From a virus: a stretch of 64,000 bases of DNA. The stretch lies in IMG/VR virus record IMGVR_UViG_3300025000_000063, positions 64,001-128,000 of that record, one strand, 5' to 3'. The notes beneath the pieces were generated by a model. It had not been told where the DNA came from and did no database searches. It worked only from the letters and a program-made list of their open reading frames with translations. Positions 1-64,000 of the stretch are shown in pieces. Positions within the stretch are counted from its first letter, which is position 1; each line of letters begins with the position of its first letter. Both the position numbers and the translations under genes were made by a program.

Positions 1-146
1 AGAACAGGGCCACCGGAACCAGCATGGACGCCTTCTGTCAACATGACTACAGGAAACACCGAATAAATAATATTATCCAATGTTTCCTGCCTGGACTGAA
101 CTTGCTGATTTTGAGTTAAGATACTTTGTAAATTGGGTAGATTCAC
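1..146 (-). CDS. 5' end of a head gene (possible prohead protease/scaffold), partial
   Basis: Only the first 48 or so codons are in the window, reading off the left edge. The frame opens at a GTG with an AGAGGG ribosome-binding site 8 nt upstream; an ATG just before it is followed at once by TAG. The peptide contains MLTEGVHAGSGGPV, which resembles the start of phage prohead protease or scaffold proteins (family memory, not tested). It follows the Mu F-like head gene, where protease and scaffold genes usually lie. The function is an inference. Confidence 0.5.
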   Translation of the reverse strand, partial: MNLPNLQSILTQNQQVQSRQETLDNIIYSVFPVVMLTEGVHAGSGGPV

Positions 147-215
147 TACATGTTCCCTCTCATTTTCTTACGTAAGGTTCGGTAATCAAAAATAAATTTG
201 ACTTTAATGGCTTGT

Positions 216-227
216 TTATAACCTTTT
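216..227 (-). promoter_or_regulatory. Candidate late element, copy 1
   Basis: The 12-mer AAAAGGTTATAA (minus-strand sense) occurs here about 70 nt upstream of the GTG of the left-edge head gene. The identical 12-mer lies at 7543-7554, about 30 nt upstream of the small terminase. Both copies precede late leftward genes. A -10-like role is possible, but two copies in AT-rich DNA are weak evidence. Confidence 0.25.
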
Positions 228-263
228 ATAAAAAAAATTAAAAGAGAAATTTTTAAAAAATTT

Positions 264-310
264 AAGCCCTACTTAATTTTTATAAAAAACCTTTAATTAA
301 GTAGGACTTA
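264..310 (-). terminator. AT-rich hairpin between two head genes
   Basis: Arms AAGCCCTACTTAATT (from 264) and AATTAAGTAGGACTT (to about 309) pair with one mismatch around an AT-rich loop. On the transcribed minus strand the hairpin lies between the stop of the Mu F-like gene (348) and the GTG start of the next gene (146), and T-rich sequence follows. It may be an attenuator or an RNA-processing hairpin within the late operon. Confidence 0.45.
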
Positions 311-347
311 TTTTATTGGTGGGATTATTGAATTTATTAAGGTAGGA

Positions 348-1316
348 TTATTTATCCGTAACATCCACAGGCAACGCAAGACACCTGCACTGCGGGTGCC
401 GAGGAATTAGTGGCTCAATTTGTTCTAAAGTATAAACCTTTCCTTGCAAGGAAGAACAAATAGGACATACCCGGCTGTCTCCTGCGGTTGTCCATTCTGC
501 CTGAACAATAACACCCTGGACGCCCCAGTTCTTGTATTCCTGTACTATAGCAACATGATGCGCCCTTATTACTTCTGTCCTGGCCAATATAGTTGCCCTG
601 GTAATCCCTATTTTATCAACACGGTCTGTTAGATTCTCTGCAATCTTTTTAGGGTTCCAGCCTTCCGATATGCCCTGGGCTAAAACCCCTGAAATCTGCT
701 TACTCATTTCATTGGTAATGCCCTTTAACCCCTCATAGGCTCGGGTATATATTAATCCAACCTTATCCGCGTGGAAAGGAGAATTAAACGCTTTCTGCAG
801 AGAACCATATTGCGAGCCATACGGTGGGATGTCTTGGTACCCGGTTATAGAATTACCTTTGAGTTCTTGCCGGCCCCGGAGCATCCCTTTTTGATATGCT
901 GTTTGGATATAAGTATTTGTCCATGCTGCTTCTACCGCTTGCCCTAATTGCTGGCCAGGGATTGTTTCCAGGACTTCATTCTCTATTTGCTCTTGCAGCC
1001 ATTCCATAAATTTGGTTACTTTGGCTGGGTTTCTTTCAAAGGCAAATATTTGATCAGTGAGGGCTTGGTTCCTGGTAAAAGGATCATAAGGCCCCTGTGC
1101 CCAGTTAATATTCAGCCCAAAACAATCATTGTCCAATACGCTTGTCTGGATTAATTGCTTGAGTTTCTTGAACCGCATTTTCATTTGGGCACTGAATTGG
1201 TTCCGGAGAGATAAAGTCCTTGTGGGGTCTCTCCGGAAGGCTGCATTCACTGAGATCCTGGGCATTTTGGGCAATATTGGCAGCGCATGCACATGAGGCT
1301 GATATTGACTTAACAT
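348..1316 (-). CDS. Minor head/head morphogenesis protein (Mu F / SPP1 gp7 type)
   Basis: This 322-aa protein has the C-terminal domain typical of Mu F/SPP1 gp7 minor head proteins: an ARTEVIRAHH segment, then AEWTTAGDSRVCPICSSLQGK, then HPQCRCLALPV near the end, with CPIC and CRC cysteines. Family members bind the portal and join procapsid assembly. An AAGGAATAAACG ribosome-binding region precedes the ATG. The position downstream of the portal is the usual one. Confidence 0.9.
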   Translation of the reverse strand: MLSQYQPHVHALPILPKMPRISVNAAFRRDPTRTLSLRNQFSAQMKMRFKKLKQLIQTSVLDNDCFGLNINWAQGPYDPFTRNQALTDQIFAFERNPAKVTKFMEWLQEQIENEVLETIPGQQLGQAVEAAWTNTYIQTAYQKGMLRGRQELKGNSITGYQDIPPYGSQYGSLQKAFNSPFHADKVGLIYTRAYEGLKGITNEMSKQISGVLAQGISEGWNPKKIAENLTDRVDKIGITRATILARTEVIRAHHVAIVQEYKNWGVQGVIVQAEWTTAGDSRVCPICSSLQGKVYTLEQIEPLIPRHPQCRCLALPVDVTDK

Positions 1317-1334
1317 CGTTTATTCCTTAACTGA

Positions 1335-1691
1335 TTATGGTAATACACGCTTAGTTATATTGGATTCACCTTTAGATTGTTTTTTATACACAGCTACAAT
1401 CTCAGGAGATTTTAATAGTATTTCCCCAACATCTTCACCTGACTTGGCCTTTCTCCCTTTTATAAGTACAACGGTATCCCCAAAATAATACCCATTTTGA
1501 CCGCCAGCTATCACCCCAATATCTTTTAAAGCTTGCTCAATTTTATTCTTTTTTACTAATGCGGCACTGGTTCCCAGCAAATCAATATCTGTTTCATACC
1601 CATTCACCCATTTTTTTGACGGGCGCTGAATATCACCTATCTTTGGGGTGTAGCCAGCCTCTCCCGGGATAACCCGTAAACCATACACCAA
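1335..1691 (-). CDS. 3' part of a gene interrupted by an in-frame UGA (cargo domain)
   Basis: This 118-aa reading frame is in the same frame as the 113-aa ORF upstream (1779-2120). Between them lie one TGA and 29 further sense codons (VAEKNGKKDF... onward). No ATG is present; the only start in frame is a TTG at 1691 with an AAGG nearby. The likely original protein is one chain of about 260 residues: an acidic N-terminus, a glycine-rich GHAGRPGK linker and this domain, which contains GDTVVLIKG and EIVAVYKK. The domain is not recognised. It could be expressed by readthrough, by restart, or be a mutational remnant. Confidence 0.6.
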   Translation of the reverse strand: MVYGLRVIPGEAGYTPKIGDIQRPSKKWVNGYETDIDLLGTSAALVKKNKIEQALKDIGVIAGGQNGYYFGDTVVLIKGRKAKSGEDVGEILLKSPEIVAVYKKQSKGESNITKRVLP

Positions 1692-1778
1692 ACCATCCTT
1701 GGAGTCAACCCTACTATGGATGTCGTTAATAACTGCTTGGGTGTTATCGAAATCCTTCTTGCCATTTTTTTCTGCAAC

Positions 1779-2120
1779 TCAGGGAGTACCTCCTCCTCCG
1801 CCTGTTACTGATCCACCTCTCTTACCAGGCCTCCCCGCATGCCCGTAATGTCCACTGCCAGAGCCACCGAGTATGGACAGTTCTTCATTAGTCTCGTTGG
1901 CCATTACTTTTTTTGATGCTGTATCTTCCTCAAACACAATATCATTATCCTGGTCATCCCGGACTTCTAAATGCAATTCATCTCCGTATGCAATTTCTTC
2001 TGGTATTCCATCCGGGTATGCATCACATGCATTTACTTCCGTTTCTTCAGTTCCATCCGGCTGTTCTACCCTGATATTATGAATACAACCTCTTTTAAAA
2101 CAATTTGGTTCTTGTATCAT
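1779..2120 (-). CDS. 5' part of the UGA-interrupted gene, with GSGHYGHAGRPGK linker
   Basis: A 113-aa acidic protein ends in the linker GGSGSGHYGHAGRPGKRGGS, a glycine run and a TGA stop. Nearly the same linker occurs inside the portal protein (GGSGSGNHGHAGRPGKVGGS), where a metalloprotease domain follows. In phage head proteins this linker commonly precedes a C-terminal enzymatic or cargo domain (family memory). Here the domain expected after the linker sits in the same frame beyond the TGA, so this is probably the N-terminal part of a longer protein. Confidence 0.65.
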   Translation of the reverse strand: MIQEPNCFKRGCIHNIRVEQPDGTEETEVNACDAYPDGIPEEIAYGDELHLEVRDDQDNDIVFEEDTASKKVMANETNEELSILGGSGSGHYGHAGRPGKRGGSVTGGGGGTP

Positions 2121-2145
2121 CTCGCTTCCCCCTACGCTATACGTG

Positions 2146-4434
2146 CTATTTTAAATTATTATCAAACCACTGTTCAATATTTTTAGGTAACGTTGTTCCT
2201 TTCCCAGTATTATAGTATGGAGAAGACCAGGCAGAAAAGGCTTCAGCAAAAGCTTCTGATGCATTAAGCGTTGCGTACCGGCTGACCCCAGAAAATGCAA
2301 CTTTTCCGTTATTATTATTTTTCCATACCTGAAGTATAAAAGCTGTTTTTATCTCTGGGCTTTTTGCTAAAACAGCGTGGCCAAATTCGTGCCGGACAGT
2401 AGCCATTGCCCCATTCCCCCCGACTGTATATGCTTTAGTACCCAAAACAAATGCCTTTGCAATGTCTTTTGAACCACCTTCTATTGGGATATGCAAGGTG
2501 TCTTCTTTTGGCCGGTATAGTCCCAGTGTCGTTCTTTTTTGCCCTTCTGAATTGGTGTATTTCACATGTGTCCCTTTTTCTAATACCAATTCAGTCGGTG
2601 GCCCCATATCATCCAATATATTTTTTAACCCAGGCCTACGGGATAAAACCTCTTCCATATGCGAATTTATTTCGTTTAACGCTTTGGCTGTTTTGGGGTC
2701 TTTTGTGCCTTGTTTAACAGACAAACCAACAAATTGATTTACGTCCTTTTCTGGCTTGGGTGGTTTTGACGCCACGGGTTTTACGGTGATGGTTGGTTTA
2801 TCCAATTTTGTAGTTCTGCTTACCCGTTTCGTTTGCTCTCCGGAGAGAGTGCTTTTCTCTTGCTTATCTGCCGGCTTGTCCGCAGATTTACCACTCCCTT
2901 TACTTCCAATGCTGCTGCCTCCAACCTTACCTGGCCTTCCTGCATGTCCATGGTTACCACTGCCAGACCCACCCAAAACGGATAAAAGATTGTCAGTAAC
3001 TTTATCAGGGTCAAGTTCTTCTGGTTCCGGGTTCATCTTTTCTTCCAATGCCTCAATCCCGCCTGCGTCCTCAATCTTCAGCATAATTTCTTTTACGGTA
3101 TCTTCCGGTAAAGAAATAATATCCCGGAAGAAGATTTCCAAAGGCAGAATATCAGTACCACCAGGAGCAGCCAAGTATTTACTCATGGCTTCCATCTTTG
3201 AAGAGCCTATTTCTGCAACTTCCTTTTCTCCCAAAGCAGACATCTTCGGCCACTCAACAATATATCCTCCCACTGGGTCTGGGATACTTTTGTGCTCAAT
3301 GAGGCTATCCACCAAAGGTCGGAGGATGCAAGGCTCGCAGAAGTTTACCATCCTATTATATAATAGTGAGTTCCATGCCTTTTCATCCTGTGAAGAAGCC
3401 AGTTCCCCTCTCTCGGACCCCATCAGTATTCTTTTAGGAATGCCAGTTGCAGCAGAGATCACATTAATTTGCACTTCCATTGCTTTTTCAGGGTCTGCAA
3501 TTGTGGTGGATAATTCCTGAATATCCATTCCACGGACACGCAGCCATCTCCTGAGGTTGTGATCGTATTCATCAAATTGGGTCTTTAAGTCCTCTTTATC
3601 CCCCGGGAGTAAAGTTGTGTCTTTATCCAGCTTTGCTACTCGCCCGGGAGACACGTTTTTCCAATAAGACTCAGCACTTCCCCCCAGAATCTTCTGGACG
3701 TCCTGTAACCGATTAAAAACCGACTGCATTCTGGGGGTTCCGTATATACTGGATTCCAGGGGGTCTTCCACAACATGGATCAACCGAGTATAATGACACT
3801 GGATGGTGATTGTCGTTAATGTCTTTTCCCTGTCAAAAGAACTCGTTTCATGGTTTACCTGGATTTGGTACATCACGGGCTTGCCAAATCTCTCGGAGGT
3901 TTTATCACTCTCAAATGAGGTGATGGTTGCTGAGTTGCAGGAATAAGGCTGCAAATATTTGATTTGTGCATTGGGCTGCACCGGCTGGGAAAAGTCCAGG
4001 TTGTCATCAAATCCCAGGAGTAACACAGCATAATCCCCCAAACCCAGGAGTTTATCCAAGCGATTCAGGATGCTGTAAAGCTTAAATTGCTTGGCAAAAG
4101 CATCGTATTCCTTTTCAAAGGGTGATTCATCCGTGCCTGTTTCGTCTTTTAATTGGGGCTTATTCGCCCAGCAGCCATTTACTACTTTATCAATGACGAC
4201 TTTGCCCAAATCCTCCCGCTGGTACTGAAGGTAATAATCCTGGAAAGTAAGTTGTTTCTTGTACCCAAGGACTTGGTAAAGGTTTCTGGCCCCTCCGAAT
4301 GTAACCCCCAATTCAAAAGCGAACTGCATCCGGGCCATAAGGATGCTATTATTTGTTAATTGCTGCTGCAATACCTGGATCTGCTGCTGGGGGTCAGGTT
4401 CAGGGGCAGGTAAATTCTTTCGGTTTACTTTCAT
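2146..4434 (-). CDS. Portal protein fused to a C-terminal zinc-metalloprotease-like domain
   Basis: At 762 aa this is much longer than a usual portal (about 450-550 aa). Residues 1 to about 480 look like a DUF1073/Mu gp29-type portal that would form the DNA-entry ring. A GGSGSGNHGHAGRPGK linker follows near residue 490. The C-terminal 250 residues carry HEFGH at 682-686 (HEXXH zinc motif) and a downstream NASEAF glutamate near 727, as in gluzincin-like proteases. The ATG overlaps the stop of the 66-aa gene upstream (ATGA). The portal call is firm; protease activity is inferred from the motif. Confidence 0.85.
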   Translation of the reverse strand: MKVNRKNLPAPEPDPQQQIQVLQQQLTNNSILMARMQFAFELGVTFGGARNLYQVLGYKKQLTFQDYYLQYQREDLGKVVIDKVVNGCWANKPQLKDETGTDESPFEKEYDAFAKQFKLYSILNRLDKLLGLGDYAVLLLGFDDNLDFSQPVQPNAQIKYLQPYSCNSATITSFESDKTSERFGKPVMYQIQVNHETSSFDREKTLTTITIQCHYTRLIHVVEDPLESSIYGTPRMQSVFNRLQDVQKILGGSAESYWKNVSPGRVAKLDKDTTLLPGDKEDLKTQFDEYDHNLRRWLRVRGMDIQELSTTIADPEKAMEVQINVISAATGIPKRILMGSERGELASSQDEKAWNSLLYNRMVNFCEPCILRPLVDSLIEHKSIPDPVGGYIVEWPKMSALGEKEVAEIGSSKMEAMSKYLAAPGGTDILPLEIFFRDIISLPEDTVKEIMLKIEDAGGIEALEEKMNPEPEELDPDKVTDNLLSVLGGSGSGNHGHAGRPGKVGGSSIGSKGSGKSADKPADKQEKSTLSGEQTKRVSRTTKLDKPTITVKPVASKPPKPEKDVNQFVGLSVKQGTKDPKTAKALNEINSHMEEVLSRRPGLKNILDDMGPPTELVLEKGTHVKYTNSEGQKRTTLGLYRPKEDTLHIPIEGGSKDIAKAFVLGTKAYTVGGNGAMATVRHEFGHAVLAKSPEIKTAFILQVWKNNNNGKVAFSGVSRYATLNASEAFAEAFSAWSSPYYNTGKGTTLPKNIEQWFDNNLK

Positions 4435-4631
4435 GCCGGCACTCCTTTTCTTCTATTGAGCTTCTGCATCAGCCTTTGGTATTTCCGTTTGGCATATTCG
4501 ACAGAGGCATATACTGGTTGGGTATTTCCCTTTGACTTAAATACCCCATTAAGCATTGTTTCCTGCACCAACCGGGCCTCTATTCGTCTTTGTTTGTATT
4601 CTTCAAAACTTTCAGTCTCTTTTCTTTTCAT
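4431..4631 (-). CDS. Small basic hypothetical protein upstream of portal
   Basis: A 66-aa protein rich in Lys, Arg and Glu (starts MKRKETESFEEYKQRRIEARL), probably helical. Its TGA overlaps the portal ATG, so the two are likely translationally coupled. I do not recognise a family. Confidence 0.65.
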   Translation of the reverse strand: MKRKETESFEEYKQRRIEARLVQETMLNGVFKSKGNTQPVYASVEYAKRKYQRLMQKLNRRKGVPA

Positions 4632-4651
4632 TTATTCCTCCTATTTAATAT

Positions 4652-4957
4652 TTATTCCCAATCTGGTAAATCAACCGTTTGCCCTTTCAGCGCATGGGTA
4701 CAATCCCCAAGAAATTGGATTTGCCCATTCGTAATAAAAGAGTGGCACCGTGTAGTGGGCGTTTGATCAACATACCCAGAACGAACCAAAATACTTGGGG
4801 ATACCGATGGCTTATTTATGTTACCATTGAATATCCAACATGGGCTAAATTCAGGGTTTATCTGGATAAAATGCGCAGTTTTACACCCAGGGCAAGTAAA
4901 AGAAAACCCATGTCTATTTTCTATTGCGCTTAATTTTATTGGGCTAAATTTCGGCAT
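4652..4957 (-). CDS. DUF6527-like small phage protein
   Basis: 101 aa. It has a CPGCKTAHFI segment, then WIFNGNINKPSVSPSILV, then RCHSFI and IQFLGDCTHALKGQTVDLPD. This order (CPGC, WxWNGxxxKPTxSPS, CHxFI, DCTHxLxGQTVxLP) is the pattern of DUF6527 phage proteins of unknown function. An AGGAG lies 12 nt upstream of the ATG. It sits between the terminase and portal genes. Confidence 0.75.
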   Translation of the reverse strand: MPKFSPIKLSAIENRHGFSFTCPGCKTAHFIQINPEFSPCWIFNGNINKPSVSPSILVRSGYVDQTPTTRCHSFITNGQIQFLGDCTHALKGQTVDLPDWE

Positions 4958-4960
4958 TTA

Positions 4961-5143
4961 TTATTTTAAACTCCTGTATAGTAACTTTTTCATTATAAAA
5001 CAATCAGAACACAACCCCGGATGGACCTTAGCAACTTTACAAATAGGGCAATTGTTAATTTTTAATTTATCTACGTGAATATTACAAAAATTACCTTTTC
5101 TACATTTATCACACCCACCTGTTATGATTTTGTTTGCGCCCAT
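4961..5143 (-). CDS. Small cysteine-rich zinc-finger-like protein
   Basis: A 60-aa product from the ATG at 5143, which has a strong AAAGGAGG site 5 nt upstream; a longer frame starting at 5185 lacks such a site. Cysteine pairs occur as CDKCRKGNFC, CPICK and CSDC, suggesting two zinc sites. No family is recognised. Confidence 0.6.
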   Translation of the reverse strand: MGANKIITGGCDKCRKGNFCNIHVDKLKINNCPICKVAKVHPGLCSDCFIMKKLLYRSLK

Positions 5144-5178
5144 CACCGCCTCCTTTATTCCAAGTAAAGGTTTTTTCA

Positions 5179-6771
5179 TCACCACGTCCCTCCATTTATT
5201 TTATGTACTTTGCTATATGCTGCTCCTGCTGCATCTACTTGATCTTTATATGTTGCACTTGGGGAGAAGTTTGCCAGCTCATCCAAAAATGGTTTATTCC
5301 ATTTTGCTTTTACAAGATAAACTTGCCCCCTGTTCCACGCAACTGAGAAAGGGTCTGCCCTAAAGAACTTATCCCCCACAGGCCTTTCCGCCTGGCAAAT
5401 AATATTTACTTTACTTAATCTTTCAACTGTGGCTTCTGCTGATTCTTTTCCACCGGAGCCGGGTTCTTGCTCAATCCATTGCATTGTATCCGGGCCATCT
5501 TCTACTGCCACTGTTTCGATCACTGCTTCCCGTTGATTTGCTGCCCATTGGCCCCTCACTACATCCAAAATGCAATACCTGGGGGTGCCGCTTTTATCAT
5601 TCGCCATTTTACAAATCTTTACTCCTGCTGTATACTTACCTCCGTCTGTTGTCCCTGCTTTATCCCAAAAACGAATATGATTATGGAAATACAAATCCCA
5701 ATTTAACACGCTAGAATCGATGTACTGGTCAAAGTTCTCAGTATTAAATAAACCACCTCCAGGGGCTGACGGGTTTTGCTCCACCTGGGCCATGTACCCA
5801 TACTGCCCTAATTTTAGCTGTAATTCCTGCAAGACAGATTCATTCAGCCTTATAGGATCTAAATACCCATTATTGGTATCATAGTATTGCAGGAATCTTT
5901 TAGGCTTCACAAGCTGACGAGTATTATCCGATGAATCTTTTGCCCCTATTTTACCAGGCAATACAATTCTTTTTAATTTCAGGCCCTTTTTCTTTAATGC
6001 AATATTCTGCCCGCTGGGATCATTTGGATGCGTCCGTTGCATAATCATTATTGTAGGGGTGACAGCTTTATTTATCTTCCGCGTAGGAAGGACGTTCTGA
6101 ATCCACTTATTTGTGGCCTCTAATTCCACTGTAGAAAAAGATTTAAATGGGTCCAGGGGATCATCCACCAATATAAAATGGGCATGCATCCCAGTGACTG
6201 TACCTCGGATACTGGTACTAAATAAAGCACCACCTAAACGCCATATACCTCTTTTCTCATCCCAATACTGGATACGGAAATTACTTTTCTGATCTTTATC
6301 TCTCTTTATTTTGATATCAGTAAACAATAACTGGTATTTCTCTGATCGGAGTATTTCCCTGGCAACTTCTGCATGCTCCAATGCCAATGTGGCAGAATAA
6401 GAGAGTTTAATAAACTTCATCCAGGGCCAATTTGTCCATACCCATGCAGGGAAGAAAACTGTGAATAAAAGGGATTTGGTTGTGCCTGGGGGGATATTCA
6501 CATCCATATCGTATTCGTTTGGATGTTCTGCTGCCACCCGGTACGCAATCTTTTCCAGTTCTAAGCATAATTGCTCTATATGCCAATTCCATACCGGTTT
6601 ATCGTGAATCCCTGCTTCTTCCCAGAAATTCTTGGTGAATGCAAATAAAGATGTCCGACATTCCTGGGCCTTTAAATCCCTGTCAGAAATAGAATTAACT
6701 AACTGGGTAATATCTGGCCATTGGTTCTTTGGGATAGTTCTGCGGTGGTACCTTTTTATTTTAACTGGCAT
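5179..6771 (-). CDS. Large terminase subunit (TerL)
   Basis: The ATPase-nuclease motor that packages DNA into the procapsid through the portal. Using the frame opened at 6801, Walker A is IPPGTTKS at about residues 103-110, Walker B is HFILVDDP, an ITMQRTHP-like coupling segment reads IIMIMQRTHPND, and the RNase H-like nuclease domain begins at FWDKAGTTDGGKYTAG. An in-frame ATG at 6801 would add 10 residues, but the ATG at 6771 has an AGGAG upstream. The start overlaps the end of the small subunit gene. Confidence 0.92.
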   Translation of the reverse strand: MPVKIKRYHRRTIPKNQWPDITQLVNSISDRDLKAQECRTSLFAFTKNFWEEAGIHDKPVWNWHIEQLCLELEKIAYRVAAEHPNEYDMDVNIPPGTTKSLLFTVFFPAWVWTNWPWMKFIKLSYSATLALEHAEVAREILRSEKYQLLFTDIKIKRDKDQKSNFRIQYWDEKRGIWRLGGALFSTSIRGTVTGMHAHFILVDDPLDPFKSFSTVELEATNKWIQNVLPTRKINKAVTPTIMIMQRTHPNDPSGQNIALKKKGLKLKRIVLPGKIGAKDSSDNTRQLVKPKRFLQYYDTNNGYLDPIRLNESVLQELQLKLGQYGYMAQVEQNPSAPGGGLFNTENFDQYIDSSVLNWDLYFHNHIRFWDKAGTTDGGKYTAGVKICKMANDKSGTPRYCILDVVRGQWAANQREAVIETVAVEDGPDTMQWIEQEPGSGGKESAEATVERLSKVNIICQAERPVGDKFFRADPFSVAWNRGQVYLVKAKWNKPFLDELANFSPSATYKDQVDAAGAAYSKVHKINGGTW

Positions 6772-7513
6772 AGGAACCAAACTCCTGGTCTGCCTCTGCA
6801 TTACTTGGGACTTCTGCGGGCTGATATCCCAATACAGTTTGCTTGTATCCTTTTAATTCCAGCAGGATTTGTACCTGTTCTTTGGTTAATTGCTTTGGAT
6901 TAATTGTTTGTGTGTGATTTATTTGGGCATTGTTCTGGATATTCACAGTGCCAATCTGTATCGGGGAATCCTTCGGAGGGTCTTTCAGAATAATCTTTTC
7001 CAAAAGGGTTTTTAATGCGTCTATCTGGGAATTGAGTTTTACTTTTGTTATTTGCACTTCAGGGGACCTTACCCCTCCCACTGTTTGAGTTTCTATTGAC
7101 TGGATGCATACTCTTGCTTCGTATGGGATTTTCTTTAAGGGTTTTAATCTACCCCTGGAATCATACAAGTCCAAGGGGTCTATGAATGCAAATCTGGATA
7201 ATTGGGCTATTACAGAAGTATCTGTTACCCTGAGTCTTTGTATCTGATCTGCTTTTGCTTTTAAAAGGGCTTCTTGTACCCTGGGGTTTTTTAAATATTG
7301 CTGGACTGTCCTTTCTATTTCTTCCTGGGGGGCATCCTTTGGAACTATTCTCATTTGCCTGAGGGTTACGGCAGGATCTCGGTTTAATATAATCTGATTT
7401 ACGAATACTTGTTCATCCACTGTTATGGTGGGTATCATGGGAGTAGTATAGGGGGTGGGGGGGTTGATTATCCCCTGGGGGTTTTTTACTTTGGGTGTAT
7501 TTCTTCTTCTCAT
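6761..7513 (-). CDS. Small terminase subunit (TerS)
   Basis: 250 aa, immediately upstream of and overlapping TerL. The segment with NRDPAVTLRQMRI and YLKNPRVQEALLK, followed by TDTSVIAQLSRFAFIDPLDLYDSRGRLKPLKKIP, is typical of terminase_2-type small subunits, which recognise phage DNA. It is the first gene of the leftward late operon, next to the divergent control region. Confidence 0.8.
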   Translation of the reverse strand: MRRRNTPKVKNPQGIINPPTPYTTPMIPTITVDEQVFVNQIILNRDPAVTLRQMRIVPKDAPQEEIERTVQQYLKNPRVQEALLKAKADQIQRLRVTDTSVIAQLSRFAFIDPLDLYDSRGRLKPLKKIPYEARVCIQSIETQTVGGVRSPEVQITKVKLNSQIDALKTLLEKIILKDPPKDSPIQIGTVNIQNNAQINHTQTINPKQLTKEQVQILLELKGYKQTVLGYQPAEVPSNAEADQEFGSYAS

Positions 7514-7542
7514 ATATAAGGTTCCTTTTTTAATTTAATTGC

Positions 7543-7554
7543 TTATAACCTTTT
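7543..7554 (-). promoter_or_regulatory. Candidate late element, copy 2
   Basis: AAAAGGTTATAA on the minus strand, identical to 216-227, about 30 nt upstream of the TerS start. The rest of 7555-7690 is very AT-rich and shows no convincing sigma70 promoter on the minus strand. Confidence 0.25.
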
Positions 7555-7699
7555 TCTTTGTTTTTCTAAATAAAATATTTTCGATTTTTTTGCTTTATTT
7601 TTTGCTGTTTTTTGGAAATATTTTGTAAGTACATGTTTTAATTAAATAAAATTAGTGTAAAAAATATTAAAAAAAGTTTTTAAAACCTTTTAAAAAGTC

Positions 7700-7728
7700 T
7701 TTACTTTCTTGTTTAGATGATGTATAGT
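7700..7728 (+). promoter_or_regulatory. Sigma70-like early promoter
   Basis: A -35 box TTTACT (7700-7705) and a -10 box TATAGT (7723-7728) are separated by exactly 17 nt. Transcription would start near 7735 and run rightward through a structured leader into the first early gene at 8018. Confidence 0.6.
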
Positions 7729-7734
7729 GTATCT

Positions 7735-7940
7735 AAAGTGAGAGGGGCCTGCCAAACTCCAAGATGAAATGTTTCAGCCTTACCCCCGATACAGGAGGGG
7801 TGAGTGACAAGGACCTGAAAAGACGGACTGAGCAGGATCTAAAGAGGTAAAGGCTTTTGGGGAAATGATTGAAAACCCTTGAGTAAACCATCAAAAGTAA
7901 ACCGAATTAGATTTGTACGTTAAATAAGGTACAAAAACTT
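7735..7940 (+). ncRNA. Structured leader RNA upstream of the hammerhead ribozyme
   Basis: About 205 nt without an ORF between the promoter and the ribozyme. CTTACCCC (7781-7788) pairs with GGGGTGAG (about 7797-7804). TTTCAG just before it can pair with CTGAAA just after it (about 7814), giving a stacked stem. AGCCTTACC (from about 7778) can instead pair with GGTAAAGGCT (about 7848-7857), which excludes the first stem. Alternative folds are typical of regulatory RNAs, but I do not recognise a class. Ribozyme cleavage at 7947 would release it as a discrete RNA. Confidence 0.45.
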
Positions 7941-7995
7941 AATTGTCTGTATATAGATGATACACTGACGAGGCCGTGTAAAGGCCGAAACAATT
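7941..7995 (+). ncRNA. Hammerhead ribozyme, type III
   Basis: All conserved core elements are present in order. Stem III is AATTGT (7941-7946) with ACAATT (7990-7995). The cleavage triplet is GUC, with the cut expected between C7947 and T7948. Stem I is TGTAT (7948-7952) with ATACA (7960-7964) and a 7-nt loop. CUGACGA is at 7965-7971. Stem II is GGCC (7972-7975) with GGCC (7983-7986) and loop GTGTAAA. GAAA is at 7987-7990. The two closing loops could make the tertiary contact of natural hammerheads. It lies 22 nt before the ATG at 8018, so cleavage would trim the early mRNA leader. Confidence 0.9.
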
Positions 7996-8017
7996 AAAAA
8001 AGGAAAAGGAGACCGTC

Positions 8018-8701
8018 ATGGCAACATCAACTACAGCAACCCCAACCAAAAAAGATCAAGTCAAAATCAGCATTATGCAGCACCTGAGCAAAAATGAAAA
8101 TGTGGATCAGACATTTCTCATCAAAGAATGCCTGACAATCGCCGGCAAAACAACAATCACTGACGCCTTGAAGGAATTGGAAAAGGAAGGGGCAATTGAG
8201 AAACTGAGTATCAACAAACTGATCTGCTGGAACATGTGTGCACTGAAACCGCTGCCTGAGGAAATTGAGCATGTTTCTGAGGTTGAGGAAGCGGCTGTAG
8301 AAGAAGCCCCGGAACCTATTATTGCTCCTGTTGTTGAGCCCATTCCCACCCTTGCTGAAGTTGCTGTACCATCCCTTAAAGAAAAACTGGTTAATGCCGG
8401 CAAAAAGGCCCGTACAAAAATCAGCATTGGAAAAACGAAAGAAAAGGTTGAACGCCCAAGGTCTCAGTATGGCCGGTTGCTTTCTTCTGCTGTTGGTGTG
8501 ATTGATTCTCTTTTGCTTGCTGGCACCACAACTGAAGACGAGATTATCAATGCCATCCAGAAAAAGTTTCCCCAGAAAACAAAACAACAAATCGTCAACA
8601 GGATGAAATCCCATCTCAGGCAGTTGAAAAAAGAAGGGGTAAAAATCACTGAAAAAAACGGTGTTGTAGCTGTTAAAATTGGGAGTAAAATTAAAAAATA
8701 A
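8018..8701 (+). CDS. Early protein with N-terminal winged-helix-like and conserved C-terminal domain
   Basis: 227 aa, first gene of the rightward operon, with AAAAGGAG before the ATG. Residues 10-75 look like a winged helix (ISIMQHLSKNENVDQ, then ITDALKELEKEGAIEKL). An acidic Glu/Pro/Val linker follows. The C-terminal 75 residues begin QYGRLLSSAVGVID and end LKKEGVKITEKNG; this domain recurs in the protein at 18968, including a 36-nt stretch identical in DNA. DNA binding is inferred. The mRNA leader carries the hammerhead ribozyme. Confidence 0.8.
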   Translation: MATSTTATPTKKDQVKISIMQHLSKNENVDQTFLIKECLTIAGKTTITDALKELEKEGAIEKLSINKLICWNMCALKPLPEEIEHVSEVEEAAVEEAPEPIIAPVVEPIPTLAEVAVPSLKEKLVNAGKKARTKISIGKTKEKVERPRSQYGRLLSSAVGVIDSLLLAGTTTEDEIINAIQKKFPQKTKQQIVNRMKSHLRQLKKEGVKITEKNGVVAVKIGSKIKK

Positions 8702-8724
8702 CTTTGTGAATGCAACCATTAAAT

Positions 8725-8753
8725 AAGGGCAGGAAATTATTCTGCCCTTTTAT
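8725..8753 (+). terminator. Rho-independent terminator
   Basis: AAGGGCAG (8725-8732) pairs with CTGCCCTT (8742-8749) around a 9-nt loop and is followed by a T run. It ends the ribozyme-leader transcript after the first early gene. Confidence 0.85.
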
Positions 8754-8791
8754 AAAAACAGGATTTGGGCGTTTAAAAAAGGAGAAGCATA

Positions 8792-9298
8792 ATGATTATT
8801 GATCAAACCACACCAGGGCTGGAAGAGAAGAAAGGATATTGGGAGCTGAAAAAAGATCTGATATCAACGGAATTCTTGGAAATAAAGATATCTCTTTCCG
8901 TTACCGGTTGAATCATTGCCGGGAAAGGGATCAGGGCCGGGAAAGGGATCATTGCCGGGGAAGAGATCGAGGCCGGGGAAGAGATCGAGGCCGGGGGAGG
9001 TATCCGTGCAAAAAACATAATAGGAAAAATTAAAAAAATGTTCGGCGTCGAGATTGTTTCCATGCTGACAATATCATCCAAAAGGTGGCCTGTATTCATT
9101 TTTAACAGCACAATGAAAATCGGCTGCGAGATGCACCTGATTTCAGAGTGGAAAAATTTCTCTGATGGTGAGATATCTAAAATGAATGGCGATGCCCTGA
9201 AATTCTGGAGAGAAAACAAAGCCGAATTATTAAGCATTTGCAAAATTGTGAACAAGGCTTACAAAAGGAGGGATAATGAAAGAGATTGTGGAATTTGA
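8792..9298 (+). pseudogene. Hexapeptide-repeat protein with an in-frame UGA
   Basis: An ATG at 8792 with AGGAGA upstream opens a frame that meets TGA at 8909-8911, then continues in the same frame to TGA at 9298. The region spanning the stop encodes six-residue units (IIAGKG, IRAGKG, IIAGEE, IEAGEE, IEAGGG), as in left-handed beta-helix or polymer-type hexapeptide proteins. The remainder (SKRWPVFIFNSTMKIGC, then FSDGEISKMNGDALKFW) looks like a genuine conserved tail. The whole would be about 168 aa. The TGA sits in a unit position where neighbours have G or E. It is a nonsense mutation or readthrough; the part from 9038 could also be made alone. Confidence 0.6.
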
Positions 9299-9443
9299 TA
9301 TGGGTGGTAAAAGAACTAAAGGTCGGTTAATATCAGAAAATAAAATGACTGCAATTGTGGACCTATACCGCTGGATCAATGTGAATGTGGTTAAAATCCA
9401 TAAGAAGAAAAAACGTTTTGTCCGTACCGGTGAATATATTTGA
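9276..9443 (+). CDS. Small basic hypothetical protein
   Basis: 55 aa (MKEIVEFDMGGKRTKGRLIS...), with an AAAGGAGGG site directly upstream and overlapping the end of the hexapeptide-repeat gene. The pattern of short strands and a KIHKKKKRF basic patch suggests a small SH3-like or nucleic-acid-binding fold, but no family is recognised. The next 84 nt hold nothing evident except the ribosome-binding site of the next gene. Confidence 0.6.
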   Translation: MKEIVEFDMGGKRTKGRLISENKMTAIVDLYRWINVNVVKIHKKKKRFVRTGEYI

Positions 9444-9527
9444 CTTTTGATTCGGCATTTAATTTAGGGGGTTAAATGCCTATGTGAAGAGTTAAATGCA
9501 ATTAAACGCACGTAAATAGGGGGTGTT

Positions 9528-10022
9528 ATGCAAATCTTTTGGACCAGAAATGATAGTACTAAATCATCAGAAGATTTAGATGACAAAAGATTAAACAAAC
9601 AAATCATCGAGCTTGGACAAATCCTGAGCACTGCAATATGGATTGAAAACTGTGATGTTGGAGAAACCTTAACAGCAATGGATTGCATTTATTTGCCCAC
9701 ACATGAAAATCACCCAATAATACAAAATTGCAAATATTATTATTTTAAAGCAATGTCGTATTTAACAGATTGCTGTGAAGAGTACAAACACAGGTTTAAT
9801 AAAATACATAAAACTTCTTTAATGCTGCATGATTTTAAAGCACAAAATCATCTATTTTTTAATTACCGGAGAATGCCGTTTATAAACTGCACCAAAAACC
9901 ATAAACATATCATCAGCACCACAGAAGCATATCGACAATGCCTCATTGAAAAATGGAAAAGTGAGAATCCTAAATGGACTAAAAGAAAAAAACCTGATTG
10001 GGCAAACAAGGAGGAAGAATGA
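9528..10022 (+). CDS. Phage protein related to pyrimidine-dimer DNA glycosylases
   Basis: 164 aa. The start MQIFWTRND followed by LDDKRLNKQIIELGQILSTA, then PTHENHPIIQNC, matches the pattern of phage proteins annotated as pyrimidine dimer DNA glycosylase-like (D-K-R/H-x-x-K-x-I-x-E-x-x-Q-x-L-S-T-A and THxNHP). The enzymatic role (DNA repair or base excision) is inferred from that resemblance only. It overlaps the next gene by ATGA. Confidence 0.55.
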   Translation: MQIFWTRNDSTKSSEDLDDKRLNKQIIELGQILSTAIWIENCDVGETLTAMDCIYLPTHENHPIIQNCKYYYFKAMSYLTDCCEEYKHRFNKIHKTSLMLHDFKAQNHLFFNYRRMPFINCTKNHKHIISTTEAYRQCLIEKWKSENPKWTKRKKPDWANKEEE

Positions 10023-10246
10023 TCAAGAATGTAAACAGGAAGAAAATCAATCACATCTGGGCTGCTTCCAAAAATAGGAACAGCCCATGCTGGAATTCTC
10101 AAGAGATTAGTAAGAAGTCCTGGCGAAGGGTACCTGGGCTCAAAATCAAAATTCGGGATGGTGTTTACACTGAAGAGGTCAGGCATACTACCAAACCCAA
10201 AAGAAACAGAACCAGGGCAAGTATCCGATTTATTAACTTTAAATAG
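10019..10246 (+). CDS. Small basic hypothetical protein
   Basis: 75 aa, strongly basic (MIKNVNRKKINHIWAASKNR...). Its ATG overlaps the TGA of the preceding gene, and a GGAGGAAG ribosome-binding site lies just upstream. No family recognised; nucleic-acid binding would fit the charge. Confidence 0.6.
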   Translation: MIKNVNRKKINHIWAASKNRNSPCWNSQEISKKSWRRVPGLKIKIRDGVYTEEVRHTTKPKRNRTRASIRFINFK

Positions 10247-10265
10247 AATAAAATAGGAGAAAATA

Positions 10266-10391
10266 ATGGAATTTGTCAGTAATTTTCCAGGAGAAGCACT
10301 CTTTTGGCCGGTTATGTTATTCGTAATGTTAGTTTGGGGCCGGTATAAAGAAAAAAAGAAAGCAAGCAAAAGAAGGATAAAAAGAAAATGA
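10266..10391 (+). CDS. Small single-pass membrane protein
   Basis: 41 aa: a short N-terminus, a hydrophobic segment (ALFWPVMLFVMLVWG) and a strongly basic C-terminal tail (KEKKKASKRRIKRK), suggesting an inner-membrane peptide with a cytoplasmic tail. TAGGAG lies upstream, and the TGA overlaps the ATG of the helicase gene. Confidence 0.55.
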   Translation: MEFVSNFPGEALFWPVMLFVMLVWGRYKEKKKASKRRIKRK

Positions 10392-11809
10392 AACCAATTA
10401 TTATCAATAACAGAATCCGGTTGCCGGATGATGTACCAGAAGAAAAATTGGAAGAAATCAAAAAGGCTTTTACTATTATCAATCCAGAATTCCGTAAAAT
10501 GATGGAATTCAAACGGATCAAAGAAAAAGATTGGGGTAAATTTATCAAAGAAGGATACTATATCACCAGAAATAAAGTAAAAGGACGCTGGACAACAAAA
10601 GCAATACCGGTTGAACTATATTACTGGGACTTTGATAATCGGACGCAGGTTGTTCTACCAAGAGGCGCAATGTGGCAGTTAAAAAGATTATTAAAGAGGC
10701 CCGTTACTAACGAAAAACACCAAGTAAAAAAGGCCTCTTTTATTTTTAAAGGGGAATTATCAGAAAATAAAGGACAGCCCGTAATCAAAAAATTATCCCA
10801 CAAGAACGGGATAATTCAGGCTCCTACAGGATCAGGGAAAACAGTAATGGCTTTATGGCTGGTAGCCAAATTCTCAGTGAGAACCTGTATCGTTGTTGAT
10901 ACAACTGAATTGATGAATCAATGGATTGCTCGGATTAAACAGTTTTTGGGAGTTTCTAAAATTGGAAAAATAGGCGCTGGAGATGTCAAAGTGCATCCTA
11001 TTTCCGTTGCATTAATGCAGACATTACGAGAACAGGAAAAGGCAATAAACTCGTTTGATTGTTTGATCGTAGATGAATGTCACATCGCGGCAACTGAATC
11101 GTATGAAAAAATCATCAATGTTTTCACCGGAGAATACGTATACGGGCTGAGCGCTACCCCAGTGAGGAAGGATGGAAAAACAGAAGTAATGAAATGGCTG
11201 CTTGGTCCTATCCGAATTGTTGTTAATTATAAAGATGCGGAAAGATGCCCCGCCAAAGTAAAAGTAATCCCTACTCAATTTAAAACGGATATCAATTTTA
11301 GGAGGAACTATCAGGCTGGGGTTAAATCGAGATTACTTGATCAAACAGTAAATAAGTTGATCGCTCAAAATATTGAAAAAGAAATAGACTGGTTTGGAAT
11401 TCAATTGGTGACTTCCAGGTCAGTCCAGCATCTTTATTTAATCCAAAACCTTTTGCCCCCATTAATAAAAATGGTAAGCCGTATTTTGGTTGGGCAGGTA
11501 TCCAAAGAAGACAGAAAAACCATAGTAAAAGAAGCCGCTACTGGTAAATTGAAGATACTTTTCGCAACTGAACAATTACTTGGTAAAGGATTCGACGAAC
11601 CTTTATTATCCGTGCTGCATATGGCAACACCAATTAAAGATGTTGATTTTCTGACTCAGGTGATTGGCAGAGTAACAAGGATTCACGAAGGAAAAAAAGA
11701 GGCCCTCATCCTGGATTACTGGGATAATATGGAACCGGTGTTAGGGCGGTCAGTGAAGGCCCGATTGAAAAAATATCAGGAATTAGGAATTGAAAGAATC
11801 AAAATTTAA
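10388..11809 (+). CDS. SF2 DNA helicase (UvsW/XPB-like)
   Basis: 473 aa. Motif I is QAPTGSGKT, motif II is VDECHIA (DECH), motif III is GLSATPVRKDG, and the C-terminal RecA domain ends with QVIGRVTRIHEGKKEALILDYWD (motif VI, QxxGRxxR). Phage UvsW-type helicases drive branch migration and R-loop unwinding, helping switch replication mode. It forms a T4-like recombination set with the RecA-like protein (32546) and the UvsY-like protein (29867). Confidence 0.85.
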   Translation: MKPIIINNRIRLPDDVPEEKLEEIKKAFTIINPEFRKMMEFKRIKEKDWGKFIKEGYYITRNKVKGRWTTKAIPVELYYWDFDNRTQVVLPRGAMWQLKRLLKRPVTNEKHQVKKASFIFKGELSENKGQPVIKKLSHKNGIIQAPTGSGKTVMALWLVAKFSVRTCIVVDTTELMNQWIARIKQFLGVSKIGKIGAGDVKVHPISVALMQTLREQEKAINSFDCLIVDECHIAATESYEKIINVFTGEYVYGLSATPVRKDGKTEVMKWLLGPIRIVVNYKDAERCPAKVKVIPTQFKTDINFRRNYQAGVKSRLLDQTVNKLIAQNIEKEIDWFGIQLVTSRSVQHLYLIQNLLPPLIKMVSRILVGQVSKEDRKTIVKEAATGKLKILFATEQLLGKGFDEPLLSVLHMATPIKDVDFLTQVIGRVTRIHEGKKEALILDYWDNMEPVLGRSVKARLKKYQELGIERIKI

Positions 11810-11836
11810 AGAATGAAATAAACAGGGGGAATAATC

Positions 11837-12334
11837 ATGGAAAAAGACCCAATGACAGAATTATACGTCAAATATCAAAATCTTATTAGATACCAAGCGT
11901 GGAAATTATCCAAGAAATTGAATTGCAGTTTTGATGAGGCCCTAAGCGACATCAATATGATTTTCTGGGATTCCGTCAAATCCTGGCAGCCAGAAAGAGG
12001 GGCCTTCACCACCTTTTTATTTTGCTGCGTCCACAGCCATATTATCAACAGCATGACAGCCCGGTCAGCGATGAAAAGGAAAAATGAGACGCTGTCTGAT
12101 ATTATGGATTTAATAGCCCAACTACAGCCAAGCCCTGAAAAGCTGGTAATTTTAAAGGACCTTATTGAAAAAGACCCTGTGATGAACGCGATAAAAGACC
12201 TGTTACTGACGGAACAAAAGGGATACCAAGAACAAAAAAAGGGATTCAAAGGGTGGCTCTCTGATAAGCTTTTTGCCATGGGATTCAAATGGAAAGATAT
12301 CTGGGGAGCATGGAGATACATCGAACAACTATAA
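11837..12334 (+). CDS. Sigma-70 region-2-like RNA polymerase sigma factor
   Basis: 165 aa. The N-terminal half has LYVKYQNLIRYQAWKLSKKL, EALSDINMIFWDSVKSW, PERGAFTTFLFCCVHSHIIN and MTARSAMKRK, the layout of sigma region 2 (core binding and -10 recognition). The C-terminal half is less clear, but WKDIWGAWRYIEQL could be a region-4 remnant. It may redirect host polymerase to the repeated TTTTTAAA/TTGTATAAT promoters in this phage, which is untested. An AACAGGGGGA site precedes the ATG. Confidence 0.7.
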   Translation: MEKDPMTELYVKYQNLIRYQAWKLSKKLNCSFDEALSDINMIFWDSVKSWQPERGAFTTFLFCCVHSHIINSMTARSAMKRKNETLSDIMDLIAQLQPSPEKLVILKDLIEKDPVMNAIKDLLLTEQKGYQEQKKGFKGWLSDKLFAMGFKWKDIWGAWRYIEQL

Positions 12335-12344
12335 GGGGGCTTGA

Positions 12345-12671
12345 ATGAATAGAAGGACAAAAATAAAGCAAAAAGCAGAAAGCCCGGTGAAGACAAAATT
12401 TAAAATAAAAAGAAAAGAAAAACCAACTGAACCGCCACCGACAACATATAAAAGGCCGGTAGGTGGTCATTTACCATTTCCACCAAAAGACTGCTACCGG
12501 CCAGGCTGGATTCAGTTTTTTACTGAAAAGAACGTGCCCTGGATTGATTTAGCAATCTGTATTGATTGCCCACAAAAATGCCAACGGAGAAAAGAATACC
12601 TGCAACAATTAAAGGAGGAAAGAAATGCCAAACGTGATGCCGGCACAGCAAGTAATACCAAACATGAATGA
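12345..12671 (+). CDS. Hypothetical protein with basic N-terminus and cysteine pair
   Basis: 108 aa. The first 40 residues are Lys/Pro-rich and probably disordered; the C-terminal half has CYRPGW and CIDCPQKCQRR, possibly a zinc site. The next gene starts inside its 3' end. No family recognised. Confidence 0.6.
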   Translation: MNRRTKIKQKAESPVKTKFKIKRKEKPTEPPPTTYKRPVGGHLPFPPKDCYRPGWIQFFTEKNVPWIDLAICIDCPQKCQRRKEYLQQLKEERNAKRDAGTASNTKHE

Positions 12672-12969
12672 AACGCAAGAACTGGACAGAAACTCGTTGT
12701 TAATGAAACGAACAAAATTGCTTGAAGAGTTCCTCAGTAAAAATGGTATTACGGTACCTTTTATCCAAAATATCAAAAAAAGACACGCTGGAAATGGCTG
12801 CGAAGATATTAAAAATTACGTGGAATGGCTTCATGCGACCAGGTTTAACTTTGCCAATGCTTTTTACCTGGCATTTTATTGGCATCCAAAAGACCCAATT
12901 CCCTGGAAACAGCATGCACAAAATTGGAAATCTTTTCTGAAAGGGGGTTCTCCGTATGGACCTGCTTAG
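12625..12969 (+). CDS. Hypothetical protein upstream of primase
   Basis: 114 aa, with a strong AAGGAGG 5-6 nt before the ATG, inside the 3' end of the preceding gene. It contains GITVPFIQNIKKRHAG and FANAFYLAFYWHPKDPIPW. Its end overlaps the primase start. No family recognised; position suggests a replication role. Confidence 0.6.
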   Translation: MPNVMPAQQVIPNMNETQELDRNSLLMKRTKLLEEFLSKNGITVPFIQNIKKRHAGNGCEDIKNYVEWLHATRFNFANAFYLAFYWHPKDPIPWKQHAQNWKSFLKGGSPYGPA

Positions 12970-13891
12970 GTTATTTCAAGACCACGGTATTTCCTCCGCC
13001 CCTGAAGGTGCACCACATTATCGGCCTGGGTGGATAAATATCCCGTGCCCCTATTGTACAGGAAACCCTGGCAATCATTTGGGATACAATATCGAACAAG
13101 AATATTTCTTCTGCTGGCGTTGCGGACATAAACCTGTTACGAAAGTAATTGAAACGCTCCTTGGGGTAAACTGGAGAAAGGCGAAAGAACTGATCAGAAA
13201 GTATGAAGGGAAGTCCCACAATCCAGCTAAAAAATTAACCCTTAAACGAAAATCATTTATTTTACCCCACGCGGTGCCCTTAAACGAGTCCCCTGGAGGT
13301 AAATTTTACTTCAAAAAACGTGGTTTCAGTTTAAAGGAAGCATTATCATTAGAATCCCTTTTTGAGCTTAAAATAACTCAGCCAGGCGCGGTCATCGACC
13401 AAATGGATTTATCATACCGGGTTTTGATTCCGATTAAGTACCAAGGGAAAGTTGTTTCTTGGCAAACCAGGGATATGTCTGGCAATTCTCCTTTGAAGTA
13501 TATCTCCTGTCCGGAGGCCCGGGAACTTATCCACCACAAGCATATCTTTTACAATGATGATGGGGGTGATGAAGCAGTGCTCTGTGAAGGCGTGTTTGAT
13601 GTTTGGAAAGTAACCTTGGCTGGATACCGAGCTATCTGCGGGTTCGGGGTTGAATTAACCAAAGAACAAATCTTCAGGTTGATGAAAATGAAAAAGGTTC
13701 TAATCTTTTTTGACCCTGATGTTGCTGGCCAAAGCAAAGCCGATTTGCTATACAAACAACTGCTGTTCTCTGGGGTTGATGTTTGGAAGGTGCTTTACCA
13801 AACACCGGAAGGGAAAAAGAAAATAGATCCCGGTGAAATGGGCCTGGAAATACTCCGTGATGTGCTCGGGGAGGATTGTTTAATAGGATAA
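12956..13891 (+). CDS. DNA primase (zinc finger plus Toprim)
   Basis: 311 aa. The N-terminus has a CHC2-like zinc ribbon (CPYC at about residue 31 and CWRCG near 52). The Toprim domain has the glutamate motif VLCEGVFDVW and the DxD motif LIFFDPDVAG. It would make RNA primers for the helicase encoded at 15301. It lacks a fused helicase domain, unlike T7 gp4. It overlaps the upstream gene by 14 nt. Confidence 0.88.
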   Translation: MDLLRLFQDHGISSAPEGAPHYRPGWINIPCPYCTGNPGNHLGYNIEQEYFFCWRCGHKPVTKVIETLLGVNWRKAKELIRKYEGKSHNPAKKLTLKRKSFILPHAVPLNESPGGKFYFKKRGFSLKEALSLESLFELKITQPGAVIDQMDLSYRVLIPIKYQGKVVSWQTRDMSGNSPLKYISCPEARELIHHKHIFYNDDGGDEAVLCEGVFDVWKVTLAGYRAICGFGVELTKEQIFRLMKMKKVLIFFDPDVAGQSKADLLYKQLLFSGVDVWKVLYQTPEGKKKIDPGEMGLEILRDVLGEDCLIG

Positions 13892-13898
13892 AAAATAA

Positions 13899-13930
13899 TT
13901 TTTAAAAAAATTAAAATCATTTTGTATAAT
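13899..13930 (+). promoter_or_regulatory. Phage promoter, TTTTTAAA / TTGTATAAT type
   Basis: TTTTTAAA begins at 13899 and TATAAT (13925-13930) begins 26 nt later, preceded by TTTTG. The same layout occurs at 18855, 27414 and, on the minus strand, 42232. A -35 hexamer TTAAAA would be spaced 17 nt from the -10. Confidence 0.65.
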
Positions 13931-13939
13931 ATATTGCTT

Positions 13940-14022
13940 ACTTACCTGGCCCGGTAAGTCCGAAAGGATAAAGGGTGGGTTAGATCATTTCGCCCTGTTA
14001 TGATCTTCCGAGCCACCCACCC
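13940..14022 (+). promoter_or_regulatory. Structured 5' leader of the replication initiator mRNA
   Basis: Three hairpins follow the promoter: ACTTACC/GGTAAGT (13940-13946 with 13953-13959); TCC-GAAA-GGA (a GNRA-type loop); and a long stem with outer arms GGGTGGGT (13973-13980) and ACCCACCC (14015-14022) and inner arms AGATCAT (13982-13988) and ATGATCT (14000-14006). An ATG at 14000 lies inside the stem. No T run follows, so it is a leader structure rather than a terminator. Class unknown. Confidence 0.55.
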
Positions 14023-14062
14023 AAAAAGCATCATCTTTAATGGCTCTACAAGGAGAAAAAGA

Positions 14063-15025
14063 TTGAAAAGAAAATCTGTGGCAAATCAAACAACCATTCA
14101 AACAACAATAAAGTATAATATCCCCCCAGATGCAATCTACGCAGATCCAACACCAGACAATTTTACGCAAGTACCAAATACAGTAATTGAAGACCTGAAC
14201 TTATCTTGGAAAAGTTTGGGTATTTTAGTATTTCTTCTACGGAATAAAAACAAAAAAGGATGGCATACGTACACGTCCAGTGTGATCCAAGCAAAAAAAG
14301 ATAAAAAGGATTCCGTATCTTCAGGGCTTGCTGAACTTGAATTACTTGGGTATGTTCTTCGTTTCCGTTATTACGATGAAAAGAAGAAAGTGCGAGGTTC
14401 TTTCTTTGCATATACTGCGCACCCATTCAAATTTGAATTAAATTATATTACAAAGTGGATAAGGAAGCAAGGATGGGGATTTACTCCTTCTACGCAGAAT
14501 TCAAAAGAAGTGTTTCAACAGGTTTGTAAAAAGCTAACCAGTCCAAACCTAAAAATGGGAAACCCAATATTGGAAAACCCAATATTGGAAAATCCGCCTC
14601 TAAAAAGAAAAACCTCTCAAAAAGAAAAACCTCTCAAAAAGAAAAAAAATAATAAAATAAATAAAAAACTATTTGATCCAATGGAAGTTTTTATGCAAAT
14701 ATGTCCAGAAGAAATGAAATCTGAAAGTATCCTCCATACTATGTATGAATACGCAGCATATAGATGGGAACAAGGGAACCCAATAAAAACTAAACAAGCT
14801 ATTGTTATATTAGTAAATAAATTGCGTAATTTTTCAGAAGATGAAATAATTGAAGCCCTGGAAAGATCCATAATGAATTCATGGATCGGTGTTTTCCCAA
14901 AAAAGAATGATGATTACGGATATGCCGGGAGGAATAAACAATACAATGAAAAAGAAGAACCAGAAGATGAGTATGACGGTTTACGTAAACCTGAATACAA
15001 ATCCTGGAAAGATATGACAGATTAA
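14063..15025 (+). CDS. Replication initiator/helicase-loader-like protein with winged helix
   Basis: I take the TTG at 14063, which has AAGGAG 7 nt upstream; an in-frame ATG at 14000 lies inside a strong hairpin and has no such site. Residues 30-110 (FTQVPNTVIEDLNLSWKSLG, then VSSGLAELELLGYVLRFR) look like the replication-protein winged helix of phage initiators. A basic Lys/Asn-rich linker and a helical C-terminal domain (FSEDEIIEALERSIMNSWIG) resembling a DnaD-like module follow. The position before the DnaB-like helicase supports a loader or initiator role. Confidence 0.65.
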   Translation: MKRKSVANQTTIQTTIKYNIPPDAIYADPTPDNFTQVPNTVIEDLNLSWKSLGILVFLLRNKNKKGWHTYTSSVIQAKKDKKDSVSSGLAELELLGYVLRFRYYDEKKKVRGSFFAYTAHPFKFELNYITKWIRKQGWGFTPSTQNSKEVFQQVCKKLTSPNLKMGNPILENPILENPPLKRKTSQKEKPLKKKKNNKINKKLFDPMEVFMQICPEEMKSESILHTMYEYAAYRWEQGNPIKTKQAIVILVNKLRNFSEDEIIEALERSIMNSWIGVFPKKNDDYGYAGRNKQYNEKEEPEDEYDGLRKPEYKSWKDMTD

Positions 15026-15055
15026 TTAACAACAATAAAATAAAGGAGATTTAAA

Positions 15056-15304
15056 ATGGAAGATCCAAATTCAACACTCATTCCAGCACTTGTTGTGTTT
15101 TTAGTTCTATTTGCCATTTGCCGAGAAATTGTTTGCTGGTACTGGAAAATTAATGAACGGACTGACCACCTGAAGCAAATGAAAAAATCCGCAAAACGCA
15201 CAAATGAGTTGTTAATGGAAATAAAAGACCTGCTGCACAGGGACATAATCAAAAGTAGTGCGTCAGGCCAAGTCCTGGAAAAATGGAAAGACTCTGGCAA
15301 ATGA
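15056..15304 (+). CDS. Small membrane protein with coiled coil
   Basis: 82 aa: an N-terminal hydrophobic helix (LIPALVVFLVLFAICREIV), then a charged helix likely to form a coiled coil (INERTDHLKQMKKSAKRTNELLMEIKD). AAAGGAG precedes it, and its TGA overlaps the helicase ATG at 15301. Function unknown. Confidence 0.6.
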   Translation: MEDPNSTLIPALVVFLVLFAICREIVCWYWKINERTDHLKQMKKSAKRTNELLMEIKDLLHRDIIKSSASGQVLEKWKDSGK

Positions 15305-16863
15305 AAACAAAAGAAATCCTCCAAATTGAACGGAAAATTGTGATCGGGCTGATTCTGTATACGGAGTATTTAAAACAAGCGATTGAACTCATAGATATTT
15401 CATGGGTTCAATCTCCGGAAGCTAAAATCATTATTTCATGGGTGTACGATTATTTCCAAACATATAAACTGGCTCCAGGGATGAATATCCAAGATATTTT
15501 CATGGAAAAGCTCCGGACCAAAAAGATCCATAAAGCCCAGGCTGAAATCATTGAATGGGTCCTCGCTGATTTATCAGAAGAAAGTCAGAATGAAAGCAAT
15601 ACTAACCTGGAATATTTGTTAGACCAGACTGAAAAATATGGGAAAGCATGTAAGATCAATATGTATGCTGACCGGGTTAAAGAGGAAGTTGAATCCGGAA
15701 GAATTCTGGAAGCGGAACAATTGCTTGTGAACTTTAAACCAGTAGAACATCTCAAATCAAATGCCGTCACCCCTTTAGGGACAGTTGAGCAGCGGAAACA
15801 GGCGTTTGAAAGTTACAAAGACCCGTTAATAAAATATCCTGGAGCATTAGGGCAACTGATCAACCAATATATGGTCCAGGAATCCTTTGTTGTTTTCCTG
15901 GGCCAGAATAAAGGAGGTAAATCGTTCTTCTTAATGGATGCCGCCATGCGAGCAGCCAAACAAGGGAAGCAAGTTGTTTTTATCCAAGCCGGGGATATGT
16001 CCCAAGCACAACAAGAACGACGCCAAGCAATTTATTTATCCAAGAAATCAGATTTACAGCAGTATTGCGGCCCTTTATTGATTCCGGCCCTGGATTGCAT
16101 CTGGAATCAAAATGATGAATGTGAATTAGATTTTAGGGCAGGAGGCAAAAAAGGGGATGATGGCCCGTTTTACAAGAAAAAGCCAGAACAAATCCATGAC
16201 TTAACATTAAAAGAACTGAAAGAGGCTTTTGAAGAAATGCCGGAGCATACTCCTTGTTACAATTGCCTCAGATTTAAAAAGAACCGGTTTCAAGGTGCTT
16301 TGTGGTATAAACAGAGAAAAGCCGTTGAACCATTAAGCTGGAAAGAAGTCCACAGGACTTTGGAAAAAAGGCATAAAACTTTGATAAACAGGATTAAGCT
16401 TATCACATATTCCAGCGAATCTTTGACTATGTCTAAAATCAATGCCGAATTGGATATTTTAGAGAAAAGTGGGTTCTTCCCGCAAATCATCATCATTGAT
16501 TACATGGACTTGATCGCCCCGGACTATGATGCTACAGGGCTGAAGCCCAGGGATCAAGAAAATAAAAAATGGATGCGTGCCAGGCGGTTGAGCCAGGACC
16601 GCAAATGTTTGTTACTATCTGCCAGCCAAAGCGATACGGAGGGATTCGATAAAAAGTTTTTATCCAAAAAGAATTTTTCAGAAGACCGCAGGAAGCTTGA
16701 CCATGTTACCGCAATGGTCGGGCTGAACATGACCAAAGAGGAAAAGAAGAAGGGCATTATGCGCATCAATGATATTGTGGCCAGGGATACTGAAGGCGCA
16801 AACTGGTGCTACGTTACACACCGTCTGCAAATAGGACGGCCAATCATTAATAGTTTTTTTTAA
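15301..16863 (+). CDS. Replicative DNA helicase (DnaB-like)
   Basis: 520 aa from the ATG at 15301, which overlaps the upstream stop. The N-terminal region (IERKIVIGLILYTEYLKQA) is DnaB-N-like. The RecA-like core has Walker A GQNKGGKSFF, VVFIQAGDMSQAQQERR, and Walker B IIIIDYMDLI, with a following ARRLSQDRKCLLLSASQ. An insert with two cysteine pairs (DECELDF region and CYNCLRFKK) is unusual and might bind zinc. The ring helicase would unwind the fork with the primase at 12956. Confidence 0.85.
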   Translation: MKTKEILQIERKIVIGLILYTEYLKQAIELIDISWVQSPEAKIIISWVYDYFQTYKLAPGMNIQDIFMEKLRTKKIHKAQAEIIEWVLADLSEESQNESNTNLEYLLDQTEKYGKACKINMYADRVKEEVESGRILEAEQLLVNFKPVEHLKSNAVTPLGTVEQRKQAFESYKDPLIKYPGALGQLINQYMVQESFVVFLGQNKGGKSFFLMDAAMRAAKQGKQVVFIQAGDMSQAQQERRQAIYLSKKSDLQQYCGPLLIPALDCIWNQNDECELDFRAGGKKGDDGPFYKKKPEQIHDLTLKELKEAFEEMPEHTPCYNCLRFKKNRFQGALWYKQRKAVEPLSWKEVHRTLEKRHKTLINRIKLITYSSESLTMSKINAELDILEKSGFFPQIIIIDYMDLIAPDYDATGLKPRDQENKKWMRARRLSQDRKCLLLSASQSDTEGFDKKFLSKKNFSEDRRKLDHVTAMVGLNMTKEEKKKGIMRINDIVARDTEGANWCYVTHRLQIGRPIINSFF

Positions 16864-16880
16864 AGGAGGAATGAAAGAAA

Positions 16881-17039
16881 ATGAATAAACCATTTAAATA
16901 TTTAGTATTGGGAAACCACCCTATTTTCCAGTATGTGACTCGACGTTGTTTAACAGTAGAAGAAGCTGAAAATGTAAAAAATGGATTATTAGCGGTTGGG
17001 TATGAAGTAGAAATAAAAGAGGAAGGAGGAGATAAATGA
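16881..17039 (+). CDS. Small hypothetical protein
   Basis: 52 aa (MNKPFKYLVLGNHPIFQYVT...), with AAAGGAGG upstream and its TGA overlapping the next ATG. It is probably an alpha/beta mini-domain (EEAENVKNGLLAVGYEVEI). No family recognised. Confidence 0.55.
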   Translation: MNKPFKYLVLGNHPIFQYVTRRCLTVEEAENVKNGLLAVGYEVEIKEEGGDK

Positions 17040-17455
17040 CAGCACCAAAGAACAATGAACAAGAAAATAAACCCCAACCCAGCCTGATCCCACTGGACCT
17101 GCTGATTAAGATCCTTGAACCAGCTTACAGGGAAGGGCTAATCAAATATCGTCGGGAATCATGGAGAGAAGGATTCCACACAACAATAATGATGGATTCG
17201 GCGCAGCGACACCTATCTGCCCATTTCTATGATGGAGAAGATTTCGACCCTGATGCCAAAAAACTGGGGATTAACAAGACTCATTTAGGCGGGGCATTAT
17301 TCAGCATCCTCTGTATGGCACACACAATGCTGAACCACCCTGAATTAGATAACCGGCCTGGAAAAATGAAAAAAGAAAAAATCTATGTCAGCACCTTAGA
17401 TGTTTTCGGGCTGAAAAAAGAATTTATATTCGTTGAACCACCAAACGAAGAGTAG
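17036..17455 (+). CDS. dATP/dGTP diphosphohydrolase-like protein (DUF5664 type)
   Basis: 139 aa. LIPLDLLIKILEPAYREGLIKY, SWREGF, DSAQRHLSAHFYDGEDFDPD and HLGGALFSILCMAHTM follow the layout of DUF5664 phage proteins, some of which are dATP/dGTP pyrophosphohydrolases of the all-alpha NTP pyrophosphatase group. It would adjust dNTP pools and sits next to thyX. AGGAAGGAGG precedes the ATG. Confidence 0.65.
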   Translation: MTAPKNNEQENKPQPSLIPLDLLIKILEPAYREGLIKYRRESWREGFHTTIMMDSAQRHLSAHFYDGEDFDPDAKKLGINKTHLGGALFSILCMAHTMLNHPELDNRPGKMKKEKIYVSTLDVFGLKKEFIFVEPPNEE

Positions 17456-17466
17456 GAGGATTTATA

Positions 17467-18183
17467 ATGAAAATAATTAATCAAAGCTATGAAATTTTAA
17501 ATTGGCCAGAACAGGCATTGGAAATGATCGAACGTGCCGGGAGAACCTGCTATAAATCAGAGAATAAAATTGGATGTTCAATTCCAGAAGAACAGCAAGG
17601 TCATGAAAATTGCCCTGACCTGCATTGGTATTTTTCTTGCACCTCGGAATGTCAGCACCATTCATCAAGAAAATTTGTTAAGATGCTGCAAAACAGAGGC
17701 CACCATGCAATGATTGAATTTGCGGATCTTACCGTCAAGTTTATTACCAATCGGGGAGTGACGCATGAACTGGTCCGGCACCGGATGTGTTCTTTTGCCC
17801 AGGAAAGCACCCGGTACGTGAAGTATGATGGAAATATGGAATTTATCCGGCCTGTTTGGGGTTATCCAACATCGTGCACACACCTTGAACAAACCAAAGA
17901 AATTTTAATTGCAGATACTATATGGCTTAGGGCAATGCGATATGCGGAAGGATACTATCTGCAATTATTAGATGCGGGCTGGAGGCCAGAACAGGCCAGA
18001 GAAGTTTTACCCAATTCGCTTAAAACCGAAATCGTGGTAAAAGCAAACCTCCGGGAATGGCATCATGTCTTAACCCTCAGGACTTCCAAAGCAGCACACC
18101 CACAGATGAGGGCCTTAATGCTGCCGCTCTTAAAAGAATTAAAAGAAAAAATCCCTGTTGTATTCGATGGGGTACAGGAATGA
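17467..18183 (+). CDS. thyX: Flavin-dependent thymidylate synthase ThyX
   Basis: 238 aa, the usual ThyX length. The signature RHRxxSxxxxSxRY is present as RHRMCSFAQESTRY. The C-terminal catalytic region has WRPEQAREVLPNSLKTEIVVKANLREW and HPQMRALMLPLL. It makes dTMP from dUMP using methylenetetrahydrofolate, NADPH and FAD. With the dCMP deaminase at 18383 it forms a dCTP-to-dTTP pathway. AGGAGG lies upstream, and its TGA overlaps the next ATG. Confidence 0.93.
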   Translation: MKIINQSYEILNWPEQALEMIERAGRTCYKSENKIGCSIPEEQQGHENCPDLHWYFSCTSECQHHSSRKFVKMLQNRGHHAMIEFADLTVKFITNRGVTHELVRHRMCSFAQESTRYVKYDGNMEFIRPVWGYPTSCTHLEQTKEILIADTIWLRAMRYAEGYYLQLLDAGWRPEQAREVLPNSLKTEIVVKANLREWHHVLTLRTSKAAHPQMRALMLPLLKELKEKIPVVFDGVQE

Positions 18184-18380
18184 AAATTGTTATCTGTATA
18201 TTTATGCTTTTTCTGTGGCCAACTATAATAAACATTGCAGAATTTATGCCCTGCCCTGTATACGAGCATATCCAAATTCATGGGCATGGGATTGATATGA
18301 GCAGTGTATGGGGGCAAGGAAAAGCAAATTATCAACTCAGGAAGAAAAACTTTAAACCTGGGAGATATTTGAGGAGGTAG
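18180..18380 (+). CDS. Small exported or membrane-anchored protein
   Basis: 66 aa, starting MKIVICIFMLFLWPTIINIAEF, an N-terminal hydrophobic segment that could be a signal anchor, then a soluble part with HIQIHGHGIDM and a basic tail. It is coupled to thyX by ATGA and sits 3 nt before the dCMP deaminase gene. Function unknown. Confidence 0.6.
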   Translation: MKIVICIFMLFLWPTIINIAEFMPCPVYEHIQIHGHGIDMSSVWGQGKANYQLRKKNFKPGRYLRR

Positions 18381-18382
18381 AA

Positions 18383-18832
18383 ATGCCGTTCAAATGGCAT
18401 GCAAGATTTATTGATCTTGCTTATTTAGTTGCTTCTTGGAGTAAAGATCCAAGCACTAAATGTGGCGCTGTGATTGTTGACCAAAATAAAAGGATTATCT
18501 CCGTTGGTTTCAATGGATTTCCTAAAGGAACTTCTGACGATACCGGGCTTTATGACAACAGGGAAGAAAAATACCGTAGGGTGATCCATGCAGAAAAGAA
18601 TGCAATTTTATTTGCCCAAAAGGATTTAGCTGGATGTACATTATATGTAGTTCCTATGCCTCCATGCAGCCAATGTGCCGGTATGATTATCCAATCTGGA
18701 ATTACCCTTGTTGTCACAATAGAACCAAGTACAGAACATATCAAAAGATGGGGTGTGGATATACTGTCAACAAAACAAATGTTCAATGAAGCTGGTGTAC
18801 AATTACTGTACTATGCGTCAATTGAAAAATAA
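18383..18832 (+). CDS. dCMP deaminase
   Basis: 149 aa. The zinc-dependent deaminase motifs are HAEKNA (His plus catalytic Glu) and PMPPCSQCAGMI (PCxxC). The N-terminal WSKDPSTKCGAVIVD and GFNGFPKG are typical of phage and bacterial dCMP deaminases. It converts dCMP to dUMP for ThyX. A GAGGAGG site precedes the ATG. Confidence 0.9.
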   Translation: MPFKWHARFIDLAYLVASWSKDPSTKCGAVIVDQNKRIISVGFNGFPKGTSDDTGLYDNREEKYRRVIHAEKNAILFAQKDLAGCTLYVVPMPPCSQCAGMIIQSGITLVVTIEPSTEHIKRWGVDILSTKQMFNEAGVQLLYYASIEK

Positions 18833-18854
18833 ATAAAGGAGGGAGCAAAATAAA

Positions 18855-18885
18855 TTTTTAAAAAATTAAAATTGTTTTGTATAAT
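18855..18885 (+). promoter_or_regulatory. Phage promoter, TTTTTAAA / TTGTATAAT type
   Basis: TTTTTAAA from 18855 and TATAAT at 18880-18885 with TTTTG in front; the spacing is one nt shorter than at 13899 and 42232. It drives the acidic-repeat gene at 18968. The 80-nt leader has a small GTTAC/GTAAC hairpin. Confidence 0.6.
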
Positions 18886-18967
18886 ATAATGACGAGGAAA
18901 TGAATTTAATCATATTCCAATTTAACCAAGAGTTACTAACAGTAACAAAGAAAAAAGGAGAACGACA

Positions 18968-19792
18968 ATGGGAAAGAAAAGTAAAGAAAAAGCACCGCAG
19001 ATTGACCCGAAAAAGCTGCGAAAAGCTGCGGATGAGCTCCAGGGCCTGCTTGACCTGGAAGATGATGATGGAAACCCTGTTGAACTGAATAAAGGGTCCA
19101 TTGAGGAAATCTGTGACAAAGTGACAGAGGCCGCCGCAGAACTCACTGAAGACGATGAAATTTCTGAAAACTTGGCAGAGGTGCTTGAAATCCTGGGGGT
19201 TGAAATCCCGGAAGCAGAAGATGCAGATGATGATGCAGATGATGATGCAGATGATGATGCAGATGATGATGCAGATGATGATGCAGATGATGATGCAGAT
19301 GATGATGCAGATGATGATGCAGATGATGATGGTCCGGAACTGTCCCTGGCCGACCAGGTAAAAGCAGCAAAGAAGCTTGACGACATGAAAATCCTGGTGA
19401 ACAACAATGATGAATTCAAAAAACTGCGCAAAGGCCTCAGTGATTATAAAGGTCTTGCCGGCCCACGTGAATTGAAAGCCAAAATGCTGAAAATCCTCGG
19501 AATTGACCCGGCTGAAAAACCTGCAAAAGGCCCGAAAAAAGAAGCTGGAAAATCCAGATACGGCCGGTTGCTTTCTTCTGCTGTTGGTGTGATTGATGAA
19601 TTGCTCTTCAAAGGTACCACAGAAGAAGACATCCTCAAAACACTCACTGAAAAATTTCCCGGAAAGGATGTGAAACAACTCACTGCCAGGCTGCATGGCC
19701 ATATGAAGCAGTTGAAAAAGGAAGGGATCACAATTACCGAAAAAAACGGGAAGATCAAATCCAAAGAAGAAAAACATCCCAACATGGAATAG
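18968..19792 (+). CDS. Acidic-repeat protein with the C-terminal domain shared with the first early gene
   Basis: 274 aa. The N-terminal third is charged and helical, followed by tandem DADD units (nine or so) that make a highly acidic linker. The C-terminal 75 residues (RYGRLLSSAVGVIDELL to LKKEGITITEKNG) are homologous to the end of the 8018 protein. The acidic linker could mimic DNA or keep domains apart. It has its own promoter and terminator, so it is a separate transcription unit. Confidence 0.8.
   Translation: MGKKSKEKAPQIDPKKLRKAADELQGLLDLEDDDGNPVELNKGSIEEICDKVTEAAAELTEDDEISENLAEVLEILGVEIPEAEDADDDADDDADDDADDDADDDADDDADDDADDDADDDGPELSLADQVKAAKKLDDMKILVNNNDEFKKLRKGLSDYKGLAGPRELKAKMLKILGIDPAEKPAKGPKKEAGKSRYGRLLSSAVGVIDELLFKGTTEEDILKTLTEKFPGKDVKQLTARLHGHMKQLKKEGITITEKNGKIKSKEEKHPNME
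19216..19331 (+). repeat. 12-nt tandem repeat encoding DADD
   Basis: Roughly nine perfect or near-perfect tandem copies of GATGATGATGCA (phase arbitrary) lie inside the 18968 gene. Each copy adds four residues, so copy-number change keeps the frame. Confidence 0.9.
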
Positions 19793-19824
19793 CACTGCCA
19801 ACGGAGCCAAGTAAAACAATGATT

Positions 19825-19862
19825 GAATGCCGCCCAAATATGCATTAATGGGCGGCATTTTT
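19825..19862 (+). terminator. Rho-independent terminator
   Basis: ATGCCGCCCA pairs with TGGGCGGCAT around an 11-nt loop and is followed by TTTTT. It closes the 18968 transcription unit. Confidence 0.88.
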
Positions 19863-19896
19863 CGCACAAAATCAATAATGAGGGTGAAATAAGGAA

Positions 19897-20637
19897 ATGG
19901 GAAAACTAAAAAAGAAAAGTGACCACGCAGGAGATAACACGATAATCAAGAATGGAAAAAACTTCAGCGCCTTACTCACAAATGCAAACCTGCGTGGGTT
20001 GTTGAATGAAGTTGTCCTGACTGTAAAAAACGGGGTTGGAGAAATCCAGGCAATTGATATGACTTCCAGTGTATTCCTTTCTTGCACTGAAGACCTTGGT
20101 ATAACAGAGGACCTCACTATTGGGCTAAACAATTTACCCGGCCTGATTAAATTCTTTGAAAACAGCGAAGAAGTCCAGTACCGGTTTGAAGATGACTGGA
20201 TTATCCTCAAAAAACACAAAGCCCAATTGAAATGTATTCTATCTCCTCCTGAATCTGTCCCAACCAGCATCACAGAAAAGCTTAAATTTTCTGACCTCAA
20301 AAAACAATGCAGTAACTCCATCGACTTCACCAAAAAGATGTACGACGAATTTACGTACTATTCTTCCATAGTCAGCCCTACCAGCATTTTTATTGTTTCC
20401 GAAAAGAAGAAAACAATGCTGCACAGCAATGAATACGATGAGCAGCAATTTAAACTGTTTTTAGGTAAAGCGGAAACTGATGAAACATGCAAAACGGAAA
20501 TCCTGACAGAACATTTTTTGAAAATCCTTGGCATCCTAGACTGGAGTGAAAAAGTAACAATGTTCTTTGGCACTGACGTCCCAACGGTCATAAAACAAAA
20601 AGAAAACTTTTGGTCACTGGTGCCACTCAAAAGTTAA
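19897..20637 (+). CDS. DNA sliding clamp (PCNA/gp45-like)
   Basis: 246 aa. EIQAIDMTSSVFLSC, LTIGLNNLPGLIKFFENSEEVQYRFEDDWIIL and the end FFGTDVPTVIKQKENFWSLVPLKS follow the repeated beta-alpha-beta clamp pattern of phage and archaeal processivity factors. About 240 aa suits a trimeric PCNA-like clamp. A DnaX-like loader is encoded at 28005 and a PolA-type polymerase at 25971. Assignment is from pattern, with no single diagnostic motif. Confidence 0.65.
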   Translation: MGKLKKKSDHAGDNTIIKNGKNFSALLTNANLRGLLNEVVLTVKNGVGEIQAIDMTSSVFLSCTEDLGITEDLTIGLNNLPGLIKFFENSEEVQYRFEDDWIILKKHKAQLKCILSPPESVPTSITEKLKFSDLKKQCSNSIDFTKKMYDEFTYYSSIVSPTSIFIVSEKKKTMLHSNEYDEQQFKLFLGKAETDETCKTEILTEHFLKILGILDWSEKVTMFFGTDVPTVIKQKENFWSLVPLKS

Positions 20638-20649
20638 GGAGGCACCAAA

Positions 20650-21120
20650 ATGAACATAGAAGAATTCTTGCCAATTAAGAGTAGGGTGCTTTCAAAAATG
20701 AGCAAATTTGAATTGGCAAAGAAAAAATGCACATCGAAAGAAGAATTGCGTGTCCTGGAAATGCAATACCTCCGCCCGGAAAAGTTGCAGAAAACAACAC
20801 AAGTGAACCACGCAGCATCTATTGATGACAGAATTATTGAAGTTGTTTTTGCAAATGAAGAAGACATCCAAAACTTCAAGCAGTTTTTCTCTGTAACTTC
20901 TCGCAGATCACTCGGGGTGAAGCAATCACTGTACAGGATTAATTTGCTTTTAGATTTTATCGCAGCATTGAAATCAGGGGAAATATCTTATGATTCGGAA
21001 AAACGAAAATTCAAGTACCAAACAGAGCCAGAACATGACGAAAGAAGATCAGATCGGAAACGGAATATTACCTCCACTAAACTCCGACATCTTAAAAGAA
21101 GCAAACAAATGGCTTCTTGA
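20650..21120 (+). CDS. Hypothetical protein downstream of the clamp
   Basis: 156 aa, preceded by AAGGAGG. It contains FELAKKKCTSKEELRVLEMQYL and SIDDRIIEVVFANEEDIQNFKQFF and has a basic C-terminal tail that overlaps the radical SAM gene in another frame. No family recognised. Confidence 0.6.
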   Translation: MNIEEFLPIKSRVLSKMSKFELAKKKCTSKEELRVLEMQYLRPEKLQKTTQVNHAASIDDRIIEVVFANEEDIQNFKQFFSVTSRRSLGVKQSLYRINLLLDFIAALKSGEISYDSEKRKFKYQTEPEHDERRSDRKRNITSTKLRHLKRSKQMAS

Positions 21121-21871
21121 GAATACAGACAGGACAGCCCACGGAACATATGGTTCCCCACGGGTGAGCAGTGAATTACCTGATTGCAGTATGCCGATGA
21201 CATTTGATCAGTATAGTTACTGTGGACTCGGCTGTTGCTATTGCACTATTGCAGGGACTCCAATTTCTGTTGTTGGTGGGAATAAACCAATTGAACATCT
21301 TATGGTAGGAGATAGTATTTACAGCAGGAACGTCGAAACAATGCAAATGGAGGTAACAGAAATAACAGCCACCATGGAAAGGACAGTGCATGAGATTTAT
21401 GAGATTGAACTTGAAAATGGGCGGAAGTTAAATATCACAGGTGAACATCCTGTTTGGGTGAATAATTCTGAATGGAAATGCGTAAAAGACTTAAAGCTAA
21501 CTGATGAAGTTGATTTTGTAGAAAAGCCGTATTTAGTTGCACGGAACCAAGAATACCAATTTAGAAAAAATGTATCAAAACGCATGAAGAAAAATAATCC
21601 AAGGTGGGTTGCTGGTGTCACAGAAAGAACATCGAAAACATTAAAAAAACGGTATGCCAGTGGTGAATTAACTCCATATTGGTTAGGAAAAGAAAAACCA
21701 GACGCAAAACATAGGATGCTGACAAACAATCCGATGAAGGACCCAACCATCAGAAGAAAGACATTGCAAAAATCAGTAAAAACATGGCTTGAAAATGGAA
21801 GAATTTCAATCGGTGAAAAAAGGTACGGAAAGCACTACGTGTGCTCGGTGAAAACTTTATTCATGAAATGA
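21035..21871 (+). CDS. Radical SAM protein, N-extein plus intein N-terminal region (frameshifted end)
   Basis: The N-extein carries SYCGLGCCY, the first two cysteines of a radical SAM CX3CX2C cluster motif. The intein begins at Cys 21242-21244 (CTIAGTPISVVGG), with block B as LNITGEHPVWV. NUMOD-like helices follow. The frame then runs into a stop about 50 nt past an A6 run (ISIGEKRYG...), while the -1 frame reads straight into the nuclease domain. The start could be 20990 or 21035; I prefer 21035 for lack of conserved sequence before it. Confidence 0.7.
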   Translation: MTKEDQIGNGILPPLNSDILKEANKWLLENTDRTAHGTYGSPRVSSELPDCSMPMTFDQYSYCGLGCCYCTIAGTPISVVGGNKPIEHLMVGDSIYSRNVETMQMEVTEITATMERTVHEIYEIELENGRKLNITGEHPVWVNNSEWKCVKDLKLTDEVDFVEKPYLVARNQEYQFRKNVSKRMKKNNPRWVAGVTERTSKTLKKRYASGELTPYWLGKEKPDAKHRMLTNNPMKDPTIRRKTLQKSVKTWLENGRISIGEKRYGKHYVCSVKTLFMK

Positions 21872-22211
21872 AAATACCAGGACCAAAAAGAGAATACACG
21901 CTTGATTTTTTCTTGCCTGATAAAAATATTGTAATAGAGTATGATGGGCACAGTAAGCATTATACAGAAAAGGGGCAAGAAAAACATCATGAACGTGATA
22001 ATTGGTTGTATCAAAAACATGGCATAATTACTGTTCGTATACATAGAGACGAAACAAAATTACCTGTCACCCAGTTTAGTAAGTTGCTTACCGAAAGGAT
22101 TGCAAAATGCGCATAAAAAGCATTGTTATAAAAAAAGGGACTTTCAGAGTCCATAACATTGAAACGTCTAAACATAATAATTATTATGCCAATGGTGTGC
22201 TTGTGCATAAT
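21242..22211 (+). mobile_element. Intein with EDxHD endonuclease, two single-base losses
   Basis: It spans from Cys1 (21242) to Asn (22209-22211), just before Cys+1. Length is 970 nt, exactly two short of 972 (324 codons). Two -1 shifts, one at the A6 near 21820 and one at the AAAA near 22100, reconcile the three frames. Either both are decay or sequencing errors in A runs, or the element is expressed as separate pieces like the fractured split inteins known from phages. Confidence 0.8.
21841..22116 (+). CDS. Intein-borne EDxHD (Vsr-like) homing endonuclease domain
   Basis: This frame encodes ENFIHEMKIPG, EYTLDFFLPDKNIVIEYDGHSKHY and RDNWLYQKHGIITVRIH, the layout of Vsr-like/EDxHD nucleases found in homing endonucleases of phage inteins and introns. 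It is open upstream to about 21817 (KKVRKALRVLGEN), so it joins the preceding frame by a -1 shift near the A6 run. It ends at TAA 22116, overlapping the next frame at an A4 run. Confidence 0.75.
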   Translation: MLGENFIHEMKIPGPKREYTLDFFLPDKNIVIEYDGHSKHYTEKGQEKHHERDNWLYQKHGIITVRIHRDETKLPVTQFSKLLTERIAKCA

Positions 22212-23438
22212 TGTTTTTCATACTTCTTTAAGAGCAACAACCCAAGCATGAAAACACATGAACTCAAACAAGTGAATGTAAAAAGGTTGTTGAAAAAAAT
22301 GAATGGTGAATCACCGCAAGATGTAATGTACCGGCATTTTTATAAAAGAAAATTCTTGTTGCATTGGGGTGGATTGGCAGATCCATTTTGTTCATTTGAA
22401 AAAACAAACGGAACCGGGCTTGAATTAATTAAAGGGCTGGGGAAATTAAATTACCCAACCCTCTTTTCATTCAAAGGACCAACAATCTTAGAAAAGAACT
22501 ACCTCAAAACATTTGAGAAATACCAAAAACAGTCAAATTTTGCTTTCCAGGCATCCATTATAACCCGTGATGATGATATGGCAAAACGGGTTGAAATTGG
22601 GGTGCCAAGCCCAACAAAAAGATTAAAAGCATTGAAAGAACTCAGTGATATGGGGTATTGGACTATCCTCAGATTACGTCCTTTTATTGTTGGAATTTCT
22701 GATGTTGGCCTTGATGAACTATTAAACGATGCCCTCGCTGCTGGTATTAACGGTGTCAGTTGCGAGTTTTTTGCCATGGATGCAAGAGCAAATATCGGAA
22801 TGAAGACCAGGTATGATTGGCTGGGCCAGTTAACCGGGATAAAAAATATGCATGAATATTACACGGTGCTCAGCCCAAAAGAACGTGGCGGGTACCGGAG
22901 GCTCAATAGGCTTGTAAAAGAGCCATATATCAAAAAGATCTATAAATTCTGCATTGAAAATAATTTGGTTTGTGGGATCAGTGACCCTGACTTTAAAGAG
23001 TTGAACACCTCTGGATCATGTTGTGCCATGCCGGATAATTTTAAAAAGAACCCGGAAATGCAAAACTGGACTACATCCCAATTGACATACCACCTGAAAG
23101 AAATCAGGAAAACATATCACAAAACAGGAAAGCTTGAAAGGCTTTATTTTGATAAAGTGTACAACAGTGGTAAAGAAACATACCTGGAAGAATGGCGTTT
23201 TGCCAATGACCACCCATGTACTGTTGGAATGTCACACGCCAGGGTCCGGAACACCAATCTAAAACAAATCACACAACGGTCCTGGAATAATTTACACAGT
23301 CCTGGAAATCCCAGGAACTATTTCCATGGGAAAGTTGTTCCGGTTGACCAGGACAGTAAGGGCAATTTAGTTTTTGAGTATGCCCCACATGATTATGAAG
23401 CACAATGGAAAAAAGAAGGTATCGATTTAACAAAATAA
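22107..23438 (+). CDS. Intein C-terminal region plus radical SAM C-extein
   Basis: The first 35 residues are the intein C-terminal block (FRVHNIETSKHNNYYANGVLVHN), followed by Cys+1 and the extein CFSYFFKSNNPS. Splicing would create SYCGLGCCYCF, a complete CX3CX2C [4Fe-4S] motif, with Cys+1 as its third cysteine. The remaining 400 residues form a radical SAM barrel (FKGPTILEKNYL, LRLRPFIVGIS) resembling the spore-photoproduct-lyase/Rv2578c group. The substrate is unknown; the adjacent glycosyltransferase suggests DNA base modification. Confidence 0.8.
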   Translation: MRIKSIVIKKGTFRVHNIETSKHNNYYANGVLVHNCFSYFFKSNNPSMKTHELKQVNVKRLLKKMNGESPQDVMYRHFYKRKFLLHWGGLADPFCSFEKTNGTGLELIKGLGKLNYPTLFSFKGPTILEKNYLKTFEKYQKQSNFAFQASIITRDDDMAKRVEIGVPSPTKRLKALKELSDMGYWTILRLRPFIVGISDVGLDELLNDALAAGINGVSCEFFAMDARANIGMKTRYDWLGQLTGIKNMHEYYTVLSPKERGGYRRLNRLVKEPYIKKIYKFCIENNLVCGISDPDFKELNTSGSCCAMPDNFKKNPEMQNWTTSQLTYHLKEIRKTYHKTGKLERLYFDKVYNSGKETYLEEWRFANDHPCTVGMSHARVRNTNLKQITQRSWNNLHSPGNPRNYFHGKVVPVDQDSKGNLVFEYAPHDYEAQWKKEGIDLTK

Positions 23439-23450
23439 AACAGGTGTATT

Positions 23451-24263
23451 ATGCACATTTATATTCCCACGTACAGCAGGCCGAATAAGCAAGAGACATT
23501 AAAGCACATCCCAAATAAATTGATGGAAAAGGTTCGTTTGGTTGTGAACAAAGAAGAATACGGGGTGTATTGCGAACGTGTTTCTAAAAAAATGATCATG
23601 GTTGTGGAAAGAAAAGTAACAAACATCGGCCAAGTACGCCAGTACATTATTGAAAATAGCCTCAGTGATTTCAGTTTATTTTTTGATGATGATATGTCCT
23701 TTGGTGTACGGAAAGAAGGTAAACTTAAAAAAGCTGAAAAAATAGATGTGTACGGAATGTACAAATTATTACTTTTTTGGCTGGAAGAAGGGCTTATCCA
23801 CGTAGGGGTCAGTCAAAGATTTGGGAATAACCGGATAGCAGAAGATTACCTGGAAGTGACCCGTATGAATAATGTTTATGCGTACAACACCAAAATTGTG
23901 AATAAAGAAAAAATCAGGTTTGATAGATTGCCGATAATGGAAGATTTTGACATGACTTTGTCTTTACTTGCTGCAGGATACAAAAACCGGGTGTCGTACA
24001 AGTATTGCTGGGGACAAGGGAAGAGTGGCGATAGGGGTGGGTGTTCAACCTATCGGACGTTTGAAATGCAAAAAGAAGCTGCTATAGCATTAAGTAAACT
24101 TCACCCTGGCATCGTTAAAATAAAGGCAAAAAAAGGTAAGGAAGAATGGGGTGGTATAAATTCCCTATACCGAACAGACGTTAATATTTTGTGGAAAAAA
24201 GCTTTCAAAAACAAGGAAAGAAAAGGAAACACTGATTGGCTTTTTAGCGGGAGGAAGGAGTAA
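23451..24263 (+). CDS. TET-associated-type glycosyltransferase (TAGT family)
   Basis: 270 aa. Motifs: IYIPTYSRP at the start, FFDDDMSFGVRKEG (DDD metal site), GVSQRFGNNR, PIMEDFDMTLSLLAAGY (EDfD) and GQGKSGDRGGCSTYRT. This is the pattern of the TAGT family, known to glycosylate hydroxymethylated cytosines in phage DNA. No TET/JBP oxygenase or hydroxymethylase is seen in the window, so the acceptor base is open. It lies 13 nt after the radical SAM gene. Confidence 0.82.
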   Translation: MHIYIPTYSRPNKQETLKHIPNKLMEKVRLVVNKEEYGVYCERVSKKMIMVVERKVTNIGQVRQYIIENSLSDFSLFFDDDMSFGVRKEGKLKKAEKIDVYGMYKLLLFWLEEGLIHVGVSQRFGNNRIAEDYLEVTRMNNVYAYNTKIVNKEKIRFDRLPIMEDFDMTLSLLAAGYKNRVSYKYCWGQGKSGDRGGCSTYRTFEMQKEAAIALSKLHPGIVKIKAKKGKEEWGGINSLYRTDVNILWKKAFKNKERKGNTDWLFSGRKE

Positions 24264-25510
24264 TGTCCGGATTCTTTTTCCCAGAAAGAAAACAAAAAGT
24301 GCAAACATTTAATTCCTTTGTTGGAAGAGGTAATACTTGCTCAACTTGTGGCAGGTACCGTGGATGCAAAACTCCAAGAATGAAGCCGTTTGGTGGATTT
24401 AAGAAAAAGATCATGCTTTTGGTTGAATCACCAAGTGTGACTGACGATAAACTTGGTGAACCACTTAAAAGCCGGCACGGGAAAAAAATTGTTCGTGCTT
24501 TAAAACAAATAGGGGTAGATGTTGCCAGTGATTGCCTTGTTGTCTATTCTGTTGCTTGTTATTCAGAAGAAAAAGTCAAACCAAAAGAAATTCTTTGCTG
24601 CAAAACAAAACTGGTACAAACGATCCGCCAACATAAACCAAATGTGATAATCCCCTTTGGGGGAGAATCACTTGATGCATTGATTGGCCATTACTGGAAA
24701 AAGAACATCAGCGGAATACAGAATTGGAGAGGTTGGCAAATACCAGACAGGAACTATCAAGCTTGGGTTTGCCCAGTATTCGCTCCTTGGTTTATTGAAC
24801 AAAGTGAAGAAAAGTACAGTAATATGGCAGAGAATCTTTGGCTAGAAGATTTAACATCCGCAATAAGCATACAAGAACAAATTCAATTTTCCGATGATAC
24901 CAAATGCATTCATTACGTTGAAAATAATGAAGATTTCCGGCAAGCTATTAAAGAGATCAACCGTGCTCCTTGGGTTTCTTTTGATTATGAAACTACCGGG
25001 CTGAAACCACATGCACCAGGACATGAGATAATTTGTGTCAGCGTTGCAGTATCCAGTAAAAAAGTATTTGTTTGGGAGAATGATGAATACAGGGCAAAGG
25101 TATGGTCTATGATCCTGAAAAAAGGAAAAATAAAAAAATCATCACACAACCTTTCTTTCGAGCAATTATGGAGTGCAGTATTAATGAAAACCAGAGTCCG
25201 TGGCTGGGATTGGTGCAGCATGAACACGGCCCATATCTTGGATAACAGGCAAGGCATTTGTGGATTAAAATTCCAAGCATATGTTAATTTCGGGGTTATC
25301 GATTATAATTCTCAAATAGAACCATACTTAGAAAGCCCACCTGATCAGGGGGCCAATGCAAAAAACAGAATAAAAGAATTCATTAAAAAATTCGGGATAA
25401 AACCAGTTTTGACTTATTGCGCCTTGGATTCATTATACGGATATTGGCTCACAGAAAAACAAAAACAAGATATTGAAAATAAAGTAGCAAACGAACTAAT
25501 TCCCTTTTAA
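24263..25510 (+). CDS. Uracil-DNA glycosylase-like domain fused to a DnaQ-type 3'-5' exonuclease
   Basis: 415 aa. Residues 20-190 resemble family 4 uracil-DNA glycosylases: TCSTCGRYRGC cysteines for an Fe-S cluster, MLLVESPSVTDDKLGEPL and VIIPFGGESLDAL. Residues 235-405 form an exonuclease with DYETTGL (Exo I), SHNLSFEQLWSA (Exo II) and YCALDSLYGYW (Exo III). The polymerase domain that normally follows such an exonuclease is in the separate gene at 25971, so proofreading and polymerisation are on two chains. GGAAGGAG precedes the ATG. Confidence 0.82.
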   Translation: MSGFFFPERKQKVQTFNSFVGRGNTCSTCGRYRGCKTPRMKPFGGFKKKIMLLVESPSVTDDKLGEPLKSRHGKKIVRALKQIGVDVASDCLVVYSVACYSEEKVKPKEILCCKTKLVQTIRQHKPNVIIPFGGESLDALIGHYWKKNISGIQNWRGWQIPDRNYQAWVCPVFAPWFIEQSEEKYSNMAENLWLEDLTSAISIQEQIQFSDDTKCIHYVENNEDFRQAIKEINRAPWVSFDYETTGLKPHAPGHEIICVSVAVSSKKVFVWENDEYRAKVWSMILKKGKIKKSSHNLSFEQLWSAVLMKTRVRGWDWCSMNTAHILDNRQGICGLKFQAYVNFGVIDYNSQIEPYLESPPDQGANAKNRIKEFIKKFGIKPVLTYCALDSLYGYWLTEKQKQDIENKVANELIPF

Positions 25511-25527
25511 CCAGGCAGAAACCTACA

Positions 25528-25974
25528 ATGAAACGGAAAAAGAAATTGCAGACCAATTCTGAATTGTTACAGAAAGAAAGCCTTCAAATATTCAAATGCA
25601 TAAAACCTATCAAACTCCAATTAACAAAAAAAGCTTGTGCACATATGTACCATCAAGCAAACAAAACAAACAAAAACGGGGTCTCTGCAATTAACCATAC
25701 CATCGATGCATTTTACTATTGTTTTGAATGCCCAGAAGGGAAGAAAAATTATGAAAAATACCACAGTAACGGGAAAGAAAAAATAAAGGCCCCTAAAAGA
25801 AAACAATGCCTGATGTACCAGGTAGACCCAACTCAATGTAAAAATGAAAAAATAGAAGGGTGGTTTTCCAGGCACAGAACACAAAAAGACCAAAACTGGG
25901 GGATCAAGAGGTTTTGTTGTGCTGAATGTGGGGTGCGGTACCATTATTTAAAATCACAAGGGAAGATAAAATGA
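25528..25974 (+). CDS. Cysteine-containing hypothetical protein between exonuclease and polymerase
   Basis: 148 aa, very basic, with FECPEG, QCLMYQVDPTQC and FCCAECGVRYHY cysteine groups that may bind zinc. Its TGA overlaps the polymerase ATG. The role is unknown; the location suggests a replisome accessory protein. Confidence 0.6.
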   Translation: MKRKKKLQTNSELLQKESLQIFKCIKPIKLQLTKKACAHMYHQANKTNKNGVSAINHTIDAFYYCFECPEGKKNYEKYHSNGKEKIKAPKRKQCLMYQVDPTQCKNEKIEGWFSRHRTQKDQNWGIKRFCCAECGVRYHYLKSQGKIK

Positions 25975-27389
25975 TTCAAGCAACTACTGAAGATGCACGG
26001 AAATTGATCACAGAAGGGTTAATTACTTTATCAAATGCCTCAATTGAAGGTATTGGCATTGATATCAAATACTGCTTGAAGCAAGAAAAAATACTTACCC
26101 TGAAACTAAAAAAATTAATCACTGAATTTAAAGAAACCAGGACCGGTAAACTATGGAAAAAAATTTACCGGAATGCCAATTTCAATTCTGATATGCAACT
26201 TCGGGATATCTTGTTTAAAAAATTACACCTCCCACAAGTCAAAAAAACCGAACCCAGTGTTACATACCCAAACGGCCAGCCTGTTGTAAACAATGAAACT
26301 TTAGAACTGTTAAGCAAACAGAATGAAGATTTATTGCCGTATATCAGTTATAAAAAATATGATAAGGTTTTGAACACTTATATCTCAGGTATCATAAAAG
26401 AACAAGTGGATGGGTTTCTTCACCCATTCTTCCACCTGCATACTGCCAAAACATTCCGATCCAGCAGCGCCAATATCAATTTCCAGAACCAGCCGAATAG
26501 AGATCCCATTCAAAAGAAAATCATCCGGACAGCATTTATCCCGCACAAAGGACATCGGTTTCTTACAGCAGACTTTTCCGGGATTGAAGTTGCTATTTCT
26601 TGCTGCAATCATAAAGATCCCAAAATGATAAAGTATGTAACAGACAAAAAAACTGATATGCACCGGGATCTTGCCGTCGATTGCTATAAGCTGGATAAAT
26701 TTCAAAAAGAAGGATCTGAAAAAACACTAAGGAAAGGCGCCAAAAATGGATTTGTATTTCCTCAATTCTACGGCGATTATTACGGGAACAATGCCCCAAT
26801 TCTTTTGCACTGGGGTGGATTGCCTTCTTCCGGTTCTTGGGAAAAATCAGACGGTTTGCCATTAATAACTGGAATGACCCTTGGAGAGCACTTAATCCGA
26901 AAGGGCATAACTTGTTACGAAGAATTTGAAGACCATATTCAAGATGTACAAAACCATTTTTGGAAACAAAGATTTAAGGCATACAATCAATGGAAATTAG
27001 ATAATGTTGCGGAGTATTATAAAAGGGGATACTTAAAAACATTAACCGGGTTTACCTGCTCTGGGTTGATGGGCAAAAACGAAATAAACAATTACCCAAT
27101 ACAAGGCCCAGCATTCCATTGTACTCTTGCCACATTCATTGAAATTTCAAAAAGGATTGAATACCAAGGATTAAAGACCCGGTTAATTGGACAAATACAC
27201 GACGAGCTTGTTTTTACAAATGAACCTGATGAAAAAGACCAAATACTTGATATGATCCGATCTGTTGCGTGTATTTGGTTGCCAAAACAATGGCCTTGGA
27301 TTATTGTTCCTTTAGAAATTGAAGCAAATGTTTTTGAAGTTGACGCCCCTTGGTCATCAGCTTCTTATGTTGTTAAAATTGCCAAATAA
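25971..27389 (+). CDS. DNA polymerase, family A (polymerase domain only)
   Basis: 472 aa from the ATG at 25971. SSSANINFQNQPN precedes motif A LTADFSGIEV; motif B is LRKGAKNGFVFPQFYG; motif C is GQIHDELVF (HDE). No exonuclease domain is present on this chain; that activity is in the 24263 protein. It would be the replicative polymerase with the clamp at 19897. Confidence 0.9.
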   Translation: MIQATTEDARKLITEGLITLSNASIEGIGIDIKYCLKQEKILTLKLKKLITEFKETRTGKLWKKIYRNANFNSDMQLRDILFKKLHLPQVKKTEPSVTYPNGQPVVNNETLELLSKQNEDLLPYISYKKYDKVLNTYISGIIKEQVDGFLHPFFHLHTAKTFRSSSANINFQNQPNRDPIQKKIIRTAFIPHKGHRFLTADFSGIEVAISCCNHKDPKMIKYVTDKKTDMHRDLAVDCYKLDKFQKEGSEKTLRKGAKNGFVFPQFYGDYYGNNAPILLHWGGLPSSGSWEKSDGLPLITGMTLGEHLIRKGITCYEEFEDHIQDVQNHFWKQRFKAYNQWKLDNVAEYYKRGYLKTLTGFTCSGLMGKNEINNYPIQGPAFHCTLATFIEISKRIEYQGLKTRLIGQIHDELVFTNEPDEKDQILDMIRSVACIWLPKQWPWIIVPLEIEANVFEVDAPWSSASYVVKIAK

Positions 27390-27413
27390 ATAAAGATGAC
27401 AACTTTTAAACAA

Positions 27414-27445
27414 CTTTTAAAAAAATTAAAATCATTTTGTATAAT
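27414..27445 (+). promoter_or_regulatory. Phage promoter, CTTTTAAA / TTGTATAAT type
   Basis: CTTTTAAA from 27414 and TATAAT at 27440-27445, 26 nt apart, with TTTTG before the -10. The stretch from the A run to TATAAT is nearly identical to the copy at 13899. It precedes the clamp loader operon. Confidence 0.65.
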
Positions 27446-27499
27446 ATTACAGAATACGGTAAAGATGTAGAAAATTAAAATTATAAACTGGAGAAAAGA

Positions 27500-28003
27500 A
27501 TGCCCACAATTAAAAAATTAATCGAATGCAAGAGTTGTTCCGGCACCGGGGTGTACCAAGGAATGGCTGAAGGTCACGGTTGTGGTGTTGTCTGCACAAC
27601 CTGTAAAGGTTCAGGCGCATTTGAGTACACCTTCACGTACAACGAGTTTAAAGGTAAACGGACTAAAGATGGAATTAGTCGCGTATACAAATCTGGGTAT
27701 GGGTATAAAATAGGGTTGGGCAAAATAAATTTTGTTGGTATTGGTGAAATTGATATGGACAAAAAAGGAGTCAGTTACACAGAATTTTTGTCAGGGCAAA
27801 TGCCTGCGCATATCCAAGAATTGTGTTGCCCAATGCTTGCCGATCAAGGTGCATGCCATGCTATTGATGGGTTTGTACAACAATGCAAAAAATTGGATGG
27901 GCGGGGCTGGATAGGGCACATACCAAATTGTAATTATGCCAGTAAAAAATCTTTGTGTTGGGATCGATTTACTCGCGCCCAAAAAGCACAGGAGAAAAAT
28001 TAA
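27500..28003 (+). CDS. DnaJ-type zinc-finger-like protein
   Basis: 167 aa. The N-terminus has CKSCSGTGVYQG and CTTCKGSGAF, two CxxCxGxG repeats like the DnaJ cysteine-rich zinc domain. The C-terminal half has scattered Cys (ELCCPMLADQGAC, NCNY). J-domain features are absent. It lies 1 nt before the clamp loader ATG. Chaperone activity is not implied by the motif alone. Confidence 0.6.
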   Translation: MPTIKKLIECKSCSGTGVYQGMAEGHGCGVVCTTCKGSGAFEYTFTYNEFKGKRTKDGISRVYKSGYGYKIGLGKINFVGIGEIDMDKKGVSYTEFLSGQMPAHIQELCCPMLADQGACHAIDGFVQQCKKLDGRGWIGHIPNCNYASKKSLCWDRFTRAQKAQEKN

Positions 28004-28004
28004 A

Positions 28005-28952
28005 ATGGAGTTGTACAAAAAGTACAGGCCGGGGGTGTTATCAGATATGGTCGGAAATAAAGCAAATGTTCAATTGCTCACTTCTTTCTTAAAAGAGGGG
28101 AATTTACCCCATGCCATTATGTTCACAGGGCAAAAAGGGTGCGGGAAAACAACCCTCGGCAGAATCCTGAAAACTGAATTGAATTGCGCTGATTGTGATT
28201 ATAAAGAGTTGGACACTGCTGTATTTCGTGGCATTGATACAATGCGTGAAATACGGGAACAAATGAAGTTCTTACCAATTAAGAGTGAATGCAAAGTTTT
28301 TTTGTTGGATGAATTTCACATGGTTGGCAAAGGGATGGAAGAAAAAAATGAAGCCCAGAATGCCTTATTGAAGGCTCTGGAAGACACGCCGAAACATGTT
28401 CATTTCATTTTATGCACAACAAATCCAGAACGTGTCATATCTACCGTAAAAAGTAGATGTGTTGAAATTCAATTGCAGACTCTTTCCGAATCAGAGATGA
28501 TTTTGTTACTTAAAAAGGTGTGCAAAAAAGAACGGAAGGTTTTGCCCGGAAAAGTTATAAAACAAATTATTACGTACGCAGAAGGGAGCCCAAGAAACGC
28601 TTTACAGTTATTGGAAAAGGCCCTGAACCTCACTGACGAAAAAGATATGCTGGAAGCTGTTAAATCTGAATTACTGGATCAATCCGCTGCGGTAAATGAA
28701 TTATGCCAAGCGATGCTGAAAACAGGGGAATGGGGTAAAGTGAAAAAGGTTCTCCAAGGGTTAAAAACGGAAGACCCTGAAAGCATTCGCCGGCAAATTA
28801 TCGGGTACGCTGGAGCGGTATTACTAAATGGAAATGAATCAGCATCATTAATCTTGGGATGGTTTCTTTACAAGAACACGTACGATGCTGGATTCCCATT
28901 GATTACCCAGTTTTGTTATAACATTTGTCAAGGAATTGAGCCTCCATGTTAA
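28005..28952 (+). CDS. Clamp loader ATPase (DnaX/RFC-like)
   Basis: 315 aa. LYKKYRPGVLSDMVGNKANVQLL is the typical start of DnaX/RFC subunits. Walker A is FTGQKGCGKTT, Walker B is VFLLDEFHM (DE[F]H in place of DExx), the sensor is FILCTTNPERVISTVKSRC (SRC arginine finger), and AEGSPRNALQLLEKAL follows. It loads the sliding clamp at 19897. AGGAGAAAA precedes the ATG. Confidence 0.88.
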   Translation: MELYKKYRPGVLSDMVGNKANVQLLTSFLKEGNLPHAIMFTGQKGCGKTTLGRILKTELNCADCDYKELDTAVFRGIDTMREIREQMKFLPIKSECKVFLLDEFHMVGKGMEEKNEAQNALLKALEDTPKHVHFILCTTNPERVISTVKSRCVEIQLQTLSESEMILLLKKVCKKERKVLPGKVIKQIITYAEGSPRNALQLLEKALNLTDEKDMLEAVKSELLDQSAAVNELCQAMLKTGEWGKVKKVLQGLKTEDPESIRRQIIGYAGAVLLNGNESASLILGWFLYKNTYDAGFPLITQFCYNICQGIEPPC

Positions 28953-28961
28953 TGAGAAAAT

Positions 28962-29165
28962 ATGAGAAATAACAAAAAATTAAAAAAAGTAAAAGATCTT
29001 GTTGAATGGGAGATAAAAACAACATCGGATGCTTGTAAATGGGCAGGTCCAGTTTTTGTGAATAACGCAGACAATATCGTTCACCATTATGAGTGTAATC
29101 ACGTTAATAATTTTGTGTGTCTTTGCTGTTCTAAAAATTGCCCAATTATAATTACTGGAAATTAA
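28962..29165 (+). CDS. Small cysteine/histidine-rich protein
   Basis: 67 aa with HHYECNHVNNFVCLCCSKNCP, a possible zinc-binding cluster at its C-terminus. No family recognised. Confidence 0.5.
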   Translation: MRNNKKLKKVKDLVEWEIKTTSDACKWAGPVFVNNADNIVHHYECNHVNNFVCLCCSKNCPIIITGN

Positions 29166-29213
29166 ATGACGGGGCCTCCCGGGTATAATAACCATAACAA
29201 AGGATTTCTTTAA

Positions 29214-29549
29214 ATGCGCCCTAATCCTGATGAAATCATGGCATACTTGATAAGCAACAAAGAAAAGATACAAACAGGGAAGATTAAAAAAGTTGAAATT
29301 TGCATTGCCCTGGGCATTTGTGAGAGGACAGTGTACCGGTATTTACAATTATTGGGAATTAAAACTATTATCGGTAGGCCAAAAAGCGCAAGATGCCAAA
29401 GCAGGATGGCCAAGAAAACTAATTTCAAACGAATTATCCGATTAGAAAAGCTGGTAAAAACTTTGGCACGGGTGCTTTATGAGGTACAGGAAGATATGGG
29501 GTCAATCCCGCATCCAAGCATAAAAGAAATACTAAAAGAGGAAAGGTAG
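29214..29549 (+). CDS. Helix-turn-helix protein
   Basis: 111 aa. KIKKVEICIALGICERTVYRYLQLLGI is a clear helix-turn-helix (resolvase or Fis-like pattern with TVYRYL recognition helix), followed by basic RPKSARCQSRMAKK and a helical C-terminus. It may act as a regulator or DNA-architecture protein. A TATAAT occurs upstream at 29175 without a matching -35. Confidence 0.6.
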   Translation: MRPNPDEIMAYLISNKEKIQTGKIKKVEICIALGICERTVYRYLQLLGIKTIIGRPKSARCQSRMAKKTNFKRIIRLEKLVKTLARVLYEVQEDMGSIPHPSIKEILKEER

Positions 29550-29556
29550 GGGCAAA

Positions 29557-29883
29557 ATGAAAAGAAAACCAAGTGTTTCAAAATTCAAAATCAATAAAGC
29601 TGGATTCAGAAAAGAACTGGATCATTACTTTCCAAAATACATGTTCACAATGAAAAAGCAAATCAGTCCTTTCATCGTGGTCCAAGGCAACGAGATAAGA
29701 AAAGAAGATATGACTGCCACATTGTTTGAGTTGCCTGAAGACACCACAATATTTCATACTTGGCCTGGCCAATACCGGTCTGACGTGTTTGTGTATACCA
29801 TAAAAGAAATGCTGGAATGGTTTAATGCACAAGAAGAATCCACAAAAGAAACGTACAGGAGGAAATGTGGGCTTACTGAATAA
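29557..29883 (+). CDS. Hypothetical protein
   Basis: 108 aa (MKRKPSVSKFKINKAG...), with DTTIFHTWPGQYRSDVFVYTIKEMLEWF in the middle. It is preceded by GGTAGGGG and overlaps the UvsY-like gene start. No family recognised. Confidence 0.6.
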   Translation: MKRKPSVSKFKINKAGFRKELDHYFPKYMFTMKKQISPFIVVQGNEIRKEDMTATLFELPEDTTIFHTWPGQYRSDVFVYTIKEMLEWFNAQEESTKETYRRKCGLTE

Positions 29884-30418
29884 AAAACGTCTTGACTACA
29901 AACAAGACGTAAAAATAGATACAGAAGCCCTGGATGTGGAATGGGCAGAACATCCGGAAAAATGCCTGATGTACATCGAACAACTGGCAGAATTAAGGAA
30001 ACAGGCCCGGCTGGATGAAGAGGAAGTCAAAACAACCAGGTCAGAACTTATCTTGGAAGCAAATAATGATCCAATTGGATGCTGTGGGAAAGAGAAACCG
30101 AATGCTGCGGATATTGAAGCTTATTATCGCAGCAATGATGAGTATAAAGCAGCAAAAGAGGCAGCTATCCAGGCAGCAGATGCGGCACTTGTGGCAGAAG
30201 ACATGAAAAACCTGATGACATATACCAAAACAAAAGCACTGGAGCAATTAGTCAGTTTGCATTCACAATCTTATTTTATCGGGCCAACGACTCCCAGGAA
30301 CTTAAACAGAGAAATGGAAAAAAGAAGGGAAAGAAAAGAACAAGCAGAAGAAACAAAGAAAAAAACTGCCAGCAACCTAAAAAATAAGTTCAGCGGGTTC
30401 AAAAGGAAAAAAGCATGA
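29867..30418 (+). CDS. Possible UvsY-like recombination mediator
   Basis: 183 aa from a GTG at 29867, with AGGAGG 4-5 nt upstream; a longer frame from 29825 lacks such a site. The pattern VKIDTEALDVEWAEHPEKCLMYIEQLAEL with a later SNDEYKAAKEAAIQAADAALVAEDM recalls T4 UvsY, which loads the UvsX recombinase on ssDNA. The RecA/UvsX-like gene lies 2 kb downstream. Resemblance is by layout, so the call is tentative. Confidence 0.45.
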   Translation: MGLLNKKRLDYKQDVKIDTEALDVEWAEHPEKCLMYIEQLAELRKQARLDEEEVKTTRSELILEANNDPIGCCGKEKPNAADIEAYYRSNDEYKAAKEAAIQAADAALVAEDMKNLMTYTKTKALEQLVSLHSQSYFIGPTTPRNLNREMEKRRERKEQAEETKKKTASNLKNKFSGFKRKKA

Positions 30419-30585
30419 ATTTTTTAGAAACATTAATTATTTCCATTTGCGGCACGCTTGCAATTATTTTGATGGCGTATTTAGCTGGGCGTAATTTTGC
30501 CTTAGGGGTTTTACATCAAATTGCGGAAATAGTGAAGAAAATAGAAGGACAAACAGTAGAAACAGAACGAAAGGAGAACAAATGA
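30415..30585 (+). CDS. Small membrane protein
   Basis: 56 aa with one hydrophobic N-terminal helix (LETLIISICGTLAIILMAYLAG) and a charged C-terminus. Both ends overlap neighbouring genes by ATGA, supporting coupled translation. Function unknown. Confidence 0.6.
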   Translation: MNFLETLIISICGTLAIILMAYLAGRNFALGVLHQIAEIVKKIEGQTVETERKENK

Positions 30586-31967
30586 AAAAGAGTAAACGTG
30601 AAAACAAGAGGCGTGGGGCCTCAATGGGTGCCGGAGCCAGGGAATCCAGAAAAAATAGAAAACTTGGGAAAAAATGGCTCAGTATCCCAAAAGGAATGCA
30701 ACTCTGGAAAGAGGAACCTGGGTTGTACAAGGTTGATATCCTCCCGTATGAAGTGAAAAACCCAAAATTACATATGGAAGGTGAATACATCACGGAAGGT
30801 ATTTGGTACAGGATGCCGTACAAACTGCACAGAAATGTTGGGCCGAATAAAATGGATATCGTATGCCCAACAACTATCGGAAAACCGTGCCCGTTATGCC
30901 AGAAACGGCAGGAGATTTTCGATGACCCTGACCTGGACAACAAACTTGCCGGAGCTTACCGGGCATCAGAACGATCATTGTTTGCTCTCAAGATGCTATC
31001 CGGTAACAAAGAACTGAAAGGCAAGATCGTTTTGTGGGACATTTCTGATTTCTTGTTCTTTGAGCAGCTTTGCGTTGAACTGGAAAACGGTGAAGAAGAA
31101 TGGGAAAACTTCCCGCTGCTGGAAGGCGGGTATTCTTTAAAGATCCGGTTGTTGGAAGAAGTATTTGACAAAACCAAATTTTCCAAATGTGATCGGATTG
31201 ACTTTATCGAACGGGATGACTACGATGAATCCATTCTGGAAGAAGTTCCCTGCCTGGATGATGTGATCCTGCCGAATATCCGGACGTTTAAGGAAATCCA
31301 GGCAATTCTGGAAGGTATGGACGAGGATGAAGATGATGATTCTGAGGAGGAAGATGATGAAGATGAAAAAACTTCCAGAAAAACAAAAAAAGGTTCCAGG
31401 GAAGCCGGGAAAGCAGATAAATCCAAACCGGCAAAGGGAAAGAAAAGACCCGAACCAGAGCCGGAAGACGATGATGACGGCGACAATGATAGTGATTCGG
31501 AAGAAGTAGAACAGCCGGAATCCTGGGATGAATTAGAATCCATGGATGAAGATGAACTGGTTGCCCTTGCCGAATCCCTGGACTTTGAAATTGATGAAGA
31601 TGAAATTGATTCTGAGGATGCCCTGCGAGAGGCCCTGGCGGAAGAACTTGGGATTGAAAAACCGAAAAAGGGTAAAAAGAAAGAAACCTCCAAATCCACA
31701 AAGCCTGCAAAATCCGGTAAAAAGAAGCCGGAGCCAGAAGAAGATGATGACGAGGATGAAGAAGAAGATGATCCCCCACCGAAATCCAAAAAGCAAGACA
31801 AATCCGGCAAGGGAGCGGATAAAAAAGCCAAGAAAGGGGCTTCAGGCAAATGTCCGCACGGCCATGTATTTGGTGAGGAATTCGGGGATCATGATGAATG
31901 CGATGAAGACACCTGTAAAAAGCATGATGCTTGTTTTGATGAATACGATTCAATGCAGGATGAATGA
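30582..31967 (+). CDS. Single-stranded DNA-binding protein (gp32-like, long acidic tail)
   Basis: 461 aa. Basic start, then KKWLSIPKGMQLWKEEPG, KVDILPYEV, WYRMPYKLHRNVGP and CPTTIGKPCPLCQKRQE: the oligonucleotide-binding core with a zinc-type CPLC seen in phage gp32-like proteins. After residue 245 there are alternating Asp/Glu and Lys-rich segments and a small folded insert (SWDELESMDEDELVALAESLDFEID). A Cys/His cluster ends the protein. The acidic tail would recruit partner proteins, and it is much longer than in T4 gp32. Confidence 0.75.
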   Translation: MKKSKRENKRRGASMGAGARESRKNRKLGKKWLSIPKGMQLWKEEPGLYKVDILPYEVKNPKLHMEGEYITEGIWYRMPYKLHRNVGPNKMDIVCPTTIGKPCPLCQKRQEIFDDPDLDNKLAGAYRASERSLFALKMLSGNKELKGKIVLWDISDFLFFEQLCVELENGEEEWENFPLLEGGYSLKIRLLEEVFDKTKFSKCDRIDFIERDDYDESILEEVPCLDDVILPNIRTFKEIQAILEGMDEDEDDDSEEEDDEDEKTSRKTKKGSREAGKADKSKPAKGKKRPEPEPEDDDDGDNDSDSEEVEQPESWDELESMDEDELVALAESLDFEIDEDEIDSEDALREALAEELGIEKPKKGKKKETSKSTKPAKSGKKKPEPEEDDDEDEEEDDPPPKSKKQDKSGKGADKKAKKGASGKCPHGHVFGEEFGDHDECDEDTCKKHDACFDEYDSMQDE

Positions 31968-31996
31968 CTACCAGGTAATTAACCAATAACCAAAAT

Positions 31997-32076
31997 TGTT
32001 GGGTGGCGGAATAGGTAGACGCAGATCAGGCAAGGCGGAAGGTACTTGTATGCAGGTTCAAATCCTGCCCCAACAA
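31997..32076 (+). tRNA. tRNA-Leu-like element with an aberrant anticodon arm
   Basis: The acceptor stem is TGTTGGG with CCCAACA plus discriminator A; the D arm is GCG-GAATAGGTAGA-CGC; the T arm is GCAGG-TTCAAAT-CCTGC. The GGTGGCGGAATAGGTAGACGC start is typical of tRNA-Leu. The 28 nt between D and T arms do not fold into a 5-bp/7-nt anticodon arm. Only CAAG/CTTG around a 10-nt loop pairs. CCA is not encoded. It is either a degenerate tRNA or a tRNA-like structure. Confidence 0.55.
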
Positions 32077-32099
32077 TAAATAGTATGGAGAGAAAGAAG

Positions 32100-32513
32100 A
32101 TGGCACAGTATAAAAATGGATTCCTTAAGCCCCCCGCACCAGATAAGTTAGTCGGCTGTTATATTGCCAGGGCTGATTCCCATCGAATCGCTCTCCATGC
32201 TATTTTATCCTCAAAAACTCGTTCTGAAGTTTTCCAGGAGTTATTACTCCCTTTCATTGAAAAACTCCCAGAACTTGAAATTTTATTGGAACAAGTGACT
32301 GTTTATTTAGTGCGGGAGTGGCAAGATAAATGTATTAAGAACGCAAGTCAAATCGGATGGAAATCAGCGGACCAAATGTCCCTACGATGGAATGAGTATA
32401 AAGAAGAAGTAATCACTGAATTTAAAAAGAAAAAACTTGACCAGCATTTGTTGCAGCAGATCATTCAACGGCTGGAAATACTTGAATACGGGGAAATCCC
32501 GGTAAAGGAATAA
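32100..32513 (+). CDS. Hypothetical protein
   Basis: 137 aa from the ATG at 32100 (GGAGAG 7 nt upstream); a longer frame would start inside the tRNA-like element. Helical, with RADSHRIALHAILSSKTRSEVFQELLLPFIEKL. No family recognised; it precedes the recombinase gene. Confidence 0.6.
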   Translation: MAQYKNGFLKPPAPDKLVGCYIARADSHRIALHAILSSKTRSEVFQELLLPFIEKLPELEILLEQVTVYLVREWQDKCIKNASQIGWKSADQMSLRWNEYKEEVITEFKKKKLDQHLLQQIIQRLEILEYGEIPVKE

Positions 32514-32545
32514 AAAGAATAAAAGGAACAAAAGGAACATGATAA

Positions 32546-33688
32546 ATGATAAAAAGAAAAGTTAAATCTATGTCCAGGCCATCTTCAGGGGATAACCTAA
32601 GGGAACAAATCCGGGAACATGTGAAAGAAGAAAAAGAGGTGAAACCAGAAAGTCAAAATGGTAAATTGTGGGTTCCTTCTGGTTCTATTCTTTTTAACCT
32701 TGCTTGTTCTGACAGATATTCTGGTGCGTACCTGGAAGGCCGGATGATTAACCTGGTTGGAGATTCTTCTTCTGGGAAATCCTTTCTTGCCTTATCCGGT
32801 ATGGCCGCAATGGCAAACAGCAAGAAATACGCTGATTATGCGTTGATCTATGATGATGCCGAATTTGCAGATTCGTTTGATCATGAAAAACTTTTCGGGT
32901 CTTCTTTTTGTTCCAGGGTGAAACCCCCTTCCATTGATACTGAAACAGGAGAGCTTGTTTTTTCATCAACCATTGAACAGTTCTTTGACCATGTTATGGA
33001 TGCTGTTGATTCAGAAAAGCCCTTTATTTACATTTTGGATTCATTCGATGCAATTGATGCCGACGCCGAAATAGCAAAAGAACTTGAAAACAGGGAGCAC
33101 CGAAAGAAAGGCAATTTATCTAAAATAAAAGGCAGCTTTCAGGCAACCAAACAGAAGAAAGCTTCCCAGATGTTTCGGCAGATTTGCGGCAAGCTTTCCA
33201 AAACAAAATCAATACTGATTATCATTAGCCAAACCAGGGATAACCTGGATGCATTTTCGTTTGTTAAACAATACAGGGCCGGAGGAAAAGCTTTAAAATT
33301 TTATTCCAGCATTGAAGCCTGGCTGACGTATGCCGGAGCAATCACCAAAACGGTTGCCGGGGTACCCCATAAAATTGGGGTTAAAACAGTCATAAAGATC
33401 TCAAAGAACAAATTCACCGGAAAGCTCCGGGAAGTCGGATTCCCAATCTATTATGATTATGGGATTGACGATATTGAATCCTGCCTGGATTTTCTGGTCA
33501 CAAATAAATACTGGGTGAAGCCAAAACAGACCATCACAGCCACCGAATTAAACGTTGAAATGACCCAGCCAAAACTGATCCAATACATTGAAGAAAAAGG
33601 AAAAGAAAAAATCCTTTTTAAGGCCGTTCAATCGTGCTGGAATGAACTGGAAGAAAAGCTGAAGTTAAACCGTAAAAGAAAGTTTTAA
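32546..33688 (+). CDS. RecA/UvsX-like recombinase
   Basis: 380 aa. Walker A is VGDSSSGKSFL, followed by ALIYDDAEFADSFD, Walker B IYILDSFDAID, a mobile loop region near NLSKIKGSFQATKQKKASQMFRQ, and SILIIISQTRDNL. This is the order of RecA/UvsX strand-exchange proteins. Downstream KIGVKTVIKISKNKFTGKLREVGFPIYYDYGIDDIESCLDFL is also RecA-like. It would pair ssDNA with duplex during recombination-dependent replication. Confidence 0.85.
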   Translation: MIKRKVKSMSRPSSGDNLREQIREHVKEEKEVKPESQNGKLWVPSGSILFNLACSDRYSGAYLEGRMINLVGDSSSGKSFLALSGMAAMANSKKYADYALIYDDAEFADSFDHEKLFGSSFCSRVKPPSIDTETGELVFSSTIEQFFDHVMDAVDSEKPFIYILDSFDAIDADAEIAKELENREHRKKGNLSKIKGSFQATKQKKASQMFRQICGKLSKTKSILIIISQTRDNLDAFSFVKQYRAGGKALKFYSSIEAWLTYAGAITKTVAGVPHKIGVKTVIKISKNKFTGKLREVGFPIYYDYGIDDIESCLDFLVTNKYWVKPKQTITATELNVEMTQPKLIQYIEEKGKEKILFKAVQSCWNELEEKLKLNRKRKF

Positions 33689-33700
33689 GGCACCGGTATT

Positions 33701-34267
33701 ATGAAAATAAAAAGCAAAAGAATATCATCTAAAGGGCAAGGGTATCAACTATCTTTACCTGGTGATATATTCACAAAACATATTCAATTTGGCACTCCTA
33801 TTTTGGATGGCATTTATGTTATTTTTTTTAAACATTATCCCCCTTTGGCCCATGATAATTTCCCTCCAGCAGGAATGAAAATCTGTCATTATTCTATGGG
33901 GGCCTGGGCTTGCAGTGAAATGGTTTTGGCCTTCCTTGGCCCTTTACCAATTCTGAGCCTGGATGAATTGGCTGTGGAGCAGGAATGCATGAATAGACAA
34001 TTTGTTATTGGGACATTGAAAGGGGCTGCTAAAAATAAGTTTTTATCTGTATATCATCCTCAATATATGATTGCCACCCTGAATGTACCATTACAAAGAA
34101 AAGGCAATTTTATTTTTGAAATGAATAGCCATAAATCAATGCCGACCCCGGTTGCTAAATGGGGTGAAGAAGAAGGTAAATGGCGAAAAATAACAGAGCC
34201 AAGAAAGTATCTCAAAATTATCAAAGCGTTTCAAATGCATTTCCGGATCGGTTCTTACAATAAATAG
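33701..34267 (+). CDS. Hypothetical protein
   Basis: 188 aa, with PLAHDNFPPAGMKICHYSMGAWACSEMVLAFLGPL and FIFEMNSHKSMPTPVAKWGEEEGKW. Globular, alpha/beta. No family recognised. It lies between the recombinase and the endonuclease VII-like gene. Confidence 0.6.
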   Translation: MKIKSKRISSKGQGYQLSLPGDIFTKHIQFGTPILDGIYVIFFKHYPPLAHDNFPPAGMKICHYSMGAWACSEMVLAFLGPLPILSLDELAVEQECMNRQFVIGTLKGAAKNKFLSVYHPQYMIATLNVPLQRKGNFIFEMNSHKSMPTPVAKWGEEEGKWRKITEPRKYLKIIKAFQMHFRIGSYNK

Positions 34268-34280
34268 GAAAATCTAAATA

Positions 34281-35120
34281 ATGAAACGGATAATGAAACG
34301 GATAATGAAACGGGTAATGAAACGAAAAACAAAACCAGGAATAAAACCCAAACGGAAAGTAAAAATATCCGTAAAACATATTACCACCAAACCAGAAGTA
34401 AAACCCAAACGGAAAGTAAAAATATCCGTAAAACATATTACCACCAAACCAGAAGTAAAACCCAAACGGAAAGTAAAAATATCCGTAAAACATATTACCA
34501 CCAAACCAGAAGTAAAACCACCAATACTACCGATAATAACTGCCAGAAACAGGCCAGTAAAAAAAATAGATTGGGGCAAGTTTGTAGATAAGGAAAGGCA
34601 TGCCCCAGATTGCATCCAATTAACGCAAAAAACTGCCCAAGAATTAAAACAAAAACTTTACCTGCTCCAGGATGGATATTGCCCTATTATAAAACAAAGA
34701 ATTAAATGGGGTGATACCACCTTAGACCATCAGCATAAATTGAAAAGTGAATTATCCGGCCCAGAAGGAAAAGGGCTTATCCGTGGTGTGTTGCATTTTC
34801 AAGCGAATTCTTTTGAAGGAAAAGTCTACAAGACATACAAACGATACGGCCTGCATAAATTTATTGATTTGGTTGCTTTACTCCGGAACCTGGCCGATTA
34901 TCTGGAATGTCCGCCAAGTACCCGGTTACCATCCAAATACATCCACCCGAATGAAAAAGAAAAAGCAGAAGTATTCGGGAAAAGAAAATATAAAAAGATT
35001 TTGAAATGGCATAAAAAGAAATACCCGAAAAGGGCCTTGCCGGGTTATCCGCATAAAGGCAAGATCGGTAAAACCTGGCAACAAATAATCACAGAATATT
35101 TTATGGATGAGAGGGAGTAA
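34281..35120 (+). CDS. Recombination endonuclease VII-like nuclease with repeat N-terminus
   Basis: 279 aa. The N-terminal 80 residues are basic repeats: short MKRI units, then three copies of a 19-residue unit containing KPKRKVKISVKHITT. The C-terminal domain has GYCPIIKQRIKWGDTTLDHQHK and IRGVLHFQANSFEGKV, the layout of endonuclease VII-type HNH/His-Me nucleases that resolve branched DNA. Several of the zinc cysteines of T4 endonuclease VII are replaced. The basic repeats may bind DNA. Confidence 0.72.
   Translation: MKRIMKRIMKRVMKRKTKPGIKPKRKVKISVKHITTKPEVKPKRKVKISVKHITTKPEVKPKRKVKISVKHITTKPEVKPPILPIITARNRPVKKIDWGKFVDKERHAPDCIQLTQKTAQELKQKLYLLQDGYCPIIKQRIKWGDTTLDHQHKLKSELSGPEGKGLIRGVLHFQANSFEGKVYKTYKRYGLHKFIDLVALLRNLADYLECPPSTRLPSKYIHPNEKEKAEVFGKRKYKKILKWHKKKYPKRALPGYPHKGKIGKTWQQIITEYFMDERE
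34342..34512 (+). repeat. Three 57-bp tandem repeats
   Basis: Copies begin at 34342, 34399 and 34456 and appear identical. A partial fourth unit starts at 34513. Just upstream, 34281-34324 holds about four 12-bp units (ATGAAACGGATA-like). All keep the reading frame. Confidence 0.92.
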
Positions 35121-35122
35121 AT

Positions 35123-35356
35123 ATGAAAAAACTATTACAACAGGATGATTGTGCCCCAGATAGTATGACTGCTTTTCTTGATCAATTTGTAAACGCTACA
35201 AAAATAAAAATGCCTGACTTTTGTTTAATGGCTACCATGAAAAATGAAAATGATGGCATGACTATGCAGTGGCACTATGCTAATTGGATATTAGAAATTT
35301 CAGGCGACGATCCATACTATATTTTGTATGAGATTGAACCAGAGGATGGAAAATGA
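35123..35356 (+). CDS. Small acidic hypothetical protein
   Basis: 77 aa, with WHYANWILEISGDDPYYILYEIE near the end. Its TGA overlaps the Rad50-like gene start. No family recognised. Confidence 0.55.
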   Translation: MKKLLQQDDCAPDSMTAFLDQFVNATKIKMPDFCLMATMKNENDGMTMQWHYANWILEISGDDPYYILYEIEPEDGK

Positions 35357-36474
35357 AACGTAAAAATAAAACAACACGGCCAGTGACCACTTCAACAATC
35401 CCCCCAATCCAATATATACAATCTATCGAATTAAAGAACGTCCAATGCCATAAACATGCTTTATTAAATTTCAGCCCCGGTGTGAATATGATTATCGGCC
35501 CAAGCGACCACGGTAAATCTGCAATCTTTAATGCTTTTTACAAAATCATTTCCAACAGGCCGGCAGGTGATGAATGGAGAACATGGCATTCAAAGAAATC
35601 TGAAATTGAAATGATATTAAGCAATCAAACAAAAATCAGGTATGAAAAAGCCAGTCAAGCAGCATATTTCTTAAAAGAACCCGGGAAAGATGAAATACAG
35701 TTTAAAGCATTTGGCCAAAATGTTCCAGAAGAAATTGCCAAGATCTTGAATATGGATCAAAAAGTAAATATCCAAAGACAACTGGAAAGGGGGGTGCCTA
35801 TCTTTTTAATTGCGGAAAGCCCAGGGGATGTTGCAAAGCATTTTAATTCTGTTGCCGGGTTTGATGTGATTGATTCTGCCATTGCTAAAGGGAAATCATC
35901 TATCCGGGTGAACGAGCAAAAACTGAATGAACTCAAATCAATCCATAAGAGCAAAACAGAAGAATTGGCAAAGTATGTGCAGTATATCAGGTTAAATATG
36001 CTGCTGGTTAAAGCCGAAAAGCAACAAGAAAAGATAACAAATAAAAATGAACAATTTCAGGCAATACAGGATTTGGTATACGATATCCAAAAAAAGCAAA
36101 GGGAATTATTCCCTTTGAATAAAAAATTAAAGCTTATTCCTTTTATAAAAAAGGCGGATATCTTGTATAATAAAACAAAGGAAAATTTAAAGCAAAAAAA
36201 CGAGATTGAAATGCAGGTAGGTAAGGTTATTAAAAATCAGGAAACATTAAATTTTATAAGCAAAAAACTTACTGTATCTGGACTGGTTGACCGGGCTTCA
36301 GTTTTCTTTAAAATTATTCAGGGGAAACTGGATAAAAAGAAAGAATTAGAATTGCTGGTACGGCAAATAACAGAGCAACAAAACGAAGTGAAAATGATGC
36401 TAAAGAAATACAAAGAAACTAAAACCAAGTTCAAAGAATTAATGCCGGAACAATGTCCGCTCTGCGGGAAATAG
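35353..36474 (+). CDS. Rad50/SbcC-like ATPase, N-terminal half ending at the zinc hook
   Basis: 373 aa. Walker A is MIIGPSDHGKSAIF after a basic leader; QRQLERGVPIFLIAESPGDVAKHFNSVAGFDVID follows as in phage SbcC proteins; then a long coiled coil. The chain stops right after CPLCGK, the zinc-hook motif that normally sits in the middle of Rad50. The C-terminal half (ABC signature and Walker B) is at 38742-39380. The Mre11-like partner lies between them. Confidence 0.82.
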   Translation: MKRKNKTTRPVTTSTIPPIQYIQSIELKNVQCHKHALLNFSPGVNMIIGPSDHGKSAIFNAFYKIISNRPAGDEWRTWHSKKSEIEMILSNQTKIRYEKASQAAYFLKEPGKDEIQFKAFGQNVPEEIAKILNMDQKVNIQRQLERGVPIFLIAESPGDVAKHFNSVAGFDVIDSAIAKGKSSIRVNEQKLNELKSIHKSKTEELAKYVQYIRLNMLLVKAEKQQEKITNKNEQFQAIQDLVYDIQKKQRELFPLNKKLKLIPFIKKADILYNKTKENLKQKNEIEMQVGKVIKNQETLNFISKKLTVSGLVDRASVFFKIIQGKLDKKKELELLVRQITEQQNEVKMMLKKYKETKTKFKELMPEQCPLCGK

Positions 36475-36482
36475 GACGTTTT

Positions 36483-36683
36483 ATGAAATTTGAAATGACA
36501 CATAGATTTTTCAGGACTACTCAGGAATTTGATGAAAACACTGCGCCAGACTGGCTTACAAGTGTTAATTCAATCAAAGGATCTACTATGGATCAACGAT
36601 GGTTTTGGGAAAACTATATTTTAACATTAGCAGCAGGGGAATCAATTAAAACAGACTTTCAAATTATAAAAAGGATTTTATAA
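36483..36683 (+). CDS. Small hypothetical protein
   Basis: 66 aa (MKFEMTHRFFRTTQEFDEN...), starting 9 nt after the Rad50 N-half stop. No family recognised. Confidence 0.5.
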   Translation: MKFEMTHRFFRTTQEFDENTAPDWLTSVNSIKGSTMDQRWFWENYILTLAAGESIKTDFQIIKRIL

Positions 36684-36684
36684 T

Positions 36685-37137
36685 ATGCAAACAATGGAAG
36701 AAGAAAATGCGTATTGTACTTTAAAACAGTTAGTATCGCCAGAGGAACTAAATACAGCTATTGAGGTAAGTGATACTTACCAAATATCACTGCAGTATAT
36801 CGCTGAATACGTAACAATAAATGGAAAGCTATTTATTCCGGAATTGTACCAATTTCAAAAAGCAATTGACCAATTTAAAACAGCTTTGTGCGATGCCATA
36901 TGTATCGCTCTCCCATTTTTAAGCAGAAATAAAGGAGGCTGCATGCAAACGAACAAAAAGAAAAGAGAAAAAGAGGACCCTGTAATGCCATTTGGCAAAT
37001 ACAAAGGTACCCGAATTTCAAAACTGCCATCCAATTACCTTTTATGGATGGCTGAAAACATGGCAGACGGTGGATTGTGCTACGCTGCTGATACAGAATA
37101 CCAATTGAGAGAAAAAGAAAACTCGCATCATAATTAA
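36685..37137 (+). CDS. Protein with C-terminal DUF3820-like domain and internal start
   Basis: 150 aa. The last 55 residues (VMPFGKYKGTRISKLPSNYLLWMAEN) match DUF3820-type proteins of unknown function. A strong AAAGGAGG lies 4 nt before an in-frame ATG at 36943, so the DUF3820 domain could also be made alone as a 64-aa protein. The first 86 residues are not recognised. The two parts may be two fused genes or one gene with two products. Confidence 0.65.
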   Translation: MQTMEEENAYCTLKQLVSPEELNTAIEVSDTYQISLQYIAEYVTINGKLFIPELYQFQKAIDQFKTALCDAICIALPFLSRNKGGCMQTNKKKREKEDPVMPFGKYKGTRISKLPSNYLLWMAENMADGGLCYAADTEYQLREKENSHHN

Positions 37138-37146
37138 GAGGCTGAA

Positions 37147-38049
37147 ATGAAAAAGAAAAGAAAAGCAGATGCCATTATCTCAGGGGATTGGCATTTGATG
37201 GAGGAAGAAAGAACTCCCCCTTGCCGCCTGGATTCTATTTGGGAAGCACAGTGGAATAAAGTGGACCAAATATCTGAGCTACAAAAAGAGCATGAATGCC
37301 CCGTAGAGCTTTCTGGTGACCTGTTTGACCATTGGAAAGCATCCCCAAATTTAATTAATGCTTGTTTTGCCCATTTTCCTAAACACATGCAAACAATTAT
37401 CGGGAATCATGATCTTGCACAACACAGTCTTGGGCTGTTGCATAAAACAGGTATCGAAATACTTTTCAGGTCTGAATTGATTCATCCTATTTTAAATGCT
37501 GGCCATTGGGGGGTAGAATTAGATTCCTTATACCCAGTACGACTGCGTGATTATGCCACTGGGAAAGTGGTAAAGAAAAAAGCAGTTATACTGCATACGA
37601 TGACCTGGAAAGATGAATTACCATACCCAGGCTGTGAAGACCCGCAATGCAATAAATTATTTGATTTATTTCCAGGGGCTGATCTAATTATAACCGGGCA
37701 TAATCATAAAACATTTACGGCTAAAAAGGGCAAGCAACTTCTTATCAATCCAGGGTCTTTAACCCGCCATGATGCAGATCAAATGGACCACAAGCCATGT
37801 GTATTCCTTTGGTACGCGGAAGATAACTCGTTTGACATCCATTACCTAAGGATTAACGAAAATGCGATGTCCAGAGAACACATTAAAGACCGGAAAAGAA
37901 AAGAAAAACAAGTAAACGATTTTATGGAGAAACTGCAAGGGTCATGGAAAGTCAGCCTGTCTTTTGAAGAAAATATTGAACGTGCTTTGGAAAAAAATAA
38001 AGTACCCCAAAGCATCAAAGAAATAATTTTAAAATGGGTGGGAAAATGA
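37147..38049 (+). CDS. Mre11/SbcD-like metallophosphoesterase
   Basis: 300 aa. Metal-site motifs: ISGDWHL (D-x-H), LSGDLFDHW (GDxxD), IIGNHD (GNHD), LHTMTWKD and ITGHNHK (GHxH), then INPGSLTRHDADQ. This is the calcineurin-type fold of the Mre11/SbcD nuclease that acts with Rad50/SbcC to process DNA ends and hairpins. Both ATPase halves flank it in the same operon. Confidence 0.85.
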   Translation: MKKKRKADAIISGDWHLMEEERTPPCRLDSIWEAQWNKVDQISELQKEHECPVELSGDLFDHWKASPNLINACFAHFPKHMQTIIGNHDLAQHSLGLLHKTGIEILFRSELIHPILNAGHWGVELDSLYPVRLRDYATGKVVKKKAVILHTMTWKDELPYPGCEDPQCNKLFDLFPGADLIITGHNHKTFTAKKGKQLLINPGSLTRHDADQMDHKPCVFLWYAEDNSFDIHYLRINENAMSREHIKDRKRKEKQVNDFMEKLQGSWKVSLSFEENIERALEKNKVPQSIKEIILKWVGK

Positions 38050-38267
38050 AAAAACAAGAAGCTGCCAGGGTGCTAAAACACATCCGCAAAAATTGGTTTA
38101 ATGTGTATGCTCCGTTGAATGATTGTATGTTTGATCAGGAAGTTACCGTAGGAGAGAAATTTGATGAAGCTCTAAAAGTTTTATTATCCAGGAAAAAGAA
38201 AAGAAAAAATACAGTACCTTTAAAAGAATATTTTGACAAACCTGCAAAAGAAGATGTAAAGGATTAG
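38046..38267 (+). CDS. Small basic hypothetical protein
   Basis: 73 aa from the ATG at 38046, coupled by ATGA to the nuclease gene. ARVLKHIRKNWFNVYAPLND suggests a helical fold. No family recognised. Confidence 0.55.
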   Translation: MKKQEAARVLKHIRKNWFNVYAPLNDCMFDQEVTVGEKFDEALKVLLSRKKKRKNTVPLKEYFDKPAKEDVKD

Positions 38268-38345
38268 TAAAATGAACATCAAGGCGCCATTTCAAGAAAA
38301 TAACATGGGAGACTGTCATATTTAAAATGGGTGAATAGGTGATTT

Positions 38346-38471
38346 ATGTTTTGGCACTGGTTATACTGGCAATCAGAAGTGTCGTTTGAAAATGATATGA
38401 ATAAATGCTTTAAAATGATTTTGAGGACACTCACTGGGATCAATAGAAATAGAGCAAAGGATGACAAATGA
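38346..38471 (+). CDS. Very small hypothetical protein
   Basis: 41 aa (MFWHWLYWQSEVSFEND...), with AGGTGA upstream and its TGA overlapping the next ATG. The aromatic N-terminus could lie at a membrane. A shorter 17-codon frame at 38272 is less convincing and is not called. Confidence 0.4.
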   Translation: MFWHWLYWQSEVSFENDMNKCFKMILRTLTGINRNRAKDDK

Positions 38472-38770
38472 ACCAAACACAAATTAAAAGCACCCTGCTT
38501 AGATATCAAGAAGAGATGGAAAACCTCGGTAAAAAAGCTGAGCGGGTAAAAGGGTCATTGGAGTCTGATTTTAAAAAACTGAATGAAATACTCAAGGTAG
38601 ACAAAGAAACGGAAGAAGAAATACTGGAAGAAGCTAACAAAGTCGTAGAAGAATTGCAAGCAGCTATTGATGAAACCAATGCACGTCTGAATGCCTTAAT
38701 GAAAGAAATCGAAGAAGAATATGCAAAGATTGAGGATGCCAATGAATCTGGTGAGTCCGATGAATCTTAA
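38468..38770 (+). CDS. Small coiled-coil protein
   Basis: 100 aa, almost entirely a charged heptad-like helix (EMENLGKKAERVKGSLESDFKKLNEIL onward) with an acidic end. Placed directly before the Rad50 C-half gene and overlapping it, it could extend or stabilise the split coiled coil; that is inference. Confidence 0.6.
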   Translation: MNQTQIKSTLLRYQEEMENLGKKAERVKGSLESDFKKLNEILKVDKETEEEILEEANKVVEELQAAIDETNARLNALMKEIEEEYAKIEDANESGESDES

Positions 38771-39380
38771 AAAGCTCCGGACATTCCTAAACAAAAAACA
38801 AGCCCAAAAAGAATACATCCAAAATGAAATTCAAAGCTTAGAAATAAGTATTAAAAAGCAAAAGGTTCTTTTATTACAGGAACAGCGGGCGCTTGAGTTC
38901 ATCAAAGAAATTGCGATACAAACACAAGGACAATTAGAATTTCAGCTCGGGGATATGGTTTCAACTGGTTTGAATACCGTGTTTGACCAAGCGTATGAGT
39001 TTCTTGTAAAGTTTGAACTACGCAGGGATAAAACTGAGTGTGACCTGTTCTTCAAAAAACAAGAAGAATTGGTTGACCCTTTATTGTTTTCGGGACTGGG
39101 GGCTGCAGATGTGGCTGCATTTGCTTTACGGTGTGCTTCTTGGAGTATGGTAAAAAAATACCGGAATACATTGTTACTTGACGAGCCGTTTAAGCATCTT
39201 TCTGTTAATCATCATGAAAGGGTCGGCGCACTGGTTAAAATGCTTTCTGAAAAATTAGGATTGCAGATTATAATGATAACCCATTCAGAAATAATGAGCA
39301 GGTATGCCGATAAAATTTATAAGGTTACAATGCAGAATAATGTTTCAAAGGTTCATCAAGTAAAAGACTTGCTTTATTAA
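38742..39380 (+). CDS. Rad50/SbcC-like ATPase, C-terminal half
   Basis: 212 aa from the ATG at 38742 (GAGG upstream); 38760 is an alternative. A coiled coil leads into the ABC signature LFSGLGAADVAAFALR and Walker B TLLLDEPFKHLS, then IIMITHSEIM (switch His) and ADKIYKVTM. It completes the ATPase begun at 35353. The segment MLSEKLGLQII is repeated in a gene fragment at 40005. Confidence 0.82.
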   Translation: MNLVSPMNLKKLRTFLNKKQAQKEYIQNEIQSLEISIKKQKVLLLQEQRALEFIKEIAIQTQGQLEFQLGDMVSTGLNTVFDQAYEFLVKFELRRDKTECDLFFKKQEELVDPLLFSGLGAADVAAFALRCASWSMVKKYRNTLLLDEPFKHLSVNHHERVGALVKMLSEKLGLQIIMITHSEIMSRYADKIYKVTMQNNVSKVHQVKDLLY

Positions 39381-39397
39381 AATAATTAAGGTATAAT
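39369..39397 (+). promoter_or_regulatory. Sigma70-like promoter before the homing gene
   Basis: TTGCTT (39369-39374) and TATAAT (39392-39397) with 17-nt spacing, overlapping the end of the Rad50 C-half. It precedes the NUMOD3/HNH-type gene and may travel with it. Confidence 0.55.
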
Positions 39398-39426
39398 GGC
39401 GCGAAATATATTATTATAGGAGGAAC

Positions 39427-40005
39427 ATGGTAATTAGAAAAAAGAAAGCGCCATTATGCAAATGTGGATGTGGGATGCCAGTAAAATGGAGCATCCCAAA
39501 AAAGAAATGGAATCCGTATTTAAAAGGACATTGGGTAAGGGGGCGGCAAGTTTCGGTGGAAACCCGAGATAAAATGCGAGAAATCGCCAAACAACGTGGA
39601 TTTTTTACAACGTATAATAAAACGCAAGAACACCGCGAAAAAGTTATAAAAAGCAACAGGTCCAGAGTATTATCGGAAGAAACTAAACAAAAAATAGCAA
39701 ACACGCTCCTGGGATTTAAACATTCTGAAAAAACCAAACAAAAAATGAGGGAAACAAAAAGAAATAACCCAAGAGTAGGAGAATTTGCCCCAAATTGGCA
39801 AGGAGGAATGCAAGAATACGGAGAACGTTGGTTTAGCACAATTTCAACCCAAATAAAAGAAAGAGACGGACGTTGTATTTATTGCGGTTCAACAGAAGCC
39901 GTGAAAGTGAATAATAAAACAGCAACAAAAATACAAATAAAAATAAAAAAGTATATTCTTTCTTTAAAAAGGGGGAAAAAGAAAATAAAAGAGTCCTCCG
40001 ATTAA
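39427..40005 (+). CDS. NUMOD3-type homing endonuclease with truncated HNH domain
   Basis: 192 aa. CKCGCGMPVKW at the N-terminus, NUMOD3-like helices (SVETRDKMREIAKQRG, LSEETKQKIANTLLGFKHSEKTKQKMRETK), then QIKERDGRCIYCGSTEAVKV, the start of an HNH domain. The histidines expected next are missing and the C-terminus is a low-complexity Lys-rich tail, so catalysis is doubtful. AGGAGG precedes the ATG. Freestanding homing genes of this kind invade phage genomes. Confidence 0.75.
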   Translation: MVIRKKKAPLCKCGCGMPVKWSIPKKKWNPYLKGHWVRGRQVSVETRDKMREIAKQRGFFTTYNKTQEHREKVIKSNRSRVLSEETKQKIANTLLGFKHSEKTKQKMRETKRNNPRVGEFAPNWQGGMQEYGERWFSTISTQIKERDGRCIYCGSTEAVKVNNKTATKIQIKIKKYILSLKRGKKKIKESSD

Positions 40006-40151
40006 TGAAAATGCTTTCTGAAAAGTTAGGGCTGCAGATCATCTGTATTAATGATGAACGAGCAGCCCGGGAAGATATTATTGAATATGCAGATAAACTC
40101 TTTGAAGTAAAACAAACAAAAGGATTTTCTACGATAAAAGAAATTAAGTGA
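40005..40151 (+). pseudogene. Displaced 3' end of the Rad50/SbcC C-half gene
   Basis: 48 codons opening MKMLSEKLGLQIICIND and reading through IIEYADKLFEVKQTKG to a TGA. The first 11 residues match the Rad50 C-half (VKMLSEKLGLQII), and the DNA is nearly identical over the first 35 nt (compare 39237). It looks like the original gene end, cut off when the homing gene arrived with its own copy of the end. It runs tail to tail into the lysis gene on the other strand. Confidence 0.7.
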
Positions 40152-40656
40152 TCGCTTTCCCGGTCAATTTGGCCCCTTTAGCCTGGATAATCATTCTAAA
40201 AATCCCCGGAGAAACCAAAGCCGGATTGATCCGGTCCCACTTGAACCACTGACAAAGCGGGGTGATCATTTCTTCAGAGCAAAAGGTCTTGTCCGGATCG
40301 TCTTTGCCTTTTAGTCCGAAAGCCACAATACCAGACCAATCATATTCCCTTTTCTTGGACGCGGATTCCCTGTAATATCCCATAACAAAATCATAACATT
40401 CCGGAGAAACTTTCAACGACCAGATTTCATAGGGCGTTCCTTTGGTATGTCCGGACCAATCGGCATAATCCATCCACGCCTTTATTCCGCCTTGGTGAGG
40501 CCACTGTTCAATAAGTTGTTTAGTTCCATGGACTTCCCGATCCATAACGGCAGAATGGGAATCCTGGTCACGGGTAAATTTCTGGATTATTTTAGAGGTA
40601 AGTGATACCCCCTGAAACTGAACATACTCAAGTGTTCTTGGTAATGCCAATGTCAT
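40144..40656 (-). CDS. Permuted papain-fold (NlpC/P60-like) amidase, putative lysis enzyme
   Basis: 170 aa. FTRDQDSHSAVMD gives the histidine of a permuted NlpC/P60 (YiiX-like) fold and DKTFCSEEMITPL the catalytic cysteine (FCSE). Such proteins cleave amide bonds in peptidoglycan or lipids. It is the last gene of the leftward late operon, next to a holin-like gene, so an endolysin role is plausible. Confidence 0.68.
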   Translation of the reverse strand: MTLALPRTLEYVQFQGVSLTSKIIQKFTRDQDSHSAVMDREVHGTKQLIEQWPHQGGIKAWMDYADWSGHTKGTPYEIWSLKVSPECYDFVMGYYRESASKKREYDWSGIVAFGLKGKDDPDKTFCSEEMITPLCQWFKWDRINPALVSPGIFRMIIQAKGAKLTGKAIT

Positions 40657-40856
40657 TTTATATCTTCCTTTCCCTTTTTGTCAGAAGATCCAAAAAAGAA
40701 AGTTATAATCCCCGTCAGCCCCGTTCCCAGAATAAACCCAAGGATAACCTCATTCGGCCGGGCTGAATCAACAAGGGTGATGATAAACACATACCCGAAT
40801 GACAACAGCACAATCAGAATCGCAAGCAGATATCTTAAAAACCATTTATCTTTCAT
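40653..40856 (-). CDS. Putative holin
   Basis: 67 aa with two transmembrane segments (YLLAILIVLLSFGYVFIITLV and VILGFILGTGLTGIITFFFG) and a charged C-terminal tail (SSDKKGKEDIK), the usual class II holin design. It overlaps both neighbours by 4 nt. Confidence 0.65.
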   Translation of the reverse strand: MKDKWFLRYLLAILIVLLSFGYVFIITLVDSARPNEVILGFILGTGLTGIITFFFGSSDKKGKEDIK

Positions 40857-41101
40857 TGGCGTTGCTCCTTCATAATTTTGGAAAGCTCCTTCACCAAGAC
40901 TTCATACATGGCCCTAAGTTCCAGGACTTGCTCCGGATCATTAATGGAAGCTCCGGTGGAAATCTCGTTGCCTGTTTTATCCTTGACTGTCATAAAAAAT
41001 CCGTTATCAGTCTTGCCCTGGAATCCTGCAAATTCAGCCACGCATCCCGTCATCAAAAATATCAACAGCAGGGTAGCCAATAAATATTTTTTATTTTTCA
41101 T
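40853..41101 (-). CDS. Small lipoprotein 1 (possible spanin component)
   Basis: 82 aa from the ATG at 41101. The signal sequence MKNKKYLLATLLLIFLMTGC ends in a lipobox (LMTGC), so it should be lipidated. The C-terminal half is a charged helix. Located in the lysis cluster, it could be an outer spanin or an unrelated surface lipoprotein. Confidence 0.62.
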   Translation of the reverse strand: MKNKKYLLATLLLIFLMTGCVAEFAGFQGKTDNGFFMTVKDKTGNEISTGASINDPEQVLELRAMYEVLVKELSKIMKEQRQ

Positions 41102-41372
41102 TTGACATCTCCGCCCTGAATCCGGTTTTTGTTTCAAAAATATTCACCTTATCGCCAGGTTTGATATAATCCGCGTCCCGGACTTCGTAATTAAACCCGT
41201 CCTCAAAAAAGAGCGTGGCTTTATCCTTGCCTATGGTGATGCTTTGGACCATGGCGGAATGGACCGGGGTTTCCCTCGTTAAAATGTCCGTAATTTCAAC
41301 GGCAGTATTCAATACACCGCATCCCGTCATTAAAAACATTGCTGCGATTAAAATCAAAAACAACTTTTTCAT
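41091..41372 (-). CDS. Small lipoprotein 2
   Basis: 93 aa with signal MKKLFLILIAAMFLMTGC and the same LMTGC lipobox as its neighbour. The mature part has TLFFEDGFNYEVRDADYIKPGDKVNIFET, likely a small beta fold. The two adjacent lipoproteins may be a spanin pair or host-surface proteins. Confidence 0.62.
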   Translation of the reverse strand: MKKLFLILIAAMFLMTGCGVLNTAVEITDILTRETPVHSAMVQSITIGKDKATLFFEDGFNYEVRDADYIKPGDKVNIFETKTGFRAEMSNEK

Positions 41373-41541
41373 TTGAATCCTCTCTAATCAGTTCTTGTAA
41401 ATCATCCATCCATCCAGGCAGGCCGGTATGCTCATTCACCCACCCAACCACACACCAACACCGCACAATTCCGAAATTGTTATGGTCCGCTGTTATTAAA
41501 TTACCGTTGCAGTTAGGACAAGTGACGAACATATCAGCCAT
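41296..41541 (-). CDS. Small zinc-ribbon-like protein
   Basis: 81 aa with TCPNCNGNLI and RCWCVVGW, a probable two-pair zinc site. Its 3' end overlaps the signal-peptide coding part of lipoprotein 2 by 77 nt in another frame, which lowers confidence, but its start overlaps the M23 gene end in the usual way. Confidence 0.5.
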   Translation of the reverse strand: MADMFVTCPNCNGNLITADHNNFGIVRCWCVVGWVNEHTGLPGWMDDLQELIREDSNEKVVFDFNRSNVFNDGMRCIEYCR

Positions 41542-41896
41542 CCACCTGGAAATGGATGTGATCTTTCATCCGTGGCAGGCCGTAATCTTTCGAAACAGCC
41601 TGAGCAATACCTATGCTTTCACCCGCCTTAACGCCTTTACCAATCAGCCATTTATGCGGTTTAAAGTAAAACATCTTGCCCTTAGACATCCCACGAGTCC
41701 ATGCTATGCCAGAAAGAGGTGAACCAGCTTTCGGGATAGCTTCTCGCTCGACTATAAGATCGAATGGAGCAACAACAATTTGATTCTCGTCACACAAATA
41801 ATCAACGCCATTATGTAGCCGGTTCCCCCTGGATGCCCCGTATTCCCCGGAGCCTTCTTTATCATTTCTGATGCCTTTGCCTGTTGGTGATATCAT
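41534..41896 (-). CDS. M23-like metallopeptidase domain protein
   Basis: 120 aa. RLHNGVDYLC (HxxxD zinc ligands) and KDHIHFQVDG (HxH) are the two metal motifs of LytM/M23 endopeptidases, with VVAPFDLIVERE between. It would cut peptidoglycan cross-links for lysis or entry. It is a single domain without a cell-wall-binding module. Confidence 0.75.
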   Translation of the reverse strand: MISPTGKGIRNDKEGSGEYGASRGNRLHNGVDYLCDENQIVVAPFDLIVEREAIPKAGSPLSGIAWTRGMSKGKMFYFKPHKWLIGKGVKAGESIGIAQAVSKDYGLPRMKDHIHFQVDG

Positions 41897-41911
41897 AATC
41901 CCCCTTATCGT

Positions 41912-42181
41912 TTATTTAAACGGAGTCCAGCCTTTAAAGAATGCAATAACCATACCCACAGAGATACCTATAGCTGAAAAAATAGCAATAACCGAATCTA
42001 TCGTTTTCCGTTTCAATAAAAATTTTGTGTCTTTTTCAATAGCTTTAAACCGTTCATTGCAGTTGGTTGGGTGTTTGTCAAGCTGCTCTATGATCCTTAA
42101 ATTCATGACGAACAACATCCCAAGTTTTGTTTTAACCGGTGCCTCATCAAAAACTTCTTTCGAATATTCATTTATGGGCAT
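41912..42181 (-). CDS. Coiled-coil plus C-terminal transmembrane protein (holin-accessory-like)
   Basis: 89 aa: a charged helix (NLRIIEQLDKHPTNCNERFKAIEKDTKFLLKRK) then a membrane segment (IDSVIAIFSAIGISVGMVIAFF), like XhlA-type lysis proteins. It is the first gene after the promoter at 42201-42232 and heads the lysis cluster. Confidence 0.6.
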   Translation of the reverse strand: MPINEYSKEVFDEAPVKTKLGMLFVMNLRIIEQLDKHPTNCNERFKAIEKDTKFLLKRKTIDSVIAIFSAIGISVGMVIAFFKGWTPFK

Positions 42182-42200
42182 TCAGGGCTCCTTTTATTTT

Positions 42201-42232
42201 ATTATACAACACCACTATTCAAAATTTAAAAA
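42201..42232 (-). promoter_or_regulatory. Phage promoter on the minus strand, TTTTTAAA / TTGTATAAT type
   Basis: Read on the minus strand, TTTTTAAA begins at 42232 and TATAAT (42206-42201) begins 26 nt later, preceded by GTTG. The spacing equals the copy at 13899, although the sequence between differs. It would drive the lysis cluster separately from the tail genes. Confidence 0.65.
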
Positions 42233-42299
42233 TCCCTCCAGCAGTATAATTAAAAATACTTTATTCATCCTTTCCATTCAGAGGAGGCTCTTTTTATAA

Positions 42300-42659
42300 T
42301 TAGCTCACAATATCCGTTTGCCCAACCAATTTATCAATGGTAAAAACACATTCTGCCGTAAGAGGTAGATCCGTTCCAGCGGATGAATCGTAAGCGGCTT
42401 GAAAAGAGATAACCCTATTTCCTGAGTCCCTGGAACCAAAAATAGCCAAGTCATCCCCACTGATAACCCAAGAAAGGCCTGTCAAAGCAGAAAGGGCAAA
42501 CGTTCTGTCATTGACGACTGTTCCGTTAGTTTTCATAAGCTGCCATTGAGGATTGTTGAGTTGCCCAAAAGTTAAGGCGATTCCATCTTCATCCACAGGA
42601 TAGATAGTCACAACAGCCGTGCCTTTTTCAGAAGGTTTTATGCTGATAAAATCAGTCAT
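42300..42659 (-). CDS. Hypothetical tail-region protein
   Basis: 119 aa (MTDFISIKPSEKGTAVVTIYPVDEDG...), beta-rich, with LTGLSWVISGDDLAIFG. It looks like a small Ig-like structural module. Last gene before the lysis promoter. Confidence 0.6.
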   Translation of the reverse strand: MTDFISIKPSEKGTAVVTIYPVDEDGIALTFGQLNNPQWQLMKTNGTVVNDRTFALSALTGLSWVISGDDLAIFGSRDSGNRVISFQAAYDSSAGTDLPLTAECVFTIDKLVGQTDIVS

Positions 42660-43062
42660 GGATTACTCCTTTTGCTATCCGGGGATGGATATGCGCTTTA
42701 AATTCTTGTAAAGTAGATGCATACTTTTTTATCAACATCCCAGATTTAAAATCATAGTCTTCGAGATAACATTTTTCACCATCCGTCCATCCCGCTGTCC
42801 AAATTCGGATAGCCTCATACTGATCAAATTTACCGTGTTTATAAACGGGCCGCTGCCCGCCCCACCGGAAAACCATAAAGAATTGAAAAGCTGGATTCTG
42901 ACAGGTAATGGAATAGGTATGTTGCTTCAAATGAGTATCCACTCTAACAACCTTTTCCCATTCCACTTGACGCCAATTTATTTTCCGGCTATCAGCGGTT
43001 TCCCCGGTAGCAAGGTGGTACTCTTGCCACCTGTCCCGGTATTGGGAGTCTAAGTGCATCAT
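42652..43062 (-). CDS. Hypothetical tail-region protein
   Basis: 136 aa, aromatic-rich (QFFMVFRWGGQRPVYKHGKFDQYEAIRIWTAGWTDG). It overlaps both neighbours. No family recognised. Confidence 0.6.
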   Translation of the reverse strand: MMHLDSQYRDRWQEYHLATGETADSRKINWRQVEWEKVVRVDTHLKQHTYSITCQNPAFQFFMVFRWGGQRPVYKHGKFDQYEAIRIWTAGWTDGEKCYLEDYDFKSGMLIKKYASTLQEFKAHIHPRIAKGVIHD

Positions 43063-43634
43063 GAATAGCTGTACTTGAATGAAAATTGTAGTTCGTAGCC
43101 AGCATCAGTGCCTTTGTATGTACCGGTTGTTTCACTGGCAGCAATAGCGGCATACATAGCCCACATGACAACATCATCTGATGTTGTAGAAAGTACCATA
43201 TCGGCCCCTTCATCTGTCGGCCATACATTCTGTGCCGGTTCTGTTTCTGGCATAGTTGCCCAGGTGTAACTACCAACGACTGCATTAGCGACATAATTTT
43301 GGGTGTTACTGGGCGATGCCTGATCTCCTCCGGATAGAGGTTGCATTTTAATTACTGACCCGGCCTGATCGAAGCCATTGCTGGACAACCAAAGTTTAAA
43401 GGTCTCCACCTTGGTATTGCCTCCATCAGCGGTCACGTCCCATAGGATCGTTTGAATACCTGAATTTGCGGCACCACCTGAAATATCTACAGTGCCGAAA
43501 TCCGCCTCATTACCACTTGCCGTAGAGACAACCGCTTCACTTGCAATCGCGGCAAGTCTTTCCGCTGCGGTATCTAAGGCTGCGGTTGTAGTAGCCAACG
43601 GAATTTTCCTGAATCTTGTGGTTGGTTCTGCCAT
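43059..43634 (-). CDS. Hypothetical structural protein (tail fibre region)
   Basis: 191 aa, Ala/Thr/Gly/Ser-rich and beta-rich (GTVDISGGAANSGIQTILWDVTADGG...). The composition is typical of virion decoration or fibre proteins. RBS AAGGAGA precedes the ATG. Confidence 0.6.
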   Translation of the reverse strand: MAEPTTRFRKIPLATTTAALDTAAERLAAIASEAVVSTASGNEADFGTVDISGGAANSGIQTILWDVTADGGNTKVETFKLWLSSNGFDQAGSVIKMQPLSGGDQASPSNTQNYVANAVVGSYTWATMPETEPAQNVWPTDEGADMVLSTTSDDVVMWAMYAAIAASETTGTYKGTDAGYELQFSFKYSYS

Positions 43635-43645
43635 GGTTTTTCTCC

Positions 43646-45307
43646 TTAAACAATACTAAATGTTATGCCCGGCGTTTTTAAATCAAAAGATATTCCGGGT
43701 GTTTTTAAATCAAAAGTTACTGTTACCTTGCCATGAGCAAGGGCAGTTAAAATGATTTTACCGTCAAAAACGTTTGTTGCGCTATCTGAAGCTATTACAA
43801 GTTTCCCATCCAGAATAGTTGTCCCATCGTCTCCTATAATTATCTTGCCATCCAGCAGCTCAATAGATGCTGTTTTGACAGATAACTTACCATCAAATAA
43901 ACTAACAGCATTCGTTTTTATCACAATTTTACCGTCAAGAAGATCAGAAGCAATGTCTTTGACGGTAATTTTACTATCTAAATTTAAGGTGTTATTTTTG
44001 GATATTATCAACTTACCATCGAGAGATAAGGTGGAATAGTCCTGGATTGAAATCAGACCATCCAGATAATCCGTTGTAACAGACTTGATTGATATTTTAC
44101 CGTCCAATAAGTCATAAACCGTGCCCCCGGATTCCAGCAGCATTTTACCATCAAGACTGTTAGTGACGTTGGACAGGACAGCGATCTTACCGTTCAACAG
44201 GTCGGAAGCAGTGTTTTTAATTTGGGCTTTGCCATCCAAATAGTTTAGCGCAATATCCCGTATAGTGGCCTTGCCGTCAAATAAGCTTGTCCCTGCGGAT
44301 TTTAGAACAAGTTTGCCATCCAGAGTACTCTGTCCAACATTACTTACGGTGGCTAAACCATTTAATAAAAGGGTAGCTGAATTCTGTACAGCCAATGATC
44401 CATCCAATAGAGCAATAGTGGTATCCTTCACCGCCAATTTACCATCGAGCAGATTTGTTATTGGAGTTTGTTCTGATAGTGCAACTTTACCATCAAGCAG
44501 GTTAATGGCATCGTCTTTAATTTTTAATAAACCATCCAGCAAAATACTTGATGCAGAAACAATTCTGATTTTTCCATCGAAAAAAGCAACAGCGGCATCT
44601 CCACCCCCATACGTTCCTGCTCTGATTTGGTCTATTATATCAGCAGTTTTGATGTCCTTAAAAACGACTGTCTCATCCATTAACCCATCAAAGGAGACCG
44701 ATCCGCCATCCCGAGACCCGATGAATAGCGCGCCATCTTCTACGTTAACATTATTTGTGAAATTTCCAGTTATTTCCTGGAATAAAGCGCCAGCGGTATG
44801 ATCCCAAACGCGTAACCGGTAGCTTTTGTCTGAGTCATCATATGTTGCCCCGTAGCTGTAAAACCGGCCGGTTAATAATGATGAAGTTAAATAAGCACCC
44901 TCAAAAGAAGCCCCGCCACTATAACCCAACAGAATCCCCAGCTTATTGGAATTATTATATATAGCAAAGCTGCGCTTGTTGGTGACATTCTCTCCTTTAC
45001 AGAATATGTACTGTGCGGCATTGACAGTCTCAAATTTAAGCCTGCCACACACGGTTATTTTTTTATTTGTATCTCCACTCTTAAATGGGAATCCTGCTGA
45101 CAAATTGGTGTCAAGAATATTACCATGCTCGTAGTTAAGTTGCTCAAAATCGGCGCAGCCTGCCCCCTCTATGTGATCAGCGGTGTTTGAGCCAATCGTG
45201 TTGTTATCAGTTAAGTCATTCGTGCTGATTGAATCTGCCAGTAAATCAGTTGGCTCAAATCGCCACAAGGCTACACAATTGGAGTCACCTGTAAAATCGT
45301 TAGACAT
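43646..45307 (-). CDS. Tail fibre-like protein: LamG-type domain plus 20 LLDGK repeats
   Basis: 553 aa. Residues 1-235 resemble a LamG/concanavalin-like carbohydrate-binding domain (NCVALWRFEPTD, YGATYDDSDKSYRLRVWD, IGSRDGGSVSFDGLMDETVVF). About 20 repeats of roughly 14 residues with the core LLDGKhxhK follow, suggesting a beta-solenoid stalk. The end is a short KVTVTFDLKTPGI repeat pair. Likely a receptor-binding or adhesion fibre. Confidence 0.7.
   Translation of the reverse strand: MSNDFTGDSNCVALWRFEPTDLLADSISTNDLTDNNTIGSNTADHIEGAGCADFEQLNYEHGNILDTNLSAGFPFKSGDTNKKITVCGRLKFETVNAAQYIFCKGENVTNKRSFAIYNNSNKLGILLGYSGGASFEGAYLTSSLLTGRFYSYGATYDDSDKSYRLRVWDHTAGALFQEITGNFTNNVNVEDGALFIGSRDGGSVSFDGLMDETVVFKDIKTADIIDQIRAGTYGGGDAAVAFFDGKIRIVSASSILLDGLLKIKDDAINLLDGKVALSEQTPITNLLDGKLAVKDTTIALLDGSLAVQNSATLLLNGLATVSNVGQSTLDGKLVLKSAGTSLFDGKATIRDIALNYLDGKAQIKNTASDLLNGKIAVLSNVTNSLDGKMLLESGGTVYDLLDGKISIKSVTTDYLDGLISIQDYSTLSLDGKLIISKNNTLNLDSKITVKDIASDLLDGKIVIKTNAVSLFDGKLSVKTASIELLDGKIIIGDDGTTILDGKLVIASDSATNVFDGKIILTALAHGKVTVTFDLKTPGISFDLKTPGITFSIV
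43715..44590 (-). repeat. About 20 degenerate 42-bp repeats (LLDGK units)
   Basis: Each unit encodes about 14 residues starting LLDGK, YLDGK, SLDGK, LFDGK or similar, followed by a short alternating hydrophobic strand. Units diverge in sequence but keep the length; two carry one or two extra residues. Confidence 0.85.
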
Positions 45308-45825
45308 TAAGGCCCAACCTCCGGAGGTTCAATATACCAATCATCCGTTATGCTCCCGCTGCCGTAAAGAGGCCCATAAACATATCTGTATTTCCACAGA
45401 TCGCCGTCGTTACCATACGGATCTGGCCCAAGGCCTTCTTTTACCAAAGAGAACAAAATTTCATATCCGTGCTCTTCTAATCGTTGAACTACATTCACCC
45501 TGACATTAAAAATTGTACGGAAATCGTCATTAAAAACATCAGGCATCCAAGTTCCCCAAGAGTCTGACTGGTCGTCTGGATGGGAACCGTAGTCAATCCC
45601 TACTTCCGTAGATCCGTTGCATGCTGCTTGAGACGGTATTAAAAGCCCTTGGAAGTATTGTCCATGCTGTGCAAAATACGCGGCCTGCTGACCCTTGATC
45701 AGACCGGTAATGATATTTTTCCTGGATCTGATATTTTGATAGTTCGGGTGTGACGTAATATCAGCCCAGACATATGAGACCAAAAACATAGACAAACTGA
45801 TAATCAAAAGCATGCTTTTTTTCAT
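45307..45825 (-). CDS. Exported hypothetical protein in the tail region
   Basis: 172 aa with a Sec signal peptide (MKKSMLLIISLSMFLVSYVWA, cleavage after VWA). The mature part contains LIKGQQAAYFAQHGQYFQGLLIPSQ, similar in layout to the next upstream protein (LEQKQKSLFAAKGKYAQCLQTPE). A signal peptide is unusual for a virion protein made in the cytoplasm. Confidence 0.65.
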   Translation of the reverse strand: MKKSMLLIISLSMFLVSYVWADITSHPNYQNIRSRKNIITGLIKGQQAAYFAQHGQYFQGLLIPSQAACNGSTEVGIDYGSHPDDQSDSWGTWMPDVFNDDFRTIFNVRVNVVQRLEEHGYEILFSLVKEGLGPDPYGNDGDLWKYRYVYGPLYGSGSITDDWYIEPPEVGP

Positions 45826-46142
45826 AATGATTCCCCTTTGGTTATTGTTTCAATTATCCCATCACCAAGGTCGCGTTGAGCCGTGATTTTAAATCCTTTT
45901 GTGACAACAGAACCTTTTTTGTGAGACCAGACATCAACGGTAAAGGCATAATCTTTTTCCCTTGGTATAAAGTCTATTTCGTCCGATTCATCGTCCGGTT
46001 TGCGAAGTTTGGTCAAATCAGCCGTTGCGCCCTTTGATGGTATCGTTTCAGGCGTTTGCAGGCACTGAGCGTATTTACCCTTGGCGGCGAATAAGCTCTT
46101 CTGTTTTTGTTCAAGATCCAGGATGTCATCAATTATTGCCAT
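45822..46142 (-). CDS. Hypothetical protein, relative of the exported neighbour
   Basis: 106 aa without a signal peptide. The N-terminal segment DLEQKQKSLFAAKGKYAQCLQTPE parallels the 45307 protein, so the two may share a small domain (pilin-like K-x-x-F-x-A-x-G-x-Y pattern). Start overlaps the stop of the small frame upstream. Confidence 0.6.
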   Translation of the reverse strand: MAIIDDILDLEQKQKSLFAAKGKYAQCLQTPETIPSKGATADLTKLRKPDDESDEIDFIPREKDYAFTVDVWSHKKGSVVTKGFKITAQRDLGDGIIETITKGESL

Positions 46143-46285
46143 TAATTTTTATCCCTCATATAGTTTACTTTTTTCAATTCCCGCATTTCTTTAACCCAAG
46201 CATCCGGCATGGGCCAGTAATACCAATCAAAACCTATCAATTTAAAGCCTTTCAAGGGCTTCTGCTTGATGATGCACTCATCCAA
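46142..46285 (-). CDS. Possible small protein with TTG start
   Basis: 47 codons from a TTG at 46285 to a TAA overlapping the next ATG (TAATG). The peptide contains KGFKLIGFDWYYWPMPDAWVKEMREL. A stop lies just before the TTG, and a GGGGTG is about 10 nt upstream. Without it, 46143-46395 would hold only the promoter at 46329. Confidence 0.4.
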   Translation of the reverse strand: MDECIIKQKPLKGFKLIGFDWYYWPMPDAWVKEMRELKKVNYMRDKN

Positions 46286-46328
46286 AACGGACTATCACCC
46301 CATGCTTATAAAGCAGATTGAATACTAT

Positions 46329-46357
46329 ATTATAAAGACTTGACTGCGATTGTGAAA
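46329..46357 (-). promoter_or_regulatory. Candidate sigma70-like promoter on the minus strand
   Basis: On the minus strand TTTCAC (46357-46352) and TATAAT (46334-46329) are 17 nt apart, in the gap between the beta-helix gene and the exported-protein genes. It could drive 46285 leftward. Confidence 0.45.
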
Positions 46358-46395
46358 CTGACTTAACTGTTATTAATGATGAGAACGCCATGGTT

Positions 46396-48570
46396 TCATC
46401 TTCCCCCTATGCGCAACATGCCTTGATATTTTATAGGCATACCTGCTTTTTGGTCGACCCCGAGGTTATATTTTCCATAGATAAGATTATTATAATAGTC
46501 TCGCTCACCATATAAAATTGACATATCTATTCCAGCGTCTATTAAAATAGAATTTTTACTTACTCTATAATTATCATTTACAGGGAATGATCTTGTCCAT
46601 CTTAGTCCGTTAGCGTCTGCATCTGTTCCAGATCGAACGTAGGCAATCGTGGCTTCGGAATTATTTACCCCCGCAAAGTTATTATGCAGTGCATCTAAAA
46701 TAAGTGTCCAATTGGCTTCAGAGTAAGTGTTTTGATGAAAAACAATTGTCATCAAGGCTCCTGTATAATTGGCAAAATCAACAAGCGTGGCGGCCCTCCT
46801 GTCGATATCTGATGTAGCGAAATAGTCCTCCACCAAGGCCCACCATATCTGGTATATAGATAGACCGTATGCCGATGCAGACTGATAATCATCCGCCATG
46901 GTATAACTTCCTGACCCGCTGGTGCTCCAGGCAGCTAAAAACGGGATTGTTCCGCCTTTAGCCCACCATCCGGCAGCATCAGATGATAACCATGCCCTAA
47001 CCGTGGCATCAGAACTACCTCCGGGACAATCAATCCCGTTTACTGCAATGCCATGAGTTTCTATTATTTTTTTTGGCTCTACCAGTTCCGTATAATACAT
47101 CCGATTGCGGTCCAAAATAGTTGCATATGCTGATGCTGTGCTTACGCCTGTAACGTTTGCCAGCGACACGGACCTGGCAGAATTTCTTCTGTTGGTAGCC
47201 CCGGTTCCATCCCCGGAATTTGCAACAATTGATGTCCACAACGGCAACGCCTCTATGGCATTGGACAGGGTCAATAAAGTTCCGTAACTTCCAGATCCGG
47301 ATATGTCGAATGTATATTTCGCGGGTTCCCCGGTTTCACCTAAAACAACAGTGCCGGTCCAGGAATCAGACGATGCGGCCGAATCATCAATCGAGATCGT
47401 CATTGTTGATCCGGCTGGACCGGTGATGGTCAAACCACCGAGAGATGTAAGGGTAAGATGATTTTCTGTCGTTAAAACAACAGAATGTCCCTGGGCTATA
47501 AAACTATTTAAAAAAGCCCAATCTCCTGATACAAGCGTCCTCACACCCCTTATCCCTAATGTGATATATTGCCCCAAATTCGCAGCGTATGCGGCCACAG
47601 GGGAAATAACTGACAAATCAGAAAAATCCCAGAAATGCATATGCAAATTTATTATTCCGGTTCTGCGGGGGGTTGTGAACTCAGGGGAATCGTATATCGT
47701 GCCGGTTAATGTCCCCATATTATTTATTCCGAAATCTATGGGATCGAATGGGTTTCCAAGGATAAGATTATTGGCACCTGAAACAACGGCATTCGCAGAC
47801 GTATTACTGACTATATGTTTCGTGGCTAAGGAAACCGAATTAGCGACAAAAACGTTATTATTTAAATTTACGACCTGGGCGCTGTCTGTGCCAATCACAA
47901 AAGCCTCGTTCAGGTTCCCAATAAAAAGGTTATTGGCTAAATTATGGGTGCCTTTAAAAGCCGTATAGTATGCAGCACTGTCTTTAAAAACGGAATAGTA
48001 GATATTAGCAGTATTTCCAGCAACATTGTTATTGATGAAATACGCGCCAGAAATACCCGAAAAAGTAGAACGCCATAAGGTCAGTGTCCCATTATTAAAT
48101 ATTCCCCTGGCTCCATTTGTGATTTTTACTCCGTACCCGACTATGGTTAAATTCGAAGCTCCATAAATATTATAGTTTGTCCCGGTGGACCCTGTGAATT
48201 CTATGTTATTCAAAGTGCATGAATGCGTCGGAGAAAAAGTATGCGTGCCTGCGCTTACTCCATCTATTACGACCATTCCTATGCCATTGATGCTCTGCCC
48301 AGAAGCTGTTGTCTTTAATCCTCCGGAGGCATCCAGCATTGTCCCTGAATATGTACCAACGCAAATATTAATAATTCCATTCGTGGAGGACTCTGTTAAA
48401 GCTGCGACTATAGATCCAGCCGTATCTTCAGCCGTAACCCCGTCACAGGACGAACAGGAGGAATCGTAATAAACTGCTCCTCCTATATTTTTTATGAATA
48501 CGGTGGCACCCCAAGACTGCCCGACCAGTACCCACAACAAGATACAGAGCCCAAAAAATAATTTTTTCAT
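46396..48570 (-). CDS. Exported right-handed beta-helix protein with a deacetylase-like segment
   Basis: 724 aa from the ATG at 48570 (AAGGAG 5 nt upstream). A Sec signal peptide (MKKLFFGLCILLWVLVGQSWGA) is followed by a parallel beta-helix (INGIGMVVIDG, LNNIEFTGS, LNNNVFVANS) to about residue 300. Then HMHFWDFSDLSVISPVAAY and FLNSFIAQGHSVVLTTENH recall polysaccharide-processing folds, and the C-terminus is a second repeat-containing region. It could act on surface glycans as a tail spike or as an exported enzyme. Confidence 0.65.
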   Translation of the reverse strand: MKKLFFGLCILLWVLVGQSWGATVFIKNIGGAVYYDSSCSSCDGVTAEDTAGSIVAALTESSTNGIINICVGTYSGTMLDASGGLKTTASGQSINGIGMVVIDGVSAGTHTFSPTHSCTLNNIEFTGSTGTNYNIYGASNLTIVGYGVKITNGARGIFNNGTLTLWRSTFSGISGAYFINNNVAGNTANIYYSVFKDSAAYYTAFKGTHNLANNLFIGNLNEAFVIGTDSAQVVNLNNNVFVANSVSLATKHIVSNTSANAVVSGANNLILGNPFDPIDFGINNMGTLTGTIYDSPEFTTPRRTGIINLHMHFWDFSDLSVISPVAAYAANLGQYITLGIRGVRTLVSGDWAFLNSFIAQGHSVVLTTENHLTLTSLGGLTITGPAGSTMTISIDDSAASSDSWTGTVVLGETGEPAKYTFDISGSGSYGTLLTLSNAIEALPLWTSIVANSGDGTGATNRRNSARSVSLANVTGVSTASAYATILDRNRMYYTELVEPKKIIETHGIAVNGIDCPGGSSDATVRAWLSSDAAGWWAKGGTIPFLAAWSTSGSGSYTMADDYQSASAYGLSIYQIWWALVEDYFATSDIDRRAATLVDFANYTGALMTIVFHQNTYSEANWTLILDALHNNFAGVNNSEATIAYVRSGTDADANGLRWTRSFPVNDNYRVSKNSILIDAGIDMSILYGERDYYNNLIYGKYNLGVDQKAGMPIKYQGMLRIGGR

Positions 48571-48579
48571 ATGCACTCC

Positions 48580-48936
48580 TTAATAATTCCTCTTTTTAGC
48601 CGGAAATACATATAGCTTAGGGGTTCCAGAAATTGCTTTAGCATAAAAAATAGTAGTACCAGGAGGCACCAAATGATCCCAAGAAACCCCCACAACATTA
48701 TTCGATATTTCCGTAGGAGTATCTGATCCATTCGCAGTTAAATATAAATACCAGCCAGAATCGTCCGATAATAAAACGCTAAACCCATAACAAGGTTGCG
48801 TTCCAGTAGTTATTGCCACCGGATCACCTGTCGTGCTCAAGGTGAAAGAAATAGGAGCGTAAATCAGATCCACTCCCGCAAAAACATCCCCGAGTAAAAT
48901 CAATGAAATTACAATAATACAAAATAATTTTTTCAT
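48580..48936 (-). CDS. Small exported beta-rich protein
   Basis: 118 aa with a signal peptide (MKKLFCIIVISLILLGDVFA). The mature part (FTLSTTGDPVAITTGTQPCYGFSVLLSDDSGW) is beta-rich and probably one domain. It is the upstream neighbour of the beta-helix protein and likely acts with it. Confidence 0.62.
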   Translation of the reverse strand: MKKLFCIIVISLILLGDVFAGVDLIYAPISFTLSTTGDPVAITTGTQPCYGFSVLLSDDSGWYLYLTANGSDTPTEISNNVVGVSWDHLVPPGTTIFYAKAISGTPKLYVFPAKKRNY

Positions 48937-48999
48937 TTATATCTCCAATATTTTTCTATTGACTTCCGCAGTTTATCCAAATATACCATAAAGCCCCCC

Positions 49000-49578
49000 T
49001 TACTTATCTTTTTGTAAATCGTCTTTTTTAGCCCAACTCTCTTTATATTTTTGGGAATACCACTGCACGAAAGCCAAACCAAATTCTATCATTTCCGTGG
49101 CGGTCATCTCGTGATTTATATTCGCCTCGTCTCGATATTCAACTTTTGTTGTGGCATCGCCTTTTAATTGTAATGCCAGAGCTGCCACCCCCAGACCCGT
49201 AATATTGATAATATCCCGATCTGACTTAATATCCACAATGCCCTCAATCCCGTCCGGGAATTTATAAGACATCCCGGATTGGATTGTCTGCTCCCGTTTG
49301 GTATTGATTTCAGTGGCCTTCTGTTTTTGTAAGGCCAATACCGAAATTGAAACGACTTGATTACCGAGATCGGTTCGAACCCACCCACCGGCAGAGGTAT
49401 AGAAATAGTGCCCACCCTGCCAGTCATCCGGAATGTTTTCAATTGTTTCGATAACATGATCCACCTGATTGCAGAAAGGCGCGGAAAATCCTGATCCAAC
49501 CAGCTTACCATTAACCCAGGACAGCTCGTCTTCTGCGAATATCACTGTGTTGGTCTTTACGTCTTTGACTACTTTCAT
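49000..49578 (-). CDS. Tail fibre assembly-like protein (DUF4376)
   Basis: 192 aa. The C-terminal half (KATEINTKREQTIQSGMSYKFPDGI ... NHEMTATEMIEFGLAFVQWY) matches DUF4376, found in phage tail fibre or fibre-assembly proteins. It follows the fibre gene at 49578 in transcription order, where chaperones often lie. Confidence 0.68.
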   Translation of the reverse strand: MKVVKDVKTNTVIFAEDELSWVNGKLVGSGFSAPFCNQVDHVIETIENIPDDWQGGHYFYTSAGGWVRTDLGNQVVSISVLALQKQKATEINTKREQTIQSGMSYKFPDGIEGIVDIKSDRDIINITGLGVAALALQLKGDATTKVEYRDEANINHEMTATEMIEFGLAFVQWYSQKYKESWAKKDDLQKDK

Positions 49579-51347
49579 TATCCAACCTCTATCCTATCTG
49601 CATAAATATAATTGCTGTCACCGCCGTTTCTGATAAAAAGCGCCCCGGCCTCATCAAGACCAACCAAATTTTTGTTTGCATACGTTGTACCAGTCCTGCC
49701 TATATCTGTTTTTGATTCAAGAGACAAAACGCAATCTCTGAAAACTGAGCTGCCGACTACTTTTATTTTATAAATTGTGGTTTGACCGCTTTTAAAAGGA
49801 TCAACAGCCAGCAAAAAAGTACTGGAATCTATCTTCGCAAAAGAGTTTTTGTCCATATATTGGGGTACTACACAAGTCCCTAAATATAGAGATTTTTTAA
49901 GGGTAAGTGAGCTGTCATATAGGCCCACCATTAAATCCATAGGAATTGTAGTGGTAACGGTCCCCTGCAAATACGCCACTACAAAATAATCCGCTGATAC
50001 CGCTCGAATAGACGAAATCCCGTTATAAGTGCCTATTACTCCAGCCGATATATACGCAAGCGTGTTCCCTCCCGTCCAAGCTATTTTTTTTACTATGGAA
50101 GTTCCATTGACCTTTGCTGATAAAATCATCGTTGCTGTACTGATAGTGCCTTCCAGCACGTCCGCGCTATAATCACTTGATGCTGCACCGAAATCTGATT
50201 TTTGTTCTGCCGTATTCGACTCAATTGTGGACCCATTCCAATCCAACACCTGGACATAAGTATAGGTCCCGGCATCTGTAGCAGAATTGTAGTACATAAC
50301 GCCTATTTTACCATCAGTGGCGTGCGGATAAATAGGCACTACAGCGAGGGGAAAAGCCGTGCTGAAGGCTGCGGTGTCTTTAAACTCGTGGGTGTCTGTT
50401 AATGCCAGAGTGTTCGTGCCCGGCGTATAGGTGACTGCGCATATTTTACCGTCTTGGTCTGTATCAACATACCCTATAATCCCTACAGTATCGGTCATTC
50501 TGCAACCGGAGACGCCGTTTATCGTGGTAGCGGATATTTCAAGCTGATTAGATTCTGTTATTGCTGGAGTCCCTGGTACCCACGTTAATACCGCGGCGAG
50601 GCCTTTAGTTGCCTCAGCCCATGCAACCAAAACAGTGGTAGGCGTTAATTTGAAGGCATTGATATAATCTGAATTCGCGGAATTTAAAACGGTCTGCACT
50701 CTGGCCAAGAGCAAATCGGCCCAGTCAGAAGCTCTCCAAGAGTCTCCCACCCTGGTTATTCTACCAAAACCTTTAGCATCGATGGCCGCTATAAACACCC
50801 CTGTACTGTCTTTAACTCCGTATTTAAACGCCCCATCGTTAAAAAAATCAAAAAAATCACCGTTTTGCAACACAGCGACGTCTGGAAGAACCACAAACTT
50901 TTCCGCCGCCGTCATGCTCAAATATTGAACAGTTTTAGATGCATACGTTAAAGTTACATCCGCCGCGCTGGTTGTGGTGTCTACCCCGGTCCTTAAATTT
51001 GTTGGGATAACCCACTTGGAGGATGTTCCCGGCACCTCCAGAGTCACATCCGCCACGTATTCCGTTAATGTCCATATCTGATTCAAATGATAGGCCGATG
51101 CCGGGACATTTAAGGCGCCGGTCAAAGAAGAATATAGCCCCACAAAATTAGAGAAAGAAGCTGCATTGGCAGCCGCTTCAATTTCAGGAATCAAGGCGTT
51201 TATGCCGGATATGCTGGCATTCATGTTCACAGCAAGAGTTGACTCATAAGTCAGTTGCTGCGCGGTGTATAAACTAAAATTAGTTTTTTGTCCTCTGATC
51301 GCAACTCCCCCGGTATAAACCGGAATAGGTAATACTGGTGTAGTCAT
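49578..51347 (-). CDS. Tail fibre/receptor-binding protein candidate
   Basis: 589 aa, Thr/Ser/Gly/Val-rich and beta-rich. An N-terminal region (FSLYTAQQLTYESTLAVNMNASISGINALIPEIEAA) could dock to the tail; the remainder has repeated short segments (GKIGVMYYNSATDAG, VGDSWRASDWADLL), possibly a beta-propeller. The adjacent DUF4376 gene supports a fibre role. Confidence 0.62.
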   Translation of the reverse strand: MTTPVLPIPVYTGGVAIRGQKTNFSLYTAQQLTYESTLAVNMNASISGINALIPEIEAAANAASFSNFVGLYSSLTGALNVPASAYHLNQIWTLTEYVADVTLEVPGTSSKWVIPTNLRTGVDTTTSAADVTLTYASKTVQYLSMTAAEKFVVLPDVAVLQNGDFFDFFNDGAFKYGVKDSTGVFIAAIDAKGFGRITRVGDSWRASDWADLLLARVQTVLNSANSDYINAFKLTPTTVLVAWAEATKGLAAVLTWVPGTPAITESNQLEISATTINGVSGCRMTDTVGIIGYVDTDQDGKICAVTYTPGTNTLALTDTHEFKDTAAFSTAFPLAVVPIYPHATDGKIGVMYYNSATDAGTYTYVQVLDWNGSTIESNTAEQKSDFGAASSDYSADVLEGTISTATMILSAKVNGTSIVKKIAWTGGNTLAYISAGVIGTYNGISSIRAVSADYFVVAYLQGTVTTTIPMDLMVGLYDSSLTLKKSLYLGTCVVPQYMDKNSFAKIDSSTFLLAVDPFKSGQTTIYKIKVVGSSVFRDCVLSLESKTDIGRTGTTYANKNLVGLDEAGALFIRNGGDSNYIYADRIEVG

Positions 51348-52265
51348 TTAAACAAACCCCTCAAATGTTATCGAACATTCACTTACCCCCGGACCCGGAA
51401 CCACTATGGAAAAATCCGTGAAAAATCCGTAACCGTTCATAGACGTTATCCCGTAATCTACGTCATCCCCGATAAAAGCAACCCCTACCGCATCCATTTC
51501 CGACAATATAGAATCCACCTCATCAACAAATTCATTTTCGATAATGAGATCCAGTTCAACTTCTCTGGCGCTTGGTCGTTTAGTAAACTCAACCCTACCG
51601 TACTCATCTCGATCAGTTTTGGAAAAAGATAAGCGCCCTATTTTTGGCCCCCACACAGTTTTCCCCAAAGACATCAACTTTCCTACCACAACCGCGCCAG
51701 CTTTGACGGTCTCACCGGAATAAGAAATTGTGATAGTCGTAACCGCATCCGGGTATGGCGGCAAATCAAGATCCACAATTGTTTTGATGTATCGAACCGG
51801 TTTAAAATAGTAATCGTAATAATCATCAACTTCCATGTCAATCGCAGAATGTACTTTACGATAAACCTCACCCTCAACGGGATCAGTCATAACGATAGTC
51901 ACCGTTTCGGCCTCAATATTAAAAATAGCACAGGCGTCTATTATCTCTCCGGGCGTAATTTCCACCACGATTTCATCTGTTGTAACCGTCTGAGAGTTAA
52001 CAAACTCGTCAGACAGCATTTTCCACGGGTTAGTAGCTCCTAAATAAATCCATTTCGGGGTGGCAGATACCCGATCATCCGTTGTATTTGGATCATTCCC
52101 GATATTACTCCCAGCCACACTTTCCCATTCTTCGTGCTGAGCAGCGATCATCACGGTATCCCCCGCGGCATATGTTGTACCCACCGCCCATTCCGGATTA
52201 TCTGTTTCCGGGACATCCGTAGTTGTGTTTACATCTGTTAAAAGGACAGGGATAATGGCTTTCAT
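51348..52265 (-). CDS. Tail tip/distal tail protein candidate
   Basis: 305 aa, directly after the tape measure gene and overlapping it by 4 nt. The N-terminal part (NPEWAVGTTYAAGDTVMI and KWIYLGATNPWKMLSDE) resembles a carbohydrate-binding module of chitinase type; the C-terminal half (KTVWGPKIGRLSFSKTDRDEYGRVEFTKRPSAREVELDLI) is typical of tail-tip proteins of siphophages. Confidence 0.65.
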   Translation of the reverse strand: MKAIIPVLLTDVNTTTDVPETDNPEWAVGTTYAAGDTVMIAAQHEEWESVAGSNIGNDPNTTDDRVSATPKWIYLGATNPWKMLSDEFVNSQTVTTDEIVVEITPGEIIDACAIFNIEAETVTIVMTDPVEGEVYRKVHSAIDMEVDDYYDYYFKPVRYIKTIVDLDLPPYPDAVTTITISYSGETVKAGAVVVGKLMSLGKTVWGPKIGRLSFSKTDRDEYGRVEFTKRPSAREVELDLIIENEFVDEVDSILSEMDAVGVAFIGDDVDYGITSMNGYGFFTDFSIVVPGPGVSECSITFEGFV

Positions 52266-55200
52266 GCAATCACCCTCACTTTCATAGCGTCAACATCGTT
52301 AAACCGCTTCAGCAATTTTGTAGTTTCCAAAGTATTTTTAACCGTTTGATAATTCAAAGTCTCCAGACGCTCTGTCTGTTTTTCAATAGCTTTGACAACG
52401 GCATCATTGTCAGGAAGTTTTTTGTTTGGGATAATCCATTCATCCCCGTGGAAAGTGGCATCCGGCATTTTATACCCAGAATCAGGTCCAGAGATAAACC
52501 CCCCGTCCCGGAACTGCCTGCCCTCGTTCAATCCGTACATCAGGTAATGTTCCAGCCCACTGGCAAATTGCCCGGATTGTACTGCCTGGGCTACGTCTAA
52601 ATTGTTGGCAAGGTATGTGTCCTCTTTCGTCAAAGAGGCGTATCCAGTGGCTCCACGGCCTTCATATTTGCCATACAAGTCATAGTGTTCTTGGCCGCTG
52701 GTAAACTGCCCGGCAGCCACAGCCGCGGCTACGTCAGGATTCGCAGCCAGATAAGCAGCTTCCGGGTCTGCCGTTGTTTGTGCTGTAATCAATGCGGCTT
52801 GGGCAGCAAAGAAGGCTTGCATTAACTGCTCGATGGTTTGGGAGCTGTCCAACAAACTTTTCAAAGTCGCAATTTCTTCCTGCATCCAGGAATTATCCAG
52901 TTCCATTTGTGCTGATTCGTATGCAGCACGGGCAGCGGCAATATCCGTCACGTTGGAAGAAACCCCATTGACTTCGTCCATCAAGCCTTCCAAGTATTCG
53001 GTCTGTTTTTCAGCTTCAGATAATTGATCAACGGCGGAGTCCTCAACCCCAGTCAACAAAACGGAAGTCTTTGCCAAGTCACGGGCATAATCAATCCAAG
53101 AAACTGAAGTGGACTTGGCAGTGTCCAGATACTTTTCCGAAACCGACAATAGGCTGTCTATGGATTCTGTATCCCCTGACATGGCTGAACTTGCCAGAGA
53201 CGACATTTGAGATGCATAAATGCTTTTACCGGTAACGCCGATTGTCCCGGCAGTTGACCACATTTCAGACTTGAAATCTTGCAAACTTTTGATGGCCGGA
53301 GTAAGCGCCGACACGATATCTTGCTGTGCGCTCAGTTCATCGTCTAAAAGACTCAGATAATTTTCTTTGGCCGTGGCCGCCTTATCCTCCAGGATGGATA
53401 ATTCGCTTTCAAGGGCAGATAAATATTCCTGGCCGGCGGAATTCCTGGAAGAAGTAAGAGAATCAATATCTATCCCGGCATTATCAAAAAAGTCATCCCA
53501 TTTTTCGGACAAAGCGTCCACTTCCGAAATAATGCTGGATATATCAAGTTGGTCTATGATGTAAGGCAAATAATCAAACATCTTTTCAACATCACCGCCC
53601 ACGGCATCAAAAACTTCCCCCAGCTTAATATTAAAAGGAGTGATATATTTTTCAATGACTTCGTTTGTCAACGAAACAGCCAAAGAGGAAGATACTGACT
53701 GTTTCATGATATCAGAAATCAAGCTCCCGGTATCTCCACCCATTATTGCCTGTTGCAAGGCCGAGCTTACGTTTGTGGCAGTTAGCCCACTGACCTGCAT
53801 ACCCAAAGCCGTGGTGCGGTTTTTCTCGGCTTCTGTAACTTCTTCCAGCGTAGCCAAAGAATCATTAAGGGCGTCAATCCACGTCTCAAACTGATCAATG
53901 ATTTGAACCAGGGGATCTGTAATTTTTATCAATGGGTCCATCATGGCGTCCATTTCCGTAAAAATACCCATGATCGATTCCAGATTCAAAAAAGCTTGCA
54001 AAGAATCATCACCTAAAGCGGTCATCTGCCCGGAAAACTTTTCCAAGAAATCAGTCGTCCCTTCGACAACCGTATTAAAATCTATAAACGCCTGGAAAAG
54101 ATCCTCATCATCACCCTTTATGGATTCAAAAAAATCAACCCCGAAAGATTCGAACCCGGAACCCATCGTTACCGTTTTTAAACCGTCTAAGATACCTTCA
54201 AAAACATTGTTGCTAACCGCTTCCAGGATTGCGTCGGTATCCATGCCTTCGGTATACACCCAACCCCTATTTTTGGCCCCTGCATCGTATTTTTCCAGAG
54301 TTTCGGCGAATGCCCCGGAAAGTGCTTCATCTACCGCAGCAAACCGAGTATCAAAAAACTCCAAAAGGGTAGCGGAAGATTCCCCACCCATGTCCTGAGC
54401 AAAGAGTTTGTAATTGTATTTGGTTGAGTTAAGACTCCCGGTCGATGGAGATTCTTCCTCCCAAGATCCACCTTGTATCCCTATTGCCGGGGTCGGGTCA
54501 TCTTCAAAGAGAGACGTGATCAACGGGATAGCTATAGCTGCAATAGCCGCATAAGGGGCGAGGGCAGAAAGCGTAGAAGCTATGCCCGCTGTTCCAGCAG
54601 CTTCGGCTCCGGCCGCGACCATATATTCAGCTCCACCATAATAAGCAGCGCTCGTGCCTGCCATGGAAGCGCCTGTCCCGTACCAATTGGAATTACCGAA
54701 TATGCTGGAGCCTACTTTTCCCCCAAGGCCGGTTGTTAGAAAATTTGAAACTCCGCCATTGGCGGCATTGTATAAAGAGTTGGCTCCGGAAGCCGTATTA
54801 AGTAAATTTGACCCTGAACTCGCCATGCTTGAAAATGAAGTTCCGTTCCATGAGGCACCCAAGGCGGAGCCAATTTGCAAACCGATAGGGATCACAAAAT
54901 TCTGGGCAATTATTGAAGCAGCAATCTCATAAAGCATATCCTTGAAAATGCTGACGATCTTATCCGCCATGTTTTCATGATTTTCTATAATATCTTTGAT
55001 GTTGTCTTTTATGGTATCGGAGAAATCCACATAGGCTTCCAAGGCCTTCTCCTGGGATTTTTTATAATCCTCCGCCCATTTATCCCGGGACTTTGCGAGG
55101 TCTTCTTCAGCCTTCTTCCGGTCAGAAACCGCCTTTAATTCTTGTTCTGCCTGATAAGCAATCTGGGCCTCATCGGCCAGGCCCGAATCATCCCACGTCA

Positions 55201-56944
55201 TGCCAATATTGGAAAAACGGTTTTTGAAGTCTTGTTCCTGTTGGGCCAGCTCTCTTTTTAATCTGACAGTTTCATTCAGCACCTTGTTATTTTTGCCAAG
55301 GACTTCTGCTTGTTCTTCGTACCAATTATTTATATCGAGATTCTTGAGCCTGAGTTCTTCGTCTGCATAACCCCCGGTCTGAATTGTGAGCTTTGCGTAT
55401 TCAACATTTAAAAACTTGATGGCTTTATCTGTTTCTTTCAAAGCGTCTTCAGATAGTTTTTGAGCTTTTGCCGCTGTTTCAACAGCCGGGCTGACAGTTG
55501 AAACAACCTTAGTATATTCAGACCACCCTTCCGTTGTCTCGCTTATAGCGTGTTGGGCGCCTTTATTTACCAAACTCATTAACGCCTCGTCATCGCCAAG
55601 AGCTATGGCAGTGGCTATTTTTTTTGTTTCCCCCCCAGGGAATAATTTAGCTCCGATAGCGGCTAATTTAACAGATAAAACCAGCAGCTCTCCCAACGAT
55701 TCAGCAATGCCCTGTAAATTTTCTATAACACCCGGGTCTTTAAGAACGTCAGTAAAATCCTTAATAGCTTTTGTAGCCAAATCCATAAACCCGGAAGCAG
55801 CCATCTTATTTTTGAGTTCTTCCCAAGCTTCAGCGAGTTTATTGGCAGCCTTCACAGATTCATCAATACCGCCTTTAAAGTTCTCATCTAAAGCTTTTCT
55901 AAATTTGGGGAGGAAATCATCAGAGAACACTTCCCCGGCGCTTACCGCTTTATCAAAAGCTTCGACAGTCATACCCATGGCTTTAGCGCCGAGCTGGAAG
56001 GCCCCAGGGATATTATCACCCATCTGGCGCCGGATTTCTTCCATGCTGACCTTACCTTTTGACATCATCTGTTCAAGAGCAAGGAAAGTAAGACCCACTC
56101 TCTCGTTCGATAAGCCAAGAACAGCGCCTGCATTTGACACAGATTTAAAAATTGCCTGGACTTCCTGCATAGGTATCTTAGAAGTCTGAGCAGCGGCGAG
56201 GAAACCTTTATAGCCTTCACGCAAAGTATAAAAGTTTAGGCCTAAGTCGTCAGCGGTTTTTCTTAAAAACTGAAATTGGACGTTGGCGTTCGCAACAGAG
56301 CCAGTAATCTCTTTATAAGCGTTCTCAGACACCTTCGTTGCCCGACCAGCTTCCCAAAGGGCTTCTGACATCTGTTTGATTGGGTATATTACGGCGGCGG
56401 CGAGAACCGAAACGTTTAAAAGTCCGTTTCTAATCCCATTTAATGACGTAAGGAAAGATTTATGGGCAGTTTGGCTCCTGTCAATCTTATTGGCCATAGC
56501 TTCGGCTTGTTTAGCAGTGTGGCCCATCTGCATAGCCAGAGCTTTCAATTCTTTATTAGAAAGCCCGGCTGTTTTACCGATAGACCGTAAAGAAGCTTCG
56601 GCAGTAACCATAGCCTGATTACGGAGCATTTTTTCATTAAGGACTTGAAACTGTTTCCCCGTCATGCCAACCTTGGCCGCAGCTTCCTCCATCCCACTGG
56701 CGATGGCGGCGGACGTAGCCTTAAAGTTTGCAGCCGGGGCTTTTGCACTTTGGGATAACCGAACAAGGGACTCAGATAAATCCTTCATCCCTCGTTCGGC
56801 TTTAGATGGATTTATGGCGTTATTGAGGGCATTGGATACCTCAGTACCACCTTTTTTAGCGATGCTTCTTAAGGCAACAATGTCGCGCTCAAAAGTCGTA
56901 GTATTACCGCGAACATCTACGTATATACTGCCGATGCTACCCAT
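52262..56944 (-). CDS. Tape measure protein
   Basis: 1560 aa, the longest gene, in the standard place between the tail chaperones and the tip. The core TMP domain is at about residues 210-350 (LGLNFYTLREGYKGFLAAAQTSKIP, VSMEEIRRQMGDNIPGAFQLGAKAMGM). Long helical stretches and a hydrophobic segment (GIASTLSALAPYAAIAAIAIPLITS) follow. Two copies of a YLAxNPDVAxAVxxGQF...GxxEGR repeat lie near the C-terminus, as in bacterial surface proteins. It sets tail length. Confidence 0.92.
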   Translation of the reverse strand: MGSIGSIYVDVRGNTTTFERDIVALRSIAKKGGTEVSNALNNAINPSKAERGMKDLSESLVRLSQSAKAPAANFKATSAAIASGMEEAAAKVGMTGKQFQVLNEKMLRNQAMVTAEASLRSIGKTAGLSNKELKALAMQMGHTAKQAEAMANKIDRSQTAHKSFLTSLNGIRNGLLNVSVLAAAVIYPIKQMSEALWEAGRATKVSENAYKEITGSVANANVQFQFLRKTADDLGLNFYTLREGYKGFLAAAQTSKIPMQEVQAIFKSVSNAGAVLGLSNERVGLTFLALEQMMSKGKVSMEEIRRQMGDNIPGAFQLGAKAMGMTVEAFDKAVSAGEVFSDDFLPKFRKALDENFKGGIDESVKAANKLAEAWEELKNKMAASGFMDLATKAIKDFTDVLKDPGVIENLQGIAESLGELLVLSVKLAAIGAKLFPGGETKKIATAIALGDDEALMSLVNKGAQHAISETTEGWSEYTKVVSTVSPAVETAAKAQKLSEDALKETDKAIKFLNVEYAKLTIQTGGYADEELRLKNLDINNWYEEQAEVLGKNNKVLNETVRLKRELAQQEQDFKNRFSNIGMTWDDSGLADEAQIAYQAEQELKAVSDRKKAEEDLAKSRDKWAEDYKKSQEKALEAYVDFSDTIKDNIKDIIENHENMADKIVSIFKDMLYEIAASIIAQNFVIPIGLQIGSALGASWNGTSFSSMASSGSNLLNTASGANSLYNAANGGVSNFLTTGLGGKVGSSIFGNSNWYGTGASMAGTSAAYYGGAEYMVAAGAEAAGTAGIASTLSALAPYAAIAAIAIPLITSLFEDDPTPAIGIQGGSWEEESPSTGSLNSTKYNYKLFAQDMGGESSATLLEFFDTRFAAVDEALSGAFAETLEKYDAGAKNRGWVYTEGMDTDAILEAVSNNVFEGILDGLKTVTMGSGFESFGVDFFESIKGDDEDLFQAFIDFNTVVEGTTDFLEKFSGQMTALGDDSLQAFLNLESIMGIFTEMDAMMDPLIKITDPLVQIIDQFETWIDALNDSLATLEEVTEAEKNRTTALGMQVSGLTATNVSSALQQAIMGGDTGSLISDIMKQSVSSSLAVSLTNEVIEKYITPFNIKLGEVFDAVGGDVEKMFDYLPYIIDQLDISSIISEVDALSEKWDDFFDNAGIDIDSLTSSRNSAGQEYLSALESELSILEDKAATAKENYLSLLDDELSAQQDIVSALTPAIKSLQDFKSEMWSTAGTIGVTGKSIYASQMSSLASSAMSGDTESIDSLLSVSEKYLDTAKSTSVSWIDYARDLAKTSVLLTGVEDSAVDQLSEAEKQTEYLEGLMDEVNGVSSNVTDIAAARAAYESAQMELDNSWMQEEIATLKSLLDSSQTIEQLMQAFFAAQAALITAQTTADPEAAYLAANPDVAAAVAAGQFTSGQEHYDLYGKYEGRGATGYASLTKEDTYLANNLDVAQAVQSGQFASGLEHYLMYGLNEGRQFRDGGFISGPDSGYKMPDATFHGDEWIIPNKKLPDNDAVVKAIEKQTERLETLNYQTVKNTLETTKLLKRFNDVDAMKVRVIA

Positions 56945-57208
56945 TTATTTATTCTGTTCCTTCCTGGCTTCGTGCTGTTTAGCGATCATATGTCTCCCCA
57001 CCACAACAACCTTTTCAAAACAATCCTGCCTGTCTTCGATTTCATACAGGTCCATGGCGGAGTGAATAGCCATTTGATTCAAAGCTACCGCCCCTCCCAT
57101 ACCAAAGATTACCTGATCCTCGACTTTAAAATAAATAAATTCAGCATCTTCATTTTCCGGTAAAAGAGGTGGAACACATGCTTTGCAGTCGTCTATGCTC
57201 CACCGCAT
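56945..57208 (-). CDS. Downstream tail-chaperone frame (DUF1799-like, gpT)
   Basis: 87 aa, with GMGGAVALNQMAIHSAMDLYEIED as in DUF1799 proteins. It lies in the -1 frame relative to the gene upstream and can be joined to it by slippage at an A7 run (57223-57217). Expressed as the C-terminal part of a gpGT-type fusion that helps assemble the tail around the tape measure. An independent ATG exists at 57208. Confidence 0.78.
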   Translation of the reverse strand: MRWSIDDCKACVPPLLPENEDAEFIYFKVEDQVIFGMGGAVALNQMAIHSAMDLYEIEDRQDCFEKVVVVGRHMIAKQHEARKEQNK

Positions 57209-57213
57209 TCCCT

Positions 57214-57690
57214 TTATTTTTTTACAATTTTCACATTTTGGCTTCCCTGGGTCCCGGATTCTTTCGATCCGGGCAAGGAGTTTTTTCTAGAAGCTTCCTT
57301 GTTGGCCTCTTCTTCCTCTATCATTTTTCCGTGACATTCAGTCACATAATCCGCCAGATCCGGCACAACAGATAAAAGCTTAATTTTACCAGCCTGACCA
57401 AATTTCAGAGGAACCACGCCGTCTTCGTCTTCATAAAACCCTTCCCACCCAATGACGGCCTTCATAAACAGATGCTCGTTCATTTTGTAATGCTCAGACA
57501 GCATTTCAGGCTTCATGGAGCCGGAATCATCTGCCGAATAAGTGGTCTTGAAAGAGGACATCAAAAGCCCTTTTCTTTCACCGGGCGTCAGCAGACGGAT
57601 TTTAATAGTTGCGTCCGTTTCCGGCGCGCCAGCCATATCAGAAACCTTAATTTCACATTCTTTACTCTTGTAAATTTTTCCCAAAAACAT
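57214..57690 (-). CDS. Tail assembly chaperone (gpG-like)
   Basis: 158 aa from the ATG at 57690 (GGGAGA upstream). It has GKIYKSKECEIKVSDMAGA, IKIRLLTPGERKGLL and a charged C-terminal tail ending VKIVKK. The last two codons plus one base form A AAA AAA directly before TAA, a perfect slip site; -1 slippage gives VKIVKK-IKG-MRWSIDD and on through the next frame. Confidence 0.78.
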   Translation of the reverse strand: MFLGKIYKSKECEIKVSDMAGAPETDATIKIRLLTPGERKGLLMSSFKTTYSADDSGSMKPEMLSEHYKMNEHLFMKAVIGWEGFYEDEDGVVPLKFGQAGKIKLLSVVPDLADYVTECHGKMIEEEEANKEASRKNSLPGSKESGTQGSQNVKIVKK

Positions 57691-57786
57691 AATGTTTTCT
57701 CCCGTTATATCCCGGTTATTAATGCCCACCCGGGAAAGTGCCGGGTACACTTCTTTTCCGTCATGACGGCCCAGGTGAGCAAGGTG

Positions 57787-58242
57787 TTAATTGGCTTTGA
57801 CCATTACACCGGAAACCTTGGCAGTGAAGCTGATTGTACCGAGCCCTGATTTGTCCATGCCGATATTAAAGCTGGTAATTCTCAGACTTGACGGAATTGT
57901 CGGCTGGCTGACTGACAAAGCGCCAGGCGCAAACCATCCGGTGGTCTGACATGCTTCATAATAACTGGTCGTGTTGTAATAAAGCCGCATACTGGTAAGC
58001 GGGGTGTTATTGAGATTCGCCACCTGCAAGGCAACCTGACCAGTTGTGTCGGTGGGCTCAAAATGCCCGGAAAAAGAGATTGACCCGCCGTCTTTCATTC
58101 CGTATTCAAAAGTCTTCCAGGTGCTGCCGAATTCTGAAGCGTCAAACTCATCGGTCGTAATTCCATCGATGCTCCATTGTCCCATGCCTAAAATTGTTGC
58201 GGTCCCCAATGAGACCTTTCCATCTTTTCCTACAATTGCCAT
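57787..58242 (-). CDS. Major tail (tube) protein
   Basis: 151 aa. GKVSLGTATILGMGQWSIDG, DGGSISFSGHFEPTDTTGQVALQ and the C-terminal GTISFTAKVSGVM are in line with small siphophage tail tube proteins, and the gene sits just upstream of the tail chaperones. AGGAGA precedes the ATG. Confidence 0.75.
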   Translation of the reverse strand: MAIVGKDGKVSLGTATILGMGQWSIDGITTDEFDASEFGSTWKTFEYGMKDGGSISFSGHFEPTDTTGQVALQVANLNNTPLTSMRLYYNTTSYYEACQTTGWFAPGALSVSQPTIPSSLRITSFNIGMDKSGLGTISFTAKVSGVMVKAN

Positions 58243-58280
58243 TTCGGAATCTCCTATTGTTTGACGTTAAGTTCGGGCAT

Positions 58281-58327
58281 AAAAAAAAGAGGACGAATAT
58301 GATGATTACGGCACCGTAATTGCCCTC
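58281..58327 (-). terminator. Rho-independent terminator, leftward
   Basis: On the minus strand AGAGG (58327-58323) pairs with CCTCT, with an inner ATTACG/CGTAAT stem, followed by eight T. It follows the glycosyltransferase gene and precedes the tail tube gene, so the tail tube unit needs readthrough or its own promoter, which I could not identify. Confidence 0.7.
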
Positions 58328-58399
58328 TCTATTTATCTTACGTCATCCCTCAGTCTGGCCGAACTTTGGGAATCACCCGAATTTTTTATTTAAAAGGTT

Positions 58400-59608
58400 T
58401 TATCCTCTTATTTTTATTTGTTTACAAATTTGATGCAACACTCTGTTGGCCTCCATTATTACTAAATGCCCAACCTCAACAGAGGTATCAATAAAAATCC
58501 TACAACCAGCTTCACGGGCCTTGTTACAAAAATAAAAATCCTCGCCTACCGGACGGCCGTTATGAACATCAAACTTGAACCAAGGAGGCTCAAGTTTGTC
58601 AAAAACGCTCATATTGATCAAAAGACATCCCGTGCCGGTTGCATCCACTTCTATCAGATCCCCGGAATACATTTCTGACTCAGGGACGCTTTCGTACTTG
58701 TCAAGATTGCCCCTCATGAAGATAGGATCAAACGGCGGATACCGCCTATGAACCCTTACCCCACAAATATCAACGTCATGGGCCGCAAGCTTATGGAGCA
58801 TGTCAACCGGATAAACCTGATCCGTGTCACACATCAACAAGTGACTTGCCCCTTCGTTCAATGCCTGGAAAACAAGGCTTTCTCTGGCTTCTGCAAGATT
58901 GCATGTCCAGGGGCCATGAGGTGTTTGGGGAACGAGCAAAGTATATTTTTCAGGCTTTGCCATGGTTTCAAATGAGAAAAAAAATTGAACCGGTAGAGTA
59001 TCGTTGACAAGAGGGAAGCCTATCGCCAAAAGACCGCCTTTCCGTTCCCTCTTTCTTCTGAAGTATGTGGCCCGGTCGATCTTAAATTTATCCCCGCCAT
59101 AAGCCTTCTCGTACCACTCATCAGACTCACCACCGTTTACCGGGTGGTCATGTTCGATAATGGCGTCGTCAGCATAGACCCATCGACCTTGTTCAATAGC
59201 GATGTCCTTGAGTTCGTCGTCCCCATAACAATGCAGGTATTCCGTTGAAAAGAAATTTCCCCCAGGGATATGCCCAAGGATTCTCTTGTCGGCCATCCAG
59301 TGAGCGTGGTCATTTCCTGGCGTGGTGTTAAATCCAACAACACCCCATCCATCAGGCAAGCTTTCCATTTTTGCCAAAGCATTTTGAAAGGCCCCGGCCT
59401 GAACAATCGTATCGTCGCCCAGGAAAACGACAATCGGCCTCGTGGTTCTGCCCGTCAACCTTTTAACCATCTTAGGACATCCGATACCAGCGACGTCAAT
59501 CCCGGTGATTATCTCAACTCCTGGACAATGTAACTCAATTGACTCGATGCACCGTTTAGCTTTTTCAAGCCGAACGATAGGAATAATGACTGATACCCGG
59601 TCAAACAT
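58400..59608 (-). CDS. Two-domain glycosyltransferase
   Basis: 402 aa. The N-terminal half is a GT2-like (GT-A) fold: VSVIIPIVRLEKAKRCIESI, then VVFLGDDTIVQAG and ADDAIIEHDHP. The C-terminal half is a second GT-A-type domain: TLLVPQTPHGPWTC, HLLMCDTDQVYP, DPIFMRG and PVGEDFYFCNKAREAG. It lies in the tail operon between neck and tail tube genes. It could glycosylate virion proteins or host surface sugars; the acceptor is unknown. Confidence 0.75.
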   Translation of the reverse strand: MFDRVSVIIPIVRLEKAKRCIESIELHCPGVEIITGIDVAGIGCPKMVKRLTGRTTRPIVVFLGDDTIVQAGAFQNALAKMESLPDGWGVVGFNTTPGNDHAHWMADKRILGHIPGGNFFSTEYLHCYGDDELKDIAIEQGRWVYADDAIIEHDHPVNGGESDEWYEKAYGGDKFKIDRATYFRRKRERKGGLLAIGFPLVNDTLPVQFFFSFETMAKPEKYTLLVPQTPHGPWTCNLAEARESLVFQALNEGASHLLMCDTDQVYPVDMLHKLAAHDVDICGVRVHRRYPPFDPIFMRGNLDKYESVPESEMYSGDLIEVDATGTGCLLINMSVFDKLEPPWFKFDVHNGRPVGEDFYFCNKAREAGCRIFIDTSVEVGHLVIMEANRVLHQICKQIKIRG

Positions 59609-60063
59609 TATTTCACCGCCCTTAAAATAAAATGTAAGTGATAGACCCTCATCATAGGATCTGTGAGCTTCCGTTTAAAATACTCAACTTCAAAATTTGC
59701 TTTTGTGTCGTAATATCCCCGGTAAACAGGATGACAGTAGTAGGCAAATCGCCCCTCTGTCCAAAAATTGATGTGTGTCGGGTCCATAAATGCCCCCTGA
59801 CCGTATTCAGCGTCAGGAGTGTGGGTCACAAATTGACACCCGCTCTTAAGAACCCGCCAAACTTCCTCCATGACAAAAGTTGTTGACAGAATCGGAATGT
59901 GTTCCAGAACATCAAAAGCCCTTACTTCATCGACGGAGTTATCTTCAAACGGAAGGCCCTTCGTAAAATCCAGAACTAAATCCGGATTTACCGATTCCCG
60001 ACAATCAATATTGATATACCCATCTGCTTTTTCCTTTCCACACCCAAGGTTTAGCTTTTTCAT
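59608..60063 (-). CDS. SAM-dependent methyltransferase
   Basis: 151 aa. LNLGCGKEKADGYINID (motif I and acidic loop), LPFEDNSVDEVRAFDVLEHI (post I and motif IV region), and EEVWRVLKSGCQF are hallmarks of class I, type 11 methyltransferases. Its TAA overlaps the glycosyltransferase ATG. The pair probably modifies one glycan or protein. Confidence 0.78.
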   Translation of the reverse strand: MKKLNLGCGKEKADGYINIDCRESVNPDLVLDFTKGLPFEDNSVDEVRAFDVLEHIPILSTTFVMEEVWRVLKSGCQFVTHTPDAEYGQGAFMDPTHINFWTEGRFAYYCHPVYRGYYDTKANFEVEYFKRKLTDPMMRVYHLHFILRAVK

Positions 60064-60455
60064 GATTTTTTATACCTACATTCATATGTTACAATAGCCC
60101 GATAAAGCTCGTTCTGAGCCCCGTCCCGGACCGTCTGATAATTCGTTCTTTCCATAATGACCGTTGTATAACCAGCGGCCGTGGGCCTTGCGTCATCATA
60201 TAAAACAATTAATGCGTTGTACGCCGTCATCCGTTTTGCATTGGTGTCAGCGTAAATATCAAATTGGACGGTAACAACTTCAAAACGCTCCCCGCCGAGA
60301 TAGTAATCTGGATAACCGGATACAAGAAAATAAGTAGCATAAGGCAAAGCGGTATTCTGCGGGGCCAGTTCAATATGAAGACCTCCGGGGATAGCCGCCT
60401 TTAAAGTGGTGTCTCCACTGTACTTTGAATATATGCCGGTTAAAATCTTATCCAC
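60060..60455 (-). CDS. Tail completion protein (DUF3168-like)
   Basis: 131 aa. IYSKYSGDTTLKAAIPGGLHIELAPQNTALPYATYFLV and RFEVVTVQFDIYAD match the DUF3168/tail terminator pattern, which caps the tail tube for joining to the head. It sits after the HK97 gp10-like gene, the usual order. Confidence 0.7.
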   Translation of the reverse strand: MDKILTGIYSKYSGDTTLKAAIPGGLHIELAPQNTALPYATYFLVSGYPDYYLGGERFEVVTVQFDIYADTNAKRMTAYNALIVLYDDARPTAAGYTTVIMERTNYQTVRDGAQNELYRAIVTYECRYKKS

Positions 60456-60648
60456 GTTTTATATAAAACCCTTCTATCTCCGCAGTCATTAGGTCATTAA
60501 CACTCGCCCGAGTAGATATCGAAGTAACTAAAAAATCTTTTCCATTCAATTTTATAGCCTCCTGATATAGCAAAGACCTCTGATACTCAGACATCTTCTC
60601 TGAAAACTCATCTGCCAAATGTGTCTCTTCCCAAGTTAAATCAGCCAA
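60448..60648 (-). CDS. Small hypothetical neck-region protein
   Basis: 66 aa (MADLTWEETHLADEFSEK...). It overlaps both neighbours by 8 nt. No family recognised. Confidence 0.6.
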   Translation of the reverse strand: MADLTWEETHLADEFSEKMSEYQRSLLYQEAIKLNGKDFLVTSISTRASVNDLMTAEIEGFYIKRG

Positions 60649-60856
60649 TTTTTCTTATCTCGATTTTCCCATAAACTTTTTTCTGAGGAATATTTTTCAT
60701 CCCTGGGACGAAGGCCTCAATGTCGTGGCACAACGCGTAACCCTCTTCCTCATCAGCCGTGTGGCAATGCCCCAATTCAACACCATCACAAAAAACCTTA
60801 TGACTGTAAGCTAAAAAAGAATATCCCATATCGCCTCTCATTACAGACAGTCTCAT
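60641..60856 (-). CDS. Small hypothetical neck-region protein
   Basis: 71 aa (MRLSVMRGDMGYSFLAYSHKVFCDGVEL...), overlapping both neighbours. No family recognised. Confidence 0.6.
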   Translation of the reverse strand: MRLSVMRGDMGYSFLAYSHKVFCDGVELGHCHTADEEEGYALCHDIEAFVPGMKNIPQKKVYGKIEIRKIG

Positions 60857-61029
60857 TTCTGATTCTCCAAAAACTTAACCTCGCACCCGCACCCCAACAC
60901 CTTACCAGCCAACCTCATCAATATTTTCGAAGCCCATATTCTAAGATAGAGTTTTTTCGAAACGCTGACTTCGATGATAATCGGACCAACTTTTTTAAAA
61001 CTCGTTATCTTTGTGTTTAACTTAGTCAT
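60853..61029 (-). CDS. Small basic protein downstream of the intein-bearing neck gene
   Basis: 58 aa starting MTKLNTKITSFKKVGPIII, rich in Lys/Leu, with CGCE near the end. Its ATG directly follows the stop of the neck gene (TAA-ATG) and its TGA overlaps the next ATG, both typical here. Confidence 0.55.
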   Translation of the reverse strand: MTKLNTKITSFKKVGPIIIEVSVSKKLYLRIWASKILMRLAGKVLGCGCEVKFLENQK

Positions 61030-62457
61030 TTAATCGTCCAATCCAAAAGTAGAAGGTGGTTTGGTGTACCCCGGTTCACTCATTTTTTCTGAGAGCTTAC
61101 GCTTTGCAAAAGCAATATTCTTATCAAGAGCGGGCTTCAGATACGGACGCGCCGGAGCCGGGTGAGGACCGCCATGACCGTGCTCTACCAACCACGAATT
61201 AGAAGTCAACACGCCGTTTGCAAAAAACGAATGGACCCCTTCTATAGACAAATCATAAAGCTTTGTCTGCCCTTTATCGTACCTTTTTTTTGTTAAAGAG
61301 ATAATGTGGGTGTTCTCGAAAAGATCAACATTCACAAATGTTGATATCCCGGGGTTGCAAGGGATGTAAAAAACGTTTTCAATAGGGTTAATATCTATCC
61401 CTTTAGCAGAATCCCCAACTATAAAATGTATGTGAAATATCTTAACGCCGTCTATCGCCTCTAAAATTTTTTTGTCCCGCTCGATGTCCTTTTTTTGATC
61501 CTTATGCCAGTATCCACCATCGACTTCATAAACAATGTTTTCATCTGGCAAATAAAAATCCAGAAATAAAGAGTTTACCTCATATTGAGACACGTACTTC
61601 CGGCCTCCGTCTTTTAACCAAGCTTCGACCTCTTTTTCAATCCGTGTTTGTTTCTGACCCCCCGCAAGCCTGTTAGGATGTAAACCAGGATTCTCCGATA
61701 TCATCTCAAGGCGTTTTACAGACATTCTTTTTTTAGATTCATCACTTCTTTTTGAACCTATATGCGGATTCATATCTGTAGCGTAAGCGGCATCTCGACA
61801 TTTTATCGTGCAGTACACAGACTCTTTTCTGGCCCTTATACCGTTAACACCAGAACCAAACATTTCACCGCAAAAAGCGCACTTTTTAGAACACCCAGTA
61901 CCTTTGTTTTTAGCCATTCTTTTTCTAATGAAAAGCTTATCGGTAAGAACGAGATCGCCCGCTTTTATCCATTGATTTTTACCCTCCCGAAAGACGAGCA
62001 TTTTATGGTCGTCTGTTACAGTGAGCTTGTGATGATGCTTACTGCACTTATTAACGTCGTATACGACCATATCTATCAGATCTGGCTTATCAACAGCCGG
62101 AAACGAGTGCTTGCTGACAACTGAACGATACTCACCAGTTTGAGTCAAAACTTTATCTCCGACTTTAACAGAAGATATTCCAAGGGGGCCTCTGTGCTCC
62201 GTTACAACCCTTGTATCACCTCCAAATATGCACTGCATCGCACCACGGCCGCCAGCTTTCACAATATACCCCCCACCCTCAAACTTACTCTTTTTAACCT
62301 TAATTGATTTTCTAAGGGCTCCAGTTTCATCTTTAAAAGCAACAGTCCGCTTGGCATCGACTTTGATCTGATCGCAAATCTCCTTGCACTTCTCGTCAAG
62401 ATGCTCCTCAAGCGCCTGTAAAAACTCGCTGGCGTCTATTTGAACTTTGACCGTCAT
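61030..62457 (-). CDS. HK97 gp10-like neck/tail-joining protein containing an intact intein
   Basis: 475 aa precursor from the ATG at 62457 (overlapping TAATG). N-extein residues 1-75 (VDAKRTVAFKDETGALRKSIKVKK) and C-extein 421-475 (SWLVEHGHGG, PARPYLKPALDKN) together make a 130-aa HK97 gp10-like protein. The intein occupies residues 76-420, just before the conserved LVEHG...RPYLKPA motif. Splicing would be needed for a working neck protein. Confidence 0.85.
   Translation of the reverse strand: MTVKVQIDASEFLQALEEHLDEKCKEICDQIKVDAKRTVAFKDETGALRKSIKVKKSKFEGGGYIVKAGGRGAMQCIFGGDTRVVTEHRGPLGISSVKVGDKVLTQTGEYRSVVSKHSFPAVDKPDLIDMVVYDVNKCSKHHHKLTVTDDHKMLVFREGKNQWIKAGDLVLTDKLFIRKRMAKNKGTGCSKKCAFCGEMFGSGVNGIRARKESVYCTIKCRDAAYATDMNPHIGSKRSDESKKRMSVKRLEMISENPGLHPNRLAGGQKQTRIEKEVEAWLKDGGRKYVSQYEVNSLFLDFYLPDENIVYEVDGGYWHKDQKKDIERDKKILEAIDGVKIFHIHFIVGDSAKGIDINPIENVFYIPCNPGISTFVNVDLFENTHIISLTKKRYDKGQTKLYDLSIEGVHSFFANGVLTSNSWLVEHGHGGPHPAPARPYLKPALDKNIAFAKRKLSEKMSEPGYTKPPSTFGLDD
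61198..62232 (-). mobile_element. Intact intein with EDxHD homing endonuclease
   Basis: 345 residues in frame. Block A is CIFGGDTRVVTEHRG, block B is LTVTDDHKMLV, and the C-terminus is LYDLSIEGVHSFFANGVLTSN followed by Ser+1. The penultimate residue is Ser rather than the usual His. The middle has a zinc-like CAFCGEMF...CTIKC, NUMOD-like helices, and a Vsr-like nuclease (LFLDFYLPDENIVYEVDGGYWH, ERDKKILEAIDGVKIFHIH). Confidence 0.88.
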
Positions 62458-62780
62458 TACAAGACCTCCGAGCAATGCAGAACCATATCCCCAGCCCTCT
62501 GATAATCTTCAACCCCGGTAATCCGGTATGTCTTTCCGCCATGCGTAACACGACATGAAGAATCAAGCCGCACGTCCCGCCTTACTCGGAGTTTAAATTC
62601 AGTCTTCATTTCAAGTTTTCCGGCTTCAATCCGTTCAGTTCCCCTCAAAGGTATATATTCAGCCCTGCACGGCGCTCCTGATAAATCTGACCATGTTTCA
62701 ACGGTTGCCCCCATGCCGTCCTGTGCAGTTGTCACAGACTGAATTTTTATACTCTGATCAAGTTTTCCTGCTCGAATCAT
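62457..62780 (-). CDS. Head-tail joining (adaptor) protein
   Basis: 107 aa. MIRAGKLDQSIKIQSVTTAQDGMGATVETWSDLSGAPCRAEY and GKTYRITGVEDYQRAGDMVLHCSEV have the pattern of the phage head-tail joining family. Located between the gp6-like connector and the gp10-like gene as expected. Confidence 0.82.
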   Translation of the reverse strand: MIRAGKLDQSIKIQSVTTAQDGMGATVETWSDLSGAPCRAEYIPLRGTERIEAGKLEMKTEFKLRVRRDVRLDSSCRVTHGGKTYRITGVEDYQRAGDMVLHCSEVL

Positions 62781-63374
62781 TTATTCCCCAAAATTAAAAA
62801 GGCGGTAAGGCCATAAAAGGTTCATAATATGCCCAGGTATTTGATCAACTGACTGATTGTTACCAACAATTATGCTTTCTCTATGGGCATACGCGTCGGC
62901 GACCATGATCAAAATAGCGGCTTTAATAGGGTACGGGACATTTGCCTCTGTGCCGTACCCGCAAACAAACTGAATATAAATCGGGTTTGAAGGATAAAGC
63001 GTTACTGTAGGCCAAAGCTTTTCATACCCCAGAACAACCCGGCCCGGATCTGAATCGATATCGACGATATAATCACTCGATGAAAACGTATACTCAACGC
63101 CATCAGAGCCTTTATACTTAACGCTCGTTACAGACTGCAAATTCCCAAACGGCAATAAAAAACGCGCCGTGGGCCATTCATCAGCAAACGCTTTCCATGT
63201 CTGTGTCAATAACTTCCGGTTAGTGATGTTTTCAGCTTGAGCGGTTGCAGACTGGATAAGACTTTCAAGATAAAAATCATCATCTGTGTTATCCCAAGTA
63301 ATATTGAGCTGCATTTTAACAAGGCCAATATCCACAACTGCTCCGGTCGGGGCCATCACCAATTTGGTTATCAT
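62781..63374 (-). CDS. Head-tail connector protein (HK97 gp6-like)
   Basis: 197 aa. VDIGLVKMQLNITWDNTDDDFYLESLIQSATAQAENITNRKL is the typical gp6-like DNA-packaging/connector start, with YIQFVCGYGTEANVPYPIKAAILIMVADAYAHRE in the C-terminal half. It forms the ring below the portal. Confidence 0.85.
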   Translation of the reverse strand: MITKLVMAPTGAVVDIGLVKMQLNITWDNTDDDFYLESLIQSATAQAENITNRKLLTQTWKAFADEWPTARFLLPFGNLQSVTSVKYKGSDGVEYTFSSSDYIVDIDSDPGRVVLGYEKLWPTVTLYPSNPIYIQFVCGYGTEANVPYPIKAAILIMVADAYAHRESIIVGNNQSVDQIPGHIMNLLWPYRLFNFGE

Positions 63375-63392
63375 TTCACATGCCCAAAAAAG

Positions 63393-63938
63393 TTAAGCAT
63401 TTAAAAAATACCCCCCGGCAACAACCGGGCGCCAAAGCACCGTTATGTCCGCAATCTTTCCAGCTCCAGCGGTGGCCCCGGAAATTGTCAACTGGATTTT
63501 CTTCGTTGCCGCCGTCACAGAAGGACCACGGTATACGCTGTAAAAGTTTCCGGTTAAATTGGCTTTAGCTCCGGCAGTACCGGATAAAAGAACGATGGGG
63601 GCCACATCATCTGTCTGAACTGATATGCCTGTAAAAGTGGCTACCGCTGAAAGATCATCAGGAATATGCACCGTAACGGCGTCTATAAATAGCGCCTGCG
63701 CCGTGGCGGTCATAACATCATAGGTATTGGCGGCTTGATTCAAAGAAATTTGTTTGTAATTAACCGTGCTTTCCGGCATAAAACTCTTTGGAACCCAGGC
63801 ATACCCATTGTAAATGAACATGAATCCGGTGTTGGTTTCAAAGAAAGTCGCCCCGGCTGCGATATCAGTTGTTGGTTTGGTATCTGTTGAAAGCCCTATG
63901 AATCTGTTGTTCATTGAGCCTATGGATTGAACGGTCAT
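63393..63938 (-). CDS. Hypothetical structural protein
   Basis: 181 aa, Ala/Thr-rich, beta-rich (FIGLSTDTKPTTDIAAGATFFETNTGFMFIYNGYAWVPK). AAAGGAGG lies upstream. It could be a capsid decoration or fibre protein; no family assigned. Confidence 0.6.
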   Translation of the reverse strand: MTVQSIGSMNNRFIGLSTDTKPTTDIAAGATFFETNTGFMFIYNGYAWVPKSFMPESTVNYKQISLNQAANTYDVMTATAQALFIDAVTVHIPDDLSAVATFTGISVQTDDVAPIVLLSGTAGAKANLTGNFYSVYRGPSVTAATKKIQLTISGATAGAGKIADITVLWRPVVAGGYFLNA

Positions 63939-63971
63939 TTAAAGCCCTCCTTTTTCAGGCGGTAAAATCAC

Positions 63972-64000
63972 TTATTTCTTCTTAGTGGCTTTCTTCTTAT
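63972..64000 (-). CDS. 3' end of a head gene, partial
   Basis: The window ends inside a leftward gene whose last codons read KKKATKKK then TAA. Lys/Ala-rich tails are seen on various head proteins; identity cannot be judged from nine codons. Confidence 0.45.

What the first reader, a model, noticed from the sequence alone, without database searches (positions are those of the whole stretch)
61030..62457. Intact intein in a virion neck protein
Phage inteins are mostly found in replication, packaging or nucleotide genes. Here a 345-aa intein with an EDxHD nuclease sits before the most conserved motif of an HK97 gp10-like protein, making a structural joining step depend on protein splicing. The penultimate residue is Ser instead of His.
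Basis: partly seen in the sequence, partly recalled or inferred. Interest (0 to 1): 0.7.

Follow-up and report, generated by a model that had tools for sequence, protein, structure and literature searches.

The report
Intein in phage tail completion protein
A small phage protein that plugs the neck of the virus particle is interrupted by a self-splicing, self-spreading protein insert (an intein) at the spot where a relative grips the end of the viral DNA, and seventeen relatives of this insert sit at the same spot in other uncultured phages.

Summary
ORF 61030..62457(-) encodes a 475-aa precursor: an HK97 gp10-type tail completion protein (TCP) interrupted by a 345-aa class-1 intein (Cys76-Asn420; DNA 61198..62232). 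A natural intein-free allele (L009) has exactly the predicted spliced junction AMQ|SWLVEHG, so this is a precise 1035-nt in-frame insertion. Class-1 catalytic residues are present; penultimate Ser replaces His. The nuclease is Vsr/DUF559-type, closest in the PDB to I-Bth0305I, the EDxHD prototype. Intein-only searches found 17 further distinct relatives (35-83% identical), every one in a TCP at the same point. Penultimate Ser is a family trait (17/18; Ala in one), not decay. +1 is Ser/Cys in 18/18 intein-bearing genes and 2/15 intein-free ones. dN/dS is about 0.04-0.14 in splicing and nuclease domains where measurable. By alignment to the 80alpha TCP (9mu2), the insertion falls between the equivalents of Y78 and F81, which cap the DNA end in the neck. 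No relative was found in 50,697 phage records or 84,980 prokaryote genomes at the sensitivity used. This is a new intein allele family of a known kind; splicing and homing are inferred, not shown.

The parts
61030..62457 (-). Tail completion protein (HK97 gp10-like/Neck1) precursor gene, 475 aa plus stop, interrupted by an intein
   Evidence: GGAGG at 62465-62469
62233..62457 (-). N-extein, residues 1-75, ending ..GRGAMQ
   Evidence: contiguous with the C-extein in L009
61198..62232 (-). Intein, residues 76-420 (345 aa, 1035 nt): Cys1 at 62230-62232, penultimate Ser at 61201-61203, terminal Asn at 61198-61200
61921..62232 (-). Hint N-terminal part of the intein (blocks A and B, TxxH = T73/H76 of the intein); domain border approximate
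61654..61920 (-). Cys4 finger (C118, C121, C141, C145 of the intein) and NUMOD3-like stretch, probable DNA-binding part; borders approximate
   Evidence: NUMOD3 in 3 of 18 members
61348..61653 (-). Vsr/DUF559 (EDxHD-type) nuclease domain; borders approximate
61198..61347 (-). Hint C-terminal part (block F Asp327 and His334, block G ..LTSN); border approximate
61033..61197 (-). C-extein, residues 421-475, starting with +1 Ser in SWLVEHG..
62457..62780 (-). Upstream neighbour: head closure protein Hc1 (PF05521), overlapping the TCP start
60060..60455 (-). Downstream neighbour: tail terminator (PF11367)

Best explanation
This is an intact, probably active class-1 intein with an embedded Vsr/EDxHD-type homing endonuclease, in the gene of a phage tail completion protein. 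Predicted route: Cys76 attacks the Gln75-Cys76 bond; Ser421 takes over the N-extein; Asn420 cyclises, helped by the invariant block-F His because the usual penultimate His is a Ser; the exteins join as AMQ-SWLVEHG and the mature 130-aa protein enters the neck. Independently, the finger/NUMOD and nuclease part cuts intein-free TCP genes at this site and the intein is copied in by recombination, which spread the element among phages. Shown here: anatomy, precise insertion, empty allele, conserved catalytic residues, predicted folds, purifying selection, single-site family. Inferred: splicing, cleavage, homing, and the need for splicing before virion assembly.
For: Empty allele with the exact predicted junction and a 1035-nt insertion. 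Hint fold and Vsr/I-Bth0305I-like domain. Class-1 residues Cys1, TxxH, block-F Asp and His, terminal Asn in all 14 aligned full-length members and in the two added later. 18 distinct inteins, all in TCPs at the same point although the searches used intein sequence only. +1 Ser/Cys in 18/18 against 2/15 intein-free homologues, Fisher 1.8e-7. Low dN/dS in Hint and nuclease where measurable. Patchy presence: nearest relatives L007-L009 lack the intein, while more distant L004, L011, L012 have it. Loss of the penultimate His is documented in splicing phage inteins and a block-F His can substitute (PMC5050341). TCP identity by fold and profile: 9mu2_P, prob 1.00, Z 8.3, profile E 4.3e-10.
Against: No experiment shows splicing or cleavage. 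No co-conversion tract is visible between the window and L009 (identity near the site is similar to that farther off), so no recent homing is shown in this lineage. Higher intein than extein identity (45% against 29%) may reflect stronger constraint rather than transfer. PF14890 scores below its cut-off. The 15 intein-free homologues were mostly fetched through one query and are partly related to each other.
Confidence: 0.92

Rival explanations
1. The intein splices but the nuclease no longer homes; the element is now inherited mainly vertically at a fixed site.
For: No co-conversion footprint near the site. An otherwise common Glu in the first helix of the nuclease is replaced in L021 and L023. 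dS is saturated between kin, so the intein is old in this group.
Against: Nuclease dN/dS about 0.05 where measurable, no higher than the Hint part; invariant catalytic-type residues in 18 members; the closest relatives lack the intein.
Confidence: 0.25
2. The insert is a decayed intein that no longer splices, so the TCP is non-functional or works in precursor form; the Ser at the penultimate position marks the decay.
For: Non-canonical penultimate residue; PF14890 below its curated cut-off.
Against: The same Ser in 17 of 18 relatives with all other catalytic residues intact; frame open over 475 codons; low dN/dS; Ser, Gly and Lys reported at this position in phage inteins, and a Gly one splices (PMC5050341).
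Confidence: 0.03
3. Splicing of this intein is regulated and serves as a timing step for head-tail joining or DNA retention, so the phage gains from keeping it.
For: Insertion in the DNA-end-capping loop; long retention at one site under purifying selection; tuned splicing proposed for phage inteins without the penultimate His (PMC5050341).
Against: Close relatives do without it; selfish homing into a conserved motif explains the site just as well.
Confidence: 0.07

Closest known systems
Class-1 phage inteins lacking the penultimate His (e.g. mycobacteriophage RDF intein; PMC5050341)
   Same: Cys1, block B/F/G residues, nuclease inside the Hint fold, non-His penultimate residue (Gly, Lys or Ser reported), host protein binds nucleic acid, insertion in a functional region
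   Different: Host protein is a tail completion protein; penultimate Ser is near-fixed across a diverse family; nuclease is Vsr/DUF559 type
I-Bth0305I, prototype of the EDxHD homing endonucleases (3r3p; PMC3943268)
   Same: Vsr-like catalytic fold; best PDB match of this nuclease by profile and a significant one by structure
   Different: I-Bth0305I is encoded by a group I intron (own knowledge); here the nuclease is fused inside an intein with a Cys4 finger
Mycobacteriophage portal protein inteins (PMC5050341)
   Same: Intein in a protein of the virion head-tail axis
   Different: Portal protein rather than tail completion protein; intein relationship not tested here
Tail completion proteins HK97 gp10, SPP1 gp16.1, 80alpha gp51 (9mu2)
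   Same: Host protein family, fold and gene order
   Different: These have no intein; the window protein has AMQ instead of the usual xYA before the site and one extra residue after it

Membership tests
Class-1 intein | Nucleophile (Cys/Ser) at position 1 and Cys/Ser/Thr at +1 | tested here: met
   Cys76 and Ser421; Cys1 in all full-length members and Ser/Cys +1 in 18/18
Class-1 intein | Block B TxxH, block F Asp, terminal Asn | tested here: met
   Invariant T73, H76, D327, N345 of the intein
Class-1 intein | Penultimate His (usual, not obligatory) | tested here: not met
   Ser in 17 of 18, Ala in one; block-F His334 invariant; absence known in splicing phage inteins (PMC5050341), so class membership stands
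Class-1 intein | Hint fold | tested here: met
   AlphaFold2 model pLDDT 81; Mtu RecA intein Z 18.9, 1.9 A over 133
Class-1 intein | Precise excision: intein-free allele equals the joined flanks | tested here: met
   L009
Class-1 intein | Protein splicing activity | not testable with these tools
   needs expression
EDxHD (Vsr-like) homing endonuclease | Vsr-like nuclease fold related to I-Bth0305I | tested here: met
   3r3p best by profile, E 5.4e-6; fold match prob 1.00; DUF559 in 18/18 members, Vsr in 7
EDxHD (Vsr-like) homing endonuclease | Exact catalytic residues of the family motif | tested here: inconclusive
   Invariant D225, E236, D238, H243, D249, D253 of the intein; a defining paper is not held, so the residue definition was not checked
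EDxHD (Vsr-like) homing endonuclease | Cleavage of the intein-free site | not testable with these tools
   a natural empty target, L009, exists
Tail completion protein (HK97 gp10 / phrog_5) | Sequence profile | tested here: met
   phrog_5 2.3e-16 with flanks joined; profile of intein-free relatives hits 9mu2_P at 4.3e-10; PF04883 alone is below its cut-off
Tail completion protein (HK97 gp10 / phrog_5) | TCP fold | tested here: met
   Low-confidence model of L009 (pLDDT 61), but 9mu2_P is the only strong match: prob 1.00 against 0.08 for the next, Z 8.3
Tail completion protein (HK97 gp10 / phrog_5) | Gene between head closure and tail terminator genes | tested here: met
   PF05135 and PF05521 upstream, PF11367 downstream

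The most novel reading that the evidence does not exclude
The intein has been kept at this single site because splicing times the appearance of the DNA-end plug, a post-translational checkpoint on head-tail joining or DNA retention in these phages.
Probability: 0.07. Interest if true: 0.8.

Novelty: new member of a known kind. Interest (0 to 1): 0.5.

Why it matters
It adds tail completion proteins to the known intein hosts, with a single-site intein family found in phages whose TCPs share on average about 29% sequence. The insertion falls between the equivalents of the two aromatic residues that cap the DNA end in the 80alpha neck, so infectious virions should require splicing, which can be tested directly. 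The near-fixed penultimate Ser offers a natural set of His-less class-1 inteins. TCP genes interrupted this way may also be missed or misannotated in uncultured phages.

Tried and rejected
(1) Isolated oddity or decayed intein: rejected, since 17 distinct relatives share site and residues. (2) Assembly artefact: unlikely, since the same DNA lies in a separate contig, L003, and the empty allele matches exactly. (3) Cultured phage with this intein: none found in 50,697 records (best hits partial). (4) Cellular or prophage carriers: the genome-contig scan gave only three partial, nuclease-region matches. (5) Recent homing by co-conversion: not seen. (6) Intein-free homologues of the L028 TCP: none found. 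(7) Direct sequence match of L009 to cultured phages or PDB: none convincing; the profile was needed. (8) The paper on fractured genes and the EDxHD family that I tried is not held. (9) No paper on an intein in a tail completion protein was identified from the search listings; the library holds open-licence papers only and the listed papers were not all read. (10) TCP inteins with another nuclease or none would be missed, because the scan patterns came from the nuclease and block F. (11) No family tree was built; exteins are short and divergent.

Full report
Observation. The window is bases 64001-128000 of a 137,054-base uncultured virus record. The ORF at 61030..62457 on the minus strand encodes 475 aa; ATG at 62457 is preceded by GGAGG at 62465-62469. 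Residues 76-420 form an intein (DNA 61198..62232, 1035 nt); flanking residues are ..GAMQ and SWLVEHG.. Intein profiles hit: PF14890 at 1.6e-7 but below its curated cut-off, TIGR01443 above its cut-off. The nuclease part hits DUF559, Vsr and phage homing endonuclease families.

Empty allele. A scan of viral contigs gave an identical second record (L003), two full-length relatives (L004 and L005), a partial one (L006) and three intein-free alleles (L007-L009). L007 and L008 are also empty but read AMQ-AFLAEHG, without Ser at +1. So the intein is absent from the closest relatives (extein about 90% identical) and present in more distant ones (L004, L011, L012; extein 56-68% identical to the window), a patchy pattern.

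Family. Searching with the intein alone found further relatives at 35-83% identity. Reading the frames shows that all lie in HK97 gp10-like tail completion proteins at the same point, within one codon: N-extein mostly ..YA, C-extein S-x-V-E-x-G-T or close to it. There are 18 distinct inteins, 16 of them full length (near-identical copies counted once). Joined exteins of ten of them hit phrog_5 'tail completion or Neck1' at 1e-10 to 1e-21. Of six downstream genes tested, three (L016, L020, L058) are recognisable tail terminators and three gave no family hit. Because the query held no extein, the restriction to one host protein is not built into the search. Penultimate residue: Ser in 17, Ala in L024. 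+1: Ser in 17, Cys in L006/L027. In 15 intein-free homologues +1 is mostly not a nucleophile (2/15; Fisher 1.8e-7, or 1.8e-6 after thinning), as expected if the +1 residue is kept for splicing.

Active or dead. Cys1, block-B Thr and His, block-F Asp and His, terminal Asn, four finger cysteines and the nuclease residues D225, E236, D238, H243, Q246, D249 and D253 (intein numbering) are invariant among the aligned full-length members. Between the window, L004, L011 and L012, dN/dS is about 0.04-0.14 in Hint, finger and nuclease parts where dS is not saturated; it is saturated in many comparisons. Both functions therefore look maintained. In mycobacteriophage inteins the penultimate His is replaced by Gly, Lys or Ser, a Gly one splices well, and an upstream block-F His can take over (PMC5050341).

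Structure. The AlphaFold2 model of the intein (pLDDT 81) matches solved inteins (Mtu RecA Z 18.9, 1.9 A over 133) and, in its middle, the I-Bth0305I catalytic domain 3r3p (also best PDB profile match, 5.4e-6). The model of the intein-free allele L009 is weak (pLDDT 61), yet its only strong PDB match is the tail completion protein of the 80alpha/SaPI1 neck, 9mu2_P (prob 1.00 against 0.08 for the next; Z 8.3, 3.4 A over 104). The profile of intein-free relatives hits the same chain at 4.3e-10 and nothing else up to E = 1.

Position in the neck. In 80alpha, Y78 and F81 of this protein stack on the last base pair of the packaged DNA, and N55 and R87 hold phosphates (PMC11661146). The profile alignment places family Y-A|S-Y-V-E-Y-G-T on Y78-S79|G80-F81-L82-E83-F84-G85-T86, so the intein lies between the two DNA-capping aromatics. 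The window protein itself lacks the first aromatic (AMQ instead of xYA) and has one extra residue, so the mapping is good for the family and approximate for this member. In SPP1, particles without the tail completion protein are about 4% infectious and release DNA outside the cell (PMC11099176). From this it is inferred, not shown, that the unspliced 475-aa protein cannot do the job and that splicing comes before assembly.

What is known and what is new. Inteins with embedded nucleases, non-His penultimate residues, nucleic-acid-binding hosts and insertion in functional motifs are known, and so are inteins in a virion protein, the mycobacteriophage portal (PMC5050341). No paper on an intein in a tail completion protein was identified in the held library, and no full-length relative of this intein turned up among 50,697 phage records (two intein queries) or in a motif-based scan of 84,980 prokaryote genomes. 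These negatives hold only for those collections and sensitivities. I class it as a new member of a known kind: a new single-site intein allele family.

Limits. Splicing, cleavage and homing were not tested. No co-conversion tract was found. Intein identity exceeding extein identity in 116 of 120 pairs (means 45% and 29%; some extein alignments are short) may reflect constraint as well as transfer. Intein databases such as InBase were not available.

Noticed in passing
window 20990..23438 (+): A second intein in the same phage, in a gene whose flanks look like a radical-SAM motif (..YCGLGCCY | CFSYFF..; not confirmed by a family hit). It is split over three overlapping frames: N-extein and N-intein (PF14890 3.3e-11), a DUF559 nuclease ORF (21841-22116), and C-intein VLVHN|C with the C-extein. 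Either a decayed intein or a fractured-gene split intein.
   Followed up: partly
L029:1-3540; L031:3-2549; L032:3522-6497: Related Vsr-type nucleases inside inteins of a protein that looks like a Mu F-type minor head protein, inserted at an HPxC|RC motif with penultimate His and +1 Cys; L029 carries two inteins in one protein.
   Followed up: no
L007:6225 and L008: An intein-free allele with altered junction AMQ|AFLAEHG, lacking +1 Ser: a possible homing-resistant allele or a footprint of imprecise loss.
   Followed up: partly
window 58400..60063 (-): A methyltransferase (PF08241) and a glycosyltransferase-like gene (weak PF03452 match, below cut-off) sit between the tail terminator and the major tail protein genes.
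   Followed up: no
L062:49-3252: A terminase-like protein carrying a different, larger intein (..GMLLHN|S) in a contig from the same sample number as L012.
   Followed up: no
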